In this document: positions 1 to 64,000 of the stretch, piece after piece
How positions within the stretch are numbered: position 1 is the first letter of the stretch
How the letters are laid out: every line of letters starts with the position of its first letter
DNA from: Streptomyces flavofungini
GTDB lineage: Bacteria > Actinomycetota > Actinomycetes > Streptomycetales > Streptomycetaceae
Direction of reading: 5' to 3'
NCBI RefSeq assembly: GCF_030388665.1
Contig: NZ_CP128846.1
Location: 7,536,001-7,600,000, forward strand
DNA: 64,000 bases
Notes under the pieces: generated by a model
Databases searched by the model: none
The model's input: only the letters and a program-made list of their open reading frames with translations
What the model was told of the DNA's origin: nothing
Translations under genes and position numbers: made by a program

Positions 1-223
1 CGGGACGTGCCGCCGACGGACGCGGGCCCCCGGCCGTGGCCCTGACGGGCCCAAACGCCGCAGCCCGCGTGCCAGTTCGAGCCGGCGGTGCCCCCGCGCA
101 CATAGGCGGGATCGCCCGCTGTAATCCGTCCGGCCCCGCCAGTAGCGTCTACGCCTCTGCGGTGCACGCCCGCACCTCGCGTGCGCGCGGTCCGTTTCCT
201 CCCCCGTCCGAAGGAAGCGCCCG

Positions 224-3100
224 ATGATGTCTCCAGGACAGCCCTCAGGACAGTACGAGCAGAGCTACGAGCGCTACCAGGGCGGCAGCCCCGAAGCGGA
301 GCGCATCCTCTTCGAACGGCTCGCGCGCGAGCTGATGAAGGTGCAGAGGACCAACATGCGGGCCGCGAACGCCGGTTCACCGGCCCGCGTCCAGCACGCC
401 AAGTCCTCGCTCGGCGTGGAGAACGCCCGCCTGCGCTTCCGCGACGACCTGCCGGAGGAGCTGCGCTGCGGCTACGCCCAGCCGGGCGCCGAGTACCCCG
501 CGACGGTCCGCCTCTCCGGCGCGAGCGGCATCGGGCAGGCGGACGGGGCACCGGACCTGCGGGGCGCCGCCGTGCGCGTGGAGGTCTCCGCGGAGGAGAG
601 CCACGACCTGCTCGCCACCAACTGGCCGGTGTCGCACGCCAAGGACGCCCGGGAGTTCGTGGCCTTCGCCAAGGCCCTCGCCGGCGCCCGCAGCCCTCTG
701 CAGAAGGCCTTCGGCCTGTTCGTGAAGCTCCCGCTCGCCGTCGGTCTGTCGACCGCGACCCGCATGCGCCGCAACATCCAGGCCGCCACCCGCCACACCG
801 TCAACAGCCTCGCGGGCGAGACGTACTTCAGCCGCGGCGCCACCCTCTGGGGCACCGCGGGCCCCGTGCGCTATCTGCTGCGCCCGGCGGGCAGCGCCGC
901 CCCCGCCGCGCGCCCGGACCGCCGCGACCCCAACTACCTGCACCGCGAGCTCGCCCACCGCCTCGCGACCACCGACGTCGCCTTCGAGCTGTGCCTGCAG
1001 CGGTACGTCGACGAGACCCGCACGCCCGTCGAGGACGGCGCCGTGGAGTGGCGCGAGGCCGTCAGCCCCGCCGTGCCCGTCGCCCGCCTCACCATCCCCA
1101 GCCAGGACCTGGACACCGCACAGGCCCGCTCGGCCGCGCGGCGCGTGGAGGAACTGGCGTTCAACCCCTGGTACACCACCGACGAGTTCCGCCCCCTCGG
1201 CAACCTCAACCGCGCCCGCAAGGCCGCCTACGAGGCGAGCGCCGCGTACCGCAAGGGCCTGCGCTTCAGCACCGAGGAGCCGCTGCGCAACCGGGTGCTC
1301 GGCGTCCCCGTGGGCGCCGCCTTCCGGCTCCTGAACCGGGCCGTGCCCTGGCACCGCCTGCCCCTCCAGCTGAGCCTGCTGAACCTGGTCTTCCTCCGCA
1401 AGGTCCTCCGCCGCTTCAACCTCATCGACACCGACGTGCACGAGGCGCCGCCCAGGGCCGTCCCGGTACCGCCGCTCCCGGACGAGCGGCTGCGTACGGC
1501 CCGCTCCTACGACGGCACGTACAACGACCTGTCCGCCCCCGCCATGGGAGCCGTCGGCGCGGCCTTCGGCCGCAACATGGCACCCGACTACCGCCCCGAC
1601 CTCTTCGACACCCCGAACCCGGTCACGGTCAGCCGCCAGCTCCTCTACCGCGAGACCTTCCTGCCCGCGACGACCCTCAACGTCCTCGCGGCCGCCTGGA
1701 TCCAGTTCCAGGTCCACGACTGGGTCAACCACCGCCGCTACCCCGCGGGCACGAAGACCGTCGAGGTGCCCCTGCCCCCCGGTTCGTCCTGGCAGAACAC
1801 CCCCGGCGGGCCGCCCGAGACCGTCATGCGCTTCGCCGAGAACGAGGGCATCCATGTGTCCGACGGCCGCCCGCCCGTCCTCTTCGCCAACACCGCGTCC
1901 CACTGGTGGGACGGCTCCGAGGTCTACGGCGCCGACGAGGCGACCGCGAAGTTCCTGCGCGCCCCCGACGGCGGCGCCGACCTGCGCCTGGAGGAGGGGC
2001 ACCTGCCCATCGGACAGAACGGCGTCCCGCTGTCCGGCTTCACCGACAACTGGTGGCTCGGCCTCAGCGTGATGCACACCCTGTTCGCCCGCGAGCACAA
2101 TGCGGTCTGCGCGGCGCTGCGGCAGGCGTACCCCTCGATGAGCGAGGAGTCCGTCTACCACACGGCCCGGCTCGTGGTCTCCGCCCTCATCGCGAAGATC
2201 CACACCGTGGAGTGGACCCCGGCGATCCTCGCCACCGAGGCCATCGACCTCGGCCTGCACACCAACTGGGAAGGCCCGCCCGACAACTGGCTCAACAAGC
2301 TGGGCCTGTGGCTCCTGGAAGCCCACTCCCTCACCGGCATCCCGAAGACCCTCCCCGACCACCACAACGCCCCGTACTCCCTCACCGAGGACTTCGTCAC
2401 CGTCTACCGCATGCACCCGCTCATCCCCGACGACTACGAGCTGCGCGAGCACCACTTCGGCCGCCGCCTGGAGGCGGTCGGCTTCCTCGACATCAACGGC
2501 GCCGCGGCCGAGGGCGCCATCCGCAAGACCGGCCTCGCCAACACCCTGTACTCCTTCGGCATCGCCCACCCCGGCGCGATCACCCTCCACAACTTCCCGC
2601 GCGCCCTCCAGAAGTTCGAACGCGAGGGCGAACTCATCGACCTCGCCGTCGTCGACCTCGCCCGCACCCGCCGCCGCGGCGTGCCCCGCTACAACGACTT
2701 CCGCGCGGGCTTGCACAAACAGCGCATCCGCAACTTCGAGGACCTCACCGAGAACCCGGAGACCCTCGCCCGCCTGAAGGACGTCTACAGCTCCGTCGAC
2801 GAGATCGACACCATGGTCGGCCTGTTCGCCGAGAACCCGCCCACCGGCTTCGGCTTCAGCGACACCGCGTTCCGCGTCTTCATCCTGATGGCCACCCGCC
2901 GCATCCAGAGCGACCGCTTCCTGACCGTCGACTTCCGCCCCGAGATCTACACCCCCCTGGGCATCGACTGGGTCCAGAAGGGCGGCATGAACTCCGTGAT
3001 CCTCCGCCACTGCCCCGACCTGGCAGCCCTGCTCCCTCGCACCGGCACGGCCTTCGCACCCTGGCGCCAGGTCCCTCCGACGAACAGCGGAGGGGCGTAG
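224..3100 (+). CDS. Catalase-like / alpha-dioxygenase-like haem peroxidase fusion
   Basis: 958 aa with two haem domains. Residues ~50-345 resemble the catalase-related (y4iL/allene oxide synthase-like) fold. Seen: distal His58 in RVQHAKSSLG, a catalase-type DLRG at 111-114, and an RxxxY haem-ligand motif at Arg332-Tyr336. Residues ~425-950 resemble animal-type haem peroxidases, closest to plant alpha-dioxygenases: WIQFQVHDW with distal His498, and VYRMH with Tyr728 (radical Tyr) and proximal His731. This suggests a fatty-acid dioxygenase coupled to hydroperoxide conversion; that is inference, and plain peroxidase activity is possible. No signal peptide, so cytosolic or peripherally membrane-bound. 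AAGGAAG at 211-217 supports the ATG at 224. It is followed by a terminator and stands alone. Confidence 0.85.
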   Translation: MMSPGQPSGQYEQSYERYQGGSPEAERILFERLARELMKVQRTNMRAANAGSPARVQHAKSSLGVENARLRFRDDLPEELRCGYAQPGAEYPATVRLSGASGIGQADGAPDLRGAAVRVEVSAEESHDLLATNWPVSHAKDAREFVAFAKALAGARSPLQKAFGLFVKLPLAVGLSTATRMRRNIQAATRHTVNSLAGETYFSRGATLWGTAGPVRYLLRPAGSAAPAARPDRRDPNYLHRELAHRLATTDVAFELCLQRYVDETRTPVEDGAVEWREAVSPAVPVARLTIPSQDLDTAQARSAARRVEELAFNPWYTTDEFRPLGNLNRARKAAYEASAAYRKGLRFSTEEPLRNRVLGVPVGAAFRLLNRAVPWHRLPLQLSLLNLVFLRKVLRRFNLIDTDVHEAPPRAVPVPPLPDERLRTARSYDGTYNDLSAPAMGAVGAAFGRNMAPDYRPDLFDTPNPVTVSRQLLYRETFLPATTLNVLAAAWIQFQVHDWVNHRRYPAGTKTVEVPLPPGSSWQNTPGGPPETVMRFAENEGIHVSDGRPPVLFANTASHWWDGSEVYGADEATAKFLRAPDGGADLRLEEGHLPIGQNGVPLSGFTDNWWLGLSVMHTLFAREHNAVCAALRQAYPSMSEESVYHTARLVVSALIAKIHTVEWTPAILATEAIDLGLHTNWEGPPDNWLNKLGLWLLEAHSLTGIPKTLPDHHNAPYSLTEDFVTVYRMHPLIPDDYELREHHFGRRLEAVGFLDINGAAAEGAIRKTGLANTLYSFGIAHPGAITLHNFPRALQKFEREGELIDLAVVDLARTRRRGVPRYNDFRAGLHKQRIRNFEDLTENPETLARLKDVYSSVDEIDTMVGLFAENPPTGFGFSDTAFRVFILMATRRIQSDRFLTVDFRPEIYTPLGIDWVQKGGMNSVILRHCPDLAALLPRTGTAFAPWRQVPPTNSGGA

Positions 3101-3119
3101 CAGGCAAGGGCCGGACATG

Positions 3120-3149
3120 AAGAAAGCCCCTCGTGAGAGGGGCTTTCTT
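3120..3149. terminator. Bidirectional terminator hairpin
   Basis: A 13-bp perfect stem (3120-3132 with 3137-3149) closes a GTGA loop and ends in a short T-rich run in both directions. It lies between the haem peroxidase stop and the 3' end of the convergent tRNA-Leu, so it can serve both. Confidence 0.8.
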
Positions 3150-3151
3150 GC

Positions 3152-3239
3152 TGGTGTCCGAGGGGGGACTTGAACCCCCACGCCCGATAAAGGGCACTAG
3201 CACCTCAAGCTAGCGCGTCTGCCATTCCGCCACCCGGAC
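3152..3239 (-). tRNA. tRNA-Leu (anticodon GAG)
   Basis: Read on the minus strand the sequence folds as a class II tRNA. The 7-bp acceptor pairs GTCCGGG with CTCGGAC. The anticodon loop TTGAGGT gives GAG (bases 3204-3206). A long variable arm is typical of tRNA-Leu. The T arm is GGGGG/TTCAAGT/CCCCC, the discriminator is A, and the CCA end is encoded. Decodes CUC/CUU. Confidence 0.96.
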
Positions 3240-3417
3240 CGGTGGTCTGTCGCGGTTTCCCGCGGCGACGTGGAAAACCATAGCAAACATTCAGGGGCTC
3301 CTGATCACGCTGGTCCCGGGGGTGAACGGCGCATGACGAGCGGTGCCCGCCCTTGGGCCTGGGCGGTCGGCGCGGGAGGATGGGAGGGACCCACAGTGCG
3401 ACAGCGGGAGGAACAGC

Positions 3418-4761
3418 GTGAGCGAGCCGACCACGGGCGGCAGGGCGGACGGGGCGCGGGCCGTTTCCGGCGAGGACGAGGTCGTCGACCTGTGCCGGGA
3501 CCTGATCCGGATGGACACCAGCAACTACGGCGATCACTCCGGCCCGGGGGAGCGCAAGGCGGCCGAGTACGTCGCGGAGAAGCTCGCGGAGGTGGGGCTC
3601 GAGCCGCGGATCTTCGAGTCGCACCCGGGCCGCGCGTCCACCGTGGCGCGCATCGAGGGCGAGGACCCGTCGCGGCCCGCGCTGCTCATCCACGGCCACA
3701 CCGACGTCGTACCCGCCAATGCCCAGGACTGGACGCACCACCCCTTCTCGGGTGAGATCGCGGACGGCTGTGTGTGGGGCCGGGGCGCCGTCGACATGAA
3801 GGACATGGACGCGATGACCCTCGCGGTCGTACGCGACCGGCTGCGCAGCGGCCGCAAGCCGCCGCGGGACATCGTCCTCGCCTTCCTCGCGGACGAGGAG
3901 GCGGGCGGCACGTACGGGGCGCGGTACCTCGTCGACAACCACCCGGACCTCTTCGAGGGCGTGACCGAGGCGATCAGCGAGGTCGGCGGGTTCTCCTTCA
4001 CCGTCAACGAGCAGCTGCGGCTGTATCTGGTCGAGACGGCGCAGAAGGGCATGCACTGGATGAAGCTGACCGTGGACGGCAGTGCCGGCCACGGGTCCAT
4101 GATCCACAAGGACAACGCCATCACCGAGCTGTCCGAGGCCGTGGGGCGGCTCGGGCGGCACAAGTTCCCGGTGCGGGTCACCAAGACGCTGCGGCACTTC
4201 CTCGACGAGCTGGGCGACGCCCTCGGCACCGAGCTCGACCCGGAGAACATGGACGACACCCTCGCCAAGCTCGGCGGCATCGCCAAGCTGATCGGTGCCT
4301 CGCTGCAGAACACCGCCAACCCGACGCAGCTCGGCGCCGGGTACAAGGTGAACGTGATCCCCGGACAGGCGACCGCGCACGTCGACGGCCGTTTCCTGCC
4401 GGGGTACGAGGAGGAGTTCCTGGCCGACCTCGACCGCATCCTCGGCCCGAACGTCAAGCGGGAGGACGTGCACGCGGACAAGGCCCTGGAGACCACGTTC
4501 GACGGTGCCCTCGTCGACGCCATGCAGATGGCGCTGCAGGCGGAGGACCCGATCGCACGGGCCGTGCCCTACATGCTCTCGGCCGGCACGGACGCCAAGT
4601 CCTTCGACGACCTCGGCATCCGCGGCTTCGGCTTCGCGCCGCTCAAGCTGCCGCCGGAGCTGGACTTCGCGGGCATGTTCCACGGCGTGGACGAGCGGGT
4701 GCCGGTGGACGGCCTCAAGTTCGGGGTGCGGGTGCTCGACCGGTTCATCGACGCCTCCTGA
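3418..4761 (+). CDS. M20 family metallopeptidase (dipeptidase/deacylase)
   Basis: 447 aa, zinc-dependent M20/M28-clan amidohydrolase of the ArgE/DapE/CPG2 type. Metal and catalytic residues visible: HGHTDVVP (His92, His94, Asp96), GRGAVDMKD (Asp126) and ADEEAGG (Glu160/161). A dimerisation-domain insert follows (~190-320) with the SAGHGSM motif. No signal peptide, so cytosolic. Family members hydrolyse peptides or N-acyl amino acids; the substrate cannot be read from sequence. GTG at 3418 is chosen because GGGAGGA (3406-3412) lies 5 nt upstream; an upstream in-frame ATG at 3343 lacks a ribosome site. Single gene between tRNA-Leu and the chaplin genes. Confidence 0.9.
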   Translation: MSEPTTGGRADGARAVSGEDEVVDLCRDLIRMDTSNYGDHSGPGERKAAEYVAEKLAEVGLEPRIFESHPGRASTVARIEGEDPSRPALLIHGHTDVVPANAQDWTHHPFSGEIADGCVWGRGAVDMKDMDAMTLAVVRDRLRSGRKPPRDIVLAFLADEEAGGTYGARYLVDNHPDLFEGVTEAISEVGGFSFTVNEQLRLYLVETAQKGMHWMKLTVDGSAGHGSMIHKDNAITELSEAVGRLGRHKFPVRVTKTLRHFLDELGDALGTELDPENMDDTLAKLGGIAKLIGASLQNTANPTQLGAGYKVNVIPGQATAHVDGRFLPGYEEEFLADLDRILGPNVKREDVHADKALETTFDGALVDAMQMALQAEDPIARAVPYMLSAGTDAKSFDDLGIRGFGFAPLKLPPELDFAGMFHGVDERVPVDGLKFGVRVLDRFIDAS

Positions 4762-4918
4762 GCCCGGGGCGCCGTCGGTGTGCGTGTCGGCGCGCGCTCC
4801 GGTGCGCATTTCGGTACATGTATGGCCTCCCCTCTGCGCGGGCGGGTGCCGAAACGAAACTCCAGTAATCGGCAGCGCGTGCACAGTTGACCGAAAAGAG
4901 TGAAAGCGGTCTTGCTCT

Positions 4919-4946
4919 CGTAGCCCTCAACTTTCTCCTTCGTTAC
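4919..4946 (+). promoter_or_regulatory. Candidate BldN-sigma promoter of chpH
   Basis: CGTAGC (4919-4924), a 16-nt spacer and CGTTAC (4941-4946) closely match the known sigma-BldN consensus (CGTAAC, 16 nt, CGTTGA). Chaplin genes are established BldN targets. The implied transcript starts near 4953, giving a leader of about 43 nt. Confidence 0.7.
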
Positions 4947-4952
4947 AGGTGG

Positions 4953-4975
4953 TGCGGTCCGCGGCTGGGACCGCA
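4953..4975 (+). other. 5'-leader hairpin of the chpH transcript
   Basis: TGCGGTCC (4953-4960) pairs perfectly with GGACCGCA (4968-4975) around a 7-nt loop. It would sit at the very 5' end of the mRNA if the BldN-type promoter is used, 10 nt before the AGGAGG ribosome site (4986-4991). It may stabilise the message; no regulatory role is shown. Confidence 0.5.
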
Positions 4976-4995
4976 TTTGCCAACTAGGAGGAATA

Positions 4996-5229
4996 ATGAT
5001 CAAGAAGGTCGTTGCCGCTGCGGTAGCAACCGGCGGTCTGGTGCTCGCGGGTGCGGGCGTTGCCGCTGCCGACGCCGGTGCGCAGGGCGCCGCGGTGAAG
5101 TCCCCGGGCGTCGCGTCGGGCAACGTCGTCCAGGTCCCCGTGCACGTGCCGGTGAACGCGTGCGGCAACACGATCTCCGTGATCGGGGTCCTGAACCCCG
5201 CTTTCGGGAACTACTGCGTCAACAAGTGA
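4996..5229 (+). CDS. chpH: Short chaplin ChpH
   Basis: 77 aa secreted, surface-active amyloid protein that coats aerial hyphae and spores. Residues 1-~26 are a Sec signal peptide (IKK then a hydrophobic Ala/Val/Gly core ending AAADA). The rest is one chaplin domain: SPGVASGNVVQVPVHVPVN, then two cysteines (ACGN and NYC) that form the disulfide typical of short chaplins. AGGAGG at 4986-4991 fixes the ATG. The chpH name rests on the short chaplin lying next to a long one, as in S. coelicolor SCO1675/SCO1674. Regulation by BldN is suggested by the upstream promoter match. Confidence 0.93.
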   Translation: MIKKVVAAAVATGGLVLAGAGVAAADAGAQGAAVKSPGVASGNVVQVPVHVPVNACGNTISVIGVLNPAFGNYCVNK

Positions 5230-5280
5230 CGCCGCTGTGTCTCACCCCGTGAGGGGCCTCACCCCGTGAGGGTCTGAATT

Positions 5281-5323
5281 CCGTCGGCCCCGGAGTGCGT
5301 GTCATGCACTCCGGGGCCGACGG
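5281..5323 (+). terminator. Hairpin between chpH and chpC
   Basis: An 18-bp perfect stem (5281-5298 with 5306-5323) with a 7-nt loop lies 50 nt after the chpH stop. It has no T tract, as is common in Streptomyces terminators. It suggests the two chaplin genes are separate transcription units. Confidence 0.7.
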
Positions 5324-5385
5324 GCATTGGGCGCACGGCGCACTGGGCCCGTGCGCAATTCCGGAAGGCAAGGCAGGAACTAGCT

Positions 5386-6258
5386 ATGCGACAGGTCACG
5401 CGCAAAGGCCTGATCACTGTGGCGGCCGCCACTGGCGTACTGGCTGTCTCGGGTGGTCACGCACAGGCCGACTCCAACGCTCAGGGAGGCAGTTCGAAGT
5501 CTCCCGGCGTGCTGTCGGGGAACTCCGTTCAGCTTCCCGTGAACGTGCCGGTCAACGTCTGCGGCAACACCGTGAACGTCATCGGGGGCCTGAACCCGGC
5601 GGCGGGCAACAAGTGCGCCAACACGTCCGGCTCCCGGCACGGCGGCGGTGGCTACGGGGGCGACCACGGGGGCAAGCCCTCGGGCGGCGGCGGGACGGCC
5701 GAGGGCGGCACCCACGGCTCGCCGGGGGTGGGCTCCGGCAACAGCGTGCAGCTGCCGGTCGACGTCCCCGTCAACGTCTGCGGCAACAGCGTCAACCTCG
5801 GCGGCGCCGGCAACGCCGCCGTGGGCAACGAGTGCGCCAACGACTCCGGCAGCCACACCGGCGGGAAGCCGCCCACGAAGCCCGACCACCCGGGCAAGCC
5901 CGACCACCCGGGCAAGCCCGACCACCCGGGCAAGCCCGACCACCCGGGCAAGCCCGACCACCCGGGCAAGCCCGACCACCCCGGCAAGCCGCAGCAGCCC
6001 GGTGACGGGGTCAAGCCCGACCAGCCGGGCAGCCCCGAGCAGCCCGGCAAGCCGGGTCAGCCCGTCTCGCCCGTGCACCACAGCCCGGAGCGTCCGGCGA
6101 CCGGCCCGAACGTCCCCGAGGCGCACATGATCACGCCGCCCAAGGGCAAGGACCAGCTCGCGCAGACGGGCAGCTCCCTGCCGATCGGCGTCGCGCTGCC
6201 GGTCGGCGCGGGCATGCTGCTCGCGGGCACCGTCCTGTACCGCAGGACGCGTGCCTGA
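5386..6258 (+). CDS. chpC: Long chaplin with sortase signal (ChpC type)
   Basis: 290 aa cell-wall-anchored chaplin. Order: signal peptide (1-~30), chaplin domain 1 (~38-80, two Cys), Gly-rich linker, chaplin domain 2 (~112-152, two Cys), Pro/Lys-rich spacer with six identical KPDHPG units, then a sorting signal: LAQTG, a hydrophobic stretch and the basic tail RRTRA. LAXTG is the class E sortase motif used by Streptomyces SrtE. Long chaplins are thought to anchor the short ones to the wall. ATG at 5386 is used: AGGCAGGA precedes it and the signal peptide starts MRQVTRKG; an earlier in-frame start has no ribosome site. Confidence 0.9.
   Translation: MRQVTRKGLITVAAATGVLAVSGGHAQADSNAQGGSSKSPGVLSGNSVQLPVNVPVNVCGNTVNVIGGLNPAAGNKCANTSGSRHGGGGYGGDHGGKPSGGGGTAEGGTHGSPGVGSGNSVQLPVDVPVNVCGNSVNLGGAGNAAVGNECANDSGSHTGGKPPTKPDHPGKPDHPGKPDHPGKPDHPGKPDHPGKPDHPGKPQQPGDGVKPDQPGSPEQPGKPGQPVSPVHHSPERPATGPNVPEAHMITPPKGKDQLAQTGSSLPIGVALPVGAGMLLAGTVLYRRTRA
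5878..5985 (+). repeat. Six 18-bp tandem repeats in chpC
   Basis: Six head-to-tail copies of an 18-bp unit encode KPDHPG. The units are identical at DNA level except for one base near the end of the last copy. Such identity points to recent expansion or slippage. The repeats lengthen the wall-spanning spacer. Confidence 0.9.
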
Positions 6259-6415
6259 GAGCCCGCTGGACGCGCGCCCGAGAGGCCGCTGGGCTTTGTC
6301 CCGAGAGGCCGCTGGACGCGTGCCTGAGAGCAGGTGACCGGGACCGGCGCACCCCAGGGTGAACGGCCCCGGCGCAGGTCCCGGGCGAACGCGCCAGGTG
6401 ACATCAGTGCCGGCA

Positions 6416-6463
6416 GTGAAATCGGAGCGGGCCCCGCGATCGCGGGGCCCGCTCCGATTTCAC
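6416..6463. terminator. 48-bp perfect palindrome (bidirectional terminator)
   Basis: Bases 6416-6439 are the exact reverse complement of 6440-6463, so the strand can form a 24-bp stem with essentially no loop. The site sits between chpC and the convergent DUF5703 gene and should end transcription from both sides. The flanking 6259-6415 region holds no gene, only short imperfect copies of a CGAGAGGCCGCTGG-like motif. Confidence 0.8.
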
Positions 6464-6497
6464 ACCGTCCGCCGGGCACGGGGCGGCTGTCACCGGC

Positions 6498-6686
6498 TCA
6501 CCAAGTGGCCCTTGTCTGGCGGATGATGCGCCGTCTGAGCCGCACCCGCCGACTGCCGTCGGCGTGCAGGCTGAGGCGGTCCAACTCCCAGTGTCCGTAC
6601 TCTGCGTGGTCGGTCAGCAGACGCGTGGCTTCTTTGCGGGAGACCCCGCGCGGAACGTACACGTCGACAAATTCGTATTCCGGCAT
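6498..6686 (-). CDS. DUF5703 family small protein
   Basis: 62 aa, basic, one compact domain starting MPEYEFVDVYVPRGVSRKEA and ending in an Arg-rich strand (RRVRLRRRII). I recognise it as the actinobacterial DUF5703 family (S. coelicolor SCO1673 type); function unknown. No signal peptide, membrane segment or metal motif. It is divergent from the acidic protein gene at 6734, with 47 bp between the starts, so the promoters must overlap. Convergent with chpC. Confidence 0.8.
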   Translation of the reverse strand: MPEYEFVDVYVPRGVSRKEATRLLTDHAEYGHWELDRLSLHADGSRRVRLRRRIIRQTRATW

Positions 6687-6720
6687 CGCATCTATTGTGC
6701 GGGCACAGGCCCGGTACGGA

Positions 6721-6726
6721 TAGCGT
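6721..6726 (+). promoter_or_regulatory. -10 element of a leaderless start (6734)
   Basis: TAGCGT fits the actinobacterial -10 pattern TANNNT and ends 7 nt before the ATG at 6734. Transcription would begin at or beside the start codon. No ribosome site is seen. Confidence 0.45.
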
Positions 6727-6733
6727 CTGCACT

Positions 6734-7567
6734 ATGTCTGATGCTGCGCAGCCCACCGCTGCCGAGGTACGCGCCGCCGCCGAGGCGGTCAAGACCGCGC
6801 TCGACCGCCACCTTGCGGCGGTCGAACGCAGGTCGGGCGAGGACGATCCCGACGTCTACGAAGCGTTCAACGAGCTGGCCGCCGCGGCCGAGGCGTACGA
6901 CGAACTGCTCTACGACCGTTACGACGAGGTCACCCCCTTCGAGATCCCCGGCGCGGAGGACGCCCTGCCGCCGTACCAGGGGCCCGCGGAGCCGAACGCC
7001 CTGAGCGTGCTGATCCGGCGCGACTACGCCGTCGCGGAGCCGCAGCGACTCCTGGCCCAGGCCGCGCGGGTGGAGGCCGCCGACGCCGACGCCACCGCCG
7101 AGTCCGACCGGCTCGCCGGCACCGTGCCGGGCGCGCTCGGCCTGCTCTTCGGCGAGTTCGAGCCGGACGAGATCGCCTCTCGGCACAAGGAGTTCGGCCT
7201 GGAGGAGGGCGACTCCACGCTGTGGGTCATCGCGGCGGACGAGCCCGCGGAGCCCGGCGAGTGGCTGGAGGCTCCGTTCGACCAGCCCGACTCCCCGCGG
7301 GTGGTCTGCCGCTTCGACGTCAGCGCGGTCTTCGACGACGAGACGGACGACGACCTCGACGACGACCTGGACGCCGCGGCCCGGCGTGCGGGCGGCACCC
7401 GCCGGGGCCGGGACGCGCGCACCGGCATCGACGGAGACCTGGACACCGACCTCGACACGGATCTCGCGCCGGACATCGACTCGGACATCGACTTCGAGCA
7501 GGACGAGATCGAGGACGTGGACGACGTGGAGGTCGTCGAGCGGGGGAAGGGCGGAGGCCGCTCCTAG
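6734..7567 (+). CDS. Conserved acidic hypothetical protein
   Basis: 277 aa, cytosolic, strongly acidic. Residues 1-~200 look folded and largely helical (start MSDAAQPTAAEVRAAAEAV); the tail (~208-277) is an Asp-rich low-complexity run of DLDDDLD/DIDSDID type elements that could bind Ca2+ or be disordered. No named domain recognised; conserved in Streptomyces at this place (SCO1672 region) from memory. ATG at 6734 is chosen because the N-terminus is clean and a -10-like box lies 7 nt upstream, implying leaderless translation. Convergent with the RecD2-like gene. Confidence 0.75.
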   Translation: MSDAAQPTAAEVRAAAEAVKTALDRHLAAVERRSGEDDPDVYEAFNELAAAAEAYDELLYDRYDEVTPFEIPGAEDALPPYQGPAEPNALSVLIRRDYAVAEPQRLLAQAARVEAADADATAESDRLAGTVPGALGLLFGEFEPDEIASRHKEFGLEEGDSTLWVIAADEPAEPGEWLEAPFDQPDSPRVVCRFDVSAVFDDETDDDLDDDLDAAARRAGGTRRGRDARTGIDGDLDTDLDTDLAPDIDSDIDFEQDEIEDVDDVEVVERGKGGGRS

Positions 7568-7587
7568 AAGGCCTCGGCCGGATGAGC

Positions 7588-7622
7588 GCGGCCCCGGCCC
7601 CCTGCACGGGGGTCGGGGCCGC
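7588..7622. terminator. Bidirectional terminator hairpin
   Basis: GCGGCCCCGGCCCCC pairs with GGGGGTCGGGGCCGC with one G-T mismatch around TGCAC. It lies between two convergent genes. Confidence 0.75.
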
Positions 7623-7636
7623 TCGCCGCGTACGCG

Positions 7637-10168
7637 CTAGCCCGCGGCCGGGGCCTGGGGGCGAAGGAGCGTGCGCAGGCGCGTTGTGCGCTCCTTGGCG
7701 GGGCGCTCGGCGACCGCCTGGGGCAGGGCCTGGGCGACGCCCTGGACGACCGAGAGGTGGCGCTCGGCGCGGCTGAAGGCCGTGTACACCCACGGCCGGG
7801 TCAGGGCGCCCGCGGCGTCGCCCGGCAGGACGACGACGGCCGCGGGCCAGCGGCGCCCCGCGGCCTGGTGCGCGGTGAGCGCCCAGGCGTGCCGCACGGA
7901 CTGCTCCACCCGCTCCTTCGGCACGGCGACAGGGGTGCCCTCGCACTCCAGGCGCAGGCCCTGCGCGTCGGCGCCGACCACCCGGCCGAGCACCGTGCGG
8001 CCAGGCGTCGGGGCGTAGGCGACCCGGTCTCCGGGGTCGAAGCCGCCGAACCGGCCGGGGCCCGGGTTCAGCCGCTCCTTCAGTGCCGCGTTCAGCGCGC
8101 GCGTACCCGCCGCGCCGCCGTGGCCCGGCGTGATCACCTGCGTCTGTCCCGCCGGTACCCCGATGGCGCGCGGCACCGAGTCCGCGACCAGCTGCACCGT
8201 GCGGTGGATCGCGTCGGGCGCGTCCCGCACGGGGACGATCACGACCTCCTTGCCGGGTGCCTCGACCTGGGTCAGCTCACCGACGCCGATGCTGGAGACC
8301 AGCTCCCCGATGGGGCCGGGGTCCGGCGTGCGCGAGACGACCTGCGGGCAGCAGCGGGCCGCGAGCAGGTCCGCGAACACCCGGCCGGGGCCCGCGGACC
8401 ACAGCACTCCCGAGTCCCCGCTGAGCACGAGCCGGGCGCCGTCCGGAAGCGACTCCACGAGCATCGCGGCCGTCTCCACGTCCAGCTGCGGGGCGTCCAG
8501 GACCACGAGCAGGTCCAGGGACAGCGCGCCGTCCGCGTCGCGGCCAGGGCCCTGCCGCCCGGAGAGGAGACCGGCCACGGTCACGGCGACACCTTTGTCC
8601 GGGCCCCCGTCCAGCCCCTCGGCCAGCCTCCGCTGTCCCTCCGCGCTGTGCGTCGCCGCGCACACCCGCAGGCCCAGCGTCCGGGCCGCCGCCACCAGCG
8701 CGGCGGGCTCGGCGCGGGCCGCGTCGCCGCCCGTGTGCAGCACGAGGCCGTGCGTGGCCACGGCGCGGATCAGGTCGGCTGCGGACCCCTTGGCGGCGGC
8801 CGCCGCGGACTCCCAGTCGGCGGTGGCCGGGGGACGTGAGCGCTCACCGTCGCTCCCCGAGCCGCCGGGAGTCACGGTGTCGGGAGCCGCAGTGTCGGGA
8901 TCCGCGCCGTCGGGATCCGCCCCCTGGTCCGCCGGAGCCGAGCCGTCGCCCTCCGGGCCCGAACCCCCCTCCTTCGGCAGCGAGTTCATGACCCGGGCGA
9001 GGCCGTCGGCCAGGCTCTCCTCCGCGAGGGCGTACCGCTCGAGGCCGAGCAGTACGCGGACCGGCGTCGCTGCCTCCGCGTCCCCGGTGCCGTCGGCGCC
9101 GTCGGTGTCGTCTCCGGGCGGGGCGGGGCGCACCGGAGCCGCCCCGGGGACCTCCTCCAGCGCGTCCTGGAAGACCAGCACGTCGCCCTCCGCGAGGGCG
9201 GACTGCACGGCCTCGGCCGGGTCCGGCACCCCGCGCTGCGCCAGCGCCGCGGTGAGTGCCGACGACTCGAGCGCCGTGTGCCCGGCGAGCGCGGCCTGTT
9301 CGAGCAGCCACACCGTCAGCGCGCAGCCCCTGCGTTCGTCGCCAGGACCGCAGTCCGGGCCGAGGAGCGCCCGCGCGAACCCGTCGGCCTGCTCCGGCCG
9401 CACCCCGGCGACCCGCAGCAACTGCCAGGGGTCGGCACGCAGCACCCCGTCCGCGCCCTCGCCGAGCACGGCCGCCGCCCGGGCCGCGAGCGCCGCGGGC
9501 GCACCGCCGTCGGCCAGCACCGCCGCCACCGCCTCGACCGTCTCCGGCGCGGGCTCGGCCGCCACGGCCGGGGCCTCGGCCGCCGGCCGCCGCAGGGGCT
9601 CGGGGGCGGTCCGCTGCGGCGCGACCGGCGCGGGCTCGCGGAACGCGGACGCGACGGGCTTCTCGCCGCTCTCCACGGCCCGCACCGCCGCCAGCAGGTC
9701 GGCCGCCGTGCCCTTGAGCTTCGCGCCCGCCGCCACGGGCCCGTCCTTGCTGGCCTTGCGCTGCTCGATCCGCTCCCGCAGCTCCCGCTGTGCCGCGAGC
9801 TCGGCCTGGGCCTCGGACACCCCGGCGTCCTCGCCGTCCGCGCTGGTGTCCTTGCCCTCGCCGGCACCGGCCTCGGCACCGCTGTCCGGGGCGTTGCCCC
9901 CGGCCTCGGCAGCGCCCTCGGAAGCAGCCCCCTCCGGGGCGTCGTCCGGGCCGTCCGGGCCGTCCGGTTCACCCGTGCCGGTCGGGTCGGCCGCGTCCTC
10001 CAGGCCGTCCGGGCCCGCCGAGCCGTCCCCGGCGCCCCCGGCATCCCCCTCCGGCGCCCCGCCGTCCGGCGCGGCCCCGGCTTCCGGCGCGTCCTCGGCG
10101 GCGGGGCCCGATCCGGCTTCCGGGGCCTCGGGTTCGGCGACCTCCGCGGCAGCGGACTCCGTACTCAC
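7637..10168 (-). CDS. RecD2-like helicase homologue with degenerate ATPase motifs
   Basis: 843 aa. Residues 1-~130 are a disordered Ala/Gly/Glu/Asp/Pro tail. Residues ~200-330 hold helix-hairpin-helix-like repeats as in RecD2. Residues ~445-835 match the SF1B helicase core: LVLSGDSGVLWSAGPGRVFADL (motif III region), a RALNAALKERLNPG block, LTAHQAAG (motif V-like) and VYTAFSRAERHLSVV (motif VI). The Walker A position reads HTGGDAARAE instead of GGPGTGKT and Walker B reads LDAPQLD instead of DEA, so ATP hydrolysis is doubtful. GTG start at 10168 overlaps the upstream aldo/keto reductase stop by 4 bp, so the two are probably translationally coupled. Confidence 0.8.
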   Translation of the reverse strand: MSTESAAAEVAEPEAPEAGSGPAAEDAPEAGAAPDGGAPEGDAGGAGDGSAGPDGLEDAADPTGTGEPDGPDGPDDAPEGAASEGAAEAGGNAPDSGAEAGAGEGKDTSADGEDAGVSEAQAELAAQRELRERIEQRKASKDGPVAAGAKLKGTAADLLAAVRAVESGEKPVASAFREPAPVAPQRTAPEPLRRPAAEAPAVAAEPAPETVEAVAAVLADGGAPAALAARAAAVLGEGADGVLRADPWQLLRVAGVRPEQADGFARALLGPDCGPGDERRGCALTVWLLEQAALAGHTALESSALTAALAQRGVPDPAEAVQSALAEGDVLVFQDALEEVPGAAPVRPAPPGDDTDGADGTGDAEAATPVRVLLGLERYALAEESLADGLARVMNSLPKEGGSGPEGDGSAPADQGADPDGADPDTAAPDTVTPGGSGSDGERSRPPATADWESAAAAAKGSAADLIRAVATHGLVLHTGGDAARAEPAALVAAARTLGLRVCAATHSAEGQRRLAEGLDGGPDKGVAVTVAGLLSGRQGPGRDADGALSLDLLVVLDAPQLDVETAAMLVESLPDGARLVLSGDSGVLWSAGPGRVFADLLAARCCPQVVSRTPDPGPIGELVSSIGVGELTQVEAPGKEVVIVPVRDAPDAIHRTVQLVADSVPRAIGVPAGQTQVITPGHGGAAGTRALNAALKERLNPGPGRFGGFDPGDRVAYAPTPGRTVLGRVVGADAQGLRLECEGTPVAVPKERVEQSVRHAWALTAHQAAGRRWPAAVVVLPGDAAGALTRPWVYTAFSRAERHLSVVQGVAQALPQAVAERPAKERTTRLRTLLRPQAPAAG

Positions 10169-11154
10169 AGCGTGCTCCAGTCCTGGTCTGGGTAGCGGTG
10201 CACGGGCGCTGACACATCGTCGAGCGCCTGGCAGATCTCGTCAGGAAGACTAAGGGTCTCCACTGACAATGCGGCCGTGAGCTGCTGGGCGTTGCGCGCG
10301 CCGACGATCGGGGCGGTCACTCCGGGGCGGTCGCGCACCCAGGCGAGCGCCACCTGCAACGGGGTGACGGCGAGGCCGTCGGCCGCTATCGCCACGGCGT
10401 CCACGACCCGCCCGGCCGCGTCGTCCAGGTACGGCGCGACGAACGGGGCGAACTGCTCGGAGGCGCCGCGCGAGTCGGCGGGAGTCGCGTTGCGGTACTT
10501 GCCGGTGAGGACGCCGCGGCCGAGCGGCGACGAGGGCAGCAGGCCGACGCCGAGGTCGAGGGCGGCGGGCAGCACCTCGCGCTCGACGCCGCGTTGAAGC
10601 AGGGAGTACTCCATCTGCGTGCTGGCGATGCGGGTGCGGGTGCCGGGCGCGGCGAGCTGCCAGGTGGCGGCCTTGGCGAGCTGCCAACCGCTGAAGTTGG
10701 AGACGCCCGCGTAGCGCGCGCGGCCGCTGCTGACCGCGATGTCCAGGGCCTGGAGCGTCTCCTCCAGGGGCGTGCCGCTGTCGAAGGCGTGGACCTGCCA
10801 CAGGTCGACGTAGTCCGTGCCGAGGCGGGCCAGGGAGGCGTCGAGCGCGGACAGCAGATGGCCGCGCGAGCCGTCGAAGCGGCGGTCGGGGTCGGGCACG
10901 CTGCCCGCCTTCGTCGCGATGACCAGATCGCGCCGCGGCACCAGGCGCTCGACGAGTCGCCCGAGGAGGTACTCGGCCTCCCCGTCGCCGTACACATCGG
11001 CCGTGTCCACGAGGGTGCCGCCCGCCTCCCAGAAGGCCTTCAGCAGGTCGGCGGCGTCGTTCTCCCCGATCTCGTCGGAGTGCCCCCATGTGAGGGTGCC
11101 GAGCCCGATCCGGGACACGCGCAGACCTGTTCGGCCGAGATGCCTCTGCTCCAT
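10165..11154 (-). CDS. Aldo/keto reductase
   Basis: 329 aa NADPH-dependent carbonyl reductase of the AKR superfamily, TIM-barrel. Tetrad visible: Asp and Tyr in DTADVYGDGEAE, Lys in IATKAG, His in LWQVHAF. The C-terminal cofactor site contains PIVGARNAQQL. Substrate unknown. ATG at 11154 (MEQRHLGRTGLRVS) is preferred: TAATCT sits 7 nt upstream as a leaderless -10 box and family members begin here; an ATG 21 bp earlier (11175) is possible. It overlaps the RecD2-like gene by 4 bp. Confidence 0.88.
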   Translation of the reverse strand: MEQRHLGRTGLRVSRIGLGTLTWGHSDEIGENDAADLLKAFWEAGGTLVDTADVYGDGEAEYLLGRLVERLVPRRDLVIATKAGSVPDPDRRFDGSRGHLLSALDASLARLGTDYVDLWQVHAFDSGTPLEETLQALDIAVSSGRARYAGVSNFSGWQLAKAATWQLAAPGTRTRIASTQMEYSLLQRGVEREVLPAALDLGVGLLPSSPLGRGVLTGKYRNATPADSRGASEQFAPFVAPYLDDAAGRVVDAVAIAADGLAVTPLQVALAWVRDRPGVTAPIVGARNAQQLTAALSVETLSLPDEICQALDDVSAPVHRYPDQDWSTL

Positions 11155-11161
11155 GGCGGCG

Positions 11162-11167
11162 AGATTA
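11162..11167 (-). promoter_or_regulatory. -10 element of a leaderless start (11154)
   Basis: Minus-strand TAATCT lies 7 nt before the aldo/keto reductase ATG and no ribosome site is present, consistent with a leaderless mRNA. Confidence 0.45.
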
Positions 11168-11195
11168 CTGGCCATGCCTCAGCGCTGGGTGTGCG

Positions 11196-11222
11196 TGTGG
11201 ACAAAGCCGCGCCTGTGGACAA
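11196..11222 (-). other. Pair of perfect DnaA boxes
   Basis: TGTGGACAA occurs at 11196-11204 and again at 11214-11222 in the same orientation. Its complement TTGTCCACA is the preferred Streptomyces DnaA box. The centre spacing is 18 bp. The pair lies in the intergenic region between the divergent aldo/keto reductase and LLM oxidoreductase genes, only ~30 bp upstream of the reductase -10 box. Confidence 0.75.
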
Positions 11223-11373
11223 CTCATGAACCCGATCGGGCAACGGCTCCCGCCACGCCCCGCGGCCCCGCCCTCCGGCCCCGCCGGGACCGCCGCCCGC
11301 CCCTGCCGGATCGCCCGCCCGCGCGCTACAGTCCCGGAACAGGCACGTTACTCACGGGTAAGGGGATTCGGCC

Positions 11374-12429
11374 ATGCAGCTCGGTATCAACCTCGGCTAC
11401 TGGGGCGCCGGGATGGACGCGGACAATCTCGTCGTCGCGAAGGAGGCCGACAAGCTGGGCTACGCGGTCTGCTGGGCGGCCGAGGCCTACGGTTCGGACG
11501 CGGCCACCGTGCTCTCGTGGGTGGCGGCGCAGACCGAGCGGATCGACGTCGGCTCGGCGATCTTCCAGATCCCGGCGCGCCAGCCCGCGATGACCGCGAT
11601 GACGGCGGCCACCCTCGACTCGCTGTCCGGCGGCCGGTTCCGGCTCGGGCTCGGCGTCTCCGGGCCGCAGGTCTCCGAGGGCTGGTACGGCGTGAAGTTC
11701 GACAAGCCGCTGGCCCGCACCCGGGAGTACGTCGAGATCGTACGCAAGGCCATGACGCGCGAGCGGCTGAGCTACGAGGGCGAGCACTGGACGCTGCCGC
11801 TGCCGGGCGGCCCCGGCAAGCCCATCAAGCTGACCGTGCACCCGCAGCGTGAGCACATCCCGCTGTACATCGCCGCGATCGGGCCGAAGAACCTGGAGCA
11901 GACCGGCGAGATCGCCGACGGCGCGCTGCTGATCTTCCCGGCCGCCGAGCACCTGGAGGAGACCGCGCTGCGTCATCTGCGGGCCGGGCGCGAGAAGGCG
12001 GGCCTGACCATGGAGGGCTTCGACGTGGTGCCCACCCTGCCGCTCGCGGTCGGCAAGGACGCGGACGTCGACACCCTCGCCGACATGTTCCGGCCCTACA
12101 CCGCGCTGTACGTCGGCGGCATGGGCAGCCGGAAGCAGAACTTCTACAACCAGCTCGCCCAGCGCATGGGGTACGAGAAGGAGGCCGCCGAGATCCAGGA
12201 CAAGTACCTGTCCGGCGACAAGGAGGGCGCGGCCGCCGCCGTGCCGCGGTCCCTGATCGACTCCACCACCCTGCTCGGCTCCGTGGACCGCATCGCCGAC
12301 CGGATGCGGGCCTACGCGGAGGCCGGTGTCACCACGCTCACGCTGGCGCCCGCGGGCTTCACGGTGGAGGAGCGGCTGGCCTCGCTGCGCGCGGGCACCG
12401 AGGCCATGGAGCGCGCCGGGCTGGCGTAG
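11374..12429 (+). CDS. LLM-class F420-dependent oxidoreductase
   Basis: 351 aa luciferase-like TIM-barrel protein. It resembles the F420-dependent LLM subgroup of actinobacteria: start MQLGINLGYWG, then a DSLSGGRFRLGLGVSGPQV block (phosphate-binding region) and PLYIAAIGPKNLEQTGEIADG. Such enzymes transfer hydride between F420H2 and varied substrates; the substrate here is unknown. Length is normal for the family. AAGGGG precedes the ATG by about 9 nt. A GC-rich hairpin at 12443-12483 follows, so it is probably monocistronic. Confidence 0.9.
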   Translation: MQLGINLGYWGAGMDADNLVVAKEADKLGYAVCWAAEAYGSDAATVLSWVAAQTERIDVGSAIFQIPARQPAMTAMTAATLDSLSGGRFRLGLGVSGPQVSEGWYGVKFDKPLARTREYVEIVRKAMTRERLSYEGEHWTLPLPGGPGKPIKLTVHPQREHIPLYIAAIGPKNLEQTGEIADGALLIFPAAEHLEETALRHLRAGREKAGLTMEGFDVVPTLPLAVGKDADVDTLADMFRPYTALYVGGMGSRKQNFYNQLAQRMGYEKEAAEIQDKYLSGDKEGAAAAVPRSLIDSTTLLGSVDRIADRMRAYAEAGVTTLTLAPAGFTVEERLASLRAGTEAMERAGLA

Positions 12430-12442
12430 CGGGAGGTTTCCG

Positions 12443-12483
12443 CGGCCGTGGTGGGGGCTCGGGGGTCTTCCCCGCCACGGCCG
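12443..12483 (+). terminator. Terminator after the LLM oxidoreductase
   Basis: 14-bp arms (12443-12456 and 12470-12483) with one T-G mismatch and a 13-nt loop, 14 nt past the stop codon. The remaining intergenic sequence to 12709 shows no gene. Confidence 0.6.
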
Positions 12484-12709
12484 TCACGGAGCACAACGCG
12501 GCGACGAGCCTTCCGGTTACGGCCCCGGAGGCTTCCCGTCCCCATCTGTCCGACCGCCCCCTCCGGAGTGCTCATCCGCCCCTTTGGGTCCCCTGTGTCC
12601 TTCGTTTGGCTGAGCTGTCGCGTACACCTGTTGCCTGTTGGCGCACTGCGCATTTGACTCGTTCTTTGCGGAAGTCTGTGTGGTCAGTGACGGCATGGAG
12701 GTGCCTGCG

Positions 12710-13498
12710 ATGCTTTCGGCCCGGAGTCTCTTCCAAGAGATCCTCGACAACGACGAGTCGTTCCGGCTGTTCTGCTCCATCGCGGCGAGCGGAGAGTCCC
12801 AGGGGGGCTGGGAGAACGGGCGCATCGCCGCGCTCGTCCCCGAGAGCCAGCGCGATCTCGCCCCCAAGATCGCCCGGCACGGCGCCGACGAGGACAAGCA
12901 CGGACGGATCTTCAACGCGCTGCTGCGCAAGCGCGGCCTCGACCCCGTCGACGTCCCCGCCGCCACCGACTACACGATGATCCTGGAGCGCAGCGGCATC
13001 GGACTCGCGCACGAGAAGCTCCGCGCCGACCAGCCGCTCACCGAGCAGGACATCGTCACGTACCTCTCGCACAGCCGCGTCACCGAGCAGCGCGCCGCCG
13101 ACCAGATGGTCATGCTCCGCAAGCACTTCGGGGACGACCCCGAGGTCGGCAAGGCCGTGAAGATGATCTCGAACGACGAGGACAACCACCTGGCGTACTG
13201 CCACGAGGAACTGCTGCGCTTCGCCTACGCCGGGCACGGCCGCGCCATCCAGAGCACCCTGCGCGAGTGCGCGCTCGCGGAGATCGTCATCTACCGCGAC
13301 GTCAGCCTCGCCGTCATGGAGCACATGGGCCGCATCCTGCGCTGGTCCCCGGTCAAGTCCAGAACGCTCACGGCGGGCATCCATGCCATGTACGCGTACG
13401 AACGCGCGGGCGGCTGGCGGCGGATGGTGACCCTGAAGATGCCGGAACGGCGCGACGCGCTCGGCGGACCCGCCACCTCCGCGGCCGAGTTCGCCTGA
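12710..13498 (+). CDS. Ferritin-like domain protein
   Basis: 262 aa helical protein. It carries repeated acidic/His pairs on predicted helices (HGADEDKHGRIF, SRVTEQRAADQM, SNDEDNHLAYCHEE, ECALAEIVIYRD), as in ferritin-like diiron four-helix bundles. It may oxidise or store iron or act on an unknown substrate; no specific role is known to me. Soluble, no signal peptide. The start is set by GGAGGTG (12697-12703), 6 nt before ATG 12710; an earlier in-frame start would place this ribosome site inside the gene. Convergent with corA, 35 bp apart. Confidence 0.82.
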   Translation: MLSARSLFQEILDNDESFRLFCSIAASGESQGGWENGRIAALVPESQRDLAPKIARHGADEDKHGRIFNALLRKRGLDPVDVPAATDYTMILERSGIGLAHEKLRADQPLTEQDIVTYLSHSRVTEQRAADQMVMLRKHFGDDPEVGKAVKMISNDEDNHLAYCHEELLRFAYAGHGRAIQSTLRECALAEIVIYRDVSLAVMEHMGRILRWSPVKSRTLTAGIHAMYAYERAGGWRRMVTLKMPERRDALGGPATSAAEFA

Positions 13499-13533
13499 CC
13501 GCGCACACCCCGACAGGTCCCCGAGGAGGGACG

Positions 13534-14541
13534 CTAGAGCCAACCGCGGCGCTTGAACAGCCGGAACAGGCCCACCTCGAGCGCGGCCATCAGCAGGATC
13601 ACCGCGGGGTACGCCCACCACCAGCGCAGCTCCGGCATGTGCTCGAAGTTCATGCCGTAGATGCCCGCGATCATCGTGGGCACCGCCGCCATGGCCGCCC
13701 ACGCGGAGATCTTGCGCATGTCGTCGTTCTGCCGCACGCTCATCTGCGCCAGATGCGCCGACAGGATGTCCGTCACCAGGCGGTCAAGGCCCTCCACGGA
13801 CTCGTTCACGCGCAGCAGATGGTCGTTGACGTCCCGCAGGTACGGCTGCGCGGACTCGTCCACGAACGGCACCGCGCGGCCGGACGGGCCCAGGCCCGCG
13901 AGCCGCGCGAGCGGCATCGCGAGGGGGCCCGTGGCGCGCCGGAACTCCAGGATCTGCCGCTTGAAGCGGTAGATCCTGGAGGCCGTGTTCCGCGAGCCGC
14001 CCCCGTCCGGCGAGAACACCTCCGCCTCCAGGACCTCCAGGTCCGTCTGCAGCTCGTCCGCGACCTCCAGGTAGTGGTCGACCACGGCGTCGGCGATGGA
14101 GTACAGCACCGCCGTCGGACCGTGCTCGAGCACCTCGTGGTCCGACTCCAGCTGGTGGCGCACGGCGCTGAGCGGCGCGCCCTCGCCGTGGCGAACGGTC
14201 ACCACGAAGCAGTCGCCCATGAAGATCATGAGCTCGCCGGACGACACGGCGTCGCTCTCCGGCTCGTACACCACCGGCTTCAACACGACGAACACCGAGT
14301 CGTCGTACACCTCGAGCTTCGGCCGCTGATGGGCCTTCAAAGCGTCCTCCACCGCCAGCGGGTGCAGCGAGAACTCCTTGGCGACCAGGTCGAACTCGTC
14401 CTCCGTCGGCTCGTACAGGCCGACCCAGACGAACGCGTCCCCGGCCGCCCGGGCCTCGTCCAGGGCGTCGGAGAAGTCCGCGGGGCCCTGGGCGCGAACC
14501 CCGTGCCGGTAGGTGGCGCAGTCCACGATCACGCTGCGCAT
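13534..14541 (-). CDS. corA: CorA family magnesium/cobalt transporter
   Basis: 335 aa inner-membrane divalent-cation channel subunit of the 2-TM-GxN family. A large cytosolic alpha/beta and coiled domain (1-~270) is followed by TM1, the signature YGMNF at about residue 290, and TM2 near the C-terminus ending FKRRGWL. Family members form pentamers passing Mg2+ (or Co2+/Ni2+). The ATG at 14541 (MRSVIVDCATYRHG) is preferred; a GTG nine codons upstream (14568) cannot be excluded, since neither has a well-spaced ribosome site. Divergent from the phosphomutase gene at 14595. Confidence 0.9.
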   Translation of the reverse strand: MRSVIVDCATYRHGVRAQGPADFSDALDEARAAGDAFVWVGLYEPTEDEFDLVAKEFSLHPLAVEDALKAHQRPKLEVYDDSVFVVLKPVVYEPESDAVSSGELMIFMGDCFVVTVRHGEGAPLSAVRHQLESDHEVLEHGPTAVLYSIADAVVDHYLEVADELQTDLEVLEAEVFSPDGGGSRNTASRIYRFKRQILEFRRATGPLAMPLARLAGLGPSGRAVPFVDESAQPYLRDVNDHLLRVNESVEGLDRLVTDILSAHLAQMSVRQNDDMRKISAWAAMAAVPTMIAGIYGMNFEHMPELRWWWAYPAVILLMAALEVGLFRLFKRRGWL

Positions 14542-14581
14542 TCTTCCCGGGCTCGGCCCCTGCCGCACCCCCTCGGCGGCT

Positions 14582-14587
14582 TAGGCT
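14582..14587 (+). promoter_or_regulatory. -10 element of a leaderless start (14595)
   Basis: TAGGCT ends 7 nt before the ATG of the phosphomutase-like gene and there is no ribosome site, suggesting leaderless transcription. Confidence 0.5.
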
Positions 14588-14594
14588 GGCCCGC

Positions 14595-15281
14595 ATGCCC
14601 ACGCTGATCCTCGTCCGCCACGGACGCTCGACCGCCAACACCGCGGGCCTGCTGGCCGGCTGGACTCCCGGCGTCGGCCTCGACGAGCGCGGCGCCGAGC
14701 AGGCCGCCGCGCTGCCCGGGCGACTCGCCGCGCTGCCCCTCGCCGAGGTCGTCACCAGCCCGCTGCAGCGCTGTCAGGAGACCCTCGCGCCGCTGCTCGC
14801 CGCGCGCCCCGACGTGCCCGTCCACACGGACGAGCGCATCGGCGAGTGCCACTACGGCGACTGGTCGGGCCGCAAGCTCGCCGAGCTCGCGGACGAGCCC
14901 CTGATGGAGGTCGTCCAGCAGCACCCGGCCGCGGCCGCCTTCCCCGGCGGCGAGTCGCTGCGGGCCATGCAGACGCGGGCCGCGGAGGCCGTGCGCGAGT
15001 GGAACGCGCGCGTGGAGCGCGACCACGGCGCCGACGCGGTCTATCTGATGTGCTCCCACGGCGACATCATCAAGTCCCTCGTCGCCGACGCCATCGGGCT
15101 GCACCTGGACCTGTTCCAGCGCATCTCCGTGGAACCCTGTTCCGTCACGGCGATCCGCTTCACCCGGCTGCGGCCCTTCCTCGTACGGCTCGGTGACACC
15201 GGCGACTTCGGTTCGCTCGCCCCGCGCGAGGCGTCCGCGAGCGGCGACGCACAGGTGGGCGGCGACGCGGGCGCACCGTGA
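14595..15281 (+). CDS. Histidine phosphatase / putative phosphomutase, MSMEG_4193 family
   Basis: 228 aa phosphoglycerate-mutase-like protein. LVRHGRST carries the phospho-accepting His near residue 9; a second Arg lies in SPLQRCQET, Glu in ERIGECHYGDWSG, and the second catalytic His in MCSHGDI. This subgroup is the first member of a conserved actinobacterial trio with DUF3090 and a PI-kinase-like protein; because its partner looks like a kinase it has been proposed to be a phosphomutase. The three genes run together here just before mshC. The product is cytosolic; the substrate is unknown. Confidence 0.88.
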   Translation: MPTLILVRHGRSTANTAGLLAGWTPGVGLDERGAEQAAALPGRLAALPLAEVVTSPLQRCQETLAPLLAARPDVPVHTDERIGECHYGDWSGRKLAELADEPLMEVVQQHPAAAAFPGGESLRAMQTRAAEAVREWNARVERDHGADAVYLMCSHGDIIKSLVADAIGLHLDLFQRISVEPCSVTAIRFTRLRPFLVRLGDTGDFGSLAPREASASGDAQVGGDAGAP

Positions 15282-15348
15282 TCGTCGCCCGCAGTAGGGT
15301 GCAGTGGTCGCGCCAAGTACATGCAGTCGATTCCAATGGAGACAGGAC

Positions 15349-15939
15349 GTGTCCCGTCAGGTGTTCCTCTATGACCCGCCGGAACGCTTCGTCGCCGGAA
15401 CCGTCGGGCTCCCCGGTCGGCGTACCTTCTTCCTCCAGGCCTCCGCGGGCGTCAGGGTGACCAGCGTCGCCCTGGAGAAGACCCAGGTGGCCGCGCTCGC
15501 CGAGCGCATGGAGGAATTGCTCGACGAGGTCGTGCGGCGCAGCGGCGGCAGCGCGGCGGTGCCCGCCGTGGCGCCCGCCGAGGTCACCGACAGCGCCCCG
15601 CTCGACTCGCCCGTCGAGGAGGAGTTCCGGGTCGGCACGATGGCGCTCGCCTGGGACGGCGACGAGGAGCGCATGATCGTGGAGGCGCAGGCACTCGTCG
15701 AGCTGGACGCGGACTCCGAGGAGGACCTGGCGGAGGCCGAGGAAAGGCTCCTGCAGGACGAGGAGAACGGCCCCCCGATGCTCCGCGTCCGCCTCACCGG
15801 CGCCCAGGCCAGGGCCTTCACCAAGCGTGCCCTCGACGTCGTGAACGCGGGCCGCCCGCCGTGCCCGCTGTGCAGCCTGCCGCTCGACCCGGAAGGACAC
15901 GTATGCCCGCGCCAGAACGGATACCGGCGGGACGCGTGA
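15349..15939 (+). CDS. DUF3090 family protein
   Basis: 196 aa, second gene of the actinobacterial trio. N-terminal sequence VSRQVFLYDPPERFVAGTVG is typical of the family. The C-terminus has CPLCSLPLDPEGHVCPRQNG, a Cys3/His arrangement that may bind zinc. The middle is acidic (EEDLAEAEERLLQDEENG). Function is unknown. GTG 15349 is chosen by family N-terminus and a GGAGA just upstream; a -10-like TAGGGT at 15295 would give a ~42-nt leader. It overlaps the following kinase-like gene by 37 bp. Confidence 0.85.
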   Translation: MSRQVFLYDPPERFVAGTVGLPGRRTFFLQASAGVRVTSVALEKTQVAALAERMEELLDEVVRRSGGSAAVPAVAPAEVTDSAPLDSPVEEEFRVGTMALAWDGDEERMIVEAQALVELDADSEEDLAEAEERLLQDEENGPPMLRVRLTGAQARAFTKRALDVVNAGRPPCPLCSLPLDPEGHVCPRQNGYRRDA

Positions 15940-16814
15940 GCGCCACCGAACTGCTCGCCCGCGGTGAGTTGACCGTGCGCGGGCAGATCCGGGAGGCCTC
16001 CAACGCGGTGCTCTACTGCACGGTCGCCTACGAGGAGCAGAGCGCCGCCTGCGTCTACAAGCCCGTCGCCGGGGAGCGGCCCCTGTGGGACTTCCCCGAC
16101 GGGACCCTCGCGCAGCGGGAGGTCGCCGCGTACGAGGTCTCCGAAGCGCTCGGGTGGGGCCTGGTGCCGCCCACCGTGCTGCGGGACGGCCCCTACGGGG
16201 AGGGGATGGTCCAGCTGTGGGTCGGGCCGGATGCCTCCGGGGAGCCCGGAGAGCCCGGAGAGCCCAGGGAAGCCGCGGAGTCCGCGGAGTCCGCGGACGG
16301 TGCCGACGTCGGGGCTGAGGAGAGCGACGCGGCCGGGCTGCTAGCCCTCGTCGAGGGGGACGAGCCCGGGGAGGGCTGGAAGGCCGTCGGGTACGCCCAG
16401 GTGGGCGAGGGGCGCACGGCGCTGCTCGTGCACGCGGACGACGCCCGGCTGCGGCGGCTCGCCGTCCTCGACGCCGTGATCAACAACGCCGACCGCAAGG
16501 GCGGGCATCTCGTGCTCGGCGACGGCGGGCGCCTCTTCGGCATCGACCACGGGGTCACGTTCAACGTCGAGGACAAGCTGCGGACGCTGCTGTGGGGATG
16601 GGCCGGGGAGAAGCTGCCCGAGGGGGCGGTGGACGCGCTGGGTTCCCTGCGGGACGGCCTGGTGGCGGGGGCGCCGTTGGCCGGGCGGCTGGCGGAGTTG
16701 CTGACCGCCGCGGAGGTCGACGCCGTCCGGGAGCGGGTGGACGCGCTGCTCGCCGCGGGGCGGCATCCGAGTCCTTCGGGGCAGTGGCCGGCCATTCCGT
16801 GGCCGCCGGTGTGA
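15903..16814 (+). CDS. PI3/4-kinase-like protein, SCO1664 family
   Basis: 303 aa, third gene of the trio. It is distantly related to phosphatidylinositol kinases. Seen: ACVYKPVAGERPLWDFP (nucleotide-binding Lys in the YKP strand), NNADRKGGHLV (catalytic-loop-like) and FGIDHGVTFN (metal-binding DHG, as in HipA/PI-kinase folds). An acidic low-complexity insert (EPGEPGEP then AESAESADG) at about 118-140 looks like a surface loop. The overlap with DUF3090 and GGAAGGA before ATG 15903 imply translational coupling. Substrate unknown; proximity to mshC is notable but no mycothiol role is proven. Confidence 0.85.
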   Translation: MPAPERIPAGRVSATELLARGELTVRGQIREASNAVLYCTVAYEEQSAACVYKPVAGERPLWDFPDGTLAQREVAAYEVSEALGWGLVPPTVLRDGPYGEGMVQLWVGPDASGEPGEPGEPREAAESAESADGADVGAEESDAAGLLALVEGDEPGEGWKAVGYAQVGEGRTALLVHADDARLRRLAVLDAVINNADRKGGHLVLGDGGRLFGIDHGVTFNVEDKLRTLLWGWAGEKLPEGAVDALGSLRDGLVAGAPLAGRLAELLTAAEVDAVRERVDALLAAGRHPSPSGQWPAIPWPPV

Positions 16815-16916
16815 GGCCCCGCACCCGCGAGGCGCGGGGGACTGCCCCTGGTGGGGCGTGGGGAAACCTGTCGAAGATCTCGTCGCCCTGGGTCGTATGC
16901 GGAAGGGGCGTCCGGT

Positions 16917-16922
16917 TAGGCT
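16917..16922 (+). promoter_or_regulatory. -10 element of a leaderless start (mshC)
   Basis: TAGGCT ends 6 nt before the mshC ATG and no ribosome site is present, so mshC may be read as a leaderless mRNA independent of the trio. Confidence 0.5.
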
Positions 16923-16928
16923 CAAGAC

Positions 16929-18158
16929 ATGTATGCCTGGCCCGCTTCTGAGGTTCCCGCCCTGCCCGGCAAGGGCCGCGACCTCCGGATCCACGACACC
17001 GCGACCGGTGGCCTCGTCACCCTCGACCCCGGTCCCGTCGCCCGTATCTACGTCTGCGGCATCACGCCGTACGACGCGACCCACATGGGTCACGCGGCGA
17101 CCTACAACGCGTTCGACCTCGTGCAGCGCGTGTGGCTCGACACCAAGCGGCAGGTCCACTACGTGCAGAACGTGACCGACGTGGACGACCCGCTCCTGGA
17201 GCGCGCCAAGCGCGACGGCAAGGACTGGGTCGAACTGGCGCAGGGCGAGACCGCGCTGTTCCGCGAGGACATGACCGCGCTTCGGCTGCTGCCGCCGCGG
17301 CACTACGTCGGAGCCGTCGAGTCGATACCGGGCATCGTGCCGCTGGTCGAGCGGCTGCGGGACCTGGGCGCCGCCTACGACCTCGAGGGCGACATCTACT
17401 TCTCCGTCGAGTCCGACCCGCACTTCGGCGAGGTGTCGGGGCTCGACGCCGCCGCCATGCGCCTGCTGTCCGCCGAGCGCGGCGGCGACCCGGACCGCGC
17501 GGGCAAGAAGAACCCGCTCGACCCGATGCTCTGGATGGCCGCCCGCGACGGCGAGCCGAGCTGGGACGGCGGCTCCCTCGGCCCCGGCCGCCCCGGCTGG
17601 CACATCGAGTGCGTCGCCATCGCCCTCGACCACCTCGGCATGGGCTTCGACATCCAGGGCGGCGGCTCCGACCTGGCCTTCCCGCACCACGAGATGGGCG
17701 CGTCGCACGCGCAGGCGCTGACCGGCGAGCACCCCTTCGCCAAGGCGTACGTGCACGCCGGCATGGTCGCCCTCGACGGCGCCAAGATGTCCAAGTCCAA
17801 GGGCAATCTGGTCTTCGTCTCCCGGCTGCGGCGCGATGGCGTCGACCCCGCCGCCATCCGGCTCGCCCTGCTCGCCCACCACTACCGCGCCGACTGGGAG
17901 TGGACCGACCAGGTGCTCCAGGACGCCGTCGCGCGGCTCGCCCGCTGGCGCGCCGCGGTGTCCCGCCCCGACGGACCGCCCGCCGAGGCCCTGGTCGAGG
18001 AGGTGCGCGAGGCCCTGGCCAACGACCTGGACGCGCCCGCCGCGCTCGCCGCCGTCGACCGCTGGGCCGCCCGTCAGGACGCCGAGGGCGGCACGGACGA
18101 GGGCGCCCCCGGCGTCGTGTCCCGCGCGGTGGACGCACTGCTGGGCGTCGCCCTGTAG
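16929..18158 (+). CDS. mshC: Mycothiol ligase MshC (Cys:GlcN-Ins ligase)
   Basis: 409 aa. Joins cysteine to the glucosaminyl-inositol precursor using ATP, the fourth step of mycothiol synthesis. It derives from class I cysteinyl-tRNA synthetase: zinc-binding Cys43 in YVCGITPYD, the HIGH-like HMGH at 52-55, WHIECVA (zinc Cys), FPHHEMG, and KMSKS at 286-290. It is shorter than CysS and lacks the tRNA-binding C-terminus, which separates the two. Cytosolic. It sits after the phosphomutase/DUF3090/kinase trio and converges on the Gln-rich gene across a strong hairpin. Confidence 0.96.
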
Positions 18159-18177
18159 GGACGCGGACGTACCCGAG

Positions 18178-18210
18178 CGGCGCCGGACGGGTAGCCTCCG
18201 TCCGGCGCCG
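18178..18210. terminator. Bidirectional terminator between mshC and the Gln-rich gene
   Basis: A 13-bp perfect GC-rich stem (18178-18190 with 18198-18210) and a 7-nt loop lie between two convergent genes. Confidence 0.75.
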
Positions 18211-18232
18211 CGGTCCCGTCACCGGGTGTGGA

Positions 18233-18925
18233 TCACCGGGTGATCACGATCGCGAGCAGCAGCCCGGGGTTGTTCGTGTCGTAGTAGCCGATCACCGGCT
18301 GCCCGTACGCGAAGGCTTCCTGGACCTGGTCGCGGGTGCGGTCGTCGGGGTTCACGTAGACGCGCCACTCGCCGTCCACGTGCAGGTACAGCAGTGAGGC
18401 CTGGCCCGGGAGCGGCTGGACGACGTCCCAGAAGCTCTGGGCGACGGCACCCGCGAGGGCCTGCGTCGAGATCGCGGGCGCCTGCGCCTGCGGGACCTGC
18501 TGCTGGCCGAGCTGCTGCAGCAGTTGCTGGAACGGCTGCTGCTGGCCGAGCTGTTGCATCTGCTGGCGCAGGTGCTGCGGGATCTGCTGCTGCATCTGCT
18601 GGGGGAACTGCTGCTGGCCGGGGATCTGCTGCCCGTACTGGCGCTGCTGGCCGATCTGGCCCTGCTGGCCGATCTGACCCTGCTGACCGATCTGGCCCTG
18701 CTGGCCGATCTGACCGATCTGGCCGGGCTGCGGCGGCGCGGTGCTCGGGCCCTGCTGGCCGTGCTGCTGCTGGCCGTACTGCTGGCCGTACTGCTGGCCG
18801 AACGGCTGCTGCTGGCCGAGCTGTTCGGGGCCGTAGCTCTGCTGCCCCTGCTGCCCGAACTGCTGTGGGCCGTACTGCTGGCCCTGCTGCTGGCCCAGTT
18901 GACTCATTTGCGGGATGGTGCTCAT
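18233..18925 (-). CDS. Gln-rich protein with a C-terminal module shared with the neighbouring peptidase
   Basis: 230 aa, cytosolic, unrecognised. Residues 1-~145 are a low-complexity tail of Gln/Gly/Pro/Tyr (GQQ, QYGQQ and repeated GQIGQQ), likely disordered and possibly self-associating. The last ~70 residues look folded. The final ~50 (LHVDGEWRVYVNP then TRDQVQEAFA and AIVITR) align with the last ~50 of the S8 peptidase encoded just upstream on the same strand. ATG at 18925 (MSTIPQMSQLG) is used, with AAGGTGA upstream. From memory this gene and the peptidase are absent between mshC and the PAC2 gene in S. coelicolor, so they may be an insertion. Confidence 0.75.
   Translation of the reverse strand: MSTIPQMSQLGQQQGQQYGPQQFGQQGQQSYGPEQLGQQQPFGQQYGQQYGQQQHGQQGPSTAPPQPGQIGQIGQQGQIGQQGQIGQQGQIGQQRQYGQQIPGQQQFPQQMQQQIPQHLRQQMQQLGQQQPFQQLLQQLGQQQVPQAQAPAISTQALAGAVAQSFWDVVQPLPGQASLLYLHVDGEWRVYVNPDDRTRDQVQEAFAYGQPVIGYYDTNNPGLLLAIVITR
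18647..18724 (-). repeat. Degenerate 18-bp tandem repeats coding for GQIGQQ
   Basis: About four 18-bp units, differing at one or two bases, encode successive GQIGQQ hexapeptides within the Gln-rich tail. They suggest expansion by slippage. Confidence 0.65.
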
Positions 18926-18997
18926 GCGGGTGTCACCTTCCGTCAATGGTCGGTCCGTTGATGTGGTGCGGTGGTGCTTCTCGTCGCGTGCCGCGGT

Positions 18998-20752
18998 TCA
19001 GCCGGTGACGACCAGGCCGACGACCTCGTCGTCCGAGAACCAGACACGCACGTCCGGTGATTCCCCGGCGAAGGCGGAGTGCACCGCCTGGCGGGTCTCG
19101 GGGGAGGGGTTGTTCAGGTTCCGCCACTGCCCGGCCACGAAGAGCCTGAGGCGCGGCGGGAGTTCGGGCGGATACGGGATCAGCTCGTCCCAGTAGCGCT
19201 CGGCGAGGCCGGAGCCCACCCTCGCGGGAAGCAGCTTGGTGACCGCCGCCTTGATGTCGGGGCGGTTGCCGATCCGCTGGGACGCCGGGCGGCCGGGCCC
19301 GTCCTGCTGCGGCGACCCGGTGGCCCGCAGCACGGCGCGTGCGCGGGCGGACGTCATCGGTTGCTGGTCCGCAGCCTTGAGGACGCCCTGGAGCGCGGCG
19401 ACGGCGCCGACGACGATCGGGGACGCCGACGAGGTGCCGGAGAACGTGTCCGTGTACCAGGCGATCTCGTCCACGCCGCCCTGGAGGTCGCCCGGCTGGT
19501 TCCAGAAGCCGCCGGTCGTCGTGGTCTCACGGCCCCAGCCCTGCGCGTCCAGGCGCGCGCCGTAGTTGGAGAACCCCAGGCGCGAGCGGTCCGGGCCGTG
19601 GTCACGGCCGTGCGTGCCGGGGGGCGGCGCGCCCGCGCCGACCAGGACGGCCTCGGACGAGGGGTTGGACGGGTTGAAGGGGTTGCGCCACCAGGACGGG
19701 AACTCGTCCGGACGCCGCTCGTACACCGCGTCGTCCAGGGACTCCGCGCCGTTGCCCGCCGCGCCGACGACGACGATGCCCTTGGCCGTGGCGTAGCGGA
19801 CCGCGGCGAAGTCGTCCGGCCACCACTCGATGGCGATGTAGCCCTTCTGGTCGTCGCGGGCCTCGAAGTCGAACTTCGGGCCCGGGCGGTGCAGTTCTAT
19901 GAGGATGATGTCGCCCGGCGCGAGCCGGTCCGCCGCGGCGTGGATCGTCGCCGCCGTGCCCGCCGGGGTGAACGAGGCGACCGCGGTCACGGCGTCCGGC
20001 ACGATGCCGGTGACACCGATGGCGTTGCGGTCGGCGCCGATGACACCGATCACGGCCGTGCCGTGGTTGCGCCAGGCAAGGTCCTGGATGGGGGTGCCGA
20101 TCACCACGCCCGCGAGCTTCGCCGACAGGTCCTCGTGGCTCAGCTGCCAGGCGCCCTCGATGTCGATGACGGTCACCCCGTCACCGCCGCCGCCCAGGCG
20201 CTGCCAGGCCCAGTACGCGTCGACGCCCTCCGGCGCGGGGCGCAGATAGCCCTGGCGGCCGCTGAAGTCCGGCGTCGCCGGCATCCCCTCCTTGCGGCGC
20301 CGCTCCTCGTCCGGCTCGCTCGCGCCGACCTGCTGCCCGACGGGCCCGAGCGCGGCCGGCACGGCGCCCGGCTTCACGTACGCCGTCTCGATCCCGGGCA
20401 GCGCCGCCATCCGCGCGCGCAGCTCCTGGGCGCGATCCCCGCCCCCGCGCACCCGGTAGAACAGCGCCAGGTCGGGCACCTCGCCCTGGGCGTCGGGGGC
20501 CGCCGCCCGCAGCCGGTCCTCGCTGCCGAACAGCGGCTCCAGGGTGAGTTGTTCGTCGCTGAGGAACATGTTCAGGGCCGACACGTCGGAGCCCGACGCC
20601 GAGCGGACGCCCTGCTCCTGGGCACGCAGCCGGGCCTCCGGCCGGGCGACGACGATCAGTTCCGCATCGGCGGCCCGATACGTGAACCCCATTCCGTCGG
20701 GTCCGGGGCCACTGCCCCCGGGGTCGCTGCCCCGCTGCACCTGGTCGGTCAT
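18998..20752 (-). CDS. S8 (subtilisin-like) serine peptidase, intracellular
   Basis: 584 aa. The triad is intact: Asp197 (VTVIDIEG), His230 (RNHGTAVIG) and Ser441 (SGTSSASP), with oxyanion Asn334 in AAGN. Residues ~20-135 form an N-terminal domain (LALFYRVRGGG ... GIETAYVKPGA) that could act as an I9-like intramolecular inhibitor. There is no signal peptide, unusual for secreted subtilases, so action in the cytosol is likely. The C-terminal ~50 residues (LFVAGQWRNLNNP ... TRQAVHSAFA ... GLVVTG) match the C-terminus of the downstream Gln-rich protein. The two genes are on the same strand, 72 bp apart. Target unknown; processing or co-recruitment with the Gln-rich partner is inferred. Confidence 0.85.
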   Translation of the reverse strand: MTDQVQRGSDPGGSGPGPDGMGFTYRAADAELIVVARPEARLRAQEQGVRSASGSDVSALNMFLSDEQLTLEPLFGSEDRLRAAAPDAQGEVPDLALFYRVRGGGDRAQELRARMAALPGIETAYVKPGAVPAALGPVGQQVGASEPDEERRRKEGMPATPDFSGRQGYLRPAPEGVDAYWAWQRLGGGGDGVTVIDIEGAWQLSHEDLSAKLAGVVIGTPIQDLAWRNHGTAVIGVIGADRNAIGVTGIVPDAVTAVASFTPAGTAATIHAAADRLAPGDIILIELHRPGPKFDFEARDDQKGYIAIEWWPDDFAAVRYATAKGIVVVGAAGNGAESLDDAVYERRPDEFPSWWRNPFNPSNPSSEAVLVGAGAPPPGTHGRDHGPDRSRLGFSNYGARLDAQGWGRETTTTGGFWNQPGDLQGGVDEIAWYTDTFSGTSSASPIVVGAVAALQGVLKAADQQPMTSARARAVLRATGSPQQDGPGRPASQRIGNRPDIKAAVTKLLPARVGSGLAERYWDELIPYPPELPPRLRLFVAGQWRNLNNPSPETRQAVHSAFAGESPDVRVWFSDDEVVGLVVTG

Positions 20753-20973
20753 CGCTTCACCGCTCCCTTCGGTTACCGCGCCCCGCCTGCCTTCCGGTCG
20801 CCGCCTACCCTGCTACCGCCGGGCCCGCCCGTCCAGACCACTTTCACCCAACAGGGTTTGAAGGGAAGTTGAGTTGGGAACAGTGCGCATTTCATCAACA
20901 AACTCGTGTCACGTCCGATACCGGCCAAATGCGTGCGTGACGGCTGTGACCTCCTGGGCCGTGGGCAACGAGA

Positions 20974-21003
20974 AGGGGCGGCACCCACACGGGTGCCGCC
21001 CCT
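20974..21003. terminator. Terminator downstream of the PAC2 gene
   Basis: A 13-bp perfect stem (20974-20986 with 20991-21003) and an ACAC loop lie 20 bp past the PAC2 stop. The rest of 20753-20973 is AT-richer and has no gene; it probably carries the promoter of the S8 peptidase. Confidence 0.75.
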
Positions 21004-21023
21004 GGAACGTGCCGTCGACCGTC

Positions 21024-22202
21024 TCAGTCCTCGGAGGAATCCTCTGACGAGGAATCGTCTTCCTTGGCGCGGCCGGGCTTCTCGCGGCGGCCCTCGCTCC
21101 GCCCGCCGTCATCCGTGCCGCCGCCGGAGCCACTGGATTTCGTGGATTCGGCGGTGTCGGATTCCTGGCTTGACTCGGCCGGTTCGCCCTTGGCGTCCGC
21201 CGCGGGCTCCGGGCGCGGCTGCGGCTTCGGCGGCCGCGTGCGCTCGCTCGGCGTGTCCCGCAGGTACGCCGCCCCGTCGCCGCCGTCCGTGGCGTGCCCG
21301 CCGACCTGCCCGGTCCCGCCGACCTGCCCGGTCCCGGCGACGGGACCGGGGCCGGGGCCGCCGCCGTCGCGCCGCCGCAGATACCGCTCGAACTCCCGTG
21401 CGATGGCCTCGCCGGACGCCTCGGGCAGCTCCGCGGTGTCCCGTGCCTCCTCCAGGGACTGGACGTACTCGGCGACCTCGCTGTCCTCGGCGGCGAGCTG
21501 GTCGACGCCCAGCTGCCAGGCGCGCGCGTCCTCCGTCAGCTCACCGAGGGGGATCCTGAGGTCGATCAGGTCCTCCAGGCGGTTGAGGAGGGCGAGCGTC
21601 GCCTTCGGGTTCGGCGGCTGCGAGACGTAGTGCGGGACGGCCGCCCACAGGCTGACCGCGGGGACGCCCGCGTGCGTGCACGCCTCCTGGAGGATGCCGA
21701 CGATGCCCGTCGGGCCCTCGTACTTGGTCTCCTCCAGGTCCATGGTGCGCGCCAGGTCCGGGTCGGACGTGACGCCGCTGACCGGGACCGGGCGGGTGTG
21801 CGGGGTGTCGCCGAGCAGCGCACCCATGATCACGACCAGCTCCACGCCCAGCTCGTGGGCGAAGCCGAGCAGCTCGTTGCAGAACGAACGCCAGCGCATG
21901 GACGGCTCTATGCCCCGCACCAGGACGAGGTCGCGCGGCTTGTCGCCGCCGACGCGGACCACCGAGAGCCGGGTCGTCGGCCACGTGATCTTGCGCACTC
22001 CGCCGTCCAGCCACACCGTGGGCCGGTTGACCTGGAAGTCGTAGTAGTCCTCGGCGTCCAGCGCCGCGAACACCTCGCCCTTCCACTCCTTGTCGAGATG
22101 CGCGACCGCGGTGGAGGCGGCGTCGCCGGCGTCGTTCCAGCCCTCGAACGCGGCCACCATGACCGGGTCGATCAGCTCGGGTACCCCCTCGAGCTCGATC
22201 AC
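21024..22202 (-). CDS. parJ: PAC2 family protein (ParJ/ASP2 type)
   Basis: 392 aa. Residues 1-~285 are a PAC2/DUF75 domain (start MIELEGVPELIDPVMVAAFEGWNDAGDAA; VVIMGALLGDTPHTRPVP; GPTGIVGILQEA). The tail (~290-392) is low-complexity Gly/Pro/Ser with an acidic end (DDSSSEDSSED). The family is named for eukaryotic proteasome assembly chaperone 2 and is an actinobacterial signature. From memory, S. coelicolor SCO1662 (ParJ) is this type and tunes ParA polymerisation during sporulation septation; the symbol rests on that recollection and synteny next to glpD/mshC. GGAAGGAGG precedes the GTG start by 5 nt. Confidence 0.8.
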   Translation of the reverse strand: MIELEGVPELIDPVMVAAFEGWNDAGDAASTAVAHLDKEWKGEVFAALDAEDYYDFQVNRPTVWLDGGVRKITWPTTRLSVVRVGGDKPRDLVLVRGIEPSMRWRSFCNELLGFAHELGVELVVIMGALLGDTPHTRPVPVSGVTSDPDLARTMDLEETKYEGPTGIVGILQEACTHAGVPAVSLWAAVPHYVSQPPNPKATLALLNRLEDLIDLRIPLGELTEDARAWQLGVDQLAAEDSEVAEYVQSLEEARDTAELPEASGEAIAREFERYLRRRDGGGPGPGPVAGTGQVGGTGQVGGHATDGGDGAAYLRDTPSERTRPPKPQPRPEPAADAKGEPAESSQESDTAESTKSSGSGGGTDDGGRSEGRREKPGRAKEDDSSSEDSSED

Positions 22203-22331
22203 CCAGGCCTCCTTCCGACGTTCTCCTCTAAGTACGCCCCAACCTTACGGCGTCCCGCGGGGCCGTCCGCAGCCCCCCGACGGTGCCGAGTGCCGGATCA
22301 CTGCCCAGGTCAATCGCCCCTCACGCATGAC

Positions 22332-23003
22332 TCACAGAGTGGAGCGGAGCCACTGCTCCACGCTCGCGACGTGCACCGTGGCCCAGGACCTGGCCGCCTC
22401 GGCGTCCCGGTCGCGCAGCGCCGCGAGGATCGCCCGGTGTTCGTGCAGGGTGCGGCTGACCGCGTCCTCCTGGGTCAGACCGCGCCAGACGCGGGCCCGT
22501 GTGGTCGGCCCGGACAGGCCGTCGAGGAGGGAGCAGAGCACCGAGTTCCCGGACGACTGCACGATGCCGCGGTGGAACTCCAGGTCGCAGGCCACCAGCT
22601 CCTCCACGCTCGGCGCGGTGCCGAGCGCGTCCAACTGGGCGGTGAGCGTGTCCAGTTCGGCCTCGCTGATGCGGGTGGCGGCCATGGCCGTGGCGGCGGG
22701 CTCCAGGATCCGGCGCACGGCGAGGAATTCGAGGACGGTGTCGTCGCGGTGGAAGTCCACGACGAAGCTCAGCGCCTCCAGGAGCAACTGCGGGTCCAGG
22801 CTGGTGACGTACGTCCCGTCGCCCTGGCGCACGTCCAGGATGCGGATCAGGGAGAGCGCCCGCACCGCCTCGCGCAGCGAGTTGCGGGAGAGCCCGAGCT
22901 CCGCGGCCAGTTCGCTCTCCTTGGGCAGCCGGTCGCCGGGGCGCAGCGCGCCGGAGACGATCATGCCCTTGATCTTTTCGATGGCCTCGTCCGTGACAGC
23001 CAT
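22332..23003 (-). CDS. GntR/FadR-family (FCD) transcriptional regulator
   Basis: 223 aa. An N-terminal winged helix-turn-helix (~8-72: GDRLPKESELAAELGLSRNSLREAVRAL ... QGDGTYVTS motif pieces) is followed by an FCD ligand-binding domain (~85-215) with metal-type residues in DLEFHRGIV and LHEHRAIL. FCD regulators usually respond to small carboxylates or sugar acids. It ends the block of minus-strand genes coming from the nucleoside phosphorylase and may regulate that operon or only itself. GAGGT lies 4 nt upstream of the ATG. The unusual 237-bp upstream region holds tandem repeats and a palindrome. Confidence 0.88.
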   Translation of the reverse strand: MAVTDEAIEKIKGMIVSGALRPGDRLPKESELAAELGLSRNSLREAVRALSLIRILDVRQGDGTYVTSLDPQLLLEALSFVVDFHRDDTVLEFLAVRRILEPAATAMAATRISEAELDTLTAQLDALGTAPSVEELVACDLEFHRGIVQSSGNSVLCSLLDGLSGPTTRARVWRGLTQEDAVSRTLHEHRAILAALRDRDAEAARSWATVHVASVEQWLRSTL

Positions 23004-23103
23004 GGGGACCTCGCCTCGGTGTGCTCAGTGTGCGGACCAGTGGGGACAGACAGCGACGGACACCGACTGACGGCGTCAGGCAGCAACAGGCAGCGTCAGA
23101 CGG

Positions 23104-23170
23104 CACCAGTCGCACCAGTCGCACCAGTCGCACCAGACGGCATCAGACCGCATCAGACGGCATCAGACAG
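23104..23170. repeat. Tandem 9- and 10-bp repeats upstream of the GntR gene
   Basis: Three copies of CACCAGTCG (23104-23130) run into four 10-bp variants of CATCAGACGG (23131-23170). They are direct repeats, not inverted, and lie about 100-170 bp upstream of the regulator start. No palindromic spacers, so not a CRISPR. Confidence 0.8.
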
Positions 23171-23183
23171 AATGAGACTGAAA

Positions 23184-23200
23184 GAGACATCCGATGTATC
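23184..23200. promoter_or_regulatory. Candidate GntR/FadR operator
   Basis: GAGACATC-C-GATGTATC is a 17-bp palindrome with 7 of 8 arm positions matched, the size and form expected for FCD-type regulators. It lies ~180 bp upstream of the GntR gene start, in a locally AT-richer patch that may contain the promoter. Confidence 0.45.
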
Positions 23201-23240
23201 AGCTCATTATGTCCTCTGCGGTCGCCGCTGAGCAGGGGGT

Positions 23241-23985
23241 TCAGCCGAAGCGTTCGATCCTGATCCGGTCCACCGGCTGGCCGCCGTCCACCAGGAGCCG
23301 CGAGGCGTGCTCGGCGAAGCCGTTGGACCCGCAGACGTACGCCTCCCAGCCGCCCTCGGGCTGCCCGGCGCCGAGGTACGGCGCCAAGTGCCCGGCGTGC
23401 AGGCGGCCTTCGGCGCGGGTGAGGACGGCCGTGGTCTCGTCGCCGTACTCGTCCGCGTAGATCAGGTCCGCGCGGGTGCGCGCCGAGACGATGAGCCGCA
23501 GGGGCACGGTCAGGCCCGCGCGGCGGTGGTGGCGGATCATCGACATCAGCGGTACGACGCCGGATCCCGCGCCGAGCAGCAGCGCGGGCCGGTCGCCGGG
23601 CCAGGCGAAGAATCCGGACAGCGGGCCGCGCACCTCCACCAGGTCGCCCACCTGGGCCACGGTGTGCAGGTGCCCGGACACCTCGCCGCCCGGCGCGTGG
23701 TCCAGGGTCAGCTCGATCTCGCCGCTGTCGTCGGGCGCGGAGGCCAGGGAGTAGTGGCGCTGGGCGACATAGCCGTCCGGCGCGGTGAGCCGCAGCATCA
23801 GGTGCTGGCCGGGCAGGTGGCCCTGCCAGTCGGGCACCTTGAGCCGGAACGTCGACGCGGCGGGCGTCTCCCGGCGGATCTGAGTGATCAGGGCCTGCTG
23901 CCAGACGGAGGCCGAGCGGCTGCTCACGGAGATGCGGCCGGGCACGGCGAACGCGGTCGGGGGGACGAAGGGGGTGTCCATGGGC

Positions 23986-23993
<8 letters not shown>
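23241..23993 (-). CDS. Ferredoxin-NADP reductase-like flavoprotein
   Basis: 250 aa. An FAD-binding beta-barrel (~30-130) has the RHYSLAS motif (RxYS) and an NAD(P)-binding domain (~135-245) has GAGSGVVPLMSM and a C-terminal YVCGSNGF. There is no 2Fe-2S domain, so electrons must pass to a separate partner. The start overlaps the stop of the Mo-oxidoreductase gene by 8 bp, a pairing widespread in actinobacteria where this reductase is thought to serve the sulfite-oxidase-like enzyme. Cytosolic. Last enzyme gene of the operon. Confidence 0.85.
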
Positions 23994-24662
<669 letters not shown>

Positions 24663-24666
<4 letters not shown>

Positions 24667-26018
24667 GGGCTGACGCTTCCGGTGAGGTGCTCGGTGGCCG
24701 TACGGGGGCGGGGCAGCGGGGTGGACGCCGCCTCCTGGAGGCCGCGCACGGCCTGGCGCTCGTCCAGGGTGAGCAGCGTCCGGTCGCGCATCAGGACGCG
24801 GCCGTCCACGACGGTGTCGCGCACGTCGGCGGGTCCGGCGGCGTACGCGAGGGTCGAGTACGGGTCGTGCCGCGGCGCCAGGTGCGGACGGTCCAGGTCG
24901 AGGACGATCAGGTCGGCGCGTTTGCCGGGCTCCAGGGACCCCAGCTGCGCGTCGAGACCGAGGGCCCGCGCGGACCCGATGGTCGCCATCCGCACGGCCT
25001 GCTCGGCGCCCACCGCCGTGGGGTCGCCGCCCGCCTTGTGCACGAGCGCCGCCATCCGCACGGCGCCGAGGACGTCGAGGGTGTTGGAGCTCACGGCGCC
25101 GTCCGTGCCCAGGCCCACCGTGACACCGGCCGCCGTCAGGTCGGGCACCCGGGCGATGCCGCAGCCCAGCTTCAAGTTGGAGACCGGGCAGTGGGCGACG
25201 GCCGTCCCCGTGCGGGCGAGGGCCGCGATCTCGGCGTCGGTCAGGTCGACGGCGTGCGCGAGGAGCGTGTCGGGGCCGAGTACGCCGAGCGAGTCGAGCA
25301 GTTCCACGGGGCGCATCCCGTGCTGCTGGGTGACCGTCGCCACTTCGGTGGCGTTCTCGGCGGCGTGCAGGTGAAGGAGCGCGCCGTGGGCGCGGGCCAG
25401 CTCGGCGATCGCGGTGAGCTGCTCGGGCACCAGGGTGTACGCGGAGTGCGCGAACAGCACGGGCCGGGTGCCCGGCGCCGGGACGCGGGCGGTCAGGTGC
25501 GCCTCGGCCCAGCCGAGCCGGTCCGCGTACGGGCGGCCGTCCGGCGGCTCCGGCACGTCCATGAACGTCGGCCCCGTGAGCAGCCGCCACCCGGCCGCGC
25601 GGGCCACCTCCTCGGCCGCCTCGTGGAACCAGTACATGTCGAGGGCGGCCGTCACCCCGCCGCGTACCGACTCCGCGATCGCCGCCCCGATGCCCGCCGC
25701 GACCGTCCGCGGCGACAGGAGCGCCGCCTCCCGCGGAATGACTCGCTCCAGGAAGCCCTGGAGGGTCACGTCGTCGGCGGTGCCCCGCAGCAGCGTCATC
25801 GCCAGGTGCGTATGCGTGTTGATGAGTCCCGGCAGCACCAGGCAGCCGCGCGCGTCGATTTCCTCCACCGCCGCGTACGCGGCCCGCAGCCGCGCGGCCG
25901 GGCCGACCTCGACGATCTCGCCGCCGCGCACGGCGACCGCGCCGTCGGCCACGACCGTGCCGGAGGCGTCGACGGTGAGGACGTCACCGCCGTGGACGAG
26001 GAGATCGATGGGAATCAT
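24663..26018 (-). CDS. Amidohydrolase (MTA/SAH deaminase or 8-oxoguanine deaminase type)
   Basis: 451 aa metal-dependent hydrolase of the TrzN/SsnA/MtaD group. Metal ligands are visible: His69 and His71 in NTHTHLAM, His in LHLHAAEN, His in LLAHAVDL, Asp in GLGTDGAVSSN. The end residues ~380-420 form the composite beta-domain (GKRADLIVLDLD). Family members deaminate methylthioadenosine, S-adenosylhomocysteine, 8-oxoguanine or related aminopurines. The neighbouring nucleoside phosphorylase favours a purine-nucleoside substrate. It overlaps the Mo-enzyme gene by 4 bp, so the four genes form an operon. Confidence 0.87.
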
Positions 26019-26126
26019 GAGTTCCGTTCCGTGCGAAGGGACGCGGTGTGGAGTGCGGTGCGGGGGCTGTGTCGTGGGACCGGGAGGTCACGGCGTCGGC
26101 GGGGGTCCTGCCGACCGGGGCGTGGC

Positions 26127-26930
26127 CTACCGCCTTGTGGGCGATGTCTGCGCGGGCAGCCCGGCGTCCTCGGCGGCCAGCAGGCGCAGTGCGTCCAAGG
26201 TTATCCGGGCGGCGCGGGTGACTCCGTCGGCGACCACCGACCGGTGCGGGTCGTAGCCGCCGGTGGCCTCCTCGTCGACCAGTTCGTCGGCGTTCGCGCC
26301 GTCGACCACGAGCGCGCCGCCCGCCGTGAGGCCGCGCGTCGAGGCGAACACGTACAGCGCCGCGAGTTCCATCTCGATCGCCGCGATCCCGGCCCGCTCG
26401 TAGGCGTCGGCGGGCAGCGGCAGGAAGCCCGGCTGGAAGGCGGCCCTGGTCCACACCACGCCCCGGTGGTAGGGGGCCCCGGCGGCGCGGGCCGCCCGCT
26501 GGAGCGCGAGCACCGCCTCCGGCGCGGCGAACGCCGGGTACTCGGCCGGGATCAGCTGCTGCGTCACGCCGTCGTCGCGCACCGCCGCGTCCGCGACGAC
26601 CAGGTCGCCGTCGCCGATGCCGGGCCGGATCGCGCCCGCCGTCCCCAGCCGGATGAAATGCGTCACACCTGCCGCGGCCAGCTCCTGGAACAGGAGCAGT
26701 GCGCCCGGGGCGCCCACGCCGTGCGAGGACACGACGACCGGCAGGTGCTGCCAGGTGCCGGTGTACGTGCGGTATTCGCGGTGGTACGAGATCTCCTTGG
26801 CGTCGGCGAGGAGTTCGGCGACCGCCGTGGCGCGGGCGGGGTCGCCGACGACGACAGCGTGCGCCGGGAGGCCCGTGCGGGGGATGCCCGAGATGGGCTG
26901 GGTGGCTTCTTCGTGGGCGCGTGTGGACAT
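26127..26930 (-). CDS. Nucleoside phosphorylase (PNP/UDP family)
   Basis: 267 aa. It cleaves ribonucleosides with phosphate; the family includes uridine phosphorylase, PNP and MTA phosphorylase. Seen: VVVGDPARA near the N-terminus (phosphate site), LGTAGAI, and IEMELAALYVFAS (ribose/base-binding Met-Glu motif). Most like the uridine/purine phosphorylase NP-I class. ATG 26930 has GAGGAG 7 nt upstream. First gene of the operon that continues with the aminohydrolase 108 bp downstream. The pairing suggests salvage or catabolism of a modified nucleoside. Confidence 0.87.
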   Translation of the reverse strand: MSTRAHEEATQPISGIPRTGLPAHAVVVGDPARATAVAELLADAKEISYHREYRTYTGTWQHLPVVVSSHGVGAPGALLLFQELAAAGVTHFIRLGTAGAIRPGIGDGDLVVADAAVRDDGVTQQLIPAEYPAFAAPEAVLALQRAARAAGAPYHRGVVWTRAAFQPGFLPLPADAYERAGIAAIEMELAALYVFASTRGLTAGGALVVDGANADELVDEEATGGYDPHRSVVADGVTRAARITLDALRLLAAEDAGLPAQTSPTRR

Positions 26931-27057
26931 CCGGGGGCTCCTCAGGGGGGCTTGGGGTGGTGCGGGTGGTGGGTGCCGGCCTGGTTGATCCTCGCAGGGC
27001 GCCCCGGTCCCGCCCCGTTCCGAAACCGGGGGCTGCGCCCCCGCGAGGGCACCACGC

Positions 27058-27290
27058 TCACCCCCACAACCCCGTGGGCGCCTCCCTCCGCACCACCGGT
27101 GCGACCTCCTCCGCGAACCGCTGCAACGTCTCGACCTGCTCGCCCCGCGAGAGCCCGAAGCCGTCCACGGATAGGGACTGCAGATCGTGCCCGTACACCT
27201 CGTGCCACCCGAGGATCTTGTCGATGATCTGCTGCGGCGAGCCGATGAGCTGCGGCCCGGCGGCGACGGCGTGCTCGATGGTTGCCGCAT
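27058..27290 (-). pseudogene. C-terminal remnant of an LLM flavin oxidoreductase
   Basis: About 77 codons ending at 27058 read IGSPQQIIDKILGWHEVYGH, then LSRGEQVETLQRFAEEVAPVVRREA. This is the C-terminal helix pair typical of luciferase-like monooxygenases. The N-terminal ~270 residues are missing; upstream the frame runs into a 24-bp direct repeat and the glpD terminator. No start or ribosome site. It is a decayed fragment left beside the junction of the nucleoside operon and the gyl locus. Confidence 0.7.
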
Positions 27291-27330
27291 GGCGCGTGCC
27301 CAGGGCGGCGGCATGGCGCGTGCCCAGGGC
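27287..27330. repeat. 20-bp direct repeat at the pseudogene break
   Basis: Bases 27287-27306 and 27311-27330 are identical, separated by GGCG (24-bp period). They sit exactly where homology to the LLM enzyme stops, next to the glpD terminator, as expected of a deletion or slippage scar. Confidence 0.75.
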
Positions 27331-27334
27331 ACGC

Positions 27335-27368
27335 GTAAGGGGCGGCCTCCAGGGAGGCCGCCCCTTAC
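27335..27368 (-). terminator. Terminator of glpD
   Basis: A 16-bp perfect inverted repeat (27335-27350 with 27353-27368) with a minimal loop, 17 bp beyond the glpD stop. Confidence 0.85.
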
Positions 27369-27384
27369 CCACGTCAGACGGACG

Positions 27385-29004
27385 TCAGCTCTTCTTGCTC
27401 AGCAGGTCCTCGACCTTGCTGCGGATCTCGTCCGTGGCAAGGCCCCGGATCGTCAGCGTCGTACGGCGACGCAGCACGTCGTCGGCCGTCTCGGCCCACT
27501 CGTTGTCACGGGCGTACACGACCTGCGCCCAGATCTCCGGCGCGTCGGGGTGCACGCGCTCGGCCAGCTCCGGGTTCTCGTTCGCCAGGCGGGCGATGTC
27601 GAAGGACAGGGAGCCGTAGTGCGTGGCCAGGTGCCGCGCGGTGTCGGGCGCCATGCGCGGGCCGGGCGCGGGGCCGTCGACCAGGAGGCGGTGGGCTACC
27701 GCGCGCGGGTTGGCGATACCGGGCAGCGGCAGCTTCTTCGGCAGCTCGGAGATCGGCTCGTAGTCGTCGCCCAGCGGGTGGCCCGGCAGCGACTCCAGCT
27801 TCTTCATGACCGTACGGCCGATGTGGCGGAACGTCGTCCACTTGCCGCCCGCGACCGACAGCATGCCGCCGCGGCCTTCGGTGACGACCGTCTCGCGCTT
27901 GGCCTTGGAGGTGTCGCCGGGACCGCCGGGCAGCACCCGCAGACCCGCGAAGGAGTACGTGATCAGATCACGGGACAGCTGCTGGTCGCGGATGGAGAAC
28001 GCGGCCTCGTCCAGGATCTGCGCGGTGTCGGACTCGGTGACGCGCACGTCCGCCGGGTCGCCCTCGAACTCCTCGTCGGTGGTGCCGAGCAGCAGCATGT
28101 CCTCCCAGGGCAGGGCGAACGTGATGCGGTACTTGTCGATCGGCGTGGCCAGCGCGGCCTTCCAGGGAGCGGTGCGCTTGAGGACCAGGTGCGCGCCCTT
28201 GGACAGGCGGATGGAGGGGGCCGCGTCCGGGTTCTCCATCTTGCGCAGGTGGTCGACCCAGGGGCCGGTCGCGTTCAGGACCAGGCGGGCGTTGACGCCG
28301 AACTCCTCGCCGTCCACGCGGTCCTTGAGGTCGGCGCCGGTGACCCGGCCGCCGGTGAAGCGCAGGCCGGTGACCTCGGCGTGGTTGAGGACGGCGGCGC
28401 CGGCCTCGGCGGCGGCGCGGACCGTCATCAGGGCCATGCGCGCGTCGTTCATCTGGTCGTCGCCGTACACGGCCACGGCCTTCAGGTTGTCCGTGCGCAG
28501 CTCCGGCACGTCCTGCGCCGCCTTGGCGGGGGAGAGCAGGTGGCCGACGCCGTCGCCGAACGCGGAGAGCGCCGAGTAGGCGAAGACGCCCGCGCCGAGC
28601 TTGGCGGCGCCGTGCGGGCCGCCCTTGTAGACCGGCAGGTAGAAGGTGAGCGGGTTGGCGAGGTGCGGTGCCACCTGACGTGACACCGCACGCCGCTCGA
28701 AGTGGTTCTCCGCGACCAGCTTCACCGCGCCGGTCTGCAGGTAGCGCAGACCGCCGTGGAGGAGCTTGGAGGAGGCGGAGGAGGTGGCGCCGGCGAAGTC
28801 GCCGGCGTCCACCAGGGCCACCCTGAGACCCGACTGCGCGGCGTGCCAGGCGGTGGAGATGCCCAGGATGCCGCCGCCGATCACCAGGAGGTCGTAGGAC
28901 GCCTTGGACAGACGTTCCCGGGTCTCGGCGCGGCTCGGCGCGCTGCCGGCGGCCGGAGGCGTGCCGAGAGCCGGAAGGGCGGGGCCGCTCTGCAGGGTGG
29001 TCAT
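27385..29004 (-). CDS. glpD: Glycerol-3-phosphate dehydrogenase (GylB)
   Basis: 539 aa FAD enzyme oxidising glycerol-3-phosphate to dihydroxyacetone phosphate at the membrane and feeding the quinone pool. The FAD motif GGGILG is at 43-48 (LLVIGGGILGISTAW), followed by SSKLLHGGLRYL, and LSVAGGKWTTFR near the C-terminal FAD site. Length is normal for bacterial GlpD. GAGGAG precedes the ATG. It is the third gene of the glpF-glpK-glpD (gylCAB) operon, 37 bp after glpK, and ends at a strong hairpin. Glycerol induction through GylR is known for this operon in S. coelicolor. Confidence 0.96.
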   Translation of the reverse strand: MTTLQSGPALPALGTPPAAGSAPSRAETRERLSKASYDLLVIGGGILGISTAWHAAQSGLRVALVDAGDFAGATSSASSKLLHGGLRYLQTGAVKLVAENHFERRAVSRQVAPHLANPLTFYLPVYKGGPHGAAKLGAGVFAYSALSAFGDGVGHLLSPAKAAQDVPELRTDNLKAVAVYGDDQMNDARMALMTVRAAAEAGAAVLNHAEVTGLRFTGGRVTGADLKDRVDGEEFGVNARLVLNATGPWVDHLRKMENPDAAPSIRLSKGAHLVLKRTAPWKAALATPIDKYRITFALPWEDMLLLGTTDEEFEGDPADVRVTESDTAQILDEAAFSIRDQQLSRDLITYSFAGLRVLPGGPGDTSKAKRETVVTEGRGGMLSVAGGKWTTFRHIGRTVMKKLESLPGHPLGDDYEPISELPKKLPLPGIANPRAVAHRLLVDGPAPGPRMAPDTARHLATHYGSLSFDIARLANENPELAERVHPDAPEIWAQVVYARDNEWAETADDVLRRRTTLTIRGLATDEIRSKVEDLLSKKS

Positions 29005-29041
29005 GGTTGCTTAACTCCTCGTCAGCTGAGCTGAGTGCGGT

Positions 29042-30583
29042 TCAGCTCTCGTCGTCCTCGAGCCAGCCCATGGTCCGCTCGACGGCCTTGAGCCAGTTCT
29101 TGTACTCACGGTCGCGGATGTCCGCGTCCATGCGGGGGGTCCACTCCGCGGCCCGGCGCCAGTTGGCGCGCAGGTCGTCGGTGGAGGACCAGAAGCCGAC
29201 GGCGAGACCGGCGGCATAGGCGGCGCCGAGGCAGGTCGTCTCGGCCACCATGGGGCGCACCACCGGCGCGTCCAGGAAGTCCGAGAGGGTCTGCATCAGC
29301 AGGTTGTTGGAGGTCATGCCGCCGTCGACCTTGAGGGCCGCGAGCTCGACGCCGGAGTCCTTCGTCATGGCGTCGGTGATCTCGCGGGTCTGCCAGGCGG
29401 TGGCCTCCAGAACGGCGCGCGCGATGTGCGCCTTGGTGACGTACCGGGTCAGACCGGCGATCACACCGCGGGCGTCGGAACGCCAGTACGGGGCGAACAG
29501 GCCCGAGAAGGCCGGTACGAAGTACGCGCCGCCGTTGTCGTCGACCGAGGACGCCAGGGTCTCGATCTCGGCGGCGGAGTTGATCAGGCCCATCTGGTCG
29601 CGCATCCACTGCACGAGCGAGCCGGTGACGGCGATGGAGCCCTCGAGGGCGTAGACCGGCTTCTGCTCGCCGATCTGGTAGCCCACGGTGGTGAGCAGTC
29701 CGGAGTACGAGTTGATGGCCTTCTCGCCGGTGTTCATCAGCATGAAGGTGCCGGTGCCGTACGTGGACTTGGCCTCGCCCTCCTCGAAGCAGGTCTGGCC
29801 GAACAGGGCCGCCTGCTGGTCGCCGAGGGCGGAGGCGACCGGGACGCCGCCCAGGATGTCGCCGAGCTTGCCGCCGGTGACCTCGCCGTAGACCTCGGCG
29901 GAGGAGCGGATCTCGGGGAGGATCCGGGTCGGCACGCCGATGGACTCGGCGATGCGCTCGTCCCACTCCATGGTGTGCAGGTTCATCAGCATGGTGCGCG
30001 AGGCGTTGGTGACGTCGGTGACGTGCTTGCCGCCGTTCACCCCGCCCGTCAGGTTCCAGATGACCCAGGAGTCCATGGTGCCGAAGAGGATGTCGCCCGC
30101 CTCGGCGCGCTCGCGCAGGCCGTCGACGTTGTCGAGCAGCCAGCGGGCCTTGGGGCCGGCGAAGTAGGAGGCGAGCGGCAGGCCCGTCTCGCGCCGGAAG
30201 CGGTCCTGGCCGACGTTGCGGCCGAGCTCCTTGCAGAGGGCGTCGGTGCGGGTGTCCTGCCAGACGATGGCGTTGTACACCGGCTCACCGGTGTTCTTGT
30301 CCCACAGCAGCGTGGTCTCACGCTGGTTGGTGATGCCGATGGCCTTGATGTCGGCGCTGGTGATGCCCGCCTTGGAGATGGCTCCGGCGACGACTTCCTC
30401 GACGTTGGTCCAGATCTCGGTGGCGTTGTGCTCGACCCAGCCCGGCTTCGGGAAGATCTGCTCGTGCTCCTTCTGGTCGACGGAGACGATGCGCCCGTCG
30501 CGGTCGAAGACGATGCAGCGGCTGGACGTGGTGCCCTGGTCGATGGCGGCGATGAAGGGGCCGGCGGTGTGTGCGTCGGTCAC
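29042..30583 (-). CDS. glpK: Glycerol kinase (GylA)
   Basis: 513 aa FGGY-family kinase phosphorylating glycerol with ATP. Seen: [14 protein letters not shown] (phosphate-1 motif) near the N-terminus, [13 protein letters not shown], the FGGY signature region [20 protein letters not shown], and the ADP-binding [15 protein letters not shown]. Full length. GTG start with AGGAGC upstream. Lies between glpF (49 bp) and glpD (37 bp) in the gyl operon, so co-expressed with uptake and oxidation. Confidence 0.96.
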
Positions 30584-30632
30584 GGTCTGCTCCTGAAAGT
30601 CCGTCGGGTTCTCGGCGTGGTCGGCTGGTCGC

Positions 30633-31418
30633 TCAGAACAGCTTGAAGATGTATGCGGCGAGGGCGCCGCCGATCAGCGGTCCGACGACGGGAATCCACG
30701 CGTACGACCAGTCGGAGCCACCCTTGTTGGGGAGCGGCAGCAGCGAGTGGACGACGCGGGGGCCGAGGTCACGGACCGGGTTGATGGCGTAGCCCGTGGG
30801 CCCGCCGAGCGAGAGGCCGATGCCGACCACGACGAGCGCGGTGATCAGGGCGCCGAGGACGCCGAGGCCGTTGCCGCCGTCGTTGAGGCCCTGGGTGAGG
30901 ATCGCCAGGACGAGCACGGTCGTGGCGATGATCTCGGTGACCAGGTTCTGGGCGACGTTGCGGATCTCCGGACCGGTGGAGAAGATGCCGAGCACGGGGC
31001 CGGCCTTGGGCGCGGCCTTCAGGTCGACCATGCCCTCGTCGCCGGACTTGGCGTTGATGATCTCCGGGTCCGTGAGGTGGGCCTGGAACTGGCCGTAGTA
31101 CGTGGCCCACACGAGCACCGCACCGATCATGGCGCCGAGCAGCTGCGAGCCGAGGTAGATCGGCACGTCGCTCCACTTGGTGCCACCGTCCACGGCCAGG
31201 CCGATGGTGACCGCCGGGTTGAGGTGCGCGCCGGAGACGCCGCCCGCGAGGTACGCGCCGGTCAGCACGGCGAAGCCCCAGCCGAACGTGATCGCGAGCC
31301 AGCCCGCGTCCTTGGCCTTCGAGCGCTTGAGCGTGACAGCGGCGCACACGCCACCGCCGAGCAGGATGAGCACGGCGGTACCGATGGTCTCGCCGATGAA
31401 GATGTCGGAGCTGGACAC
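30633..31418 (-). CDS. glpF: Glycerol facilitator (MIP channel, GylC)
   Basis: 261 aa, six membrane helices and two half-helices of the aquaglyceroporin fold. The first pore motif is [10 protein letters not shown]; the second reads [11 protein letters not shown], i.e. NPV instead of the usual NPA. The Arg of the selectivity filter follows it. The first gene of the gyl operon, with AAGGAG 6 nt before the GTG start. The upstream 275 bp contain a site nearly identical to one in front of gylR. Confidence 0.94.
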
Positions 31419-31542
31419 CCGCGACTCCTTTGTCCTTCGTCCAGGGAAAGGCGAACCCCGGGTCCCTCCGGTGGTCCGCGCCCTCAGGTGAGGGCGTTGC
31501 CGGCCCTGGCTTGCCCCACTGTAACGCGTAATGCCGTTAGGT

Positions 31543-31557
31543 GTTCGACAATGCCGA
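31543..31557. promoter_or_regulatory. Candidate GylR operator upstream of glpF
   Basis: GTTCGACAATGCCGA here differs by one base from GTTCGACAATGCTGA at 32524-32538 upstream of gylR. The two are in the same orientation and each lies in a promoter region of a GylR-regulated transcript. The core resembles a GTTC-N-GAAC imperfect palindrome, as in IclR operators. The remaining 31419-31693 sequence holds no gene. Confidence 0.6.
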
Positions 31558-31693
31558 CCGGTGGACGCGAGTCTGGCCGCGGGGTTACCAGCACGTCAAG
31601 ACTTCTGTAATTGAAAACACGATCGTTATTGATCGTTCTGGGTTATCGCCGCCGCCGCAACCAGAAGGGCCGCGTCCGACGAGAGGGCCCAGG

Positions 31694-32458
31694 TCAGAAG
31701 CGGCTCGCGCCCAGATCGCGGGAGACGGCCCGCGCGCAGTCCCGGACGGCGGCGACCAGCTCGGGCCGCATCTCGCCCGCGGGGCACACCCGCTCCACGG
31801 CCCCCGTGATCCCCACCGCCCCCACCGGCATCCGCCGCCGGTCGTGGATGGGCGCGGCCACGGACGCGATCCCCTCCCAGGTCTCCTCCACGTCGGCCGC
31901 GTAGCCCCGCGCGCGCGTGAGGTCGAGGACGCCCTCGAACGCCTCCGCCGCGCTCACCGTGTGCGCCGTGAACGACTCCCGGTCGGCCTCCAGGGCCTCG
32001 CTGTGCGCCACCGGGTCGTAGGCCGCGAGCACCTTGCCGAGCGCCGTGGAGTGCAGTGGCTGCATGGCGCCCACCTCCAGGACCTGGCGGCTGTCGTCGG
32101 GCCGGAAGACGTGGTGCACGATCAGCACGCCCTGCTGGTGCAGGACGCCCAGATACACGCTCTCGCCGCTGGAGCGGGCCAGGTCGTCGGTCCACACGAG
32201 GGCGCGGGCGCGCAGCTCGTGCACGTCCAGATAGCTGTTGCCGAGCCGCAGCAGCTCCGCGCCCAGCTGGTAGCGGCCCGAGGTCGCGTCCTGCTCGACG
32301 AAGCCCTCCTGCTGGAGGGTGCGCAGAATGCCGTGGGCCGTACCCTTGGCGAGCCCGAGGGCGGAGGCGATGTCCGAGAGGCCCAGTCGGCGCTCGCCGC
32401 CCGCGAGCAGGCGCAGCATCGCGGCGGCCCGCTCGAGCGACTGGATGTTCCGTGCCAT
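31694..32458 (-). CDS. gylR: IclR-family glycerol-operon regulator GylR
   Basis: 254 aa. A winged helix-turn-helix (~5-65; LGLSDIASALGLAKGTAHGILRTL in pieces) and an IclR effector domain (~75-250) are seen, with the conserved PLHSTALGKVLAAY and GIASVAAPIHD blocks. In S. coelicolor GylR represses its own gene and gylCABX, relieved by glycerol or glycerol-3-phosphate. Start MARNIQSLERAAAML at 32458 gives the same 254-aa length as I recall for S. coelicolor; GGAGG lies 11 nt upstream. An ATG six codons earlier lacks a ribosome site. It lies immediately upstream of glpF on the same strand. Confidence 0.93.
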   Translation of the reverse strand: MARNIQSLERAAAMLRLLAGGERRLGLSDIASALGLAKGTAHGILRTLQQEGFVEQDATSGRYQLGAELLRLGNSYLDVHELRARALVWTDDLARSSGESVYLGVLHQQGVLIVHHVFRPDDSRQVLEVGAMQPLHSTALGKVLAAYDPVAHSEALEADRESFTAHTVSAAEAFEGVLDLTRARGYAADVEETWEGIASVAAPIHDRRRMPVGAVGITGAVERVCPAGEMRPELVAAVRDCARAVSRDLGASRF

Positions 32459-32523
32459 CGCAGCCCTGTCCTCCATCCCGTGCCGCGCACGCAGTCCGCA
32501 GCGACCTCAAGAACGCATTCACC

Positions 32524-32538
32524 GTTCGACAATGCTGA
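32524..32538. promoter_or_regulatory. Candidate GylR operator upstream of gylR
   Basis: GTTCGACAATGCTGA, continued by AC, forms an imperfect GTTC-N9-GAAC palindrome and matches 14 of 15 bases of the site upstream of glpF. It lies 66 bp before the gylR start and could also affect the divergent metH promoter. Confidence 0.6.
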
Positions 32539-32748
32539 ACACTATCGGTCGTTGCCGACCTGTGGCTAAGGGTGCGCACACGGCGTTTTCGCCGGACGGG
32601 GCCGGGCGAACACTTCCAGCCAGGTGGCGGACGGGTCCGCCCGCTGGGACGCTCTCACGCCCGGACCGGGGTCCCGGCTACCCTGGCCGGGTGCGGGTCC
32701 CCAAGGAACCGCAAAGCCGACAGCCGTCGCACTCCAGGGAGCTCATTC

Positions 32749-35700
32749 ATGGCCTCGTCGCCGACCCCCTCATCCGCTTCCGCGGTGGACACCTCCGCCG
32801 GGAACCGGGCCGACGCCCTCCGCGAAGCACTGGCGACCCGCGTGGTGGTCGCCGACGGCGCGATGGGCACCATGCTGCAGGCACAGGACCCGAGCCTCGA
32901 GGACTTCCAGAACCTCGAGGGCTGCAACGAGATCCTGAACATCACGCGCCCCGACATCGTCGCCTCCGTCCACCGCGAGTACTTCGCCGCGGGCGTCGAC
33001 TGCGTCGAGACCAACACCTTCGGCGCGAACCACGCGGCGCTCGGCGAGTACGACATCCCCGAGCGCGTCTTCGAGCTCTCCGAGTCCGGCGCCCGCATCG
33101 CCCGCGAGGTCGCCGACGAGTTCACCGCCTCCACCGGTCAGCAGCGCTGGGTGCTCGGCTCCATGGGCCCCGGCACCAAGCTGCCCACCCTCGGCCACGC
33201 CCCGTACACCCTGCTGCGCGACGCCTACCAGCAGAACGCCGAGGGCATGATCGCGGGCGGCGCCGACGCGCTCCTGGTGGAGACCACCCAGGACCTGCTG
33301 CAGACCAAGGCCGCCCTCCTCGGCGCCCGCCGTGCCCTGGACGCCACCGGCGCCACCGTGCCGGTGATCTGCTCCGTCACCGTCGAGACCACCGGCACCA
33401 TGCTGCTCGGCTCCGAGATCGGGGCCGCGCTGACCGCCCTCGAGCCGCTGGGCATCGACATGATCGGCCTGAACTGCGCGACCGGCCCGGCCGAGATGAG
33501 CGAGCACCTGCGCTACCTCGCCCGGCACTCCCGCGTCCCGATCCTGTGCATGCCCAACGCCGGCCTGCCCGTCCTCGGCAAGGACGGCGCGCACTACCCG
33601 CTGACGCCCCCCGAGCTCGCCGACGCCCAGGAGACCTTCGTCCGCGAGTACGGCCTGTCCCTGGTCGGAGGCTGCTGCGGCACCACCCCCGAGCACCTGC
33701 GCCAGGTCGTCGAGCGCGTCCGCGGCCTGACCCCGACCGCGCGCGACCCGCGCCCCGAGCCCGGCGCCGCCTCGCTCTACCAGACCGTGCCGTTCCGCCA
33801 GGACACCTCGTACATGGCGATCGGCGAGCGCACCAACGCCAACGGCTCGAAGAAGTTCCGCGAAGCCATGCTGGACGCCCGCTGGGACGACTGCGTGGAG
33901 ATGGCCCGCGACCAGATCCGCGAGGGCGCCCACATGCTCGACCTGTGCGTCGACTACGTCGGCCGGGACGGCGTCGCCGACATGCGGGAGCTCGCCGGGC
34001 GCTTCGCCACCGCCTCCACACTGCCCATCGTCCTCGACTCCACCGAGGTGCCCGTCATCCAGGCGGGCCTGGAGAAGCTGGGCGGCCGCGCCGTCATCAA
34101 CTCCGTCAACTACGAGGACGGCGACGGCCCCGACTCCCGGTTCGCGAAGGTCACCGCGCTCGCCCAGGAGCACGGCGCCGCCCTGATCGCCCTCACCATC
34201 GACGAGGAGGGCCAGGCCCGCACCGTCGAGAAGAAGGTCGCCATCGCCGAGCGCCTCATCGAGGACCTGACGACCAACTGGGGCATCCGCGAGTCCGACA
34301 TCCTCATCGACACCCTGACCTTCACCATCTGCACCGGTCAGGAGGAGTCCCGGGGCGACGGCATCGCCACCATCGAGGCCATCCGCGAGCTGAAGAAGCG
34401 CCACCCCGACGTCCAGACCACCCTCGGCCTCTCCAACATCTCCTTCGGCCTCAACCCGGCCGCGCGTGTGGTCCTCAACTCCGTCTTCCTCGACGAGTGC
34501 GTCAAGGCGGGCCTCGACTCCGCGATCGTGCACGCCTCGAAGATCCTGCCGATCGCCCGCCTCGACGAGGAGCAGGTCGCGGTCGCCCTCGACCTGATCT
34601 ACGACCGCCGCCGCCCCCAGCAGGGCGACGAGCCCGCCTACGACCCCCTGCAGCGGCTCATGGAGCTGTTCGAGGGCGTCAACATGAAGTCGATGAAGGC
34701 GGGCAAGGCCGAGGAACTCCTCGCCCTGCCGCTGGAGGAGCGGCTGCGGCGCCGCATCATCGACGGCGAGAAGAACGGCCTCGAGGCCGACCTGGACGCG
34801 GCGCTCGTCGACCGGCCCGCCCTGGACATCGTCAACGACACGCTCCTGGAGGGCATGAAGGTCGTCGGCGAGCTGTTCGGCTCCGGCCAGATGCAACTGC
34901 CGTTCGTGCTCCAGTCCGCCGAGGTCATGAAGTCCGCGGTGGCCCACCTGGAGCCGCACATGGAGAAGTCCGACGCCGAGGGCAAGGGCACCATCGTGCT
35001 CGCCACCGTGCGCGGCGACGTCCACGACATCGGCAAGAACCTCGTCGACATCATCCTGTCCAACAACGGCTACAACGTCGTCAACCTGGGCATCAAGCAG
35101 CCCGTCGCCGCGATCCTCGACGCCGCCCAGGAACACCGCGCCGACGTCATCGGCATGTCCGGGCTCCTGGTCAAGTCGACCGTGATCATGAAGGAGAACC
35201 TGGAGGAGCTGAACCAGCGCCAGATGGCCGCCGACTACCCGGTCATCCTCGGCGGCGCCGCGCTCACCCGGGCCTACGTCGAACAGGACCTGCACGAGAT
35301 CTACGAGGGCGAAGTCCGCTACGCCCGCGACGCCTTCGAGGGCCTGCGCCTGATGGACGCCCTCATCGCCGTCAAGCGCGGCGTGCCCGGCGCCACCCTG
35401 CCCGAGCTCAAGCAGCGCCGCGTCCCCAAGCGCGACACGCCCGCCGTCGAGGTCAAGGAGCCCGAGGGCCCCGCCCGCTCCGACGTCGCCACCGACAACC
35501 CGGTGCCGACGCCCCCGTTCCGCGGCACCCGCGTCATCAAGGGCATCCAGCTCAAGGAGTACGCCTCCTGGCTGGACGAGGGCGCGCTCTTCAAGGGCCA
35601 GTGGGGCCTGAAGCAGGCCCGCGCCGGCGACGGACCGACGTACGAGGAACTGGTCGAGACCGAGGGCCGCCCGCGCCTGCGCGGCCTCCTCGACGAACTC

Positions 35701-36297
35701 CAGACCAAGAACCTCCTCGAAGCCGCCGTCGTCTACGGCTACTTCCCGTGCGTCTCCAAGGGCGACGACCTGATCATCCTGGACGACCAGGGCAACGAGC
35801 GCACCCGCTTCTCCTTCCCGCGCCAGCGCCGCGGCCGCCGCCTGTGCCTCGCCGACTTCTTCCGCCCCGAGGAGTCCGGCGAGACCGACGTGGTCGGCCT
35901 CCAGGTCGTCACCGTCGGCTCGAGGATCGGCGAAGCCACCGCCGAGCTGTTCGCCGCCAACGCCTACCGCGACTACCTGGAGCTGCACGGCCTGTCCGTG
36001 CAACTGGCCGAGGCCCTGGCCGAGTACTGGCACGCCCGTGTCCGCGCCGAACTGGGCTTCGGCGGCGAGGACCCGGCCGACGTCGAGGACATGTTCGCGC
36101 TCAAGTACCGCGGCGCCCGCTTCTCCCTCGGCTACGGCGCCTGCCCCGACCTGGAGGACCGCGCCAAGATCGCCGAACTCCTGCAGCCGGAGCGGATCGG
36201 CGTGGAACTCTCGGAGGAGTTCCAACTCCACCCCGAGCAGTCGACGGACGCGATCGTGATCCACCACCCGGAGGCGAAGTACTTCAACGCGCGGTAA
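32749..36297 (+). CDS. metH: Cobalamin-dependent methionine synthase
   Basis: 1182 aa. Transfers methyl from 5-methyl-THF to homocysteine through B12. Domains in order: homocysteine-binding (~30-340; zinc Cys243, Cys309, Cys310), pterin-binding (~355-620; MAIGERTNANGSKKF), cap and B12-binding (~650-880; DVHDIG with Asp757 and lower-ligand His759), and a shorter activation domain (~930-1180; LADFFRPEESGETDVVGLQ). Slightly shorter than E. coli MetH (1227). ATG 32749 has AGGGAG upstream; the same frame is open further upstream and also past 36297 only in a different frame, which is not coding. I saw no cobalamin riboswitch in 32539-32748. Divergent from gylR. Confidence 0.96.
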   Translation: MASSPTPSSASAVDTSAGNRADALREALATRVVVADGAMGTMLQAQDPSLEDFQNLEGCNEILNITRPDIVASVHREYFAAGVDCVETNTFGANHAALGEYDIPERVFELSESGARIAREVADEFTASTGQQRWVLGSMGPGTKLPTLGHAPYTLLRDAYQQNAEGMIAGGADALLVETTQDLLQTKAALLGARRALDATGATVPVICSVTVETTGTMLLGSEIGAALTALEPLGIDMIGLNCATGPAEMSEHLRYLARHSRVPILCMPNAGLPVLGKDGAHYPLTPPELADAQETFVREYGLSLVGGCCGTTPEHLRQVVERVRGLTPTARDPRPEPGAASLYQTVPFRQDTSYMAIGERTNANGSKKFREAMLDARWDDCVEMARDQIREGAHMLDLCVDYVGRDGVADMRELAGRFATASTLPIVLDSTEVPVIQAGLEKLGGRAVINSVNYEDGDGPDSRFAKVTALAQEHGAALIALTIDEEGQARTVEKKVAIAERLIEDLTTNWGIRESDILIDTLTFTICTGQEESRGDGIATIEAIRELKKRHPDVQTTLGLSNISFGLNPAARVVLNSVFLDECVKAGLDSAIVHASKILPIARLDEEQVAVALDLIYDRRRPQQGDEPAYDPLQRLMELFEGVNMKSMKAGKAEELLALPLEERLRRRIIDGEKNGLEADLDAALVDRPALDIVNDTLLEGMKVVGELFGSGQMQLPFVLQSAEVMKSAVAHLEPHMEKSDAEGKGTIVLATVRGDVHDIGKNLVDIILSNNGYNVVNLGIKQPVAAILDAAQEHRADVIGMSGLLVKSTVIMKENLEELNQRQMAADYPVILGGAALTRAYVEQDLHEIYEGEVRYARDAFEGLRLMDALIAVKRGVPGATLPELKQRRVPKRDTPAVEVKEPEGPARSDVATDNPVPTPPFRGTRVIKGIQLKEYASWLDEGALFKGQWGLKQARAGDGPTYEELVETEGRPRLRGLLDELQTKNLLEAAVVYGYFPCVSKGDDLIILDDQGNERTRFSFPRQRRGRRLCLADFFRPEESGETDVVGLQVVTVGSRIGEATAELFAANAYRDYLELHGLSVQLAEALAEYWHARVRAELGFGGEDPADVEDMFALKYRGARFSLGYGACPDLEDRAKIAELLQPERIGVELSEEFQLHPEQSTDAIVIHHPEAKYFNAR

Positions 36298-36491
36298 GGA
36301 GTCCTCAGCCGACCGGGCGGCGAACCAGCCTGCGGACGGGTGGGAATCAAGCGCGTCCGGCGCTTGAGGGCGAGGCGCGATGCGCCGATGAGCGGGGGCA
36401 AGGGGGCGCGGCCCCCCTAGGGCGCCCGCCCCCCCGCAATATCGCAGCGCGAGTTCGGCGCCGGGAACGTACACTGGTCGGTCCAGCTCTC

Positions 36492-36519
36492 AGGCCGGTC
36501 CCCCTTGGGGGACCGGCCT
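36492..36519 (+). terminator. Hairpin upstream of the HAD phosphatase gene
   Basis: AGGCCGGTCCCCC pairs with GGGGGACCGGCCT around TT. It is ~195 bp past metH but only 27 bp before the HAD gene. The 3' arm can alternatively pair with GGTCGGTCC at 36476-36484, so it may be an attenuator rather than a simple metH terminator. Confidence 0.55.
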
Positions 36520-36545
36520 TCTCGTCCCTCATGGAGGTGTGCCCG

Positions 36546-37241
36546 ATGACCAGTACGGTTCCCGCCCTCGGTACCCGAACGGCCGAAGGATCCGCTCTGC
36601 AGGCCGTCCTCCTGGACATGGACGGAACCCTCGTCGACACCGAGGGCTTCTGGTGGGACGCCGAGGTGGAGGTCTTCGCGAGACTCGGGCACACCCTCGA
36701 CGAGGCCTGGCGCGACGTCGTCGTGGGCGGCCCCATGACCCGCAGCGCCGGCTTCCTCATCGAGGCCACCGGCGCCGACATCACCCTCGCCGAGCTGACC
36801 GTGCTGCTCAACGACGGCTTCGAGGACCGCATCAGCCGCTCCCTGCCGCTGATGCCGGGCGCCGCCGGACTCCTCGCCGAGCTCGCCGCGCACGACGTGC
36901 CGACGGCGCTCGTCTCGGCCTCGCACCGGCGCATCATCGACCGGATCCTCGGCTCCATCGGCACCCACCACTTCCGCCTGACCGTGGCGGGCGACGAGGT
37001 GGAGCGCACCAAGCCGCACCCCGACCCCTATCTGATCGCCGCCGCCGGCCTCGGCGCCGAACCGGGCCGCTGCGCCGTCATCGAGGACACCGCGACCGGC
37101 GTGGCCGCCGCCGAGGCCGCGGGCTGCCGCGTCGTGGCCGTACCGTCCGTCGCGCCGATCGCGCCCGCCGCGGGCCGCACCGTCGTGCCCTCCCTCGAAC
37201 AGGTCGACCTGCGGTTCCTGCACGGCCTGATGAGCCTGTGA
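36546..37241 (+). CDS. HAD superfamily phosphatase (beta-phosphoglucomutase-like)
   Basis: 231 aa cytosolic HAD hydrolase, subfamily IA with an alpha-helical cap. Motif I LLDMDGTLVDTEGFWW (nucleophile Asp, general acid Asp), motif II LVSASHRRI, motif III Lys in ERTKPHPDPYL, and motif IV VIEDTATGVAAAEAAGC are all intact. Substrate unknown; likely a small sugar phosphate or nucleotide. GGAGGTG lies 6 nt before ATG 36546. A hairpin just upstream suggests its own promoter or an attenuated leader. Downstream, 37242-37638 (397 bp) has no gene; it carries only a small hairpin (37247-37260) and an AT-richer stretch with TAATCT near 37538 that may be the promoter of the next gene. Confidence 0.88.
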   Translation: MTSTVPALGTRTAEGSALQAVLLDMDGTLVDTEGFWWDAEVEVFARLGHTLDEAWRDVVVGGPMTRSAGFLIEATGADITLAELTVLLNDGFEDRISRSLPLMPGAAGLLAELAAHDVPTALVSASHRRIIDRILGSIGTHHFRLTVAGDEVERTKPHPDPYLIAAAGLGAEPGRCAVIEDTATGVAAAEAAGCRVVAVPSVAPIAPAAGRTVVPSLEQVDLRFLHGLMSL

Positions 37242-37638
37242 GAAGAGTGCCCGAACGGGCATGGCAGCCGGTGAACCAGCCTCGGGTGGCTGAAATGCCC
37301 GGGGCACACAGCCAGTTGAAAGTGTGACGTTTCCCACGTGCAAGAGGGTCGACAGGTCCCTGATCCTATGCCGGAGAGCCCTTACCCCTCGGGTGGGGCG
37401 TGACCTTGTGTCCTGATTGGGCCGCCCGTGCACGAAACCTTCCGGTGTCGGGTTATCGGTGTGTCCACGCCCCGTATCACTGCGTGATGGCAGCTCAACT
37501 CCGGTCTCCTCCAACGCCTTCGCTGGTGCGGACTAATCTCGTCGCGAGAACATCGCCCCACCCCCCCCGTGACCCATCAACCCCACCCCGCCGTTGCCGG
37601 AAAACACGGGTATTCAAGAGTTCTGGAGAACGTCCAGC

Positions 37639-39246
37639 ATGAACCGCAAGACTTTGGTGCTGCCGGCCCTGATAGGTCTGCTCGCCCCCACGCTCGCCGC
37701 GTGTGGCGGTTCGGGCGGCGGGGACGGCGACGACTCCATCGCGGTGGGCACCACGGACCGGTTCGCCGTCTCGAAGGAAGTCCCGGCTCCCTTCGACCCT
37801 GCGTACTCCTACGACGCCGGGACCTGGAACATCCTGCGGCAGACCCTGCAGACGCTCATGGCCATGCCGCGCGGGGGCGGCGAGCCGGAGCCCGAGGCGG
37901 CGCAGAAGTGCGGCTTCACCGACACCGGCAACGAGCGGTACGCGTGCACCCTGCGCAAGGGCCTCAAGTTCGCCGACGGCAAGCCGCTGACCGCCTCCGA
38001 TGTGAAGTTCTCCATCGAGCGAGTGCGGGACATGAAGGTCGCCAACTCCAGCGGTGTCGACGGCCTCGTCTCGAACGTCGAGACCATCGAGGTCCAGGGC
38101 GACCGGGGCGTCGTCTTCCACCTCAAGAGCCCGGACGCGACGTTCCCGTACAAGCTGGCCACCCCGATCGCGGGCATCGTCAGCCCCGATCACTACAGCA
38201 AGACGAAGCTGCGCGACGGCTTCGAGGTGGACGGCTCCGGTCCGTACACCGTCAAGCAGGAAGTCAAGGGCGACCAGCTCGTCAAGGCGGTCTTCACCAA
38301 GAACCCCCACTACAAGGGTTCCTTCGGCCAGCAGAACGAGAAGGTCGAGCTGCGCACCTTCGTGAACGCGGCCGGGATGGGCAAGGCCCTCGAAAGCGGC
38401 GACATCGACCTGATGACCCGCACCATGTCGCCGCAGCAGGTGAAGAAGCTGGACGAGAGCCCCGGCAAGGACATCGACCTCGTCGAGATGTCCGGCCTGG
38501 AGATCCGCTACCTCGCCTTCAACACCAACGCGTCGACCGTCAAGAACAAGGCCGTCCGCCAGGCCATGGCCCAGATCGTCGACCGCGGCGCGCTCGCGAG
38601 CAGTGTGTACGGCTCCATGGCCGACCCGCTGTACTCGCTGGTGCCGACCACCATCACCGGCCACTCCAACTCGTTCTTCAACAAGTACGAGCAGCCGGAC
38701 CCGAAGAAGGCCAAGAAGCTGCTCACCGAGGCGGGCATCAACACGCCCGTCAAGCTGACCATGCACTACACCACGGACCACTACGGCCCGGCCACGAAGA
38801 AGGAGTTCGAGACGCTGCAGCAGCAGCTGAACTCCACCGGCCTCTTCGACGTGAAGATCAAGGGCGAGGTCTGGAACACCTTCCGCCCGGCGGAGCGCGA
38901 GGGTAAGTACGACGTCTACGGCATGGGCTGGTTCCCTGACTTCCCGGACGCCGACAACTTCCTCGCGCCGTTCCTCGACAAGGACAACTTCCTCGGTTCG
39001 CCGTACCGCAACAGCACCATCAACGACGAACTGATCCCCACCTCCCGGCGCGAGGCCGACCGCCTCAGCGCGAGCAAGAGCATCGAGAAGATCCAGGACA
39101 TCGTGGCCGAAGACGTCCCGGTGCTGCCGCTGTGGCAGGGCAAGCAGTACATCGCCGCACGTGACGACATCACGGGCGTCGAATGGGCTCTCAACTCCTC
39201 CTCGAACCTGCAGCTGTGGGAGCTCGCCCGCGGTGTGGGCGACTGA
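37639..39246 (+). CDS. Peptide-type ABC transporter substrate-binding lipoprotein 1
   Basis: 535 aa, SBP family 5 (DppA/OppA). Signal peptide with lipobox LAAC (lipidated Cys22), then Gly/Ser linker, then the three-lobed domain: TLRKGLKFADGKPLTASDVKFS (split), SGPYTVKQE, VRQAMAQIVDRGAL and LPLWQGKQYIAARDD. It would sit on the outer face of the membrane and deliver oligopeptides or a similar solute. GGAGA precedes ATG 37639. No permease or ATPase gene is adjacent. The gene 42 bp downstream is a paralogue. Confidence 0.9.
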   Translation: MNRKTLVLPALIGLLAPTLAACGGSGGGDGDDSIAVGTTDRFAVSKEVPAPFDPAYSYDAGTWNILRQTLQTLMAMPRGGGEPEPEAAQKCGFTDTGNERYACTLRKGLKFADGKPLTASDVKFSIERVRDMKVANSSGVDGLVSNVETIEVQGDRGVVFHLKSPDATFPYKLATPIAGIVSPDHYSKTKLRDGFEVDGSGPYTVKQEVKGDQLVKAVFTKNPHYKGSFGQQNEKVELRTFVNAAGMGKALESGDIDLMTRTMSPQQVKKLDESPGKDIDLVEMSGLEIRYLAFNTNASTVKNKAVRQAMAQIVDRGALASSVYGSMADPLYSLVPTTITGHSNSFFNKYEQPDPKKAKKLLTEAGINTPVKLTMHYTTDHYGPATKKEFETLQQQLNSTGLFDVKIKGEVWNTFRPAEREGKYDVYGMGWFPDFPDADNFLAPFLDKDNFLGSPYRNSTINDELIPTSRREADRLSASKSIEKIQDIVAEDVPVLPLWQGKQYIAARDDITGVEWALNSSSNLQLWELARGVGD

Positions 39247-39288
39247 CCGGCGCCTCACCGAGTACGGAAACAACGACAAGGCACGCAA

Positions 39289-40869
39289 GTGAAAATGCGC
39301 AACCAGTGGCTGGCCCTGCCCCTCACCTCCGGCCTGGCCGCCACCCTGCTGACGGGCTGTGGATCGGAGTCGGGCGGCTCCGCCGCGGACAGCGACTCCG
39401 TGGTGGTGGGGATGTCCGACGACGTCCTCGCCACCGACCCGGCGTCCGGTTACGACCCGGGCTCGTGGCTGCTGTTCAACAACGTCTTCCAGTCACTGCT
39501 CAGCTTCCCCAACGGCGCCACCCAGCCGGAGCCGGAGGCCGCGCGCAAGTGCCGCTTCACCGACCAGCAGACCAAGGTCTTCACCTGCACGCTGCGCGAC
39601 GGTCTGAAGTTCAGCAACGGCAACGACCTGACCTCGAAGGACGTCAAGTACTCCTTCGACCGCGTGCGCGAGATCAACGACAAGACCGGCCCGGCGCTCA
39701 TGTTCCCGATGCTCGACGAGGTCGAGACGCCGGACGCCAAGACGGTCGTCTTCAAGCTGAAGTTCCCCGACGCGACCTTCCCGAGCAAGATCGCCTCGGG
39801 CGCCGGTTCGATCGTCGACCACCGTGAGTACCCCAAGGACAAGCTCCGCGCCGACAGCGAGGCCGTGGGCTCGGGGCCGTACAAGCTCGACTCGTTCGAC
39901 AAGGAGGAGGCGGTCTTCTCCGTCAACTCCGGCTACAAGGGCACCGCGAAGACCCGCAACGACGGCGTCACGCTGCGCTTCTTCCACGGCGACCGCAAGG
40001 CCCTGAAGCAGGCGATCACCGACCACGACATCGACGTCGCCTACCGAGGCCTGGCCGCCGCGGACATCGCCGACTTCGAGAAGGGCACCTCCGACACCAA
40101 GACGGAGGTCGTCGAGGGCACCAGCGCCGAAGTGCAGCACCTGGTGTTCAACATGAAGGACCCGATGGCCGGCAAGCCCGGCGTGCGCAAGGCCATCGCC
40201 TACCTCCTCGACCGCGAGGCGCTGGTCGACCAGGTGTACCAGGGCACGGCGACGCCGCTGTACTCGATCGTCCCGGCCGGCATCGGCGGCCACAACACCG
40301 CCTTCTTCGACACCTACGGCGCCCGCCCGCAGCGTGACAAGGCGGCGGCCGCCCTGCGCGGAGCCGGCATCGAGGGCAAGGCCAAGCTGACGCTCTGGTC
40401 CACGCCGTCCCGCTACGGCCCGGCCACCGACGAGGAGCTGGGCGCGATAGCCAAGCAGCTCAACGCCAGCGGCCTGTTCGAGGCCGACGTGAAGTCCGTC
40501 GAGTTCGAGCAGTACGAGAAGGACATCGAGGCCGGCAAGTACGGCGTCTACGTCAAGGGCTGGGTGCCGGACTACCCGGACCCGGACAACTTCACGCAGC
40601 CGTTCTTCGGCAAGGGCAACGTCCTGTCGAACCACTACGAGAACAGCACCATCACCGGGAAGATCATCCCGGCCACGGCCGCGCAGAGCGACCGCAACTC
40701 CACGGACAAGGACTACGGCAAGCTCCAGGACATCGTCGCCGCCGAGGTGCCCGTCCTGCCGGTCTGGCAGGCCAAGCAGTACGCGGTCGTCCAGGAGAAC
40801 GTCTACGGCGTGGAGTCCTGCCTGGACGCGTCGACCGTCTTCCGCTTCTGGGAGCTCAGCAAGGACTGA
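39289..40869 (+). CDS. Peptide-type ABC transporter substrate-binding lipoprotein 2
   Basis: 526 aa paralogue of the preceding lipoprotein. Lipobox LLTGC (Cys24), then the same landmarks: TLRDGLKFSNGNDLTSKDVK (split), GSGPYKLDSFD, VRKAIAYLLDREALVDQVYQG, VPVLPVWQAKQYAVVQENVYG. Identity to its neighbour looks roughly 40-50% by eye with the same gaps, so a tandem duplication with divergence. GTG 39289 has AAGG upstream; an ATG two codons later is possible. Ends before a 51-bp hairpin. Both are orphans without transport partners in the window. Confidence 0.9.
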   Translation: MKMRNQWLALPLTSGLAATLLTGCGSESGGSAADSDSVVVGMSDDVLATDPASGYDPGSWLLFNNVFQSLLSFPNGATQPEPEAARKCRFTDQQTKVFTCTLRDGLKFSNGNDLTSKDVKYSFDRVREINDKTGPALMFPMLDEVETPDAKTVVFKLKFPDATFPSKIASGAGSIVDHREYPKDKLRADSEAVGSGPYKLDSFDKEEAVFSVNSGYKGTAKTRNDGVTLRFFHGDRKALKQAITDHDIDVAYRGLAAADIADFEKGTSDTKTEVVEGTSAEVQHLVFNMKDPMAGKPGVRKAIAYLLDREALVDQVYQGTATPLYSIVPAGIGGHNTAFFDTYGARPQRDKAAAALRGAGIEGKAKLTLWSTPSRYGPATDEELGAIAKQLNASGLFEADVKSVEFEQYEKDIEAGKYGVYVKGWVPDYPDPDNFTQPFFGKGNVLSNHYENSTITGKIIPATAAQSDRNSTDKDYGKLQDIVAAEVPVLPVWQAKQYAVVQENVYGVESCLDASTVFRFWELSKD

Positions 40870-40902
40870 CGCCTGAGCTGAGGCCGACGCCTGCTGCGAG
40901 GC

Positions 40903-40953
40903 GAGCACATAGCTGAGGGGGCGCCCACCGGGCGCCCCCTCAGCTATGTGCTC
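40903..40953. terminator. 51-bp bidirectional terminator
   Basis: A 24-bp perfect stem (40903-40926 with 40930-40953) and a 3-nt loop lie between the convergent lipoprotein and response-regulator genes. Confidence 0.88.
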
Positions 40954-40983
40954 ACGCAGTCGTGCTCCTCGTGCCCGCGGGGG

Positions 40984-41655
40984 CTACTGCGCTCCGGGCC
41001 TGACCAGGCCGCTCTCGTACGCGTACACCGCGGCCTGCACGCGGTCGCGCAGACCCAGCTTCGTCAGGACGTGCCCCACGTGCGTCTTCACCGTGGTCTC
41101 GCTGACGAAGAGGTCCGCCGCGATCTCCGCGTTGGACAGCCCGCGCGCGACCAGCTTCAGGACCTCGACCTCGCGGTCGGTGAGGGTGTGCAGCGTGTCC
41201 GGGACCGGCTCGTCGCCCGAGGGCAGGTGCCCGGCGTACTTGTCGAGCAGTCGGCGGGTGATGCTCGGCGCGAGCATCGCCTCGCCCGCGGCGACCACCC
41301 GGATCGCCTGGACCAGCTCGTTCGCCGGCGCGTCCTTCAGGAGGAAGCCGCTGGCGCCCGCGCGCAGCGCCTCCACCACGTACTCGTCGAGGTCGAACGT
41401 GGTCAGGACGAGGACCTTCGCCGGGCCGTCCCGGCCGGGCCCCGTGATCTGCCGGGTCGCCTCGACCCCGTCCATCCGCGGCATGCGGATGTCCATCAGG
41501 ACGACATCGGGCTGCAACGCCCGCACCTGGTCCAGAGCCTGCAGACCGTCTCCGGCCTCGCCGACGACCGCGATGTCCTGCTCGGCCTCCAGGATCATCC
41601 GGAAACCCGTGCGCAGCAGCGGCTGGTCATCGACCAGTAGGACGCGGATGGCCAC
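40984..41655 (-). CDS. NarL/LuxR-family response regulator
   Basis: 223 aa. Receiver domain 1-~120 with acidic pocket Asp9/Asp10, phospho-acceptor Asp55 (VVLMDIRMP), Thr in LTTFD and Lys in LLKDAP. C-terminal LuxR helix-turn-helix (~150-215) with LTDREVEVLKLVARGLSNAEI. No histidine kinase is adjacent, so it is an orphan within this window. GTG start with AAGGAG. The upstream nuclease gene ends 15 bp earlier on the same strand, so they may be co-transcribed. Confidence 0.92.
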   Translation of the reverse strand: MAIRVLLVDDQPLLRTGFRMILEAEQDIAVVGEAGDGLQALDQVRALQPDVVLMDIRMPRMDGVEATRQITGPGRDGPAKVLVLTTFDLDEYVVEALRAGASGFLLKDAPANELVQAIRVVAAGEAMLAPSITRRLLDKYAGHLPSGDEPVPDTLHTLTDREVEVLKLVARGLSNAEIAADLFVSETTVKTHVGHVLTKLGLRDRVQAAVYAYESGLVRPGAQ

Positions 41656-41670
41656 GTATCTCTCCTTCGC

Positions 41671-42552
41671 CTAGCCCGGGCCCATTCTGCCCTGCTCGGC
41701 GTCCGGCGACTCCGGCGGCCTCACCGGAAGCGGATACGGCGGGGGCGTGCCGCCGAATTCCGGACAGACCGCCTGGTGGTCGCACCAGCCGCACAGCTTC
41801 GTCGGCCGTGGCCGCCACTCGCCGGTCTCCGTCGCGCGCACGATGGCGTCCCACAGCGCGAGCAGCTTGCGCTCGACCCGCTCCAGGTCGGCCGCCACCG
41901 GGTCGTACGTGATGACGTCGCCGCTGCCCAGATAGACGAGCTGGAGGCGGCGCGGGATCAGGCCCTTCAGGCGCCACACCACGAGGGCGTAGAACTTCAT
42001 CTGGAACAGGGCGCCCTCCGCGTACTCCGGGCGGGGGGCCTTGCCGGTCTTGTAGTCGACGATGCGGACCTCGCCGGTGGGGGCGACGTCGACGCGGTCG
42101 ATGATGCCGCGCAGCTTCAGGCCCGAGGCCAGCTCGGCCTCCACGAACAGCTCCCGCTCGGCGGGCTCGAGGCGCGTGGGGTCCTCCAGAGTGAACCACC
42201 GCTCGACCAGCTTCTCCGCGTCGGCGAGCCACTGGGCCACGCGCTCGCCCGCGCCGTCGTCGGCGAACAGCTCGGCAAGCTCCGGCTTGGCCTCGCGCAG
42301 GCGGTCCCACTGGCCGGGGACGAGCGCCTTGGCCCGGGGCGCGGTGCGCTCCGTCGCGGGCGCGTCGAAGAGTCTCTCCAGGACCGCGTGGACCAGGGTG
42401 CCCCGCGTCGCGGCCTCGCTCGGCTTCTCCGGCAGCTTGTCGATCACCCGGAAGCGATACAGCAGCGGGCACTGCATGAAGTCGCTCGCGCGCGAGGGCG
42501 ACAGGGACGCCGGGCGCGCGGCCGCCCTGACGTCGTCGGTCCTGGTTTCCAT
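41671..42552 (-). CDS. RecB-family (Cas4/AddB-like) Fe-S exonuclease
   Basis: 293 aa, stand-alone PD-(D/E)XK nuclease. Active-site pieces: GTLVHAVLERLF (His), RGIIDRVD (Asp), VRIVDYKTGK (Asp, Lys). Four cysteines placed as in AddB/Cas4: Cys28 (QCPLLYRF) and Cys254, Cys257, Cys263 (CGWCDHQAVC), predicting a 4Fe-4S cluster that clasps the fold. Common in actinobacteria as a single-domain protein; role in DNA repair is inferred. TAGGGT 8 nt before ATG 42552 and the absence of a ribosome site suggest a leaderless mRNA. No cas genes nearby, so not a CRISPR adaptation gene. Confidence 0.88.
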   Translation of the reverse strand: METRTDDVRAAARPASLSPSRASDFMQCPLLYRFRVIDKLPEKPSEAATRGTLVHAVLERLFDAPATERTAPRAKALVPGQWDRLREAKPELAELFADDGAGERVAQWLADAEKLVERWFTLEDPTRLEPAERELFVEAELASGLKLRGIIDRVDVAPTGEVRIVDYKTGKAPRPEYAEGALFQMKFYALVVWRLKGLIPRRLQLVYLGSGDVITYDPVAADLERVERKLLALWDAIVRATETGEWRPRPTKLCGWCDHQAVCPEFGGTPPPYPLPVRPPESPDAEQGRMGPG

Positions 42553-42560
42553 GACAACAG

Positions 42561-42566
42561 ACCCTA
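42561..42566 (-). promoter_or_regulatory. -10 element of a leaderless start (42552)
   Basis: Minus-strand TAGGGT lies 8 nt before the nuclease ATG with no ribosome site between. Confidence 0.45.
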
Positions 42567-42681
42567 CGACCCGCCACTGACAACGGCCGCATACCATCGA
42601 CGACAGACCCTCCCGCCCTGCATGATCGTGCGTGTACCGCGCCACAGCAGGAGCGGGGGACGCTTCGAACGAGGGGACATC

Positions 42682-44283
42682 GTGGACGAAAGCGGCGGCA
42701 GCGGCAGGCCGCAGTCCGACGAGCACGCGCCCGCCAAGGCGGAGACCGCGTCCGACCGGGAGACCGCGTCCGACCAGGCGGCGGCCGAGCGTGACCAGGC
42801 GCAGGCCGGTTCCGGCCGGGCCGCGGGGGCGTCCGGTGGAGCGGAGAGCGCGCCGTCCAGCGCGTCCCGGGCCGGGGCCGAGCGCCCCGGTGCGGAGGGC
42901 GACATCCACGCGGGCGGCACGGGGGAGGACCGGGCCCGGGGCGAGGCCGACGGCTCCGACGCCGCGCCCGAGGCGGCGCCGGCCCCGACGGCGGACGCGG
43001 CGCGCCCGACGGCCGCCGACCGGCCGGATCTGTCCAAGGCCCCCCCACGGGCCCACGCGCACCACACCGGTGAGCCGCTCAAGAGTTCCAAGGGTGCCAA
43101 GGGCAGCGCGGGCGGCAAGGAGGAGCCGAAGAACCCCGGTGGCGGGCTCCTCATGGGGCGCCCCTTCGGCGTGCCCGTGTACGTCGCGCCCAGCTGGTTC
43201 CTCGTCGCCGCGCTGATCACCTGGGTGTTCGGCGGCCAGCTCGACCGCGTCCTGCCCGAGCTGGGCAACGCCCGCTATCTCGTGTCACTGTTCTTCGCCG
43301 TCGCCTTCTACGCCTCGGTGCTCGTGCACGAGCTGGCCCACACCGTCGCCGCGCTCCGCTTCAAGCTCCCCGTGCGCCGCATCCAGCTCCAGTTCTTCGG
43401 CGGCGTCAGCGAGATCGAGAAGGAGAGCGAGACCCCCGGCCGCGAGTTCGTCCTCGCCTTCGTCGGACCGCTCCTCTCCCTCGTCCTCGCGGGCGTGTTC
43501 TACGCGGGCATGCAGGCCGTGGAACCCGGCACCGTCCCCGGCGTCCTGCTCGCCGGACTGATGATCTCCAACCTCATCGTCGCCGCCTTCAACCTCCTGC
43601 CCGGCCTCCCGCTCGACGGCGGCCGCATGCTCCGCGCCGTCGTCTGGAAGATCACCGGCAAGCCCATGAGCGGCACCATCGCCGCCGCCTGGGTCGGCCG
43701 CGCCCTCGCCATCTCCGTCCTGGTCGGCCTGCCGATCCTCAACCAGTCCGGCGCGCTCGGCGGCGAGACCCAGGACATCGGCGGCATGGACACCGTCACC
43801 GACGCCCTGCTCGCCGCGATCCTCGCCGCCATCATCTGGACCGGGGCGGGCAACAGCCTGCGGATGGCCCGGCTGCGCGAGCACCTGCCCGAACTGCGCG
43901 CCCGCGCGCTCACCCGCCGCGCCGTCCCCGTGGAGACCGACACCCCGCTCTCCGAGGCCCTGCGCCGCGCCAACGCCGCGGGCGCCCGCGCCCTGGTCGT
44001 GGTGGACGCCGACGGCGACCCGCTGTCCGTGGTCCGGGAGGCCGCCATCGTCGGCGTACCGGAACACCGCCGTCCCTGGGTCACCGTCAGCGGCCTCGCC
44101 CAGGACATCACCGAAGGCATGCGCGTCCCCGCCGAACTGGCGGGGGAGGAGCTCCTGGACCGGCTGCGCGCCACCCCGGCCACCGAATACCTGGTCGTCG
44201 AGACCTCCGGGGAGATCTACGGCGTGCTGTCCGCCGCCGACGTCGAGCGCGCGTTCGTCAACGCCATGGCGCGGCCCAGCTGA
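42682..44283 (+). CDS. M50 (site-2-type) membrane metalloprotease with CBS-like domain
   Basis: 533 aa. Residues 1-~155 are a disordered Ala/Glu/Asp/Gly tail. The membrane part (~160-400) has about six helices with the zinc motif HELAH (His216, Glu217, His220) and the third ligand Asp312 in LPLDGGRML. A degenerate CBS pair (~410-530: LSEALRRANAAGARALVVVDADGDP; IYGVLSAADVERAF) follows, as in group 3 site-2 proteases. It cleaves membrane-embedded substrates such as anti-sigma factors or signal peptides; the target is unknown. GTG 42682 has GAGGGG 6 nt upstream; an ATG 20 codons earlier (42622) lacks one. Confidence 0.88.
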   Translation: MDESGGSGRPQSDEHAPAKAETASDRETASDQAAAERDQAQAGSGRAAGASGGAESAPSSASRAGAERPGAEGDIHAGGTGEDRARGEADGSDAAPEAAPAPTADAARPTAADRPDLSKAPPRAHAHHTGEPLKSSKGAKGSAGGKEEPKNPGGGLLMGRPFGVPVYVAPSWFLVAALITWVFGGQLDRVLPELGNARYLVSLFFAVAFYASVLVHELAHTVAALRFKLPVRRIQLQFFGGVSEIEKESETPGREFVLAFVGPLLSLVLAGVFYAGMQAVEPGTVPGVLLAGLMISNLIVAAFNLLPGLPLDGGRMLRAVVWKITGKPMSGTIAAAWVGRALAISVLVGLPILNQSGALGGETQDIGGMDTVTDALLAAILAAIIWTGAGNSLRMARLREHLPELRARALTRRAVPVETDTPLSEALRRANAAGARALVVVDADGDPLSVVREAAIVGVPEHRRPWVTVSGLAQDITEGMRVPAELAGEELLDRLRATPATEYLVVETSGEIYGVLSAADVERAFVNAMARPS

Positions 44284-44339
44284 CCGCGCCCGCCGCGGCC
44301 CGCGCGACCGCGGTGGTCGGCGGCCCCCGCCACGGCCGG

Positions 44340-44345
44340 TAGGCT
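44340..44345 (+). promoter_or_regulatory. -10 element of a leaderless start (trmI)
   Basis: TAGGCT ends 6 nt before the trmI ATG; no ribosome site is present. Confidence 0.5.
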
Positions 44346-44351
44346 GGTCAC

Positions 44352-45254
44352 ATGTCCGAACCGACCGGTGCCGCCCGCCGACGCGGGCCCTTCAAGGTCG
44401 GGGACCAGGTCCAGCTCACCGACCCCAAGGGACGCCACTACACGTTCACGCTCGAGGCCGGGAAGAACTTCCACACCCACAAGGGTTCCTTCCCGCACGA
44501 CGAGCTGATCGGTGCTCCCGAGGGCAGTGTTGTCCGCACCACGGGGAACGTCGCCTACCTCGCGCTGCGTCCCCTGCTCCCCGACTACGTCCTGTCCATG
44601 CCCCGCGGCGCCGCCGTGGTCTACCCCAAGGACGCGGGGCAGATCCTGGCCTTCGCCGACATCTTCCCCGGCGCGCGCGTCGTGGAGGCGGGTGTGGGCT
44701 CCGGCTCGCTCAGCGCCTTCCTGCTGCGCGCCATCGGCGACCACGGCATGCTGCACTCCTACGAGCGCCGCGAGGACTTCGCCGAGATCGCCCAGCAGAA
44801 CGTGGAGCGCTACTTCGGCGGCCCGCACCCCGCCTGGCAGCTCACCGTCGGCGACCTCCAGGACAACCTGTCCGACACCGAGGTCGACCGTGTCATCCTC
44901 GACATGCTGGCCCCCTGGGAGTGCCTGGAGGCCGTCTCCAAGGCCCTGGTGCCCGGCGGCATCCTGTGCGCCTACGTCGCCACCACCACGCAGCTGGCCC
45001 GCACCGTCGAGTCGATCCGGGAGATCGGCGGCTTCAACGAGCCGACCGCCTGGGAATCGATGATCCGCAACTGGCACATCGAGGGCCTGGCCGTCCGCCC
45101 GGACCACCGCATGATCGGCCACACCGGCTTCCTCCTCACCGCCCGCCGCCTCGCGGACGGCGTCGAGCCGCCCATGCGGCGCCGCCGCCCCGCCAAGGGC
45201 GCCTACGGCGAGGACTACACCGGCCCGAACGCCGACGGCGGCAGCCCCCGCTGA
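44352..45254 (+). CDS. trmI: tRNA (adenine-58-N1)-methyltransferase TrmI
   Basis: 300 aa class I SAM methyltransferase making m1A58 in the T-loop of tRNA. N-terminal small beta-domain (~10-95; FKVGDQVQLTDPKGRHY), then Rossmann fold with motif I VVEAGVGSGSLS, and DMLAPWECL (motif IV). Closely resembles the mycobacterial enzyme encoded next to the proteasome ATPase. It acts as a homotetramer in known relatives. Its position near arc is conserved in actinobacteria. Ends at a 21-bp hairpin. Confidence 0.93.
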   Translation: MSEPTGAARRRGPFKVGDQVQLTDPKGRHYTFTLEAGKNFHTHKGSFPHDELIGAPEGSVVRTTGNVAYLALRPLLPDYVLSMPRGAAVVYPKDAGQILAFADIFPGARVVEAGVGSGSLSAFLLRAIGDHGMLHSYERREDFAEIAQQNVERYFGGPHPAWQLTVGDLQDNLSDTEVDRVILDMLAPWECLEAVSKALVPGGILCAYVATTTQLARTVESIREIGGFNEPTAWESMIRNWHIEGLAVRPDHRMIGHTGFLLTARRLADGVEPPMRRRRPAKGAYGEDYTGPNADGGSPR

Positions 45255-45306
45255 CCGCCCGCCCGGACGCGTACCCCACGCGCCCGGCGCACTCCACACA
45301 ACGCAC

Positions 45307-45358
45307 CGGCGCCGCCGTCGAGTTCCCACCGCACCCAGGGAACTCGACGGCGGCGCCG
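45307..45358 (+). terminator. Terminator of trmI
   Basis: A 21-bp perfect stem (45307-45327 with 45338-45358) and a 10-nt loop, 52 bp past the trmI stop. Confidence 0.8.
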
Positions 45359-45422
45359 CCGTGTTGGACGCGTGTCACCGCACCGGGCCCCGGTGTTCCC
45401 CGGCGCTGTGAGGTGTGGCAGC

Positions 45423-46070
45423 ATGCTGGCCACCCCACCCCCACCGGCACAGCCCTCACAGGAGACACTCCTCGTGCAGCACCCCGCCGTCCCGGAACCG
45501 GCCCACACGGTGGACCGGTCGTGGGCCACCCGACCCGTCCACTGGGTGGCCACCGCCGCCGCGCTCGCCGCCGTCGTCGCGGCCTCGGGCTTCCTCCAGC
45601 CCGACCCGGCCACCGCCGCCCCGACCGACCCGAAGCCCGAGTCGCGCAGCGCCCCGGCGCCCGCGGCCGCGCCCGCCCCCGACCCGGCCGCCGTCGCCTA
45701 CCCCCTGGACTGCCCCGCCGATTCCGTCGTCGCCAAGAAGGCGACCGGCGACCTCGACGGCGACGGCAACCCCGAGACCGTCGCCGCCGTGCACTGCGAA
45801 GCGGGCTCCGGCACCCCGCCGCACGCCCTGTATGTCATCACCCGGCCCCGCGAGGGCAAGCCGCGCGTCGTCGCCACCCTCCTCGACGCCAAGGAGGGCC
45901 GCACCGTCAGCGCCCTCGCGGTGCGCCGGGGCGCCGTGACCGCGACGCTCCTCGGCTATTCCTCGATCGACGTGCCCCGCTACCGCCCCGATCTCCGCGA
46001 CGAGGCCAAGTGGCAGTGGAAGAACGGCGCGTTCACCCGCTCGACACCCGGCGCGGCGCGCGGGGTGTGA
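45423..46070 (+). CDS. Membrane-anchored hypothetical protein
   Basis: 215 aa, not recognised. Short cytosolic N-terminus, one membrane helix (~40-60; VHWVATAAALAAVVAASGFL), an Ala/Pro-rich linker, then an outside domain of ~125 residues. That domain has two Cys (LDCPADS, AVHCEAG) that may pair, and GDLDGDGNPETV, an Asp-rich loop like the Ca2+ loops of FG-GAP repeats. GAGGTG (45410-45415) is 7 nt before ATG 45423; a GTG 17 codons later also has a GGAGA upstream. It lies between trmI and the convergent ferredoxin gene. Function unknown. Confidence 0.75.
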   Translation: MLATPPPPAQPSQETLLVQHPAVPEPAHTVDRSWATRPVHWVATAAALAAVVAASGFLQPDPATAAPTDPKPESRSAPAPAAAPAPDPAAVAYPLDCPADSVVAKKATGDLDGDGNPETVAAVHCEAGSGTPPHALYVITRPREGKPRVVATLLDAKEGRTVSALAVRRGAVTATLLGYSSIDVPRYRPDLRDEAKWQWKNGAFTRSTPGAARGV

Positions 46071-46143
46071 CGCACCCACCGCCCCACGCGCCGCCGCAGT
46101 GGACGGCGCGTGGGCCCCGGGCGCGGCCCGCGGACATGCGCAA

Positions 46144-46180
46144 GGGCCCGTGGTTACCTTCAGACGGTAACCACGGGCCC
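46144..46180. terminator. Bidirectional terminator before the ferredoxin gene end
   Basis: A 15-bp perfect stem (46144-46158 with 46166-46180) and a 7-nt loop lie between convergent genes; a TTTC run follows on the plus strand. Confidence 0.8.
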
Positions 46181-46209
46181 CGTTTCGCTCACTCAGCGAA
46201 ATAATTCGG

Positions 46210-46524
46210 TCACTCTGCGTCGGGTCCGTAGACCTCGACCTTGTCCGAAACGCGACGTACATGAATACAGTCACCCGGGCACTCCTTCGCGGAGTCGGTG
46301 ACGTCCCGCAGCAGCGGCAGCGGCACGGGTGTTGTCGCCCCCGGCGTCTGCAACAGCTCGTCGTCGCCGCCCTTCACATAGGCCAGGCCGTCGATGTCCA
46401 GCTCGAAGACCTCCGGCGCGTACTGGGCACAGATGCCGTCGCCGGTACACAGGTCCTGATCGATCCAGACCTCGAGCAGATCATGGCTCTCGCCGACGGT
46501 CTCCGCCTCGTGCTGCACGGTCAT
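46210..46524 (-). CDS. Ferredoxin
   Basis: 104 aa acidic electron carrier. Four cysteines: Cys26 and Cys32 (CTGDGIC), then Cys82 and Cys86 (ECPGDCIHV). The CxxxxxC plus distant CP arrangement resembles the small 3Fe-4S/4Fe-4S ferredoxins of actinobacteria; the fourth Cys could allow a 4Fe-4S cluster. Insert PGATTPVPLP between the halves is unusual in length. Divergent from arc, sharing a 254-bp intergenic region. Redox partner unknown; no P450 gene in the window. Confidence 0.85.
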   Translation of the reverse strand: MTVQHEAETVGESHDLLEVWIDQDLCTGDGICAQYAPEVFELDIDGLAYVKGGDDELLQTPGATTPVPLPLLRDVTDSAKECPGDCIHVRRVSDKVEVYGPDAE

Positions 46525-46778
46525 CTCTCCTGCCGAAACTGCGTCGAGCAGGGCCGACTTTGCTGCAAGTCCGGCCAGCCCTGACGGGTGTTGAACACTT
46601 CGACCCTACAACCGGCGGCTTTCCGATGTTGTTGGGTGGGTATTCCCCTGGCGTGAGGGAGAGCGCAAGGGTGAAGATCGGACACACCCCCACCGTCTTT
46701 GTGATCTAGGGGTTTCAATCAGCACCCACCCAGGTAGGGTCAGGAAGCGTCCAGCTCCCCTTGGAGGAGGTGAGGACC

Positions 46779-48545
46779 GTGGCAGCCCACGACGACGACA
46801 TCAACCGCGGCATCCGGCCGGGGCGAGGGTCTGAGGACCCAGCCGGTCAGGTTGCCTATCTCGAGCAGGAAATCGCCGTCCTGCGACGCAAGCTCGCCGA
46901 CTCTCCGCGGCACACGAGGATTCTCGAAGAGCGGATCGTCGAGCTGCAGACCAACCTGGCAGGCGTGTCCGCGCAGAACGAACGGCTCGCCAACACGCTC
47001 CGTGAGGCCCGCGACCAGATCGTGGCCCTCAAGGAAGAAGTCGACCGGCTCGCACAGCCGCCGGCCGGCTTCGGAGTCTTCCTCACGGCGAACGAGGACG
47101 GCACCGCCGACATCTTCACCGGCGGCCGCAAGCTCCGCGTGAACGTCAGCCCGAGCGTCGAACTCGACGACCTCAGGCGCGGCCAGGAAGTCATGCTCAA
47201 CGAAGCGCTCAACGTGGTCGAGGCCATGGAGTACGAGAGCGTCGGAGACATCGTCACCCTCAAGGAGATCCTCGAGGACGGCGAGCGAGCCCTGGTGCTC
47301 GGACACACCGACGAGGAACGGGTGGTGAGGCTCGCCGAGCCGCTCCTGGACGTCACCATCCGCCCCGGAGACGCCCTCCTGCTCGAGCCCCGCTCCGGCT
47401 ACGTCTACGAGGTCGTACCGAAGAGCGAAGTAGAGGAACTGGTCCTCGAAGAGGTCCCGGACATCAGCTACGAGAAGATCGGCGGCCTCGGCGGTCAGAT
47501 CGAGATGATCCGTGACGCCGTCGAGCTCCCCTACCTCTACCCCGATCTCTTCAAGGAGCACGAACTGCGGCCGCCCAAGGGCGTCCTGCTCTACGGCCCG
47601 CCCGGCTGCGGCAAGACGCTGATCGCCAAGGCCGTCGCCAACTCCCTCGCGAAGAAGGTGGCCGAGGTCACCGGGCAGCCCGCGGGGAAGAGCTTCTTCC
47701 TCAACATCAAGGGCCCCGAGCTCCTCAACAAGTACGTCGGCGAGACCGAGCGGCACATCCGCCTGGTCTTCCAGCGCGCACGGGAGAAGGCGAGCGAAGG
47801 CACCCCCGTCATCGTCTTCTTCGACGAGATGGAATCCCTCTTCCGCACCCGCGGCAGCGGCGTCAGCTCGGACGTGGAGAACACCATCGTTCCCCAGCTG
47901 CTCGCCGAGATCGACGGTGTGGAGGGCCTGGAGAACGTCATCGTCATCGGCGCCTCCAACCGCGAGGACATGATCGACCCGGCCATCCTGCGGCCCGGAC
48001 GCCTCGATGTGAAGATCAAGATCGAGCGCCCGGACGCCGAGGCGGCCAAGGACATCTTCGCCAAGTACCTCACCGAACGACTGCCGCTGCACTCCGACGA
48101 CCTCGCCGAGCACAGCAGCGACAAGGCCGCCACGGTGCAGGGCATGATCCAGTCCGTCGTGGAGCAGATGTACGCCGAGTCCGAGGAGAACCGCTTCCTC
48201 GAAGTCACGTACGCCAACGGCGACAAGGAAGTCCTCTACTTCAAGGACTTCAACTCCGGCGCCATGATCGAGAACATCGTCGGCCGCGCCAAGAAGATGG
48301 CCATCAAGGCCTTCCTCGAGCAGAACCAGAAGGGCCTCAGGGTCTCTCACCTCCTCCAGGCTTGCATCGACGAGTTCAAGGAGAACGAGGACCTGCCCAA
48401 CACCACCAACCCGGACGACTGGGCCCGCATCTCCGGCAAGAAGGGCGAGCGGATCGTGTACATCCGCACGCTCGTCACCGGCAAGCAGGGCGCCGACACC
48501 GGACGCTCCATCGACACGGTGGCCAACACCGGTCAGTACCTGTAG
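46779..48545 (+). CDS. arc: Proteasome-associated AAA ATPase Arc/Mpa
   Basis: 588 aa hexameric unfoldase that recognises Pup and feeds substrates to the 20S core. Domains: N-terminal coiled coil (~27-87) that binds Pup, tandem OB folds (~95-240), AAA domain (~245-480) with Walker A GPPGCGKT at 273-280 and Walker B VFFDE near 346-350, then a helical end. The C-terminus GQYL is the gating tail that docks into the 20S alpha ring. GTG 46779 sits after AGGAGGTGAG. A TAGGGT box (46735-46740) gives a leader of about 32 nt. Confidence 0.97.
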
Positions 48546-48554
48546 ATGGCAGGG

Positions 48555-48589
48555 CGGCTGCGGGTGCCCTCCACGGGTACCCGCAGCCG
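48555..48589 (+). terminator. Intrinsic terminator of arc
   Basis: A 15-bp stem with one G-T mismatch and a 5-nt loop is followed by CTGTTTT, 10 bp past the arc stop. A further TAGGCT box at 48685-48690 may be the dop promoter; the rest of 48590-48804 has no gene. Confidence 0.8.
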
Positions 48590-48804
48590 ACTGTTTTCCG
48601 CCGGTCGCGGGCGCCTCGCAGCCGCGTCACCAACCCAGCGAGAGCAAAGCAGGAAATGATCTCCCCACCAGCGCAGAGGCGTTCTAGGCTCTTCCGTACC
48701 GCCGAGTCGCGCAGTGCGGGGACGGGCACCGCACACGCACCGGAGAACCAGCGGTACTTGAGCGGTGCCCCCGACCGAGGGCGCCGCCGGGCAAGGAGGG
48801 CCGC

Positions 48805-50316
48805 ATGACCGTACGGCGAGTAATGGGCATCGAGACGGAGTACGGCATCTCCGTTCCCGGCCACCCCAACGCCAATGCCATGCTCACCTCGTCCCAGATC
48901 GTCAACGCCTACGCCGCGGCGATGCACCGGGCGCGACGCGCCCGCTGGGACTTCGAGGAGGAGAACCCGCTGCGGGACGCGCGGGGCTTCGACCTAGCCC
49001 GCGAATCCGCCGACGCCAGCCAGCTCACCGACGAGGACATCGGCCTCGCCAACGTGATCCTCACCAACGGGGCCCGCCTCTACGTCGACCACGCACACCC
49101 CGAGTACAGCGCACCGGAGGTCACCAACCCCCGCGACGCCGTCCTCTGGGACAAGGCCGGCGAACGCATCATGGCCGAGGCCGCCGAGCGGGCCGCCGCG
49201 CTCCCCGGCGCCCAGCCGATCCACCTCTACAAGAACAACACCGACAACAAGGGCGCCTCCTACGGCACGCACGAGAACTACCTGATGAAGCGGGAGACCC
49301 CGTTCTCGGACATCGTGCGCCACCTCACGCCCTTCTTCGTCTCCCGCCAGGTCTTCGCCGGGGCGGGCCGCGTCGGCATCGGCCAGGACGGCCACGAGCA
49401 CGGCTTCCAGCTCAGTCAGCGCGCCGACTACTTCGAGGTCGAGGTCGGCCTGGAGACCACCCTCAAACGGCCCATCATCAACACCCGGGACGAGCCGCAC
49501 GCCGACGCCGAGAAGTACCGCCGCCTGCATGTGATCATCGGCGACGCGAACCTCTCGGAGATCTCCACCTACCTCAAGCTCGGCACCACCTCGCTGGTCC
49601 TGGCCATGATCGAGGAGGGCTTCATCGCGGTCGACCTCGCCGTCGACCAGCCTGTCCGCACCCTCCACCAGATCTCCCACGACCCGACCCTCCAGCACCT
49701 GGTCACGCTCCGTAGCGGCCGCACCCTCACGGCCGTCCAGCTCCAGATGGAGTACTTCGAGCTGGCCCGCAAGTACGTCGAGGAGCGGTACGGCGCCGAC
49801 GCGGACGACCAGACCAAGGACGTCCTCACACGCTGGGAAGACGTGCTCAACCGCCTGGAGAACAACCCAATGAGCCTCTCCGGAGAGCTCGACTGGGTCG
49901 CCAAGCGGGAACTCATGGAGGGCTACCGCCGTCGTGACGGCCTCGACTGGGACGCGGCCCGCCTGCACCTGGTGGACCTCCAGTACGCGGACGTACGCCC
50001 CGAGAAGGGCCTCTACAACCGTCTCGCGGCCCGCGGCAAGATGAAGCGCCTCCTGGACGAGGGCGCCGTCGAGCGGGCCCGCAGCAAGCCGCCCGAGGAC
50101 ACTCGCGCCTACTTCCGGGGGCGCTGTCTGGAGCAGTACGCCGACGACGTCGCCGCGGCCTCGTGGGATTCGGTCATCTTCGACCTGCCCGGACGTGACT
50201 CGCTCCAGCGGGTGCCCACCCTGGAGCCGCTTCGCGGAACGCGTAATCACGTCAAAGAGCTCCTTGACCGCTGCCGCACGGCGGAGGATCTGGTCCGGGT
50301 GCTCTCCGGAGGCTGA
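48805..50316 (+). CDS. dop: Pup deamidase/depupylase Dop
   Basis: 503 aa glutamine-synthetase-fold enzyme. It deamidates the C-terminal Gln of Pup to Glu and also removes Pup from substrates. Seen: MGIETEYG (Glu10, Mg/ATP site), the longer Dop loop (~40-80), [17 protein letters not shown] with catalytic Asp95, and [19 protein letters not shown]. The long loop separates it from paralogue PafA. AAGGAGG precedes the ATG. Followed by a hairpin, then pup. Confidence 0.96.
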
Positions 50317-50357
50317 AAGGCGGCTGAAAGGCTGGCCGCGGGGGAATCACAGAGGTG

Positions 50358-50387
50358 GGCCCCGCACGTTGTACGAAGTGCGGGGCC
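50358..50387 (+). terminator. Hairpin between dop and pup
   Basis: GGCCCCGCAC (50358-50367) pairs with GTGCGGGGCC (50378-50387). A TAGGGT box at 50406-50411 follows and may be the pup promoter, giving a ~31-nt leader. Confidence 0.65.
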
Positions 50388-50448
50388 GATGTCAGACCCG
50401 GCTTGTAGGGTCTGATCAAGAAACGTCTAACCGAGCGGGGTGAGGTAG

Positions 50449-50667
50449 ATGGCGACCAAGGACACCGGCGGCGGACAGCAGAAGGCGACGCGTTCCACCG
50501 AGGAGGTCGAGGAGCAGGCGCAGGACGCGCAGGCCTCCGAGGACCTCAAGGAGCGCCAGGAGAAGCTGAGCGACGACGTGGACTCCGTCCTCGACGAGAT
50601 CGACGACGTCCTCGAGGAGAACGCAGAGGACTTCGTGCGTTCCTTCGTGCAAAAGGGTGGCCAGTAG
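50449..50667 (+). CDS. pup: Prokaryotic ubiquitin-like protein Pup
   Basis: 72 aa intrinsically disordered tag. The Glu/Asp/Lys-rich middle (SEDLKERQEKLSDDVDSVLD in part) forms the helix that binds Arc. The end reads [10 protein letters not shown]: the terminal Gln must be converted to Glu by Dop before PafA ligates it to lysines. GGTGAGG lies upstream of the ATG. The stop overlaps the first codons of the endonuclease VII-like frame. Confidence 0.96.
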   Translation: MATKDTGGGQQKATRSTEEVEEQAQDAQASEDLKERQEKLSDDVDSVLDEIDDVLEENAEDFVRSFVQKGGQ

Positions 50668-50914
50668 GCCGCTGCTCCCTTGGTTTCCAAGGGCAGGCGA
50701 GGGTCGTCGAGCATGCCGCGAAAGCGCGACGGCCCATGTGGGTCACTGCCGCGGGACGGGTAGGGTCCGTGGCGTACTGTGCATCAACTGCAATTCGGCG
50801 ATCGGCAAGTTGGGAGATGCTCCCGGCACCTTGCGCCGGGCCATCAGTTACCTGGAAGGAAACCCGTGGAAGCCAACACTCGAAAGCCCGGGCGTCTGCC
50901 GGCTGCCTTCCTGA
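50657..50914 (+). CDS. Degenerate endonuclease VII-like small ORF
   Basis: 85 codons from a GTG overlapping pup by 11 bp and overlapping the first 49 bp of prcB. Residues ~27-70 ([20 protein letters not shown], then [21 protein letters not shown]) match the C-terminal part of the recombination endonuclease VII family. The catalytic Asp of HVDH is Gly here, and the N-terminal zinc CxxC is absent, leaving only CINC. Hence probably inactive or a remnant. A similar small gene sits at this place in S. coelicolor (SCO1645) from memory. The real start may be a later GTG (50738). It may serve translational coupling into prcB. Confidence 0.55.
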
Positions 50915-51711
50915 CCCCTGGTTCCTCGTCCTTCATGGACTTTCTCTCCGAGCACCAGCCGGAAATGCTCCCCGGCAAGCGGCAGTTGCCGCCGACACAA
51001 GGGGTGCTCGAGGCTCCGCACGGCACGACCATCGTGGCGGCGACGTTCCCCGGCGGCGTGGTGCTCGCCGGTGACCGTCGCGCCACGATGGGCAACGTCA
51101 TCGCGCAGCGCGACATCGAGAAGGTCTTCCCGGCCGACGAGTACTCGGCGGTCGGCATCGCGGGCACGGCCGGTCTCGCCGTGGAGATGGTGAAGCTGTT
51201 CCAGCTGGAGCTGGAGCACTTCGAGAAGGTCGAGGGCGCGACGCTCTCCCTGGAGGGCAAGGCCAACCGCCTCTCGACGATGATCCGGTCCAACCTGGGC
51301 ATGGCGATGCAGGGCCTCGCGGTCGTCCCGCTCTTCGCGGGGTTCGACGTGGACCGTGCCAAGGGCCGCATCTTCTCGTACGACGTGACGGGCGGCCGCA
51401 GCGAGGAGCACGGGTTCGCGGCGACGGGCTCGGGCTCGGTCTTCGCGCGCGGCGCGATGAAGAAGCTCTACCGCGACGACCTGACGGAGGAGCAGGCGAC
51501 GACACTCGTCGTGCAGGCGTTGTACGACGCCGCGGACGACGATTCGGCGACGGGCGGTCCGGATGTCGCCCGGCGGATCTATCCGATTGTGACGGTGATC
51601 TCCGAAGAGGGCTTCCGGAGGCTGGCGGAGGCGGAGACCTCCGAGATCGCGCGCTCGATTCTGGCTCGCCGTCTCGAGCAGCCGGACGGACCGCGCGCCG
51701 CCCTGCTCTGA
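50866..51711 (+). CDS. prcB: 20S proteasome beta subunit PrcB
   Basis: 281 aa. A 53-residue propeptide ends EAPHG; autocleavage exposes the catalytic Thr54 ([21 protein letters not shown]). Lys and Asp of the active site lie in GDRRATMGN and further on; GSGSVFARG is the family's C-terminal block. Four-ring core with PrcA. GTG 50866 follows GGAAGGA by 5 nt and gives the same length as I recall for S. coelicolor PrcB. It starts inside the endonuclease VII-like frame. Confidence 0.96.
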
Positions 51712-51761
51712 GTGCCCCGTTGTTGTTGTGTGAATTTTTGACAGAAAGGGACGGATAGCCG

Positions 51762-52544
51762 GTGTCGACGCCGTTCTATGTCTCACCCCAGCAGGCCATG
51801 GCCGACCGGGCGGAATACGCCCGCAAGGGCATCGCCCGTGGTCGCAGTCTGGTCGTGCTGCAGTACGCCGATGGCATTGTGTTCGTCGGTGAGAACCCGT
51901 CCCGTGCGCTGCACAAGTTCAGCGAGATCTACGACCGGATCGGTTTCGCCGCGGCCGGTAAGTACAACGAGTACGAGAACCTCCGCATCGGCGGCGTCCG
52001 CTACGCGGATCTGCGGGGTTACACCTATGACCGCGACGATGTGACGGCCCGAGGCCTGGCGAATGTGTACGCGCAGACGCTGGGCACGATTTTCTCCAGC
52101 AACGCCGAGAAGCCCTACGAGGTCGAGCTGGTCGTGGCCGAGGTCGGCACGACACCGGACGGCGACCAGATCTACCGGCTGCCGCACGACGGCTCGATCG
52201 TCGACGAGCACGGCTCGGTCGCGGTGGGCGGCAACGCGGAGCAGATCAGCACGTATCTGGATCAGCGCCACCAGGACGGGATGACGCTCGCCGAGGCGCT
52301 GAAGCTCGCGGTGCAGGCGCTGTCGCGTGACACCAACGGCAGTGAGCGGGAGATCCCCGCGGAGCGCCTGGAGGTGGCGGTCCTCGACCGCACGCGGCCG
52401 CAGCAGCGGAAGTTCAAGCGGATCGTCGGCCGGCAGCTGGAGCGGCTGCTCGGCGAGGGCGGCTCGGCGGGGGAGCCGGGGGACGGCGCGGACCCGGACG
52501 CCGAGGCCGGATCGGACTCCGGTTCGGGTTCCGCCGACGAGTAG
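51762..52544 (+). CDS. prcA: 20S proteasome alpha subunit PrcA
   Basis: 260 aa. Forms the outer rings that gate the 20S core and dock Arc. N-terminus [24 protein letters not shown] is the gating region; [24 protein letters not shown] and [20 protein letters not shown] are family blocks. It lacks the catalytic Thr, as expected. The C-terminal ~35 residues are acidic Gly/Ser/Asp/Glu low complexity. GTG start 50 bp after prcB; the spacer is AT-rich for this genome (TTGTTGTTGTGTGAATTTTT). Confidence 0.96.
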
Positions 52545-52576
52545 CTCCGCGTACCGCGGCAGGTGAACTGCGCGTG

Positions 52577-52613
52577 GCCCCGCGTCCCGGCTCTCAGCGC
52601 CGGGGTGCGGGGC
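52577..52613. terminator. Hairpin between prcA and the lacI-type gene
   Basis: GCCCCGC...CCCGGC pairs with GCCGGGG...GCGGGGC with internal mismatches. It lies between convergent genes and overlaps the 3' end of the lacI-type gene. Confidence 0.55.
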
Positions 52614-53628
52614 TTTGCGCTGTGGAGCCGCGGACGACGAGGTGGGCGGGCAGGGCCGCGGGCTCGGGGGCGCGGCCGTCTAGGACGGCGATGAGGGTGG
52701 CCATGCCCTGCTCGCCGAAGCGCTCGGCGGGCAGGGCGACGGTGGTGAGTTCGGGCTCGACGGCGGTGGCGAGGGTCAGGTCGTCGAAGCCGGTGACGCT
52801 GAGGTCGTCGGGGACGTGCAGGCCGAGGCGGCGGGCGGCCTTGCAGACGCCCGCGGCGAGGATGTCGTCGTCGCAGACGACGGCGGTGGGCCGGGGGCCG
52901 GGCCCGCTGAGCGCGGTCTCGGCGGCGACGCGGGCGTCGTCGACGGTCAGGAGCGCCTTGGCGGTGCGGACGGTCGCGCCGGTGCCCCGGACGGTGGCGA
53001 CGAGGGCGTCACGGCGTACGTGGAACGTCCAGGAGTCGACGTCGGCGGCCAGGTGCAGCAGATCGCGGTGGCCGAGGGCGAGCAGGTGCTCGACGGCCTG
53101 GCGCATGCCGTCGGCGATGTCGAGGTTGACCGTGCTCGCGCCGAGGCTGCCCGCGGGGTCGCTGTCGAGCATCACCAGGGGCAGTTCGTCACCGCGGATC
53201 GCGCCGAGGGCCTCGGAGGCCATGGAGGAGGCGAGGACGCCGTCGAGCGAGGCGCGGGCGGAGTCGAAGGGGTCGCGGGCCGGGGCGTTGAGGTCCGGGG
53301 TGGGGTAGAGGACGACGCCGAAGCCGTGCCGGGCGGCGACGCGGGCGGCGCCGGTGTGCACGCGGGCGAAGAACTCGTTGGTGAGGGCGGGGACCACGAG
53401 GAGGGCGGTGCGGGTGCGGCCGAGGCGGAGGTTGCGGGCGGCGAGATTGGGCCGGTAGCCGAGCTCGCGGGCGGCGGCGCGGACGCGCTCGGCGGTGCGC
53501 TCGGCGACGCGGCCCTGCCACTTGTCGCCCAGGACGAGGGAGACGGTGGCCTGCGAAACCCCGGCGGCGCGGGCGACGTCACGGCTGGTGGGGCGGGGGG
53601 CCGCGGTGTCGTGCTGGGGTCCGGCCAC
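52594..53628 (-). CDS. LacI-family transcriptional regulator
   Basis: 344 aa. DNA-binding helix-turn-helix at ~16-40 (TSRDVARAAGVSQATVSLVL) and hinge (GYRPNLAARNLRLGRT), then a periplasmic-binding-protein-like effector domain (~70-335; VVCDDDILAAGVCKAARRLGL, VTGFDDLTLA). Effector probably a sugar or nucleoside. GTG 53628 has AGGAGA 5 nt upstream. Divergent from the MFS gene, with two related inverted elements in between, so it most likely represses that transporter and itself. Confidence 0.9.
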   Translation of the reverse strand: MAGPQHDTAAPRPTSRDVARAAGVSQATVSLVLGDKWQGRVAERTAERVRAAARELGYRPNLAARNLRLGRTRTALLVVPALTNEFFARVHTGAARVAARHGFGVVLYPTPDLNAPARDPFDSARASLDGVLASSMASEALGAIRGDELPLVMLDSDPAGSLGASTVNLDIADGMRQAVEHLLALGHRDLLHLAADVDSWTFHVRRDALVATVRGTGATVRTAKALLTVDDARVAAETALSGPGPRPTAVVCDDDILAAGVCKAARRLGLHVPDDLSVTGFDDLTLATAVEPELTTVALPAERFGEQGMATLIAVLDGRAPEPAALPAHLVVRGSTAQSPAPRR

Positions 53629-53775
53629 GGACGTCTCCTGGTCGCTGTGGGCCCCGGCGTGGTGGGGCGGGGGCGGGCGTGCGGTCGGCGCCGGGACGTG
53701 GCCCGGCACCGGCGGTCCGGGCGCCCGGCACACGGTGGTCGTGCACGGGCGGTGGACTGGTGAACAGCGCACATG

Positions 53776-53805
53776 GTACGTATGACCCCGCGAAGTTATA
53801 CGTAC
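53776..53805. promoter_or_regulatory. Candidate LacI-type operator region
   Basis: GTACGTAT (53776-53783) and ATACGTAC (53798-53805) form an inverted repeat with a 14-nt spacer. The second arm is itself inside a near-palindrome GTTATACGTACAAC (12 of 14 matched), about the size of a LacI-family operator. It overlaps a TTATAC -10-like box of the MFS gene. Confidence 0.55.
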
Positions 53806-53851
53806 AACTAGGAGCGCATCGGCGCGCGGGCGGGCGAGGAGAGGCTGACTG

Positions 53852-55111
53852 ATGGCTTCCGGTTACGGCGAGATCCTGCGCGCGCGGTACGCGACGCGGC
53901 TCCTGGCGGGCACCCTCGTGGGCCGGCTGCCGAACGCGACGGCGGCGATCGGCATCGTGCTGTTCGTCCGTGCGGAGGGCGGCTCCTACAGCCTGGCCGG
54001 CGCGCTGGCCGCGGTCTACGGAGTGGCGACGGCCGTCGGACAGCCGCTGCTCGGGCGCCTGGTGGACCTGTACGGCCAGCCGCGCGTGATGCTGCCGGCG
54101 GCCGTCGTCTCGGGCCTCGGCATGGCGGCTTTCGCGTTCACCGGCCCCGACATGCTCGTCGCCGCGTACGCCGCGATGGTGGTCGCCGGACTGTTCACCC
54201 CGCCACTGGAGGGCGGCCTGCGGGCGCTGTGGCCGGACGTGCTGCGCAAGGAGGGCCAGGTCCACACGGCGTACGCGATGGACGCCGTGGCGCAGGAGGT
54301 CATGTTCACCGTCGGCCCGCTCCTGGTGACCGGGCTCGTGTCGCTGTGGTCGGCGGGCGCGGCGCTGCTCGTCGTGAACGCGATCGGCGTGCTCGGCGCC
54401 CTGTCGGTGGTGGTGTCGCGCCCCTCGCGCGCGTGGCGGTCGGCGCCGCGAGAGGCGCACTGGCTCGGCGCGCTGCGCTCCCCGGGGCTGCTCGCACTGC
54501 TCGGCGCGTTCCTGTTCGTGGGGACGGCACTCGGCGCGATCACGGTCGCGGGCGTGTCGTACGCGGACGAGCACGGCGGGGACGCGGTGTACGGCTGGAT
54601 GATGGCGGCGCTCGGCCTCGGGGCGCTGGTGGGCGGGGCGGTCTACGGGGCGCGGCAGTGGAGCGGCGCGCCGGAGCGGCGGCTCGTGCTGCTCGTGGCG
54701 CTGCTGGCGGTCTGCTACGTGCCGTTGGTCCTGATGCCGGGAGCGGTGGGGATGGTGGCGCTGACGGCGCTCGCCGGGGTGTTCCTCGCGCCGGCGCTCG
54801 CGTGCGCCTTCATCGTCGTGGACCGGCACGCGCCCCGGGGCACGGTCACGGAGGCGTTCTCGTGGCTGGTGACGACGTTCACGGTGGGCACGTCGGTCGG
54901 GACGGCGGCCGGCGGTCCCGTGGTCGAGTGGGCCGGGACGCGCTGGGGGTTCGCGGTTCCGGGGCTCGCGGGGGCGGCGGCGCTGCTGGTGCTCGTGTGC
55001 ACGGGGCGGGCGTTCGCATCCGCAGCTGTGGGGCCGGTGGTTGCGGGTTCATCGGAAAATGATCGAAACGGTGCTGCCGAACCCGGTTTCAGTGCGGGGC
55101 ATCGGGCGTAA
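53852..55111 (+). CDS. MFS transporter
   Basis: 419 aa, twelve predicted membrane helices. Conserved loop LLGRLVDLYGQPRVML between helices 2 and 3 matches the MFS GxLxDRxGRR pattern. Start MASGYGEILRARYATRLLAG. Related Streptomyces proteins are annotated only as MFS exporters or sugar permeases; substrate unknown. GAGGAGAGG lies upstream of ATG. Controlled, by inference, by the divergent LacI-type repressor. It interrupts the proteasome locus between prcA and pafA; its stop TAA is part of the pafA -10-like box. Confidence 0.88.
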   Translation: MASGYGEILRARYATRLLAGTLVGRLPNATAAIGIVLFVRAEGGSYSLAGALAAVYGVATAVGQPLLGRLVDLYGQPRVMLPAAVVSGLGMAAFAFTGPDMLVAAYAAMVVAGLFTPPLEGGLRALWPDVLRKEGQVHTAYAMDAVAQEVMFTVGPLLVTGLVSLWSAGAALLVVNAIGVLGALSVVVSRPSRAWRSAPREAHWLGALRSPGLLALLGAFLFVGTALGAITVAGVSYADEHGGDAVYGWMMAALGLGALVGGAVYGARQWSGAPERRLVLLVALLAVCYVPLVLMPGAVGMVALTALAGVFLAPALACAFIVVDRHAPRGTVTEAFSWLVTTFTVGTSVGTAAGGPVVEWAGTRWGFAVPGLAGAAALLVLVCTGRAFASAAVGPVVAGSSENDRNGAAEPGFSAGHRA

Positions 55112-55114
55112 TGT
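55109..55114 (+). promoter_or_regulatory. -10 element of a leaderless start (pafA)
   Basis: TAATGT ends 6 nt before the pafA ATG and overlaps the MFS stop codon. No ribosome site is present. Confidence 0.45.
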
Positions 55115-55120
55115 TCAGTC

Positions 55121-56482
55121 ATGGACCGCCGCATTTTCGGGCTGGAGAACGAGTACGGCGTCACGTGCACGTTCAGGGGACAGCGCCGTCTGTCGCCTGA
55201 CGAAGTGGCGCGCTACCTCTTCCGCCGTGTTGTGTCATGGGGCCGCAGCAGCAACGTCTTTCTGCGGAACGGCGCCCGCCTGTATCTCGACGTGGGTTCA
55301 CACCCGGAATACGCGACACCCGAGTGTGACAACGTGACCGAGCTCGTCACCCACGACAAGGCAGGCGAGCGCATTCTGGAAGGCCTGCTCGTCGACGCCG
55401 AACGCCGCCTGCACGAGGAGGGAATCGCGGGCGACGTCTATCTCTTCAAGAACAACACCGACTCGGCGGGAAACTCCTATGGTTGTCACGAGAACTATCT
55501 CGTGGCCCGGCACGGGGAGTTCTCGCGTCTCGCGGACATCCTGATTCCGTTCCTCGTCACCCGGCAGTTGCTGTGCGGCGCGGGCAAGGTGCTGCAGACC
55601 CCGCGCGGCGCGGTGTACTGCGTGAGCCAGCGCGCGGAGCACATCTGGGAGGGTGTGTCGTCGGCCACGACACGCTCGCGGCCGATCATCAATACGCGTG
55701 ACGAGCCGCACGCGGACGCCGAGCGCTACCGCCGACTGCATGTGATCGTCGGCGACTCGAACATGTCCGAGACGACCATGCTCCTGAAGGTCGGCGCGAC
55801 CGATCTCGTGCTGCGGATGATCGAAGCGGGCACGGTGATGCGGGATCTGACGCTGGAGAACCCGATCCGGGCCATCCGTGAGGTCAGCCACGACATCACG
55901 GGCCGCCGCAAGGTCCGCCTGGCCAGCGGCCGGGAGGCCTCCGCCCTTGAGGTGCAGCGCGAGTACTACGAGAAGGCGGTCGACTTCGTCGAGCGCCGCG
56001 GCATCCGCACCGGCACGGTCGAGCAGGTCCTCGAGCTCTGGGGCCGCACGCTCGACTCGATCGAGAGCGAGGACCTGGACCGCATCGCCACCGAGATCGA
56101 CTGGGTCATGAAGTACAAGCTCATCGAGCGGTACCGCGCCAAGAACAACATGACCATGTCGCACCCGAGGGTCGCGCAGATAGACCTCGCCTACCACGAC
56201 ATCCACCGCCGTCGTGGCCTGTACTACCTCCTGGAGAAGAAGGGCCAAGCCGCCCGGATCTGCAACGACTTGAAGATCTTCGAGGGCAAGTCGGTGCCGC
56301 CGCAGACCACCCGGGCCCGGCTGCGCGGCGACTTCATCCGCCGCGCCCAGGAGCAGCGCAGGGACTTCACGGTGGACTGGGTGCACCTCAAGCTCAACGA
56401 CCAGGCGCAGCGCACCGTGTTGTGCAAGGACCCGTTCCGTTCCGTCGACGACCGGGTGGAGAAGCTGATCGCCGGAATGTGA
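55121..56482 (+). CDS. pafA: Pup ligase PafA
   Basis: 453 aa, glutamine-synthetase-like fold. It joins Pup's C-terminal Glu to substrate lysines with ATP. Seen: [10 protein letters not shown] (Glu9), [17 protein letters not shown] with catalytic Asp57, [38 protein letters not shown]. It lacks the Dop loop. Paralogue of dop in this window. Apparently leaderless and thus transcribed apart from the MFS gene. Followed by two FKBP isomerase genes. Confidence 0.96.
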
Positions 56483-56665
56483 GCCGGCATGACCGCCGGG
56501 TGACCGGCTCGCGGTCGGACAGTGGCCGGATCGTGGCCCCTGAGACGCCAGGGTGTTGTGGGAACGCAACGCGGGGCGCCGTACGTTCCTCGTACGGCGC
56601 CCTTCTCACTGCGTAGAGTTGCGCGCACGCCAACCCACAAGATCGATTGATACGAGGCCCCCACC

Positions 56666-57661
56666 GTGCGCCGACGCTCACTTCTCCTGGCCGTTCCGGC
56701 CGGCCTGCTGACCCTGGCCGGATGCGGCGACGACGACAAGTCCGACAAGGCCAAGTCCAAGGACAGCCCGTCCCCGTCGAATTCCACGCCGCCGAAGGCG
56801 AAGATCGTCGACGGCCCCGTGCCCGCCGTGACCAAGGGCACGAAGTTCGGCGAGAAGCCCACGGTCGCCAAGGGCTCCGGCAAGCCGTCGACCGACCTCG
56901 CGGTGAAGACCCTCATCGCGGGCAAGGGCGCCACGGTCGCCAAGGGCGACTACCTCCAGGCCCACTACCTGGGCCAGATCTGGGACACCGCCAAGGTCTT
57001 CGACAACTCCTACGACCGCAAGGCCCCGACGATCTTCCCGATCGGCGTCGGCAAGGTCATCCCGGGCTGGGACCAGGCCCTGGTCGGCAAGAAGATCGAC
57101 AGCCGCGTCGAGCTCGCCATCCCCCCGGAGCTGGGGTACGGCAAGGAGGGCAACAAGCAGGCGGGCATCAAGGGCACCGACACCCTGGTGTTCGTCGTCG
57201 ACATCGTGAACACCTTCAGCACGAAGAGCTCCGCCAAGGGCAAGGAAGTCGCCCAGGACAACAAGGACCTGCCGAAGATCGGGACGAACACCGACGGCAA
57301 GGCACCCTCCATCGACATCCCGAAGACGGACGCCCCGAAGAAGGTCGCGTCGGCCTATGTCATCGAGGGCGACGGCGACGAGGTCAAGGAGAGCGACACG
57401 CTTCTCTGCCAGTACAAGGGCGTGCTGTGGGCGGACGGCAAGCAGTTCGACTCCTCCTACAAGAGCGGTCAGCTCGCGCAGTTCCCCCTCGCGCAGGTCA
57501 TCCCCGGCTGGCGTGAGGGCCTGAAGGGCAAGAAGGTCGGCAGCCGCGTCCTGGTGGTCGTGCCGCCGAAGGAGGGCTACGGCGACAAGCCGCCGCAGGG
57601 CAGCTCCATCAAGAAGGACTCCACGCTGGTCTTCTGCGTGGACATCCTCGCCAAGATGTGA
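56666..57661 (+). CDS. FKBP-type peptidyl-prolyl isomerase lipoprotein (two domains)
   Basis: 331 aa. Signal peptide with lipobox LAGC (lipidated Cys20), a Ser/Pro linker, then two FKBP domains (~85-190 and ~230-331). The first reads VIPGWDQALVGKKIDSRVELAIPPELGYG, split across a conserved fold; the second VIPGWREGLKGKKVGSRVLVVVPPKEGYG. It folds proteins outside the cell by prolyl isomerisation. GTG start; a TAGAGT box at 56614-56619 may be its promoter. The next gene is a cytosolic FKBP. Confidence 0.9.
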   Translation: MRRRSLLLAVPAGLLTLAGCGDDDKSDKAKSKDSPSPSNSTPPKAKIVDGPVPAVTKGTKFGEKPTVAKGSGKPSTDLAVKTLIAGKGATVAKGDYLQAHYLGQIWDTAKVFDNSYDRKAPTIFPIGVGKVIPGWDQALVGKKIDSRVELAIPPELGYGKEGNKQAGIKGTDTLVFVVDIVNTFSTKSSAKGKEVAQDNKDLPKIGTNTDGKAPSIDIPKTDAPKKVASAYVIEGDGDEVKESDTLLCQYKGVLWADGKQFDSSYKSGQLAQFPLAQVIPGWREGLKGKKVGSRVLVVVPPKEGYGDKPPQGSSIKKDSTLVFCVDILAKM

Positions 57662-57725
57662 TCACCCCCAGGACGGATGGCAGACTGTCCCGGTTGTCCA
57701 TCACGCACATGAGCAGGAGTTTTTC

Positions 57726-58100
57726 GTGAGCATCGACAAGCCCGAGGTCGACTTCCCCGTCGGTGAGCCCCCCACCGAGCTGCAGATCAAGGACCTCTGG
57801 GAGGGCGACGGCGCCGTCGCCAAGGCGGGCGACTTCGTCAAGGTCCACTACGTGGGCGTGGCCTTCTCCACCGGTGAGGAGTTCGACGCCTCCTGGAACC
57901 GCGGCAACCCGCTGGAGTTCCAGCTCGGCGCCGGACAGGTCATCGCCGGCTGGGACCAGGGCGTGCAGGGCATGAAGGTCGGCGGCCGTCGCGAGCTGAC
58001 CATCCCGGCGCACCTCGCCTACGGCGACCGCGGCGCCGGCGGCGGCCGCATCGCCCCCGGCGAGACGCTGATCTTCGTCTGCGACCTGGTCGCGGTCTGA
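57726..58100 (+). CDS. FKBP-type peptidyl-prolyl isomerase (cytosolic)
   Basis: 124 aa single-domain FKBP without signal peptide. Active-site residues in GDFVKVHYVGVAF, EEFDASWNRG, VIAGWDQGVQGMKVGGRREL and IPAHLAYGDRGAGG. Accelerates proline isomerisation in the cytosol. Starts 64 bp after the lipoprotein FKBP and is probably co-transcribed. A hairpin (58175-58206) follows before pafB. Confidence 0.93.
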   Translation: MSIDKPEVDFPVGEPPTELQIKDLWEGDGAVAKAGDFVKVHYVGVAFSTGEEFDASWNRGNPLEFQLGAGQVIAGWDQGVQGMKVGGRRELTIPAHLAYGDRGAGGGRIAPGETLIFVCDLVAV

Positions 58101-58174
58101 GTCACCCTGGGTCACTCCCGGACGTGTCCGCGGCGGATCCAGGTCCGATCCGCGTCCGACCGGAAGTGTCCGTC

Positions 58175-58206
58175 GAGGGCCCCTGCCAACCCCGGCACGG
58201 GCCCTC
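58175..58206 (+). terminator. Hairpin between the FKBP gene and pafB
   Basis: GAGGGCCC plus TGCC pairs with GGCA plus GGGCCCTC with a one-base bulge on each side. A TACGGT box near 58288 may start the pafB transcript. Confidence 0.55.
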
Positions 58207-58322
58207 CCGTCTCCCTCCACCGCCCTCAACGGTCTTCCTCCGGGGGGCTTCCTCAGCCCTCGGCTTTTGCCACCACACCCCGGGGCGGTACGGTCGTCGA
58301 CCGGGAGAGAGAAAGGGCGTCG

Positions 58323-59339
58323 ATGGCCATTGCCAAGGCCGAGCGGCTGATGAATCTGGCGCTGTGCCTGCTCGGGACGAGGCGTCCGCTCAGCAAGCGT
58401 GAGCTGCGGGAGTCCATCGAGGCCTACGTCGAGGCCTTCGGGCCGGGGCCGGGCGCCGCCTTCGGACCGGGCCGGAGCGCGCTCTCCGGCGCTTCCAGCG
58501 CGTCCGAGGACTCCTTCAACCGCATGTTCGAGCGCGACAAGGACGACCTTCGCGAACTCGGCCTGGTCATCGAGACGGTGGAGAACCTGGACGGCGAGGT
58601 CGGCTACCTCGCCCGCCGCGACAGCAACCGGCTCCCGCCGATCACGCTCGACGCCGAGGAGGCCGCCGCCCTCGGTCTCGCCGCGAAGGTCTGGCAGCAG
58701 GCCAGGCTCGCGGGCGCGGCCAGCGGCGCCCTGCAGAAGCTGCGCGCCGCGGGCCTGCCCGAGGACGTCGACCCCTACGAGTCGCACGGCGCCCTGGAGC
58801 CGCACATCCCCGTGCACGAAGCGGCCTTCGAGCCGCTGATGCTCGCCTGCCGCGACCGGCGCCCCGTCGTCTTCGACTACCGCAAGGCCACCGCGGCGCG
58901 CCCCGAGCAGCGCCAGGTCGAGCCCTGGGCCCTGGAGTGCTGGCGCGGCCACTGGTATCTGGCGGGCTGGGACCGCGACCGGGAGGCCGAGCGCGTGTTC
59001 CGGCTCTCCCGCATCACCGGCAAGGTCCGCTCGCGCGCCGGGAAGTTCCGCGCCGAGGTGCCCGACGTGGTGACCGTGCGCGAGACCGTGGCGAGCTGGG
59101 CGGGGGAGCGGGCCGACGGCACCGCGCTGATCCGGCTGCGCAAGGGCGCCGGCTACCCGCTGCGCGCCAAGGCCGTCGCCGCCCGGGAACTCGGCGACGG
59201 CTGGGACGAGTTGGAGATTCCGTACGGGCACGGGCTCGACGCCTGGCTGGTGGAGTTCGGGCCCGACGTGGTGGTCCTGGAGCCCGCCGAGCTGCGGGCG
59301 GACGTCGTGGACCGGCTGCGTGCCGTGGCCAAGGGCTGA
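58323..59339 (+). CDS. pafB: WYL-domain regulator PafB
   Basis: 338 aa. N-terminal winged helix-turn-helix (~5-100), WYL domain (~140-250; WYLAGWDRDREAERVFRLSRI), and a C-terminal WCX-type extension. In mycobacteria PafB and PafC act together as a transcription activator of the RecA-independent DNA-damage response. Here they are adjacent (18 bp apart) downstream of pafA, the same order. ATG 58323 follows AGAGAAAGGG. Confidence 0.92.
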   Translation: MAIAKAERLMNLALCLLGTRRPLSKRELRESIEAYVEAFGPGPGAAFGPGRSALSGASSASEDSFNRMFERDKDDLRELGLVIETVENLDGEVGYLARRDSNRLPPITLDAEEAAALGLAAKVWQQARLAGAASGALQKLRAAGLPEDVDPYESHGALEPHIPVHEAAFEPLMLACRDRRPVVFDYRKATAARPEQRQVEPWALECWRGHWYLAGWDRDREAERVFRLSRITGKVRSRAGKFRAEVPDVVTVRETVASWAGERADGTALIRLRKGAGYPLRAKAVAARELGDGWDELEIPYGHGLDAWLVEFGPDVVVLEPAELRADVVDRLRAVAKG

Positions 59340-59357
59340 GGGGAACGGAAGCGAGCA

Positions 59358-60338
59358 ATGGCCGCGAACGCCATCGACCAGACCAGGCGGATGCTGTCCC
59401 TGGTGACCTATCTGCGCGAGCGCCCCGGCGCCCGCGTCGCCGACGTCGCCCGCGCCTTCGGCATCACCCCCGACGAGCTGATCTCCGACCTGGACGTGCT
59501 GCCGCTGTGCGGCACCAGCTTCCGCGGCGGCGACCTGCTCGACATCGACACCGACGGGGACCGCATCTGGTGGCGCAACCCCGGCGCCCTCGGCGCGGAC
59601 ACGGCCGAGCCGCTGCGACTCGCCGCCGACGAGGCCACGGCGCTGCTCGTGGCCGCGCGCGCGGTCGCCACGCTGCCCGGCCTGCGCGAGAGCGACCGGC
59701 TCGCGCTGCTGCGCGCCACGGCGAAGCTGGAGGAGGCCGCGGGGGAGGCGGCCGGGGCCAGCTCCCGGCTCTCGGTCACCTTCGAGTCCGAGGGCGGCGT
59801 CTTCGCCGACGTGGACCGCGCCATCTCCGAGCGCCGCAGACTCTGGATCCGCTACTACTCCCCGGCCCGCGACCAGCTCAGCGAGCGCGAGATCGACCCG
59901 ATCCGGCTCGTCAGCGTCGGCCACACCTACGTGGAGGCGTGGTGCCGCCGCTCCGAGGCGCGCCGCACCTTCCGGCTCGACCGGGTCGCCGAGATCAAGA
60001 TCCTGGACGAGCCGTCCGCGCCGCCCGAGGTCGAGCTGCGGGACCTCTCCGCGGGCCTGGTGCAGCCCGCCGCCGAGGACCCCGAGGTCGTGGTCGAGGT
60101 CGGCCCCGGCGGCCGCTGGGTCGCCGAGTACTACCCGCACGACAGCGCGGAGGAGCTGCCCGACGGCGGTCTGCGCATCACCCTGCGCACCCCCGACCCG
60201 GCCTCGCTGCGCCGGCTCGCCCTGCGCCTGGGCCGGGACGGCCGTATCGTCTCGCCGCAGGACCTGACGGACAGCGCCCGCCGCGCGGCCCAGGAGGCGC
60301 TGGCGGCGTACGAAGAGGTGGCCGGAGAACGGAACTGA
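59358..60338 (+). CDS. pafC: WYL-domain regulator PafC
   Basis: 326 aa paralogue of PafB. N-terminal helix-turn-helix (~5-70; ARVADVARAFGITPDELISDL), WYL domain (~145-240; IRYYSPARDQLSEREIDPIRLV and AWCRRSEARRTFRLDRV) and C-terminal domain. Expected to form the PafBC activator with the upstream product. The start follows GGAACGGAAG, 18 bp after pafB, so the two are co-translated units of one operon. Confidence 0.92.
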   Translation: MAANAIDQTRRMLSLVTYLRERPGARVADVARAFGITPDELISDLDVLPLCGTSFRGGDLLDIDTDGDRIWWRNPGALGADTAEPLRLAADEATALLVAARAVATLPGLRESDRLALLRATAKLEEAAGEAAGASSRLSVTFESEGGVFADVDRAISERRRLWIRYYSPARDQLSEREIDPIRLVSVGHTYVEAWCRRSEARRTFRLDRVAEIKILDEPSAPPEVELRDLSAGLVQPAAEDPEVVVEVGPGGRWVAEYYPHDSAEELPDGGLRITLRTPDPASLRRLALRLGRDGRIVSPQDLTDSARRAAQEALAAYEEVAGERN

Positions 60339-60353
60339 GGAGAGTTGCGCAGT

Positions 60354-60608
60354 ATGTCACTGATGCCCCTTTCGCCCCAGTCGGTGGCCGCGGTTCTCTT
60401 CAAGGCGGCCTGCCCGGACTGTCGCGCCCGCTTCGAACTGTCCGCGGGTGCCCTGCGGTTGGCCATCGGCGCCAGCCGCCGTACGACCTTCTACTCCTTC
60501 ACTTGTCCCGAGTGCGGCACCGCCGTGCGCAAGCCCGCGGGGGAACGCATCGTCGAGCTGCTCACCGGGGGCGGGGTGCGGACGCTGCGGCTGCACTCGA
60601 CCGTCTAG
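60354..60608 (+). CDS. Small zinc-ribbon-like protein
   Basis: 84 aa. Two CxxC pairs, CPDC (near residue 21) and CPEC (near residue 51), separated by 26 residues, predict a zinc ribbon. The body is otherwise hydrophobic/basic. No named family. GAGGAGAG precedes ATG 60354, 15 bp after pafC, so it probably belongs to the paf operon. Its TAG stop forms part of the -10-like box of the next gene. Role unknown; zinc ribbons of this size often contact DNA or RNA polymerase. Confidence 0.75.
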   Translation: MSLMPLSPQSVAAVLFKAACPDCRARFELSAGALRLAIGASRRTTFYSFTCPECGTAVRKPAGERIVELLTGGGVRTLRLHSTV

Positions 60609-60611
60609 GCT
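60606..60611 (+). promoter_or_regulatory. -10 element of a leaderless start (60618)
   Basis: TAGGCT overlaps the preceding stop codon and ends 6 nt before ATG 60618. Confidence 0.45.
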
Positions 60612-60617
60612 CGGCAC

Positions 60618-60815
60618 ATGTTCTGGGCGATGCTGGCGGTGGGCTTGGGGTTCTGCGGCCTCGCCGTCCTGGGTGTGTTCGCGGTCAAGGTCTTCGTCGA
60701 GGCGCAGCGGCTCGGCCGCCAGGTGTCCGAGACGACGCGGCGGATCAACCGCGCCGCCGAGGACCTGGAGAGAGCCGCGACGGGCGTGGCCCACGCGGGC
60801 CGGGACCTCCGCTGA
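60618..60815 (+). CDS. Small single-span membrane protein
   Basis: 65 aa. Residues 1-~27 are one membrane helix (MFWAMLAVGLGFCGLAVLGV), the rest is a charged amphipathic helix (SETTRRINRAAEDLERAATGVAHA), like a short coiled coil in the cytosol. No family recognised; similar small proteins lie between pafC and tatA in other Streptomyces, as I recall. Leaderless by its promoter spacing. Followed by a 239-bp gap with no gene. Confidence 0.7.
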   Translation: MFWAMLAVGLGFCGLAVLGVFAVKVFVEAQRLGRQVSETTRRINRAAEDLERAATGVAHAGRDLR

Positions 60816-61054
60816 GCGCACGCTGTGGCCCGTCCCCGGGGCGGGGCATGGAGCGGCCTGTCAACTCCCCGTACCCGGCAGGTACGCTGCTGAAGTGGTC
60901 CGAAATGTGAGGCGCGGGCCGCAACTGGGAGTATGCACGGGGATTGCCCTGCGTTTACTCCAGGGGGTTACGATCGCTGCCAAGCCCGGTGGTCGGACGA
61001 CTGTCCGACACCCGGTCCCGAAATCTGACGCCTCGGTGAAGAAGGTAGACAGCT

Positions 61055-61354
61055 ATGGGTAGGCTCGGCCCCACCGAGATCATCCTGATCCTCGTCATCC
61101 TGGTCCTGCTCTTCGGTGCGAAGAAGCTCCCGGACATGGCCCGGTCCCTCGGCAAGTCGGCGCGCATCCTCAAGAGCGAGGCCAAGGCCATGAAGTCGGA
61201 CGGCAAGCAGGACGAGAAGGCCCCGGCCGACCCGCCCGCGCCCGCCGACCAGAGCGCCCCGCAGCAGCAGCCCCGCACCATCCAGGCGGCCCCGGGCGAC
61301 GTGACCAGCTCCCGTCCGGTCGCCGAGCCGACCGACCGCACGACGCAGCGCTGA
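61055..61354 (+). CDS. tatA: Sec-independent translocase subunit TatA
   Basis: 99 aa. One membrane helix ([16 protein letters not shown]), the hinge motif FGAKKLP, an amphipathic helix ([20 protein letters not shown]), then a polar Pro/Ala/Gln tail. It polymerises to open the twin-arginine pathway for folded proteins. The 239-bp region upstream holds a small palindrome GTCGGAC-GACT-GTCCGAC (60992-61009) and no gene. Paired with tatC 50 bp downstream; tatB is elsewhere, as usual in Streptomyces. Confidence 0.95.
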
Positions 61355-61404
61355 TCCAAGGCCGGCTGCCACCGCCGGCCTGCCGCACGAGATGAGGACG
61401 TGGG

Positions 61405-62352
61405 TTGCTCAAGTCTGCCCGCAAGAAGGAGAGGGACCCCGAGGGGCGGATGCCCCTCGCGGACCATCTGCGCGAGCTCCGCAACCGGCTCGCGAAGGGG
61501 ATGCTGGCGATCACGATCGTCGCGATCGTCGCCGCGTTCTACAGCGAGCAACTCATGGAGTTCCTCGCCGACCCCGTGCCCCGCTGCAAGGAGGGCATGC
61601 CGACGACCGGCGGTGAGTGCGCCACCGTCGCGTACACGGACCTCCTCTCTCCCTTCACCACGACGGTGAAGGTGTCCCTCATGGCGGGCATCATCGGAGC
61701 CAGCCCGATCTGGCTCTACCAGCTCTGGGCCTTCGTCGCGCCCGGACTGCACAAGAACGAGCGCAAGTACACCTACGCCTTCGTGTCCGCCGCCGTGCCG
61801 CTGTTCCTCGGCGGCGCCTGGCTCGCGTACGTGATCATGCCCGTCAGCATCCGGGTGCTCCTCGGCATCACGCCCGAGGGCTCCGAGAACATCCTGCCGA
61901 TGGACAAGATCCTCGACTTCAGCGTCCGGATGGTCCTGGTCTTCGGCGCTTCCTTCGAACTGCCGTTGCTGCTCGTCATGCTCAACATGACCGGCATGGT
62001 CACCGGGCGCCGCATGCTCGGCTGGTGGCGCGGCGTCGTCATGGGCGTCTTCGTCTTCGGCGCGGTGGCGACCCCGACGACCGACCCCGTCGGCATGCTC
62101 GCGCTCGCCGGGCCCATCGTCGTCCTGTACTTCCTCGCCGTCGGCTTCTCCGTCCTCAACGACAAACGCCGCCGACGCGCCGACCCGGACGCCGACCTCG
62201 ACGACGACGAGGCCTCCGACCTCGACCTCACCCCCGAACCGATCAACGGGAACGAGCCCGTCCGCGCCGCCAAGGCGCTGCCGGAACAGACCGGCGGCAG
62301 CGGCTCCGAGAGCCGCGGGTCCCGGTACAACGGCTACGACGACGTCACCTGA
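61405..62352 (+). CDS. tatC: Twin-arginine translocase subunit TatC
   Basis: 315 aa. Six membrane helices; it forms the signal-peptide receptor of the Tat system. Family blocks: MPLADHLRELRNRL (start of cytosolic N-terminus), FVAPGLHKNERKY, and the Glu-containing SFELPLLLVMLNMTG. The C-terminal ~60 residues are a disordered acidic tail (DPDADLDDDEASDLDL). The TTG start is inferred: family N-termini begin here and GAGGA lies upstream. Same operon as tatA. Confidence 0.94.
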   Translation: MLKSARKKERDPEGRMPLADHLRELRNRLAKGMLAITIVAIVAAFYSEQLMEFLADPVPRCKEGMPTTGGECATVAYTDLLSPFTTTVKVSLMAGIIGASPIWLYQLWAFVAPGLHKNERKYTYAFVSAAVPLFLGGAWLAYVIMPVSIRVLLGITPEGSENILPMDKILDFSVRMVLVFGASFELPLLLVMLNMTGMVTGRRMLGWWRGVVMGVFVFGAVATPTTDPVGMLALAGPIVVLYFLAVGFSVLNDKRRRRADPDADLDDDEASDLDLTPEPINGNEPVRAAKALPEQTGGSGSESRGSRYNGYDDVT

Positions 62353-62408
62353 CGGCGCGGAAGCCCCCTGACAGCACGGACGACTGGTTGCCGCGGCGGA
62401 CCGCCTTG

Positions 62409-62414
62409 TAGGGT
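62409..62414 (+). promoter_or_regulatory. -10 element of a leaderless start (62421)
   Basis: TAGGGT ends 6 nt before the GTG start and no ribosome site is present. Confidence 0.45.
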
Positions 62415-62420
62415 CCGCCC

Positions 62421-63311
62421 GTGACCAGCGAGATCACCCTCTTCGTCAATCCCACCGCGGGCCGCGGCCGGGGCGCGCACGCCGCGCAGCCGGCCGCCGC
62501 CGCCCTGCGCGCCGCCGGATTCTCCGTACGGACCGTCATCGGCGAGGACGCCGGGGACGCGCTGCGCCGGGCCAGGGCCGCCGTGGACGGGGGCACCGGC
62601 GCCCTGATAGCCGTCGGCGGCGACGGCATGGCGAGCCTCGCCCTCCAGGCCGTCGCCGGGACCCGCACCCCGCTCGGGGTGATCGCCGTGGGCACCGGCA
62701 ACGACTTCGCGCGTGCCCTCGGCCTGCCCGTGCGGGACCCCGCCGCGGCGGGCGCCCTCGTCGCCGCGGCCCTGAAGGAGGAGCGGATCCGGGACGTCGA
62801 CCTCGGACGGGTCGGCGCGACCTGGTTCGGGACGGTGCTCGCCTCCGGGTTCGACTCGCGGGTCAACGACCGCGGCAACCGCATGCGCTGGCCCACCGGA
62901 CGGTTCAAGTACGACCTGGCGATGCTCGCCGAACTGGCCGCCTTCAAGCCGGTTCCGTACCGCGTCACGCTGGACGACGGCGCCGTCCACGAGGTCGACG
63001 CCACCCTGGTGGCGATCGGCAACGGCACGTCGTACGGCGGCGGCATGCGGATCTGCGCCGGGGCCGACATGAGCGACGGGCTCTTCGACGTCACCGTCGT
63101 CGGCGACTGCAGCCGCACCACGCTCCTGAAGGTCTTTCCGCGGGTCTACAAGGGCACGCATCTGGGCCACCCGAAGGTCACCGTGCACCGGGCCGCGAAG
63201 GTGCGGATCGAGGCGGCCGGCACCACCGGGTACGCGGACGGGGAGCGCCTCGGGGAGCTGCCGCTGACCGCCGTCTGTGTGCCGGGGGCGGTGCGCGTCC
63301 TCGGGCCGTGA
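62421..63311 (+). CDS. Diacylglycerol/lipid kinase family protein
   Basis: 296 aa. DAGK catalytic domain (1-~130): FVNPTAGRGRGA (nucleotide-binding), AVGGDGMASLAL in place of the usual GGDGT, and PLGVIAVGTGNDFARALGLP. The C-terminal beta-sandwich has VAIGNGTSYGGGMRICAGADMSDGLFD. It probably phosphorylates a lipid such as diacylglycerol or a sphingoid/polyprenol. Cytosolic, membrane-associated. Conserved between tatC and helY in Streptomyces. Confidence 0.9.
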   Translation: MTSEITLFVNPTAGRGRGAHAAQPAAAALRAAGFSVRTVIGEDAGDALRRARAAVDGGTGALIAVGGDGMASLALQAVAGTRTPLGVIAVGTGNDFARALGLPVRDPAAAGALVAAALKEERIRDVDLGRVGATWFGTVLASGFDSRVNDRGNRMRWPTGRFKYDLAMLAELAAFKPVPYRVTLDDGAVHEVDATLVAIGNGTSYGGGMRICAGADMSDGLFDVTVVGDCSRTTLLKVFPRVYKGTHLGHPKVTVHRAAKVRIEAAGTTGYADGERLGELPLTAVCVPGAVRVLGP

Positions 63312-63423
63312 GCCGTCCCGGGCGCCCGCGCCTCACCCGCCGCACCCCCGCCACCTGCGGATTCATCCCGGTCCCGATAATGATCGTCCGTTGTCAGTGG
63401 TGCCCGGTAGGCTCGAAAGCACG

Positions 63424-64000
63424 ATGACAGAGGACCTCTCACCGGCCGAGCGGTATGCGGCGGCGCGTCAGCGTGCCGCCGAGCAGGCCACCGCACTCGC
63501 GTCCTTCCGCGAGATGTACGAATTCGGCCTCGACCCCTTCCAGATCGAGGCGTGCCAGGCGCTCGAAGCCGGGAAGGGCGTGCTCGTGGCCGCCCCCACG
63601 GGCTCCGGCAAGACGATCGTCGGCGAGTTCGCCGTGCACCTCGCTCTCCAGCAGGGCAAGAAGTGTTTCTACACCACGCCGATCAAGGCGCTCTCCAACC
63701 AGAAGTACGCGGACCTCGCCAAGCGCTACGGCGCGGACAAGGTCGGCCTGCTCACGGGCGACAACAGCGTCAACTCCGAGGCACCGGTGGTCGTGATGAC
63801 CACCGAGGTCCTGCGGAACATGCTGTACGCGGGCTCCCAGTCCCTGCGCGGCCTCGGCCATGTGGTCATGGACGAGGTGCACTACCTCTCCGACCGCTTC
63901 CGCGGCGCCGTCTGGGAAGAAGTGATCATTCACCTCCCGGAGTCGGTCACGCTGGTGTCGCTCTCGGCCACCGTCTCGAACGCGGAGGAGTTCGGGGACT
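63424..64000 (+). CDS. helY: Ski2/Mtr4-like DEVH helicase (HelY), 5' part
   Basis: 192 residues seen; the gene runs past the window end. N-terminal SPAERYAAARQRAAE helix, then RecA-like domain 1: Q-motif-like FGLDPFQIEACQAL, Walker A AAPTGSGKT, Ia FYTTPIKALSNQK, GLLTGDNSVN, MTTEVLRNML, DEVH box VMDEVHYLSD, motif III SLSATVSNAEEFGD. Mycobacterial HelY lies in the same pafBC-tatAC order; it is an RNA/DNA helicase of unclear role. ATG follows TAGGCT (63408-63413) by 10 nt. Confidence 0.92.
   Translation, partial: MTEDLSPAERYAAARQRAAEQATALASFREMYEFGLDPFQIEACQALEAGKGVLVAAPTGSGKTIVGEFAVHLALQQGKKCFYTTPIKALSNQKYADLAKRYGADKVGLLTGDNSVNSEAPVVVMTTEVLRNMLYAGSQSLRGLGHVVMDEVHYLSDRFRGAVWEEVIIHLPESVTLVSLSATVSNAEEFGD

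Follow-up and report, generated by a model that had tools for sequence, protein, structure and literature searches.

A leaderless S8 peptidase of Streptomyces flavofungini and the product of its adjoining gene share a C-terminal module, in an arrangement that recurs with an unrelated module

In a 64,000-nucleotide stretch of the Streptomyces flavofungini genome (the window), we found that an S8 peptidase carrying a C-terminal module is followed by a gene that encodes a free copy of the same module. The new finding is that such matching of an enzyme-borne module with a free copy is a general rule: it is seen again with an unrelated module and in several families of enzymes.

The peptidase, its partner and the module that they share

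The S8 (subtilase) peptidase gene (18998..20752, minus strand, 584 aa) and the free-module gene (18233..18925, minus strand, 230 aa) lie at the positions, on the strand and with the 72-nt spacing that the first-pass annotation of the window had given, and this gap suggests that the two genes are co-transcribed. By its subtilase profile (PF00082 of Pfam, E 4.6e-11) and its Asp-His-Ser triad in that order, the peptidase is a member of the S8 family and is predicted to be proteolytically active. The triad had been described as intact, and its residues (D197/H230/S441, with N334 in the oxyanion position) are indeed in place; among 48 aligned peptidase rows D197 was kept in 46, H230 in 47 and S441 in 46, departures being confined to L064 and two fragments. 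No hydrophobic leader was visible when the sequence was read by eye, in line with the annotation's view that the peptidase has no signal peptide.

The peptidase begins with a prodomain-like domain (20360..20665, minus strand, approximately residues 30–131, the start being an estimate), residues 81–131 of which matched a hidden Markov model of free upstream copies from related operons with a sequence E-value of 4.7e-8. The catalytic domain (19253..20272, minus strand, approximately residues 161–500, with approximate boundaries) showed a column conservation of 0.89 in the 48 aligned rows, compared with 0.91 in the enzyme-borne C-terminal module (19001..19225, minus strand, approximately residues 510–584), which was delimited by its profile match to the free module. 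S8 was the sole significant Pfam match of the peptidase, and no family was significant over the module.

For the partner protein, the ATG at 18925 is the most probable start, which gives 230 aa; the protein consists of an N-terminal Gln-rich tail followed by the free module (18236..18463, minus strand, residues 155–230). The long Gln/Gly-rich tail that the annotation had reported is present (18464..18925, minus strand, 44% Q, presumed disordered), the correction being that it lies N-terminal to the module. It contains a conserved motif, QQLGQQQPFQQLLQQLG (18506..18556, minus strand), of the form P[FYH]x1-2L[LMI]xx[LFM].

BLASTP of the two proteins against each other gave an E-value of 3e-7 for the shared C-terminal region. 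A profile-profile comparison, which had been proposed as a check, matched 28 free modules to 16 peptidase C-termini at 98.2% with an E-value of 2.7e-14 over 64 columns, and the match is thus far beyond chance. The similarity had been put at about 50 residues; the match itself is real, and its extent is somewhat longer, corresponding to a module of 64–75 residues. When the free module alone was searched against the whole 9.4 Mb genome, the peptidase C-terminus was recovered with an E-value of 1.1e-5, and the one other row had an E-value of 0.36. The identity between free and fused modules is 26–35%. The secondary structure predicted from a model of the window-type module was E-E-E-H-E-E, and in a structure comparison of this model (Z ≤ 6.9) the top of the list was occupied by chains that we take to be OB-folds. 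The OB-fold is a five-stranded barrel with a helix between strands 3 and 4, and the window-type module is predicted to have an OB-fold-like structure.

Distribution and conservation of the Streptomyces pair

The pair lies between a PAC2-family gene (21024..22202, minus strand; PF09754, E 2.8e-64), which forms the upstream edge of the site, and a convergent mshC gene (16929..18158, plus strand; TIGR03447, E 2.4e-204, 678.8 bits against a cut-off of 485.1), which forms the downstream edge. The proposal that a two-gene module has been inserted here agreed with the comparison of genomes, as in 11 of 14 genomes without the peptidase PAC2 and mshC lay no more than approximately 1.5 kb apart and both genes of the pair were absent from the interval; in the other three, mshC was outside the flank examined. 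The order PAC2, peptidase, free module, mshC was found in all 13 pair-bearing loci for which both flanks were covered. One locus (L074) was cut by a contig end, and in at least one (L107) extra ORFs were present in the PAC2–mshC interval. The divergent window-type peptidases of genomes G018 and G258 had neither flank within the 11–12 kb examined. A paper on Streptomyces coelicolor (PMC4255298) gives mshC as SCO1663 and ParJ as SCO1662, and describes ParJ as structurally related to PAC2 proteins. We infer that the PAC2 gene of the window is the orthologue of ParJ, and if so, this agrees with the annotation's statement that the pair is absent between mshC and the PAC2 gene of S. coelicolor.

The window-type peptidase was found in 48 of 295 Streptomyces genomes, and 43 of these 48 also had an adjoining free-module gene, in every case on the contig of the peptidase and no more than about 1 kb from it. 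The idea of a coupled pair had been said to fail if each gene were widely found without the other. The results showed that this is not so, since the free gene occurred without the peptidase in none of the 295 genomes and the peptidase was paired in 43 of 48. The peptidase search, in which four candidates were scored per genome, returned 49 genomes, and 48 remained as window type after G227 was set aside, its protein being a distant peptidase relative without the module. In G227 (L069:6399-8535), the downstream neighbour of this module-less peptidase is a ricin-B-like trefoil protein, which might be another kind of partner. The free-module search returned 48 genomes, made up of the 43 with a free copy, four in which the peptidase's own module was matched, and G069. 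The match in G069 (E 0.0028) was left out of the 43 and treated as chance, as its ORF reads like an alpha/beta hydrolase; no peptidase match was found in the flanks examined at that locus.

Three of the five partnerless peptidases look damaged: the catalytic Asp of G018 reads Ala, the module of G258 appears to be out of frame, and G168 has a contig-end fragment together with a short remnant ORF. The remaining two genomes, G011 and G108, have a full-length peptidase with the triad kept and no free gene. The short ORF of G168 (L067:4197-4595) lies at the PAC2–mshC site and joins residues resembling the peptidase start to the C-terminal module, and it is apparently an internal deletion.

In the protein database, 19 relatives of the free protein were found versus 366 of the peptidase C-terminus (of the latter, the best 120 of 366 were listed). 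This imbalance counts against a tight pairing; we think that it results from a search limited by word and length and from a faster change of the free module. The domain search in other actinobacteria that the annotation had called for detected the window-type module in 3 of 396 Actinomycetota genomes from 236 genera, all three being Streptomyces, under conditions where 14 candidates were scored per genome and remote copies could escape.

Among 44 distinct free proteins, three of which came from genomes outside the 295, 43 had tails of 83–156 aa with 34–49% Q, and the 44th row (L053) had a mis-picked start. The tail motif LGQQQP[FY]QQLLQQLG was nearly fixed, being present in 32 of 34 tails retained by a composition filter, and the remaining two had a near variant of it. 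In hand-picked pairs, dN/dS was below 1 in all six comparisons of free modules (0.03–0.77) and in all four of fused modules (0.10–0.35); the two highest ratios for the free module, 0.56 and 0.77, were both from close pairs.

An unrelated module in the same arrangement

A second peptidase, found in G280, has a core that is approximately 51–55% identical and an unrelated, all-beta C-terminal module, and the small ORF that follows encodes a protein with 53% identity to this module over 86 residues. The same arrangement of a beta-type module and a free copy was found in G634. A beta-type pair is also carried by Streptomyces netropsis (L124). In G304 (L120:4976-8377), an 899-aa leaderless BNR/sortilin-type propeller ends in a beta-type module and is followed by a free copy (L120:7676-7945); a small acidic ORF (7949-8377) comes after this copy.

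Alignment A1 of the beta-type module was then used to scan 84,980 species, each represented by one genome. The scan gave 89 relatives, of which 80 were kept, and these were distributed over 79 loci in many phyla. In 67 of the 79 loci, a larger ORF ended in the module and was followed by a free copy, a figure that describes loci with a recognisable module and not all such enzymes, since the loci were drawn by the module itself, and that is not a count of independent events because of near-duplicate loci (e.g. the Lentzea and Zobellia sets). In two of the 67 (L141 and L146), no more than a short piece of the larger ORF was seen. The free copies were approximately 84 residues long and started −3 to 402 nt after the larger ORF, with starts picked by rule. 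Twelve loci had no intact free copy: in L140 it was interrupted, in L165 there were 310 nt left, which held a third gene, and in ten there was none, with a third small gene present instead in nine of these ten.

When Pfam (E 1e-4) was run on the 79 larger ORFs, 41 matched S8, 16 Sortilin/BNR, 11 astacin, three M64 and one glutaminase. The range of enzymes thus comprises S8, M12A and M64 peptidases, a protein glutaminase and BNR propellers. None of the 79 was over the cut-off of a crude test for a hydrophobic leader. Archaea are included, as plasmid pHME505 of Haloferax mediterranei encodes an S8 peptidase ending in a beta-type module (L222:4208-6255), followed by a free copy annotated as a hypothetical protein. 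The module was matched in none of 50,697 phage records and in one of 72,556 plasmid records, and it is not evidently a phage or plasmid element.

The window pair does not contain the beta-type module itself, and there was no convincing match to it elsewhere in the genome of the window (best E 0.01, partial). The two types of module do not appear to form a single family: the comparison of profile A3 with A1 gave a probability of 0.4%, and the predicted secondary structures of the two also differ. In a tree of S8 peptidases, the window clade (nine rows, 100/100) was placed among peptidases with the beta-type module. The tree contained 55 of 96 collected rows, the others having failed a length and E-value filter or being other enzymes. 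Alignment A2, in which one row (L167) was wrong, played no further part in the analysis. A module exchange in the Streptomyces line, an OB-like module having replaced a beta-sandwich while the enzyme core was kept, would mean that the conserved item is the matching of fused and free copies; this exchange is provisional because the forks that nest the window clade are unstarred (90/96, 82/69). The loci L108–L119, from two other actinobacterial families (f17 and f19), encode proteins that are related to the peptidase core, carry what by eye looks like a signal peptide and differ in their C-terminal part.

Further free parts were found in the beta-type operons. In 32 of the 79 loci, a small ORF related to the N-domain of the peptidase lay directly upstream of the enzyme (L070:5137-5514 and the upstream ORFs of L123–L190; 25 were found in a first round and seven in a second), and each of the 32 had a larger ORF matching the S8 core of the window peptidase, a feature shared by 40 loci in all. 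Four of these upstream proteins (L133, L155, L157 and L158) had a signal or lipobox-like start by eye. This upstream N-domain was the lead obtained from a coarse clustering of neighbouring genes, in which antisense-shadow ORFs and close relatives predominated. In 45 of the 79 loci, the free module was followed downstream by a small protein with an MRIIIE-like start and repeated D-[AG]-G motifs (DAGxPP-type repeats in L123–L190); with a stricter pattern, it was found in 41 of 78 loci. No Pfam family was matched in the two examples scanned. The pattern P-x(1-3)-[LW]-[LIV]-x-x-[LIVM] was present in 30 of the 45 motif-repeat proteins, where 300 shuffles gave 1.2 on average and 5 at most, and is descriptive, because it was chosen after viewing the sequences and some rows are close relatives. 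The fixed motif of the Gln-rich tail of the window fits the same pattern. Our guess is that the Streptomyces type has its motif-bearing chain joined to the free module in one protein; neither a separate third gene nor a free N-domain was found at the window locus.

Possible roles of the matched modules and relation to known systems

The window pair may be one variant of a matched-module operon, in which a leaderless enzyme carries a small folded module at its C-terminus and free copies of this module come from the next gene. Free and enzyme-borne modules would bind each other as a dimer or a ring, so that a few enzyme molecules would be built into an assembly of mostly free modules. The module is retained across different enzymes and changes in step with its free copy, which is therefore more likely to act via the module than on the catalytic domain. 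For the window, we give about even chances to the possibility that the free copy binds the enzyme-borne module and tethers the protease to the Gln-rich chain, a reading drawn from the sequences. The free module carries this chain with its conserved short motif, and the protease would therefore be held on a Gln-rich scaffold and either brought to its targets or kept in check. The first-pass annotation had suggested that the shared domain is a recruitment tag for a substrate or a scaffold. The recurrence of the matching with an unrelated module and other enzyme families lends weight to this suggestion; there was no sign among the present results that the Gln-rich protein is the substrate.

The free module could instead serve as a decoy or brake, which would compete for a common partner or block dimerisation of the enzyme and in this way limit proteolysis, and in S8 operons the free prodomain-like protein would also inhibit the active site. 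The prodomain-like relatives directly upstream of the enzyme at 32 of the 79 beta-type loci, all of them with an S8 core, are in keeping with this, and POIA1 and other free relatives of subtilisin propeptides are known to act as inhibitors. We nevertheless consider a decoy or brake unlikely: the Gln-rich tail with its conserved motif would be needless, the upstream domain is found at S8 loci only, and a brake should be retained above all alongside an intact peptidase, yet G011 and G108 have no free module. Slightly more doubtful is that both copies bind the same third structure (the wall, the membrane, the nucleoid or another protein) and not each other, as this leaves unexplained why the free copy is encoded by the next gene and changes together with the module of the enzyme.

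Several of the enzyme families among the beta-type loci are usually secreted, even though none of the 79 larger ORFs was over the crude leader cut-off, and the module might thus be an export or maturation tag for leaderless enzymes, with the free copy as a chaperone or carrier. The signal or lipobox-like starts of the upstream N-domains in four loci would fit such a role, but no transporter stood out in the 25 largest neighbour clusters, which is a weak argument given the rough clustering, and we find an export tag improbable. Even less credible is that the free gene is a by-product, i.e. a drifting partial tandem duplication of the 3′ end of the peptidase gene. The short ORF of G168, in which the peptidase start is joined to the module, suggests that internal deletions occur at the site of the pair and is the point in favour of such an origin. 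However, free and fused modules are only 26–35% identical and the free gene nonetheless persists in 43 of 48 genomes, its dN/dS ratios are 0.03–0.77, and the arrangement recurs with another module.

Among the models of effector-associated domains (EADs) that Pfam includes, none was significantly matched by the module. The logic of the matched modules is closest to that of the EADs proposed for bacterial conflict systems (PMC7159879). In this literature (PMC7159879, PMC8195603), an effector and the product of a gene of the same operon share a small domain, either EADs or Death-like adaptors, for which homotypic joining is predicted, and a trypsin-like peptidase fused to EAD1 is mentioned. The likeness is that the window enzyme and the product of the adjoining gene share a small domain; the differences are that the pair adjoins PAC2 and mshC and not an NTPase, and that the partner consists of a free module plus a low-complexity chain.

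Other identities were also considered. A PADLOC family of anti-phage defence was found in neither protein, a mycosin of type VII secretion was rejected with 27 bits for TIGR03921 against a cut-off of 278.75, and the weak matches to cyanobactin proteases were far under the cut-offs. Subtilases of the Tk-SP type (PDB 3afg, 9ues) have prodomains and C-terminal jelly-roll domains, whereas the module of the window peptidase is predicted to be OB-fold-like; unlike in these subtilases, no leader is visible and the accessory domain is copied free in the next gene. Compared with the pentameric OB-fold B subunits of AB5 proteins, the identity was at most approximately 15% and the match was below the reliable level, and we regard the resemblance as an analogy of fold only; unlike these subunits the window module has no leader and is also fused to an enzyme. 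No description of either module was recognised in the open-access literature searched.

We tentatively propose, at somewhat less than even confidence, that matched-module operons are an undescribed bacterial and archaeal class in which a leaderless hydrolase has detachable noncatalytic domains, and in which free copies of these domains (N-domain and C-module) and a disordered chain with repeated motifs form a mixed assembly, the free parts setting the dose, inhibition and recruitment of the enzyme. If this is true, many pairs annotated as an S8 family peptidase plus a hypothetical protein would represent one design for the control of leaderless hydrolases, which would also cover similar pairs with astacins, M64 peptidases, a protein glutaminase and propellers. 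The joint exchange of the module and its free copy would then be a natural experiment showing that the matching matters, and a function could be assigned to many annotated unknowns. The occurrence of matched modules across many bacteria and in one archaeon points to an unstudied means by which enzymes would be fixed to partner proteins.
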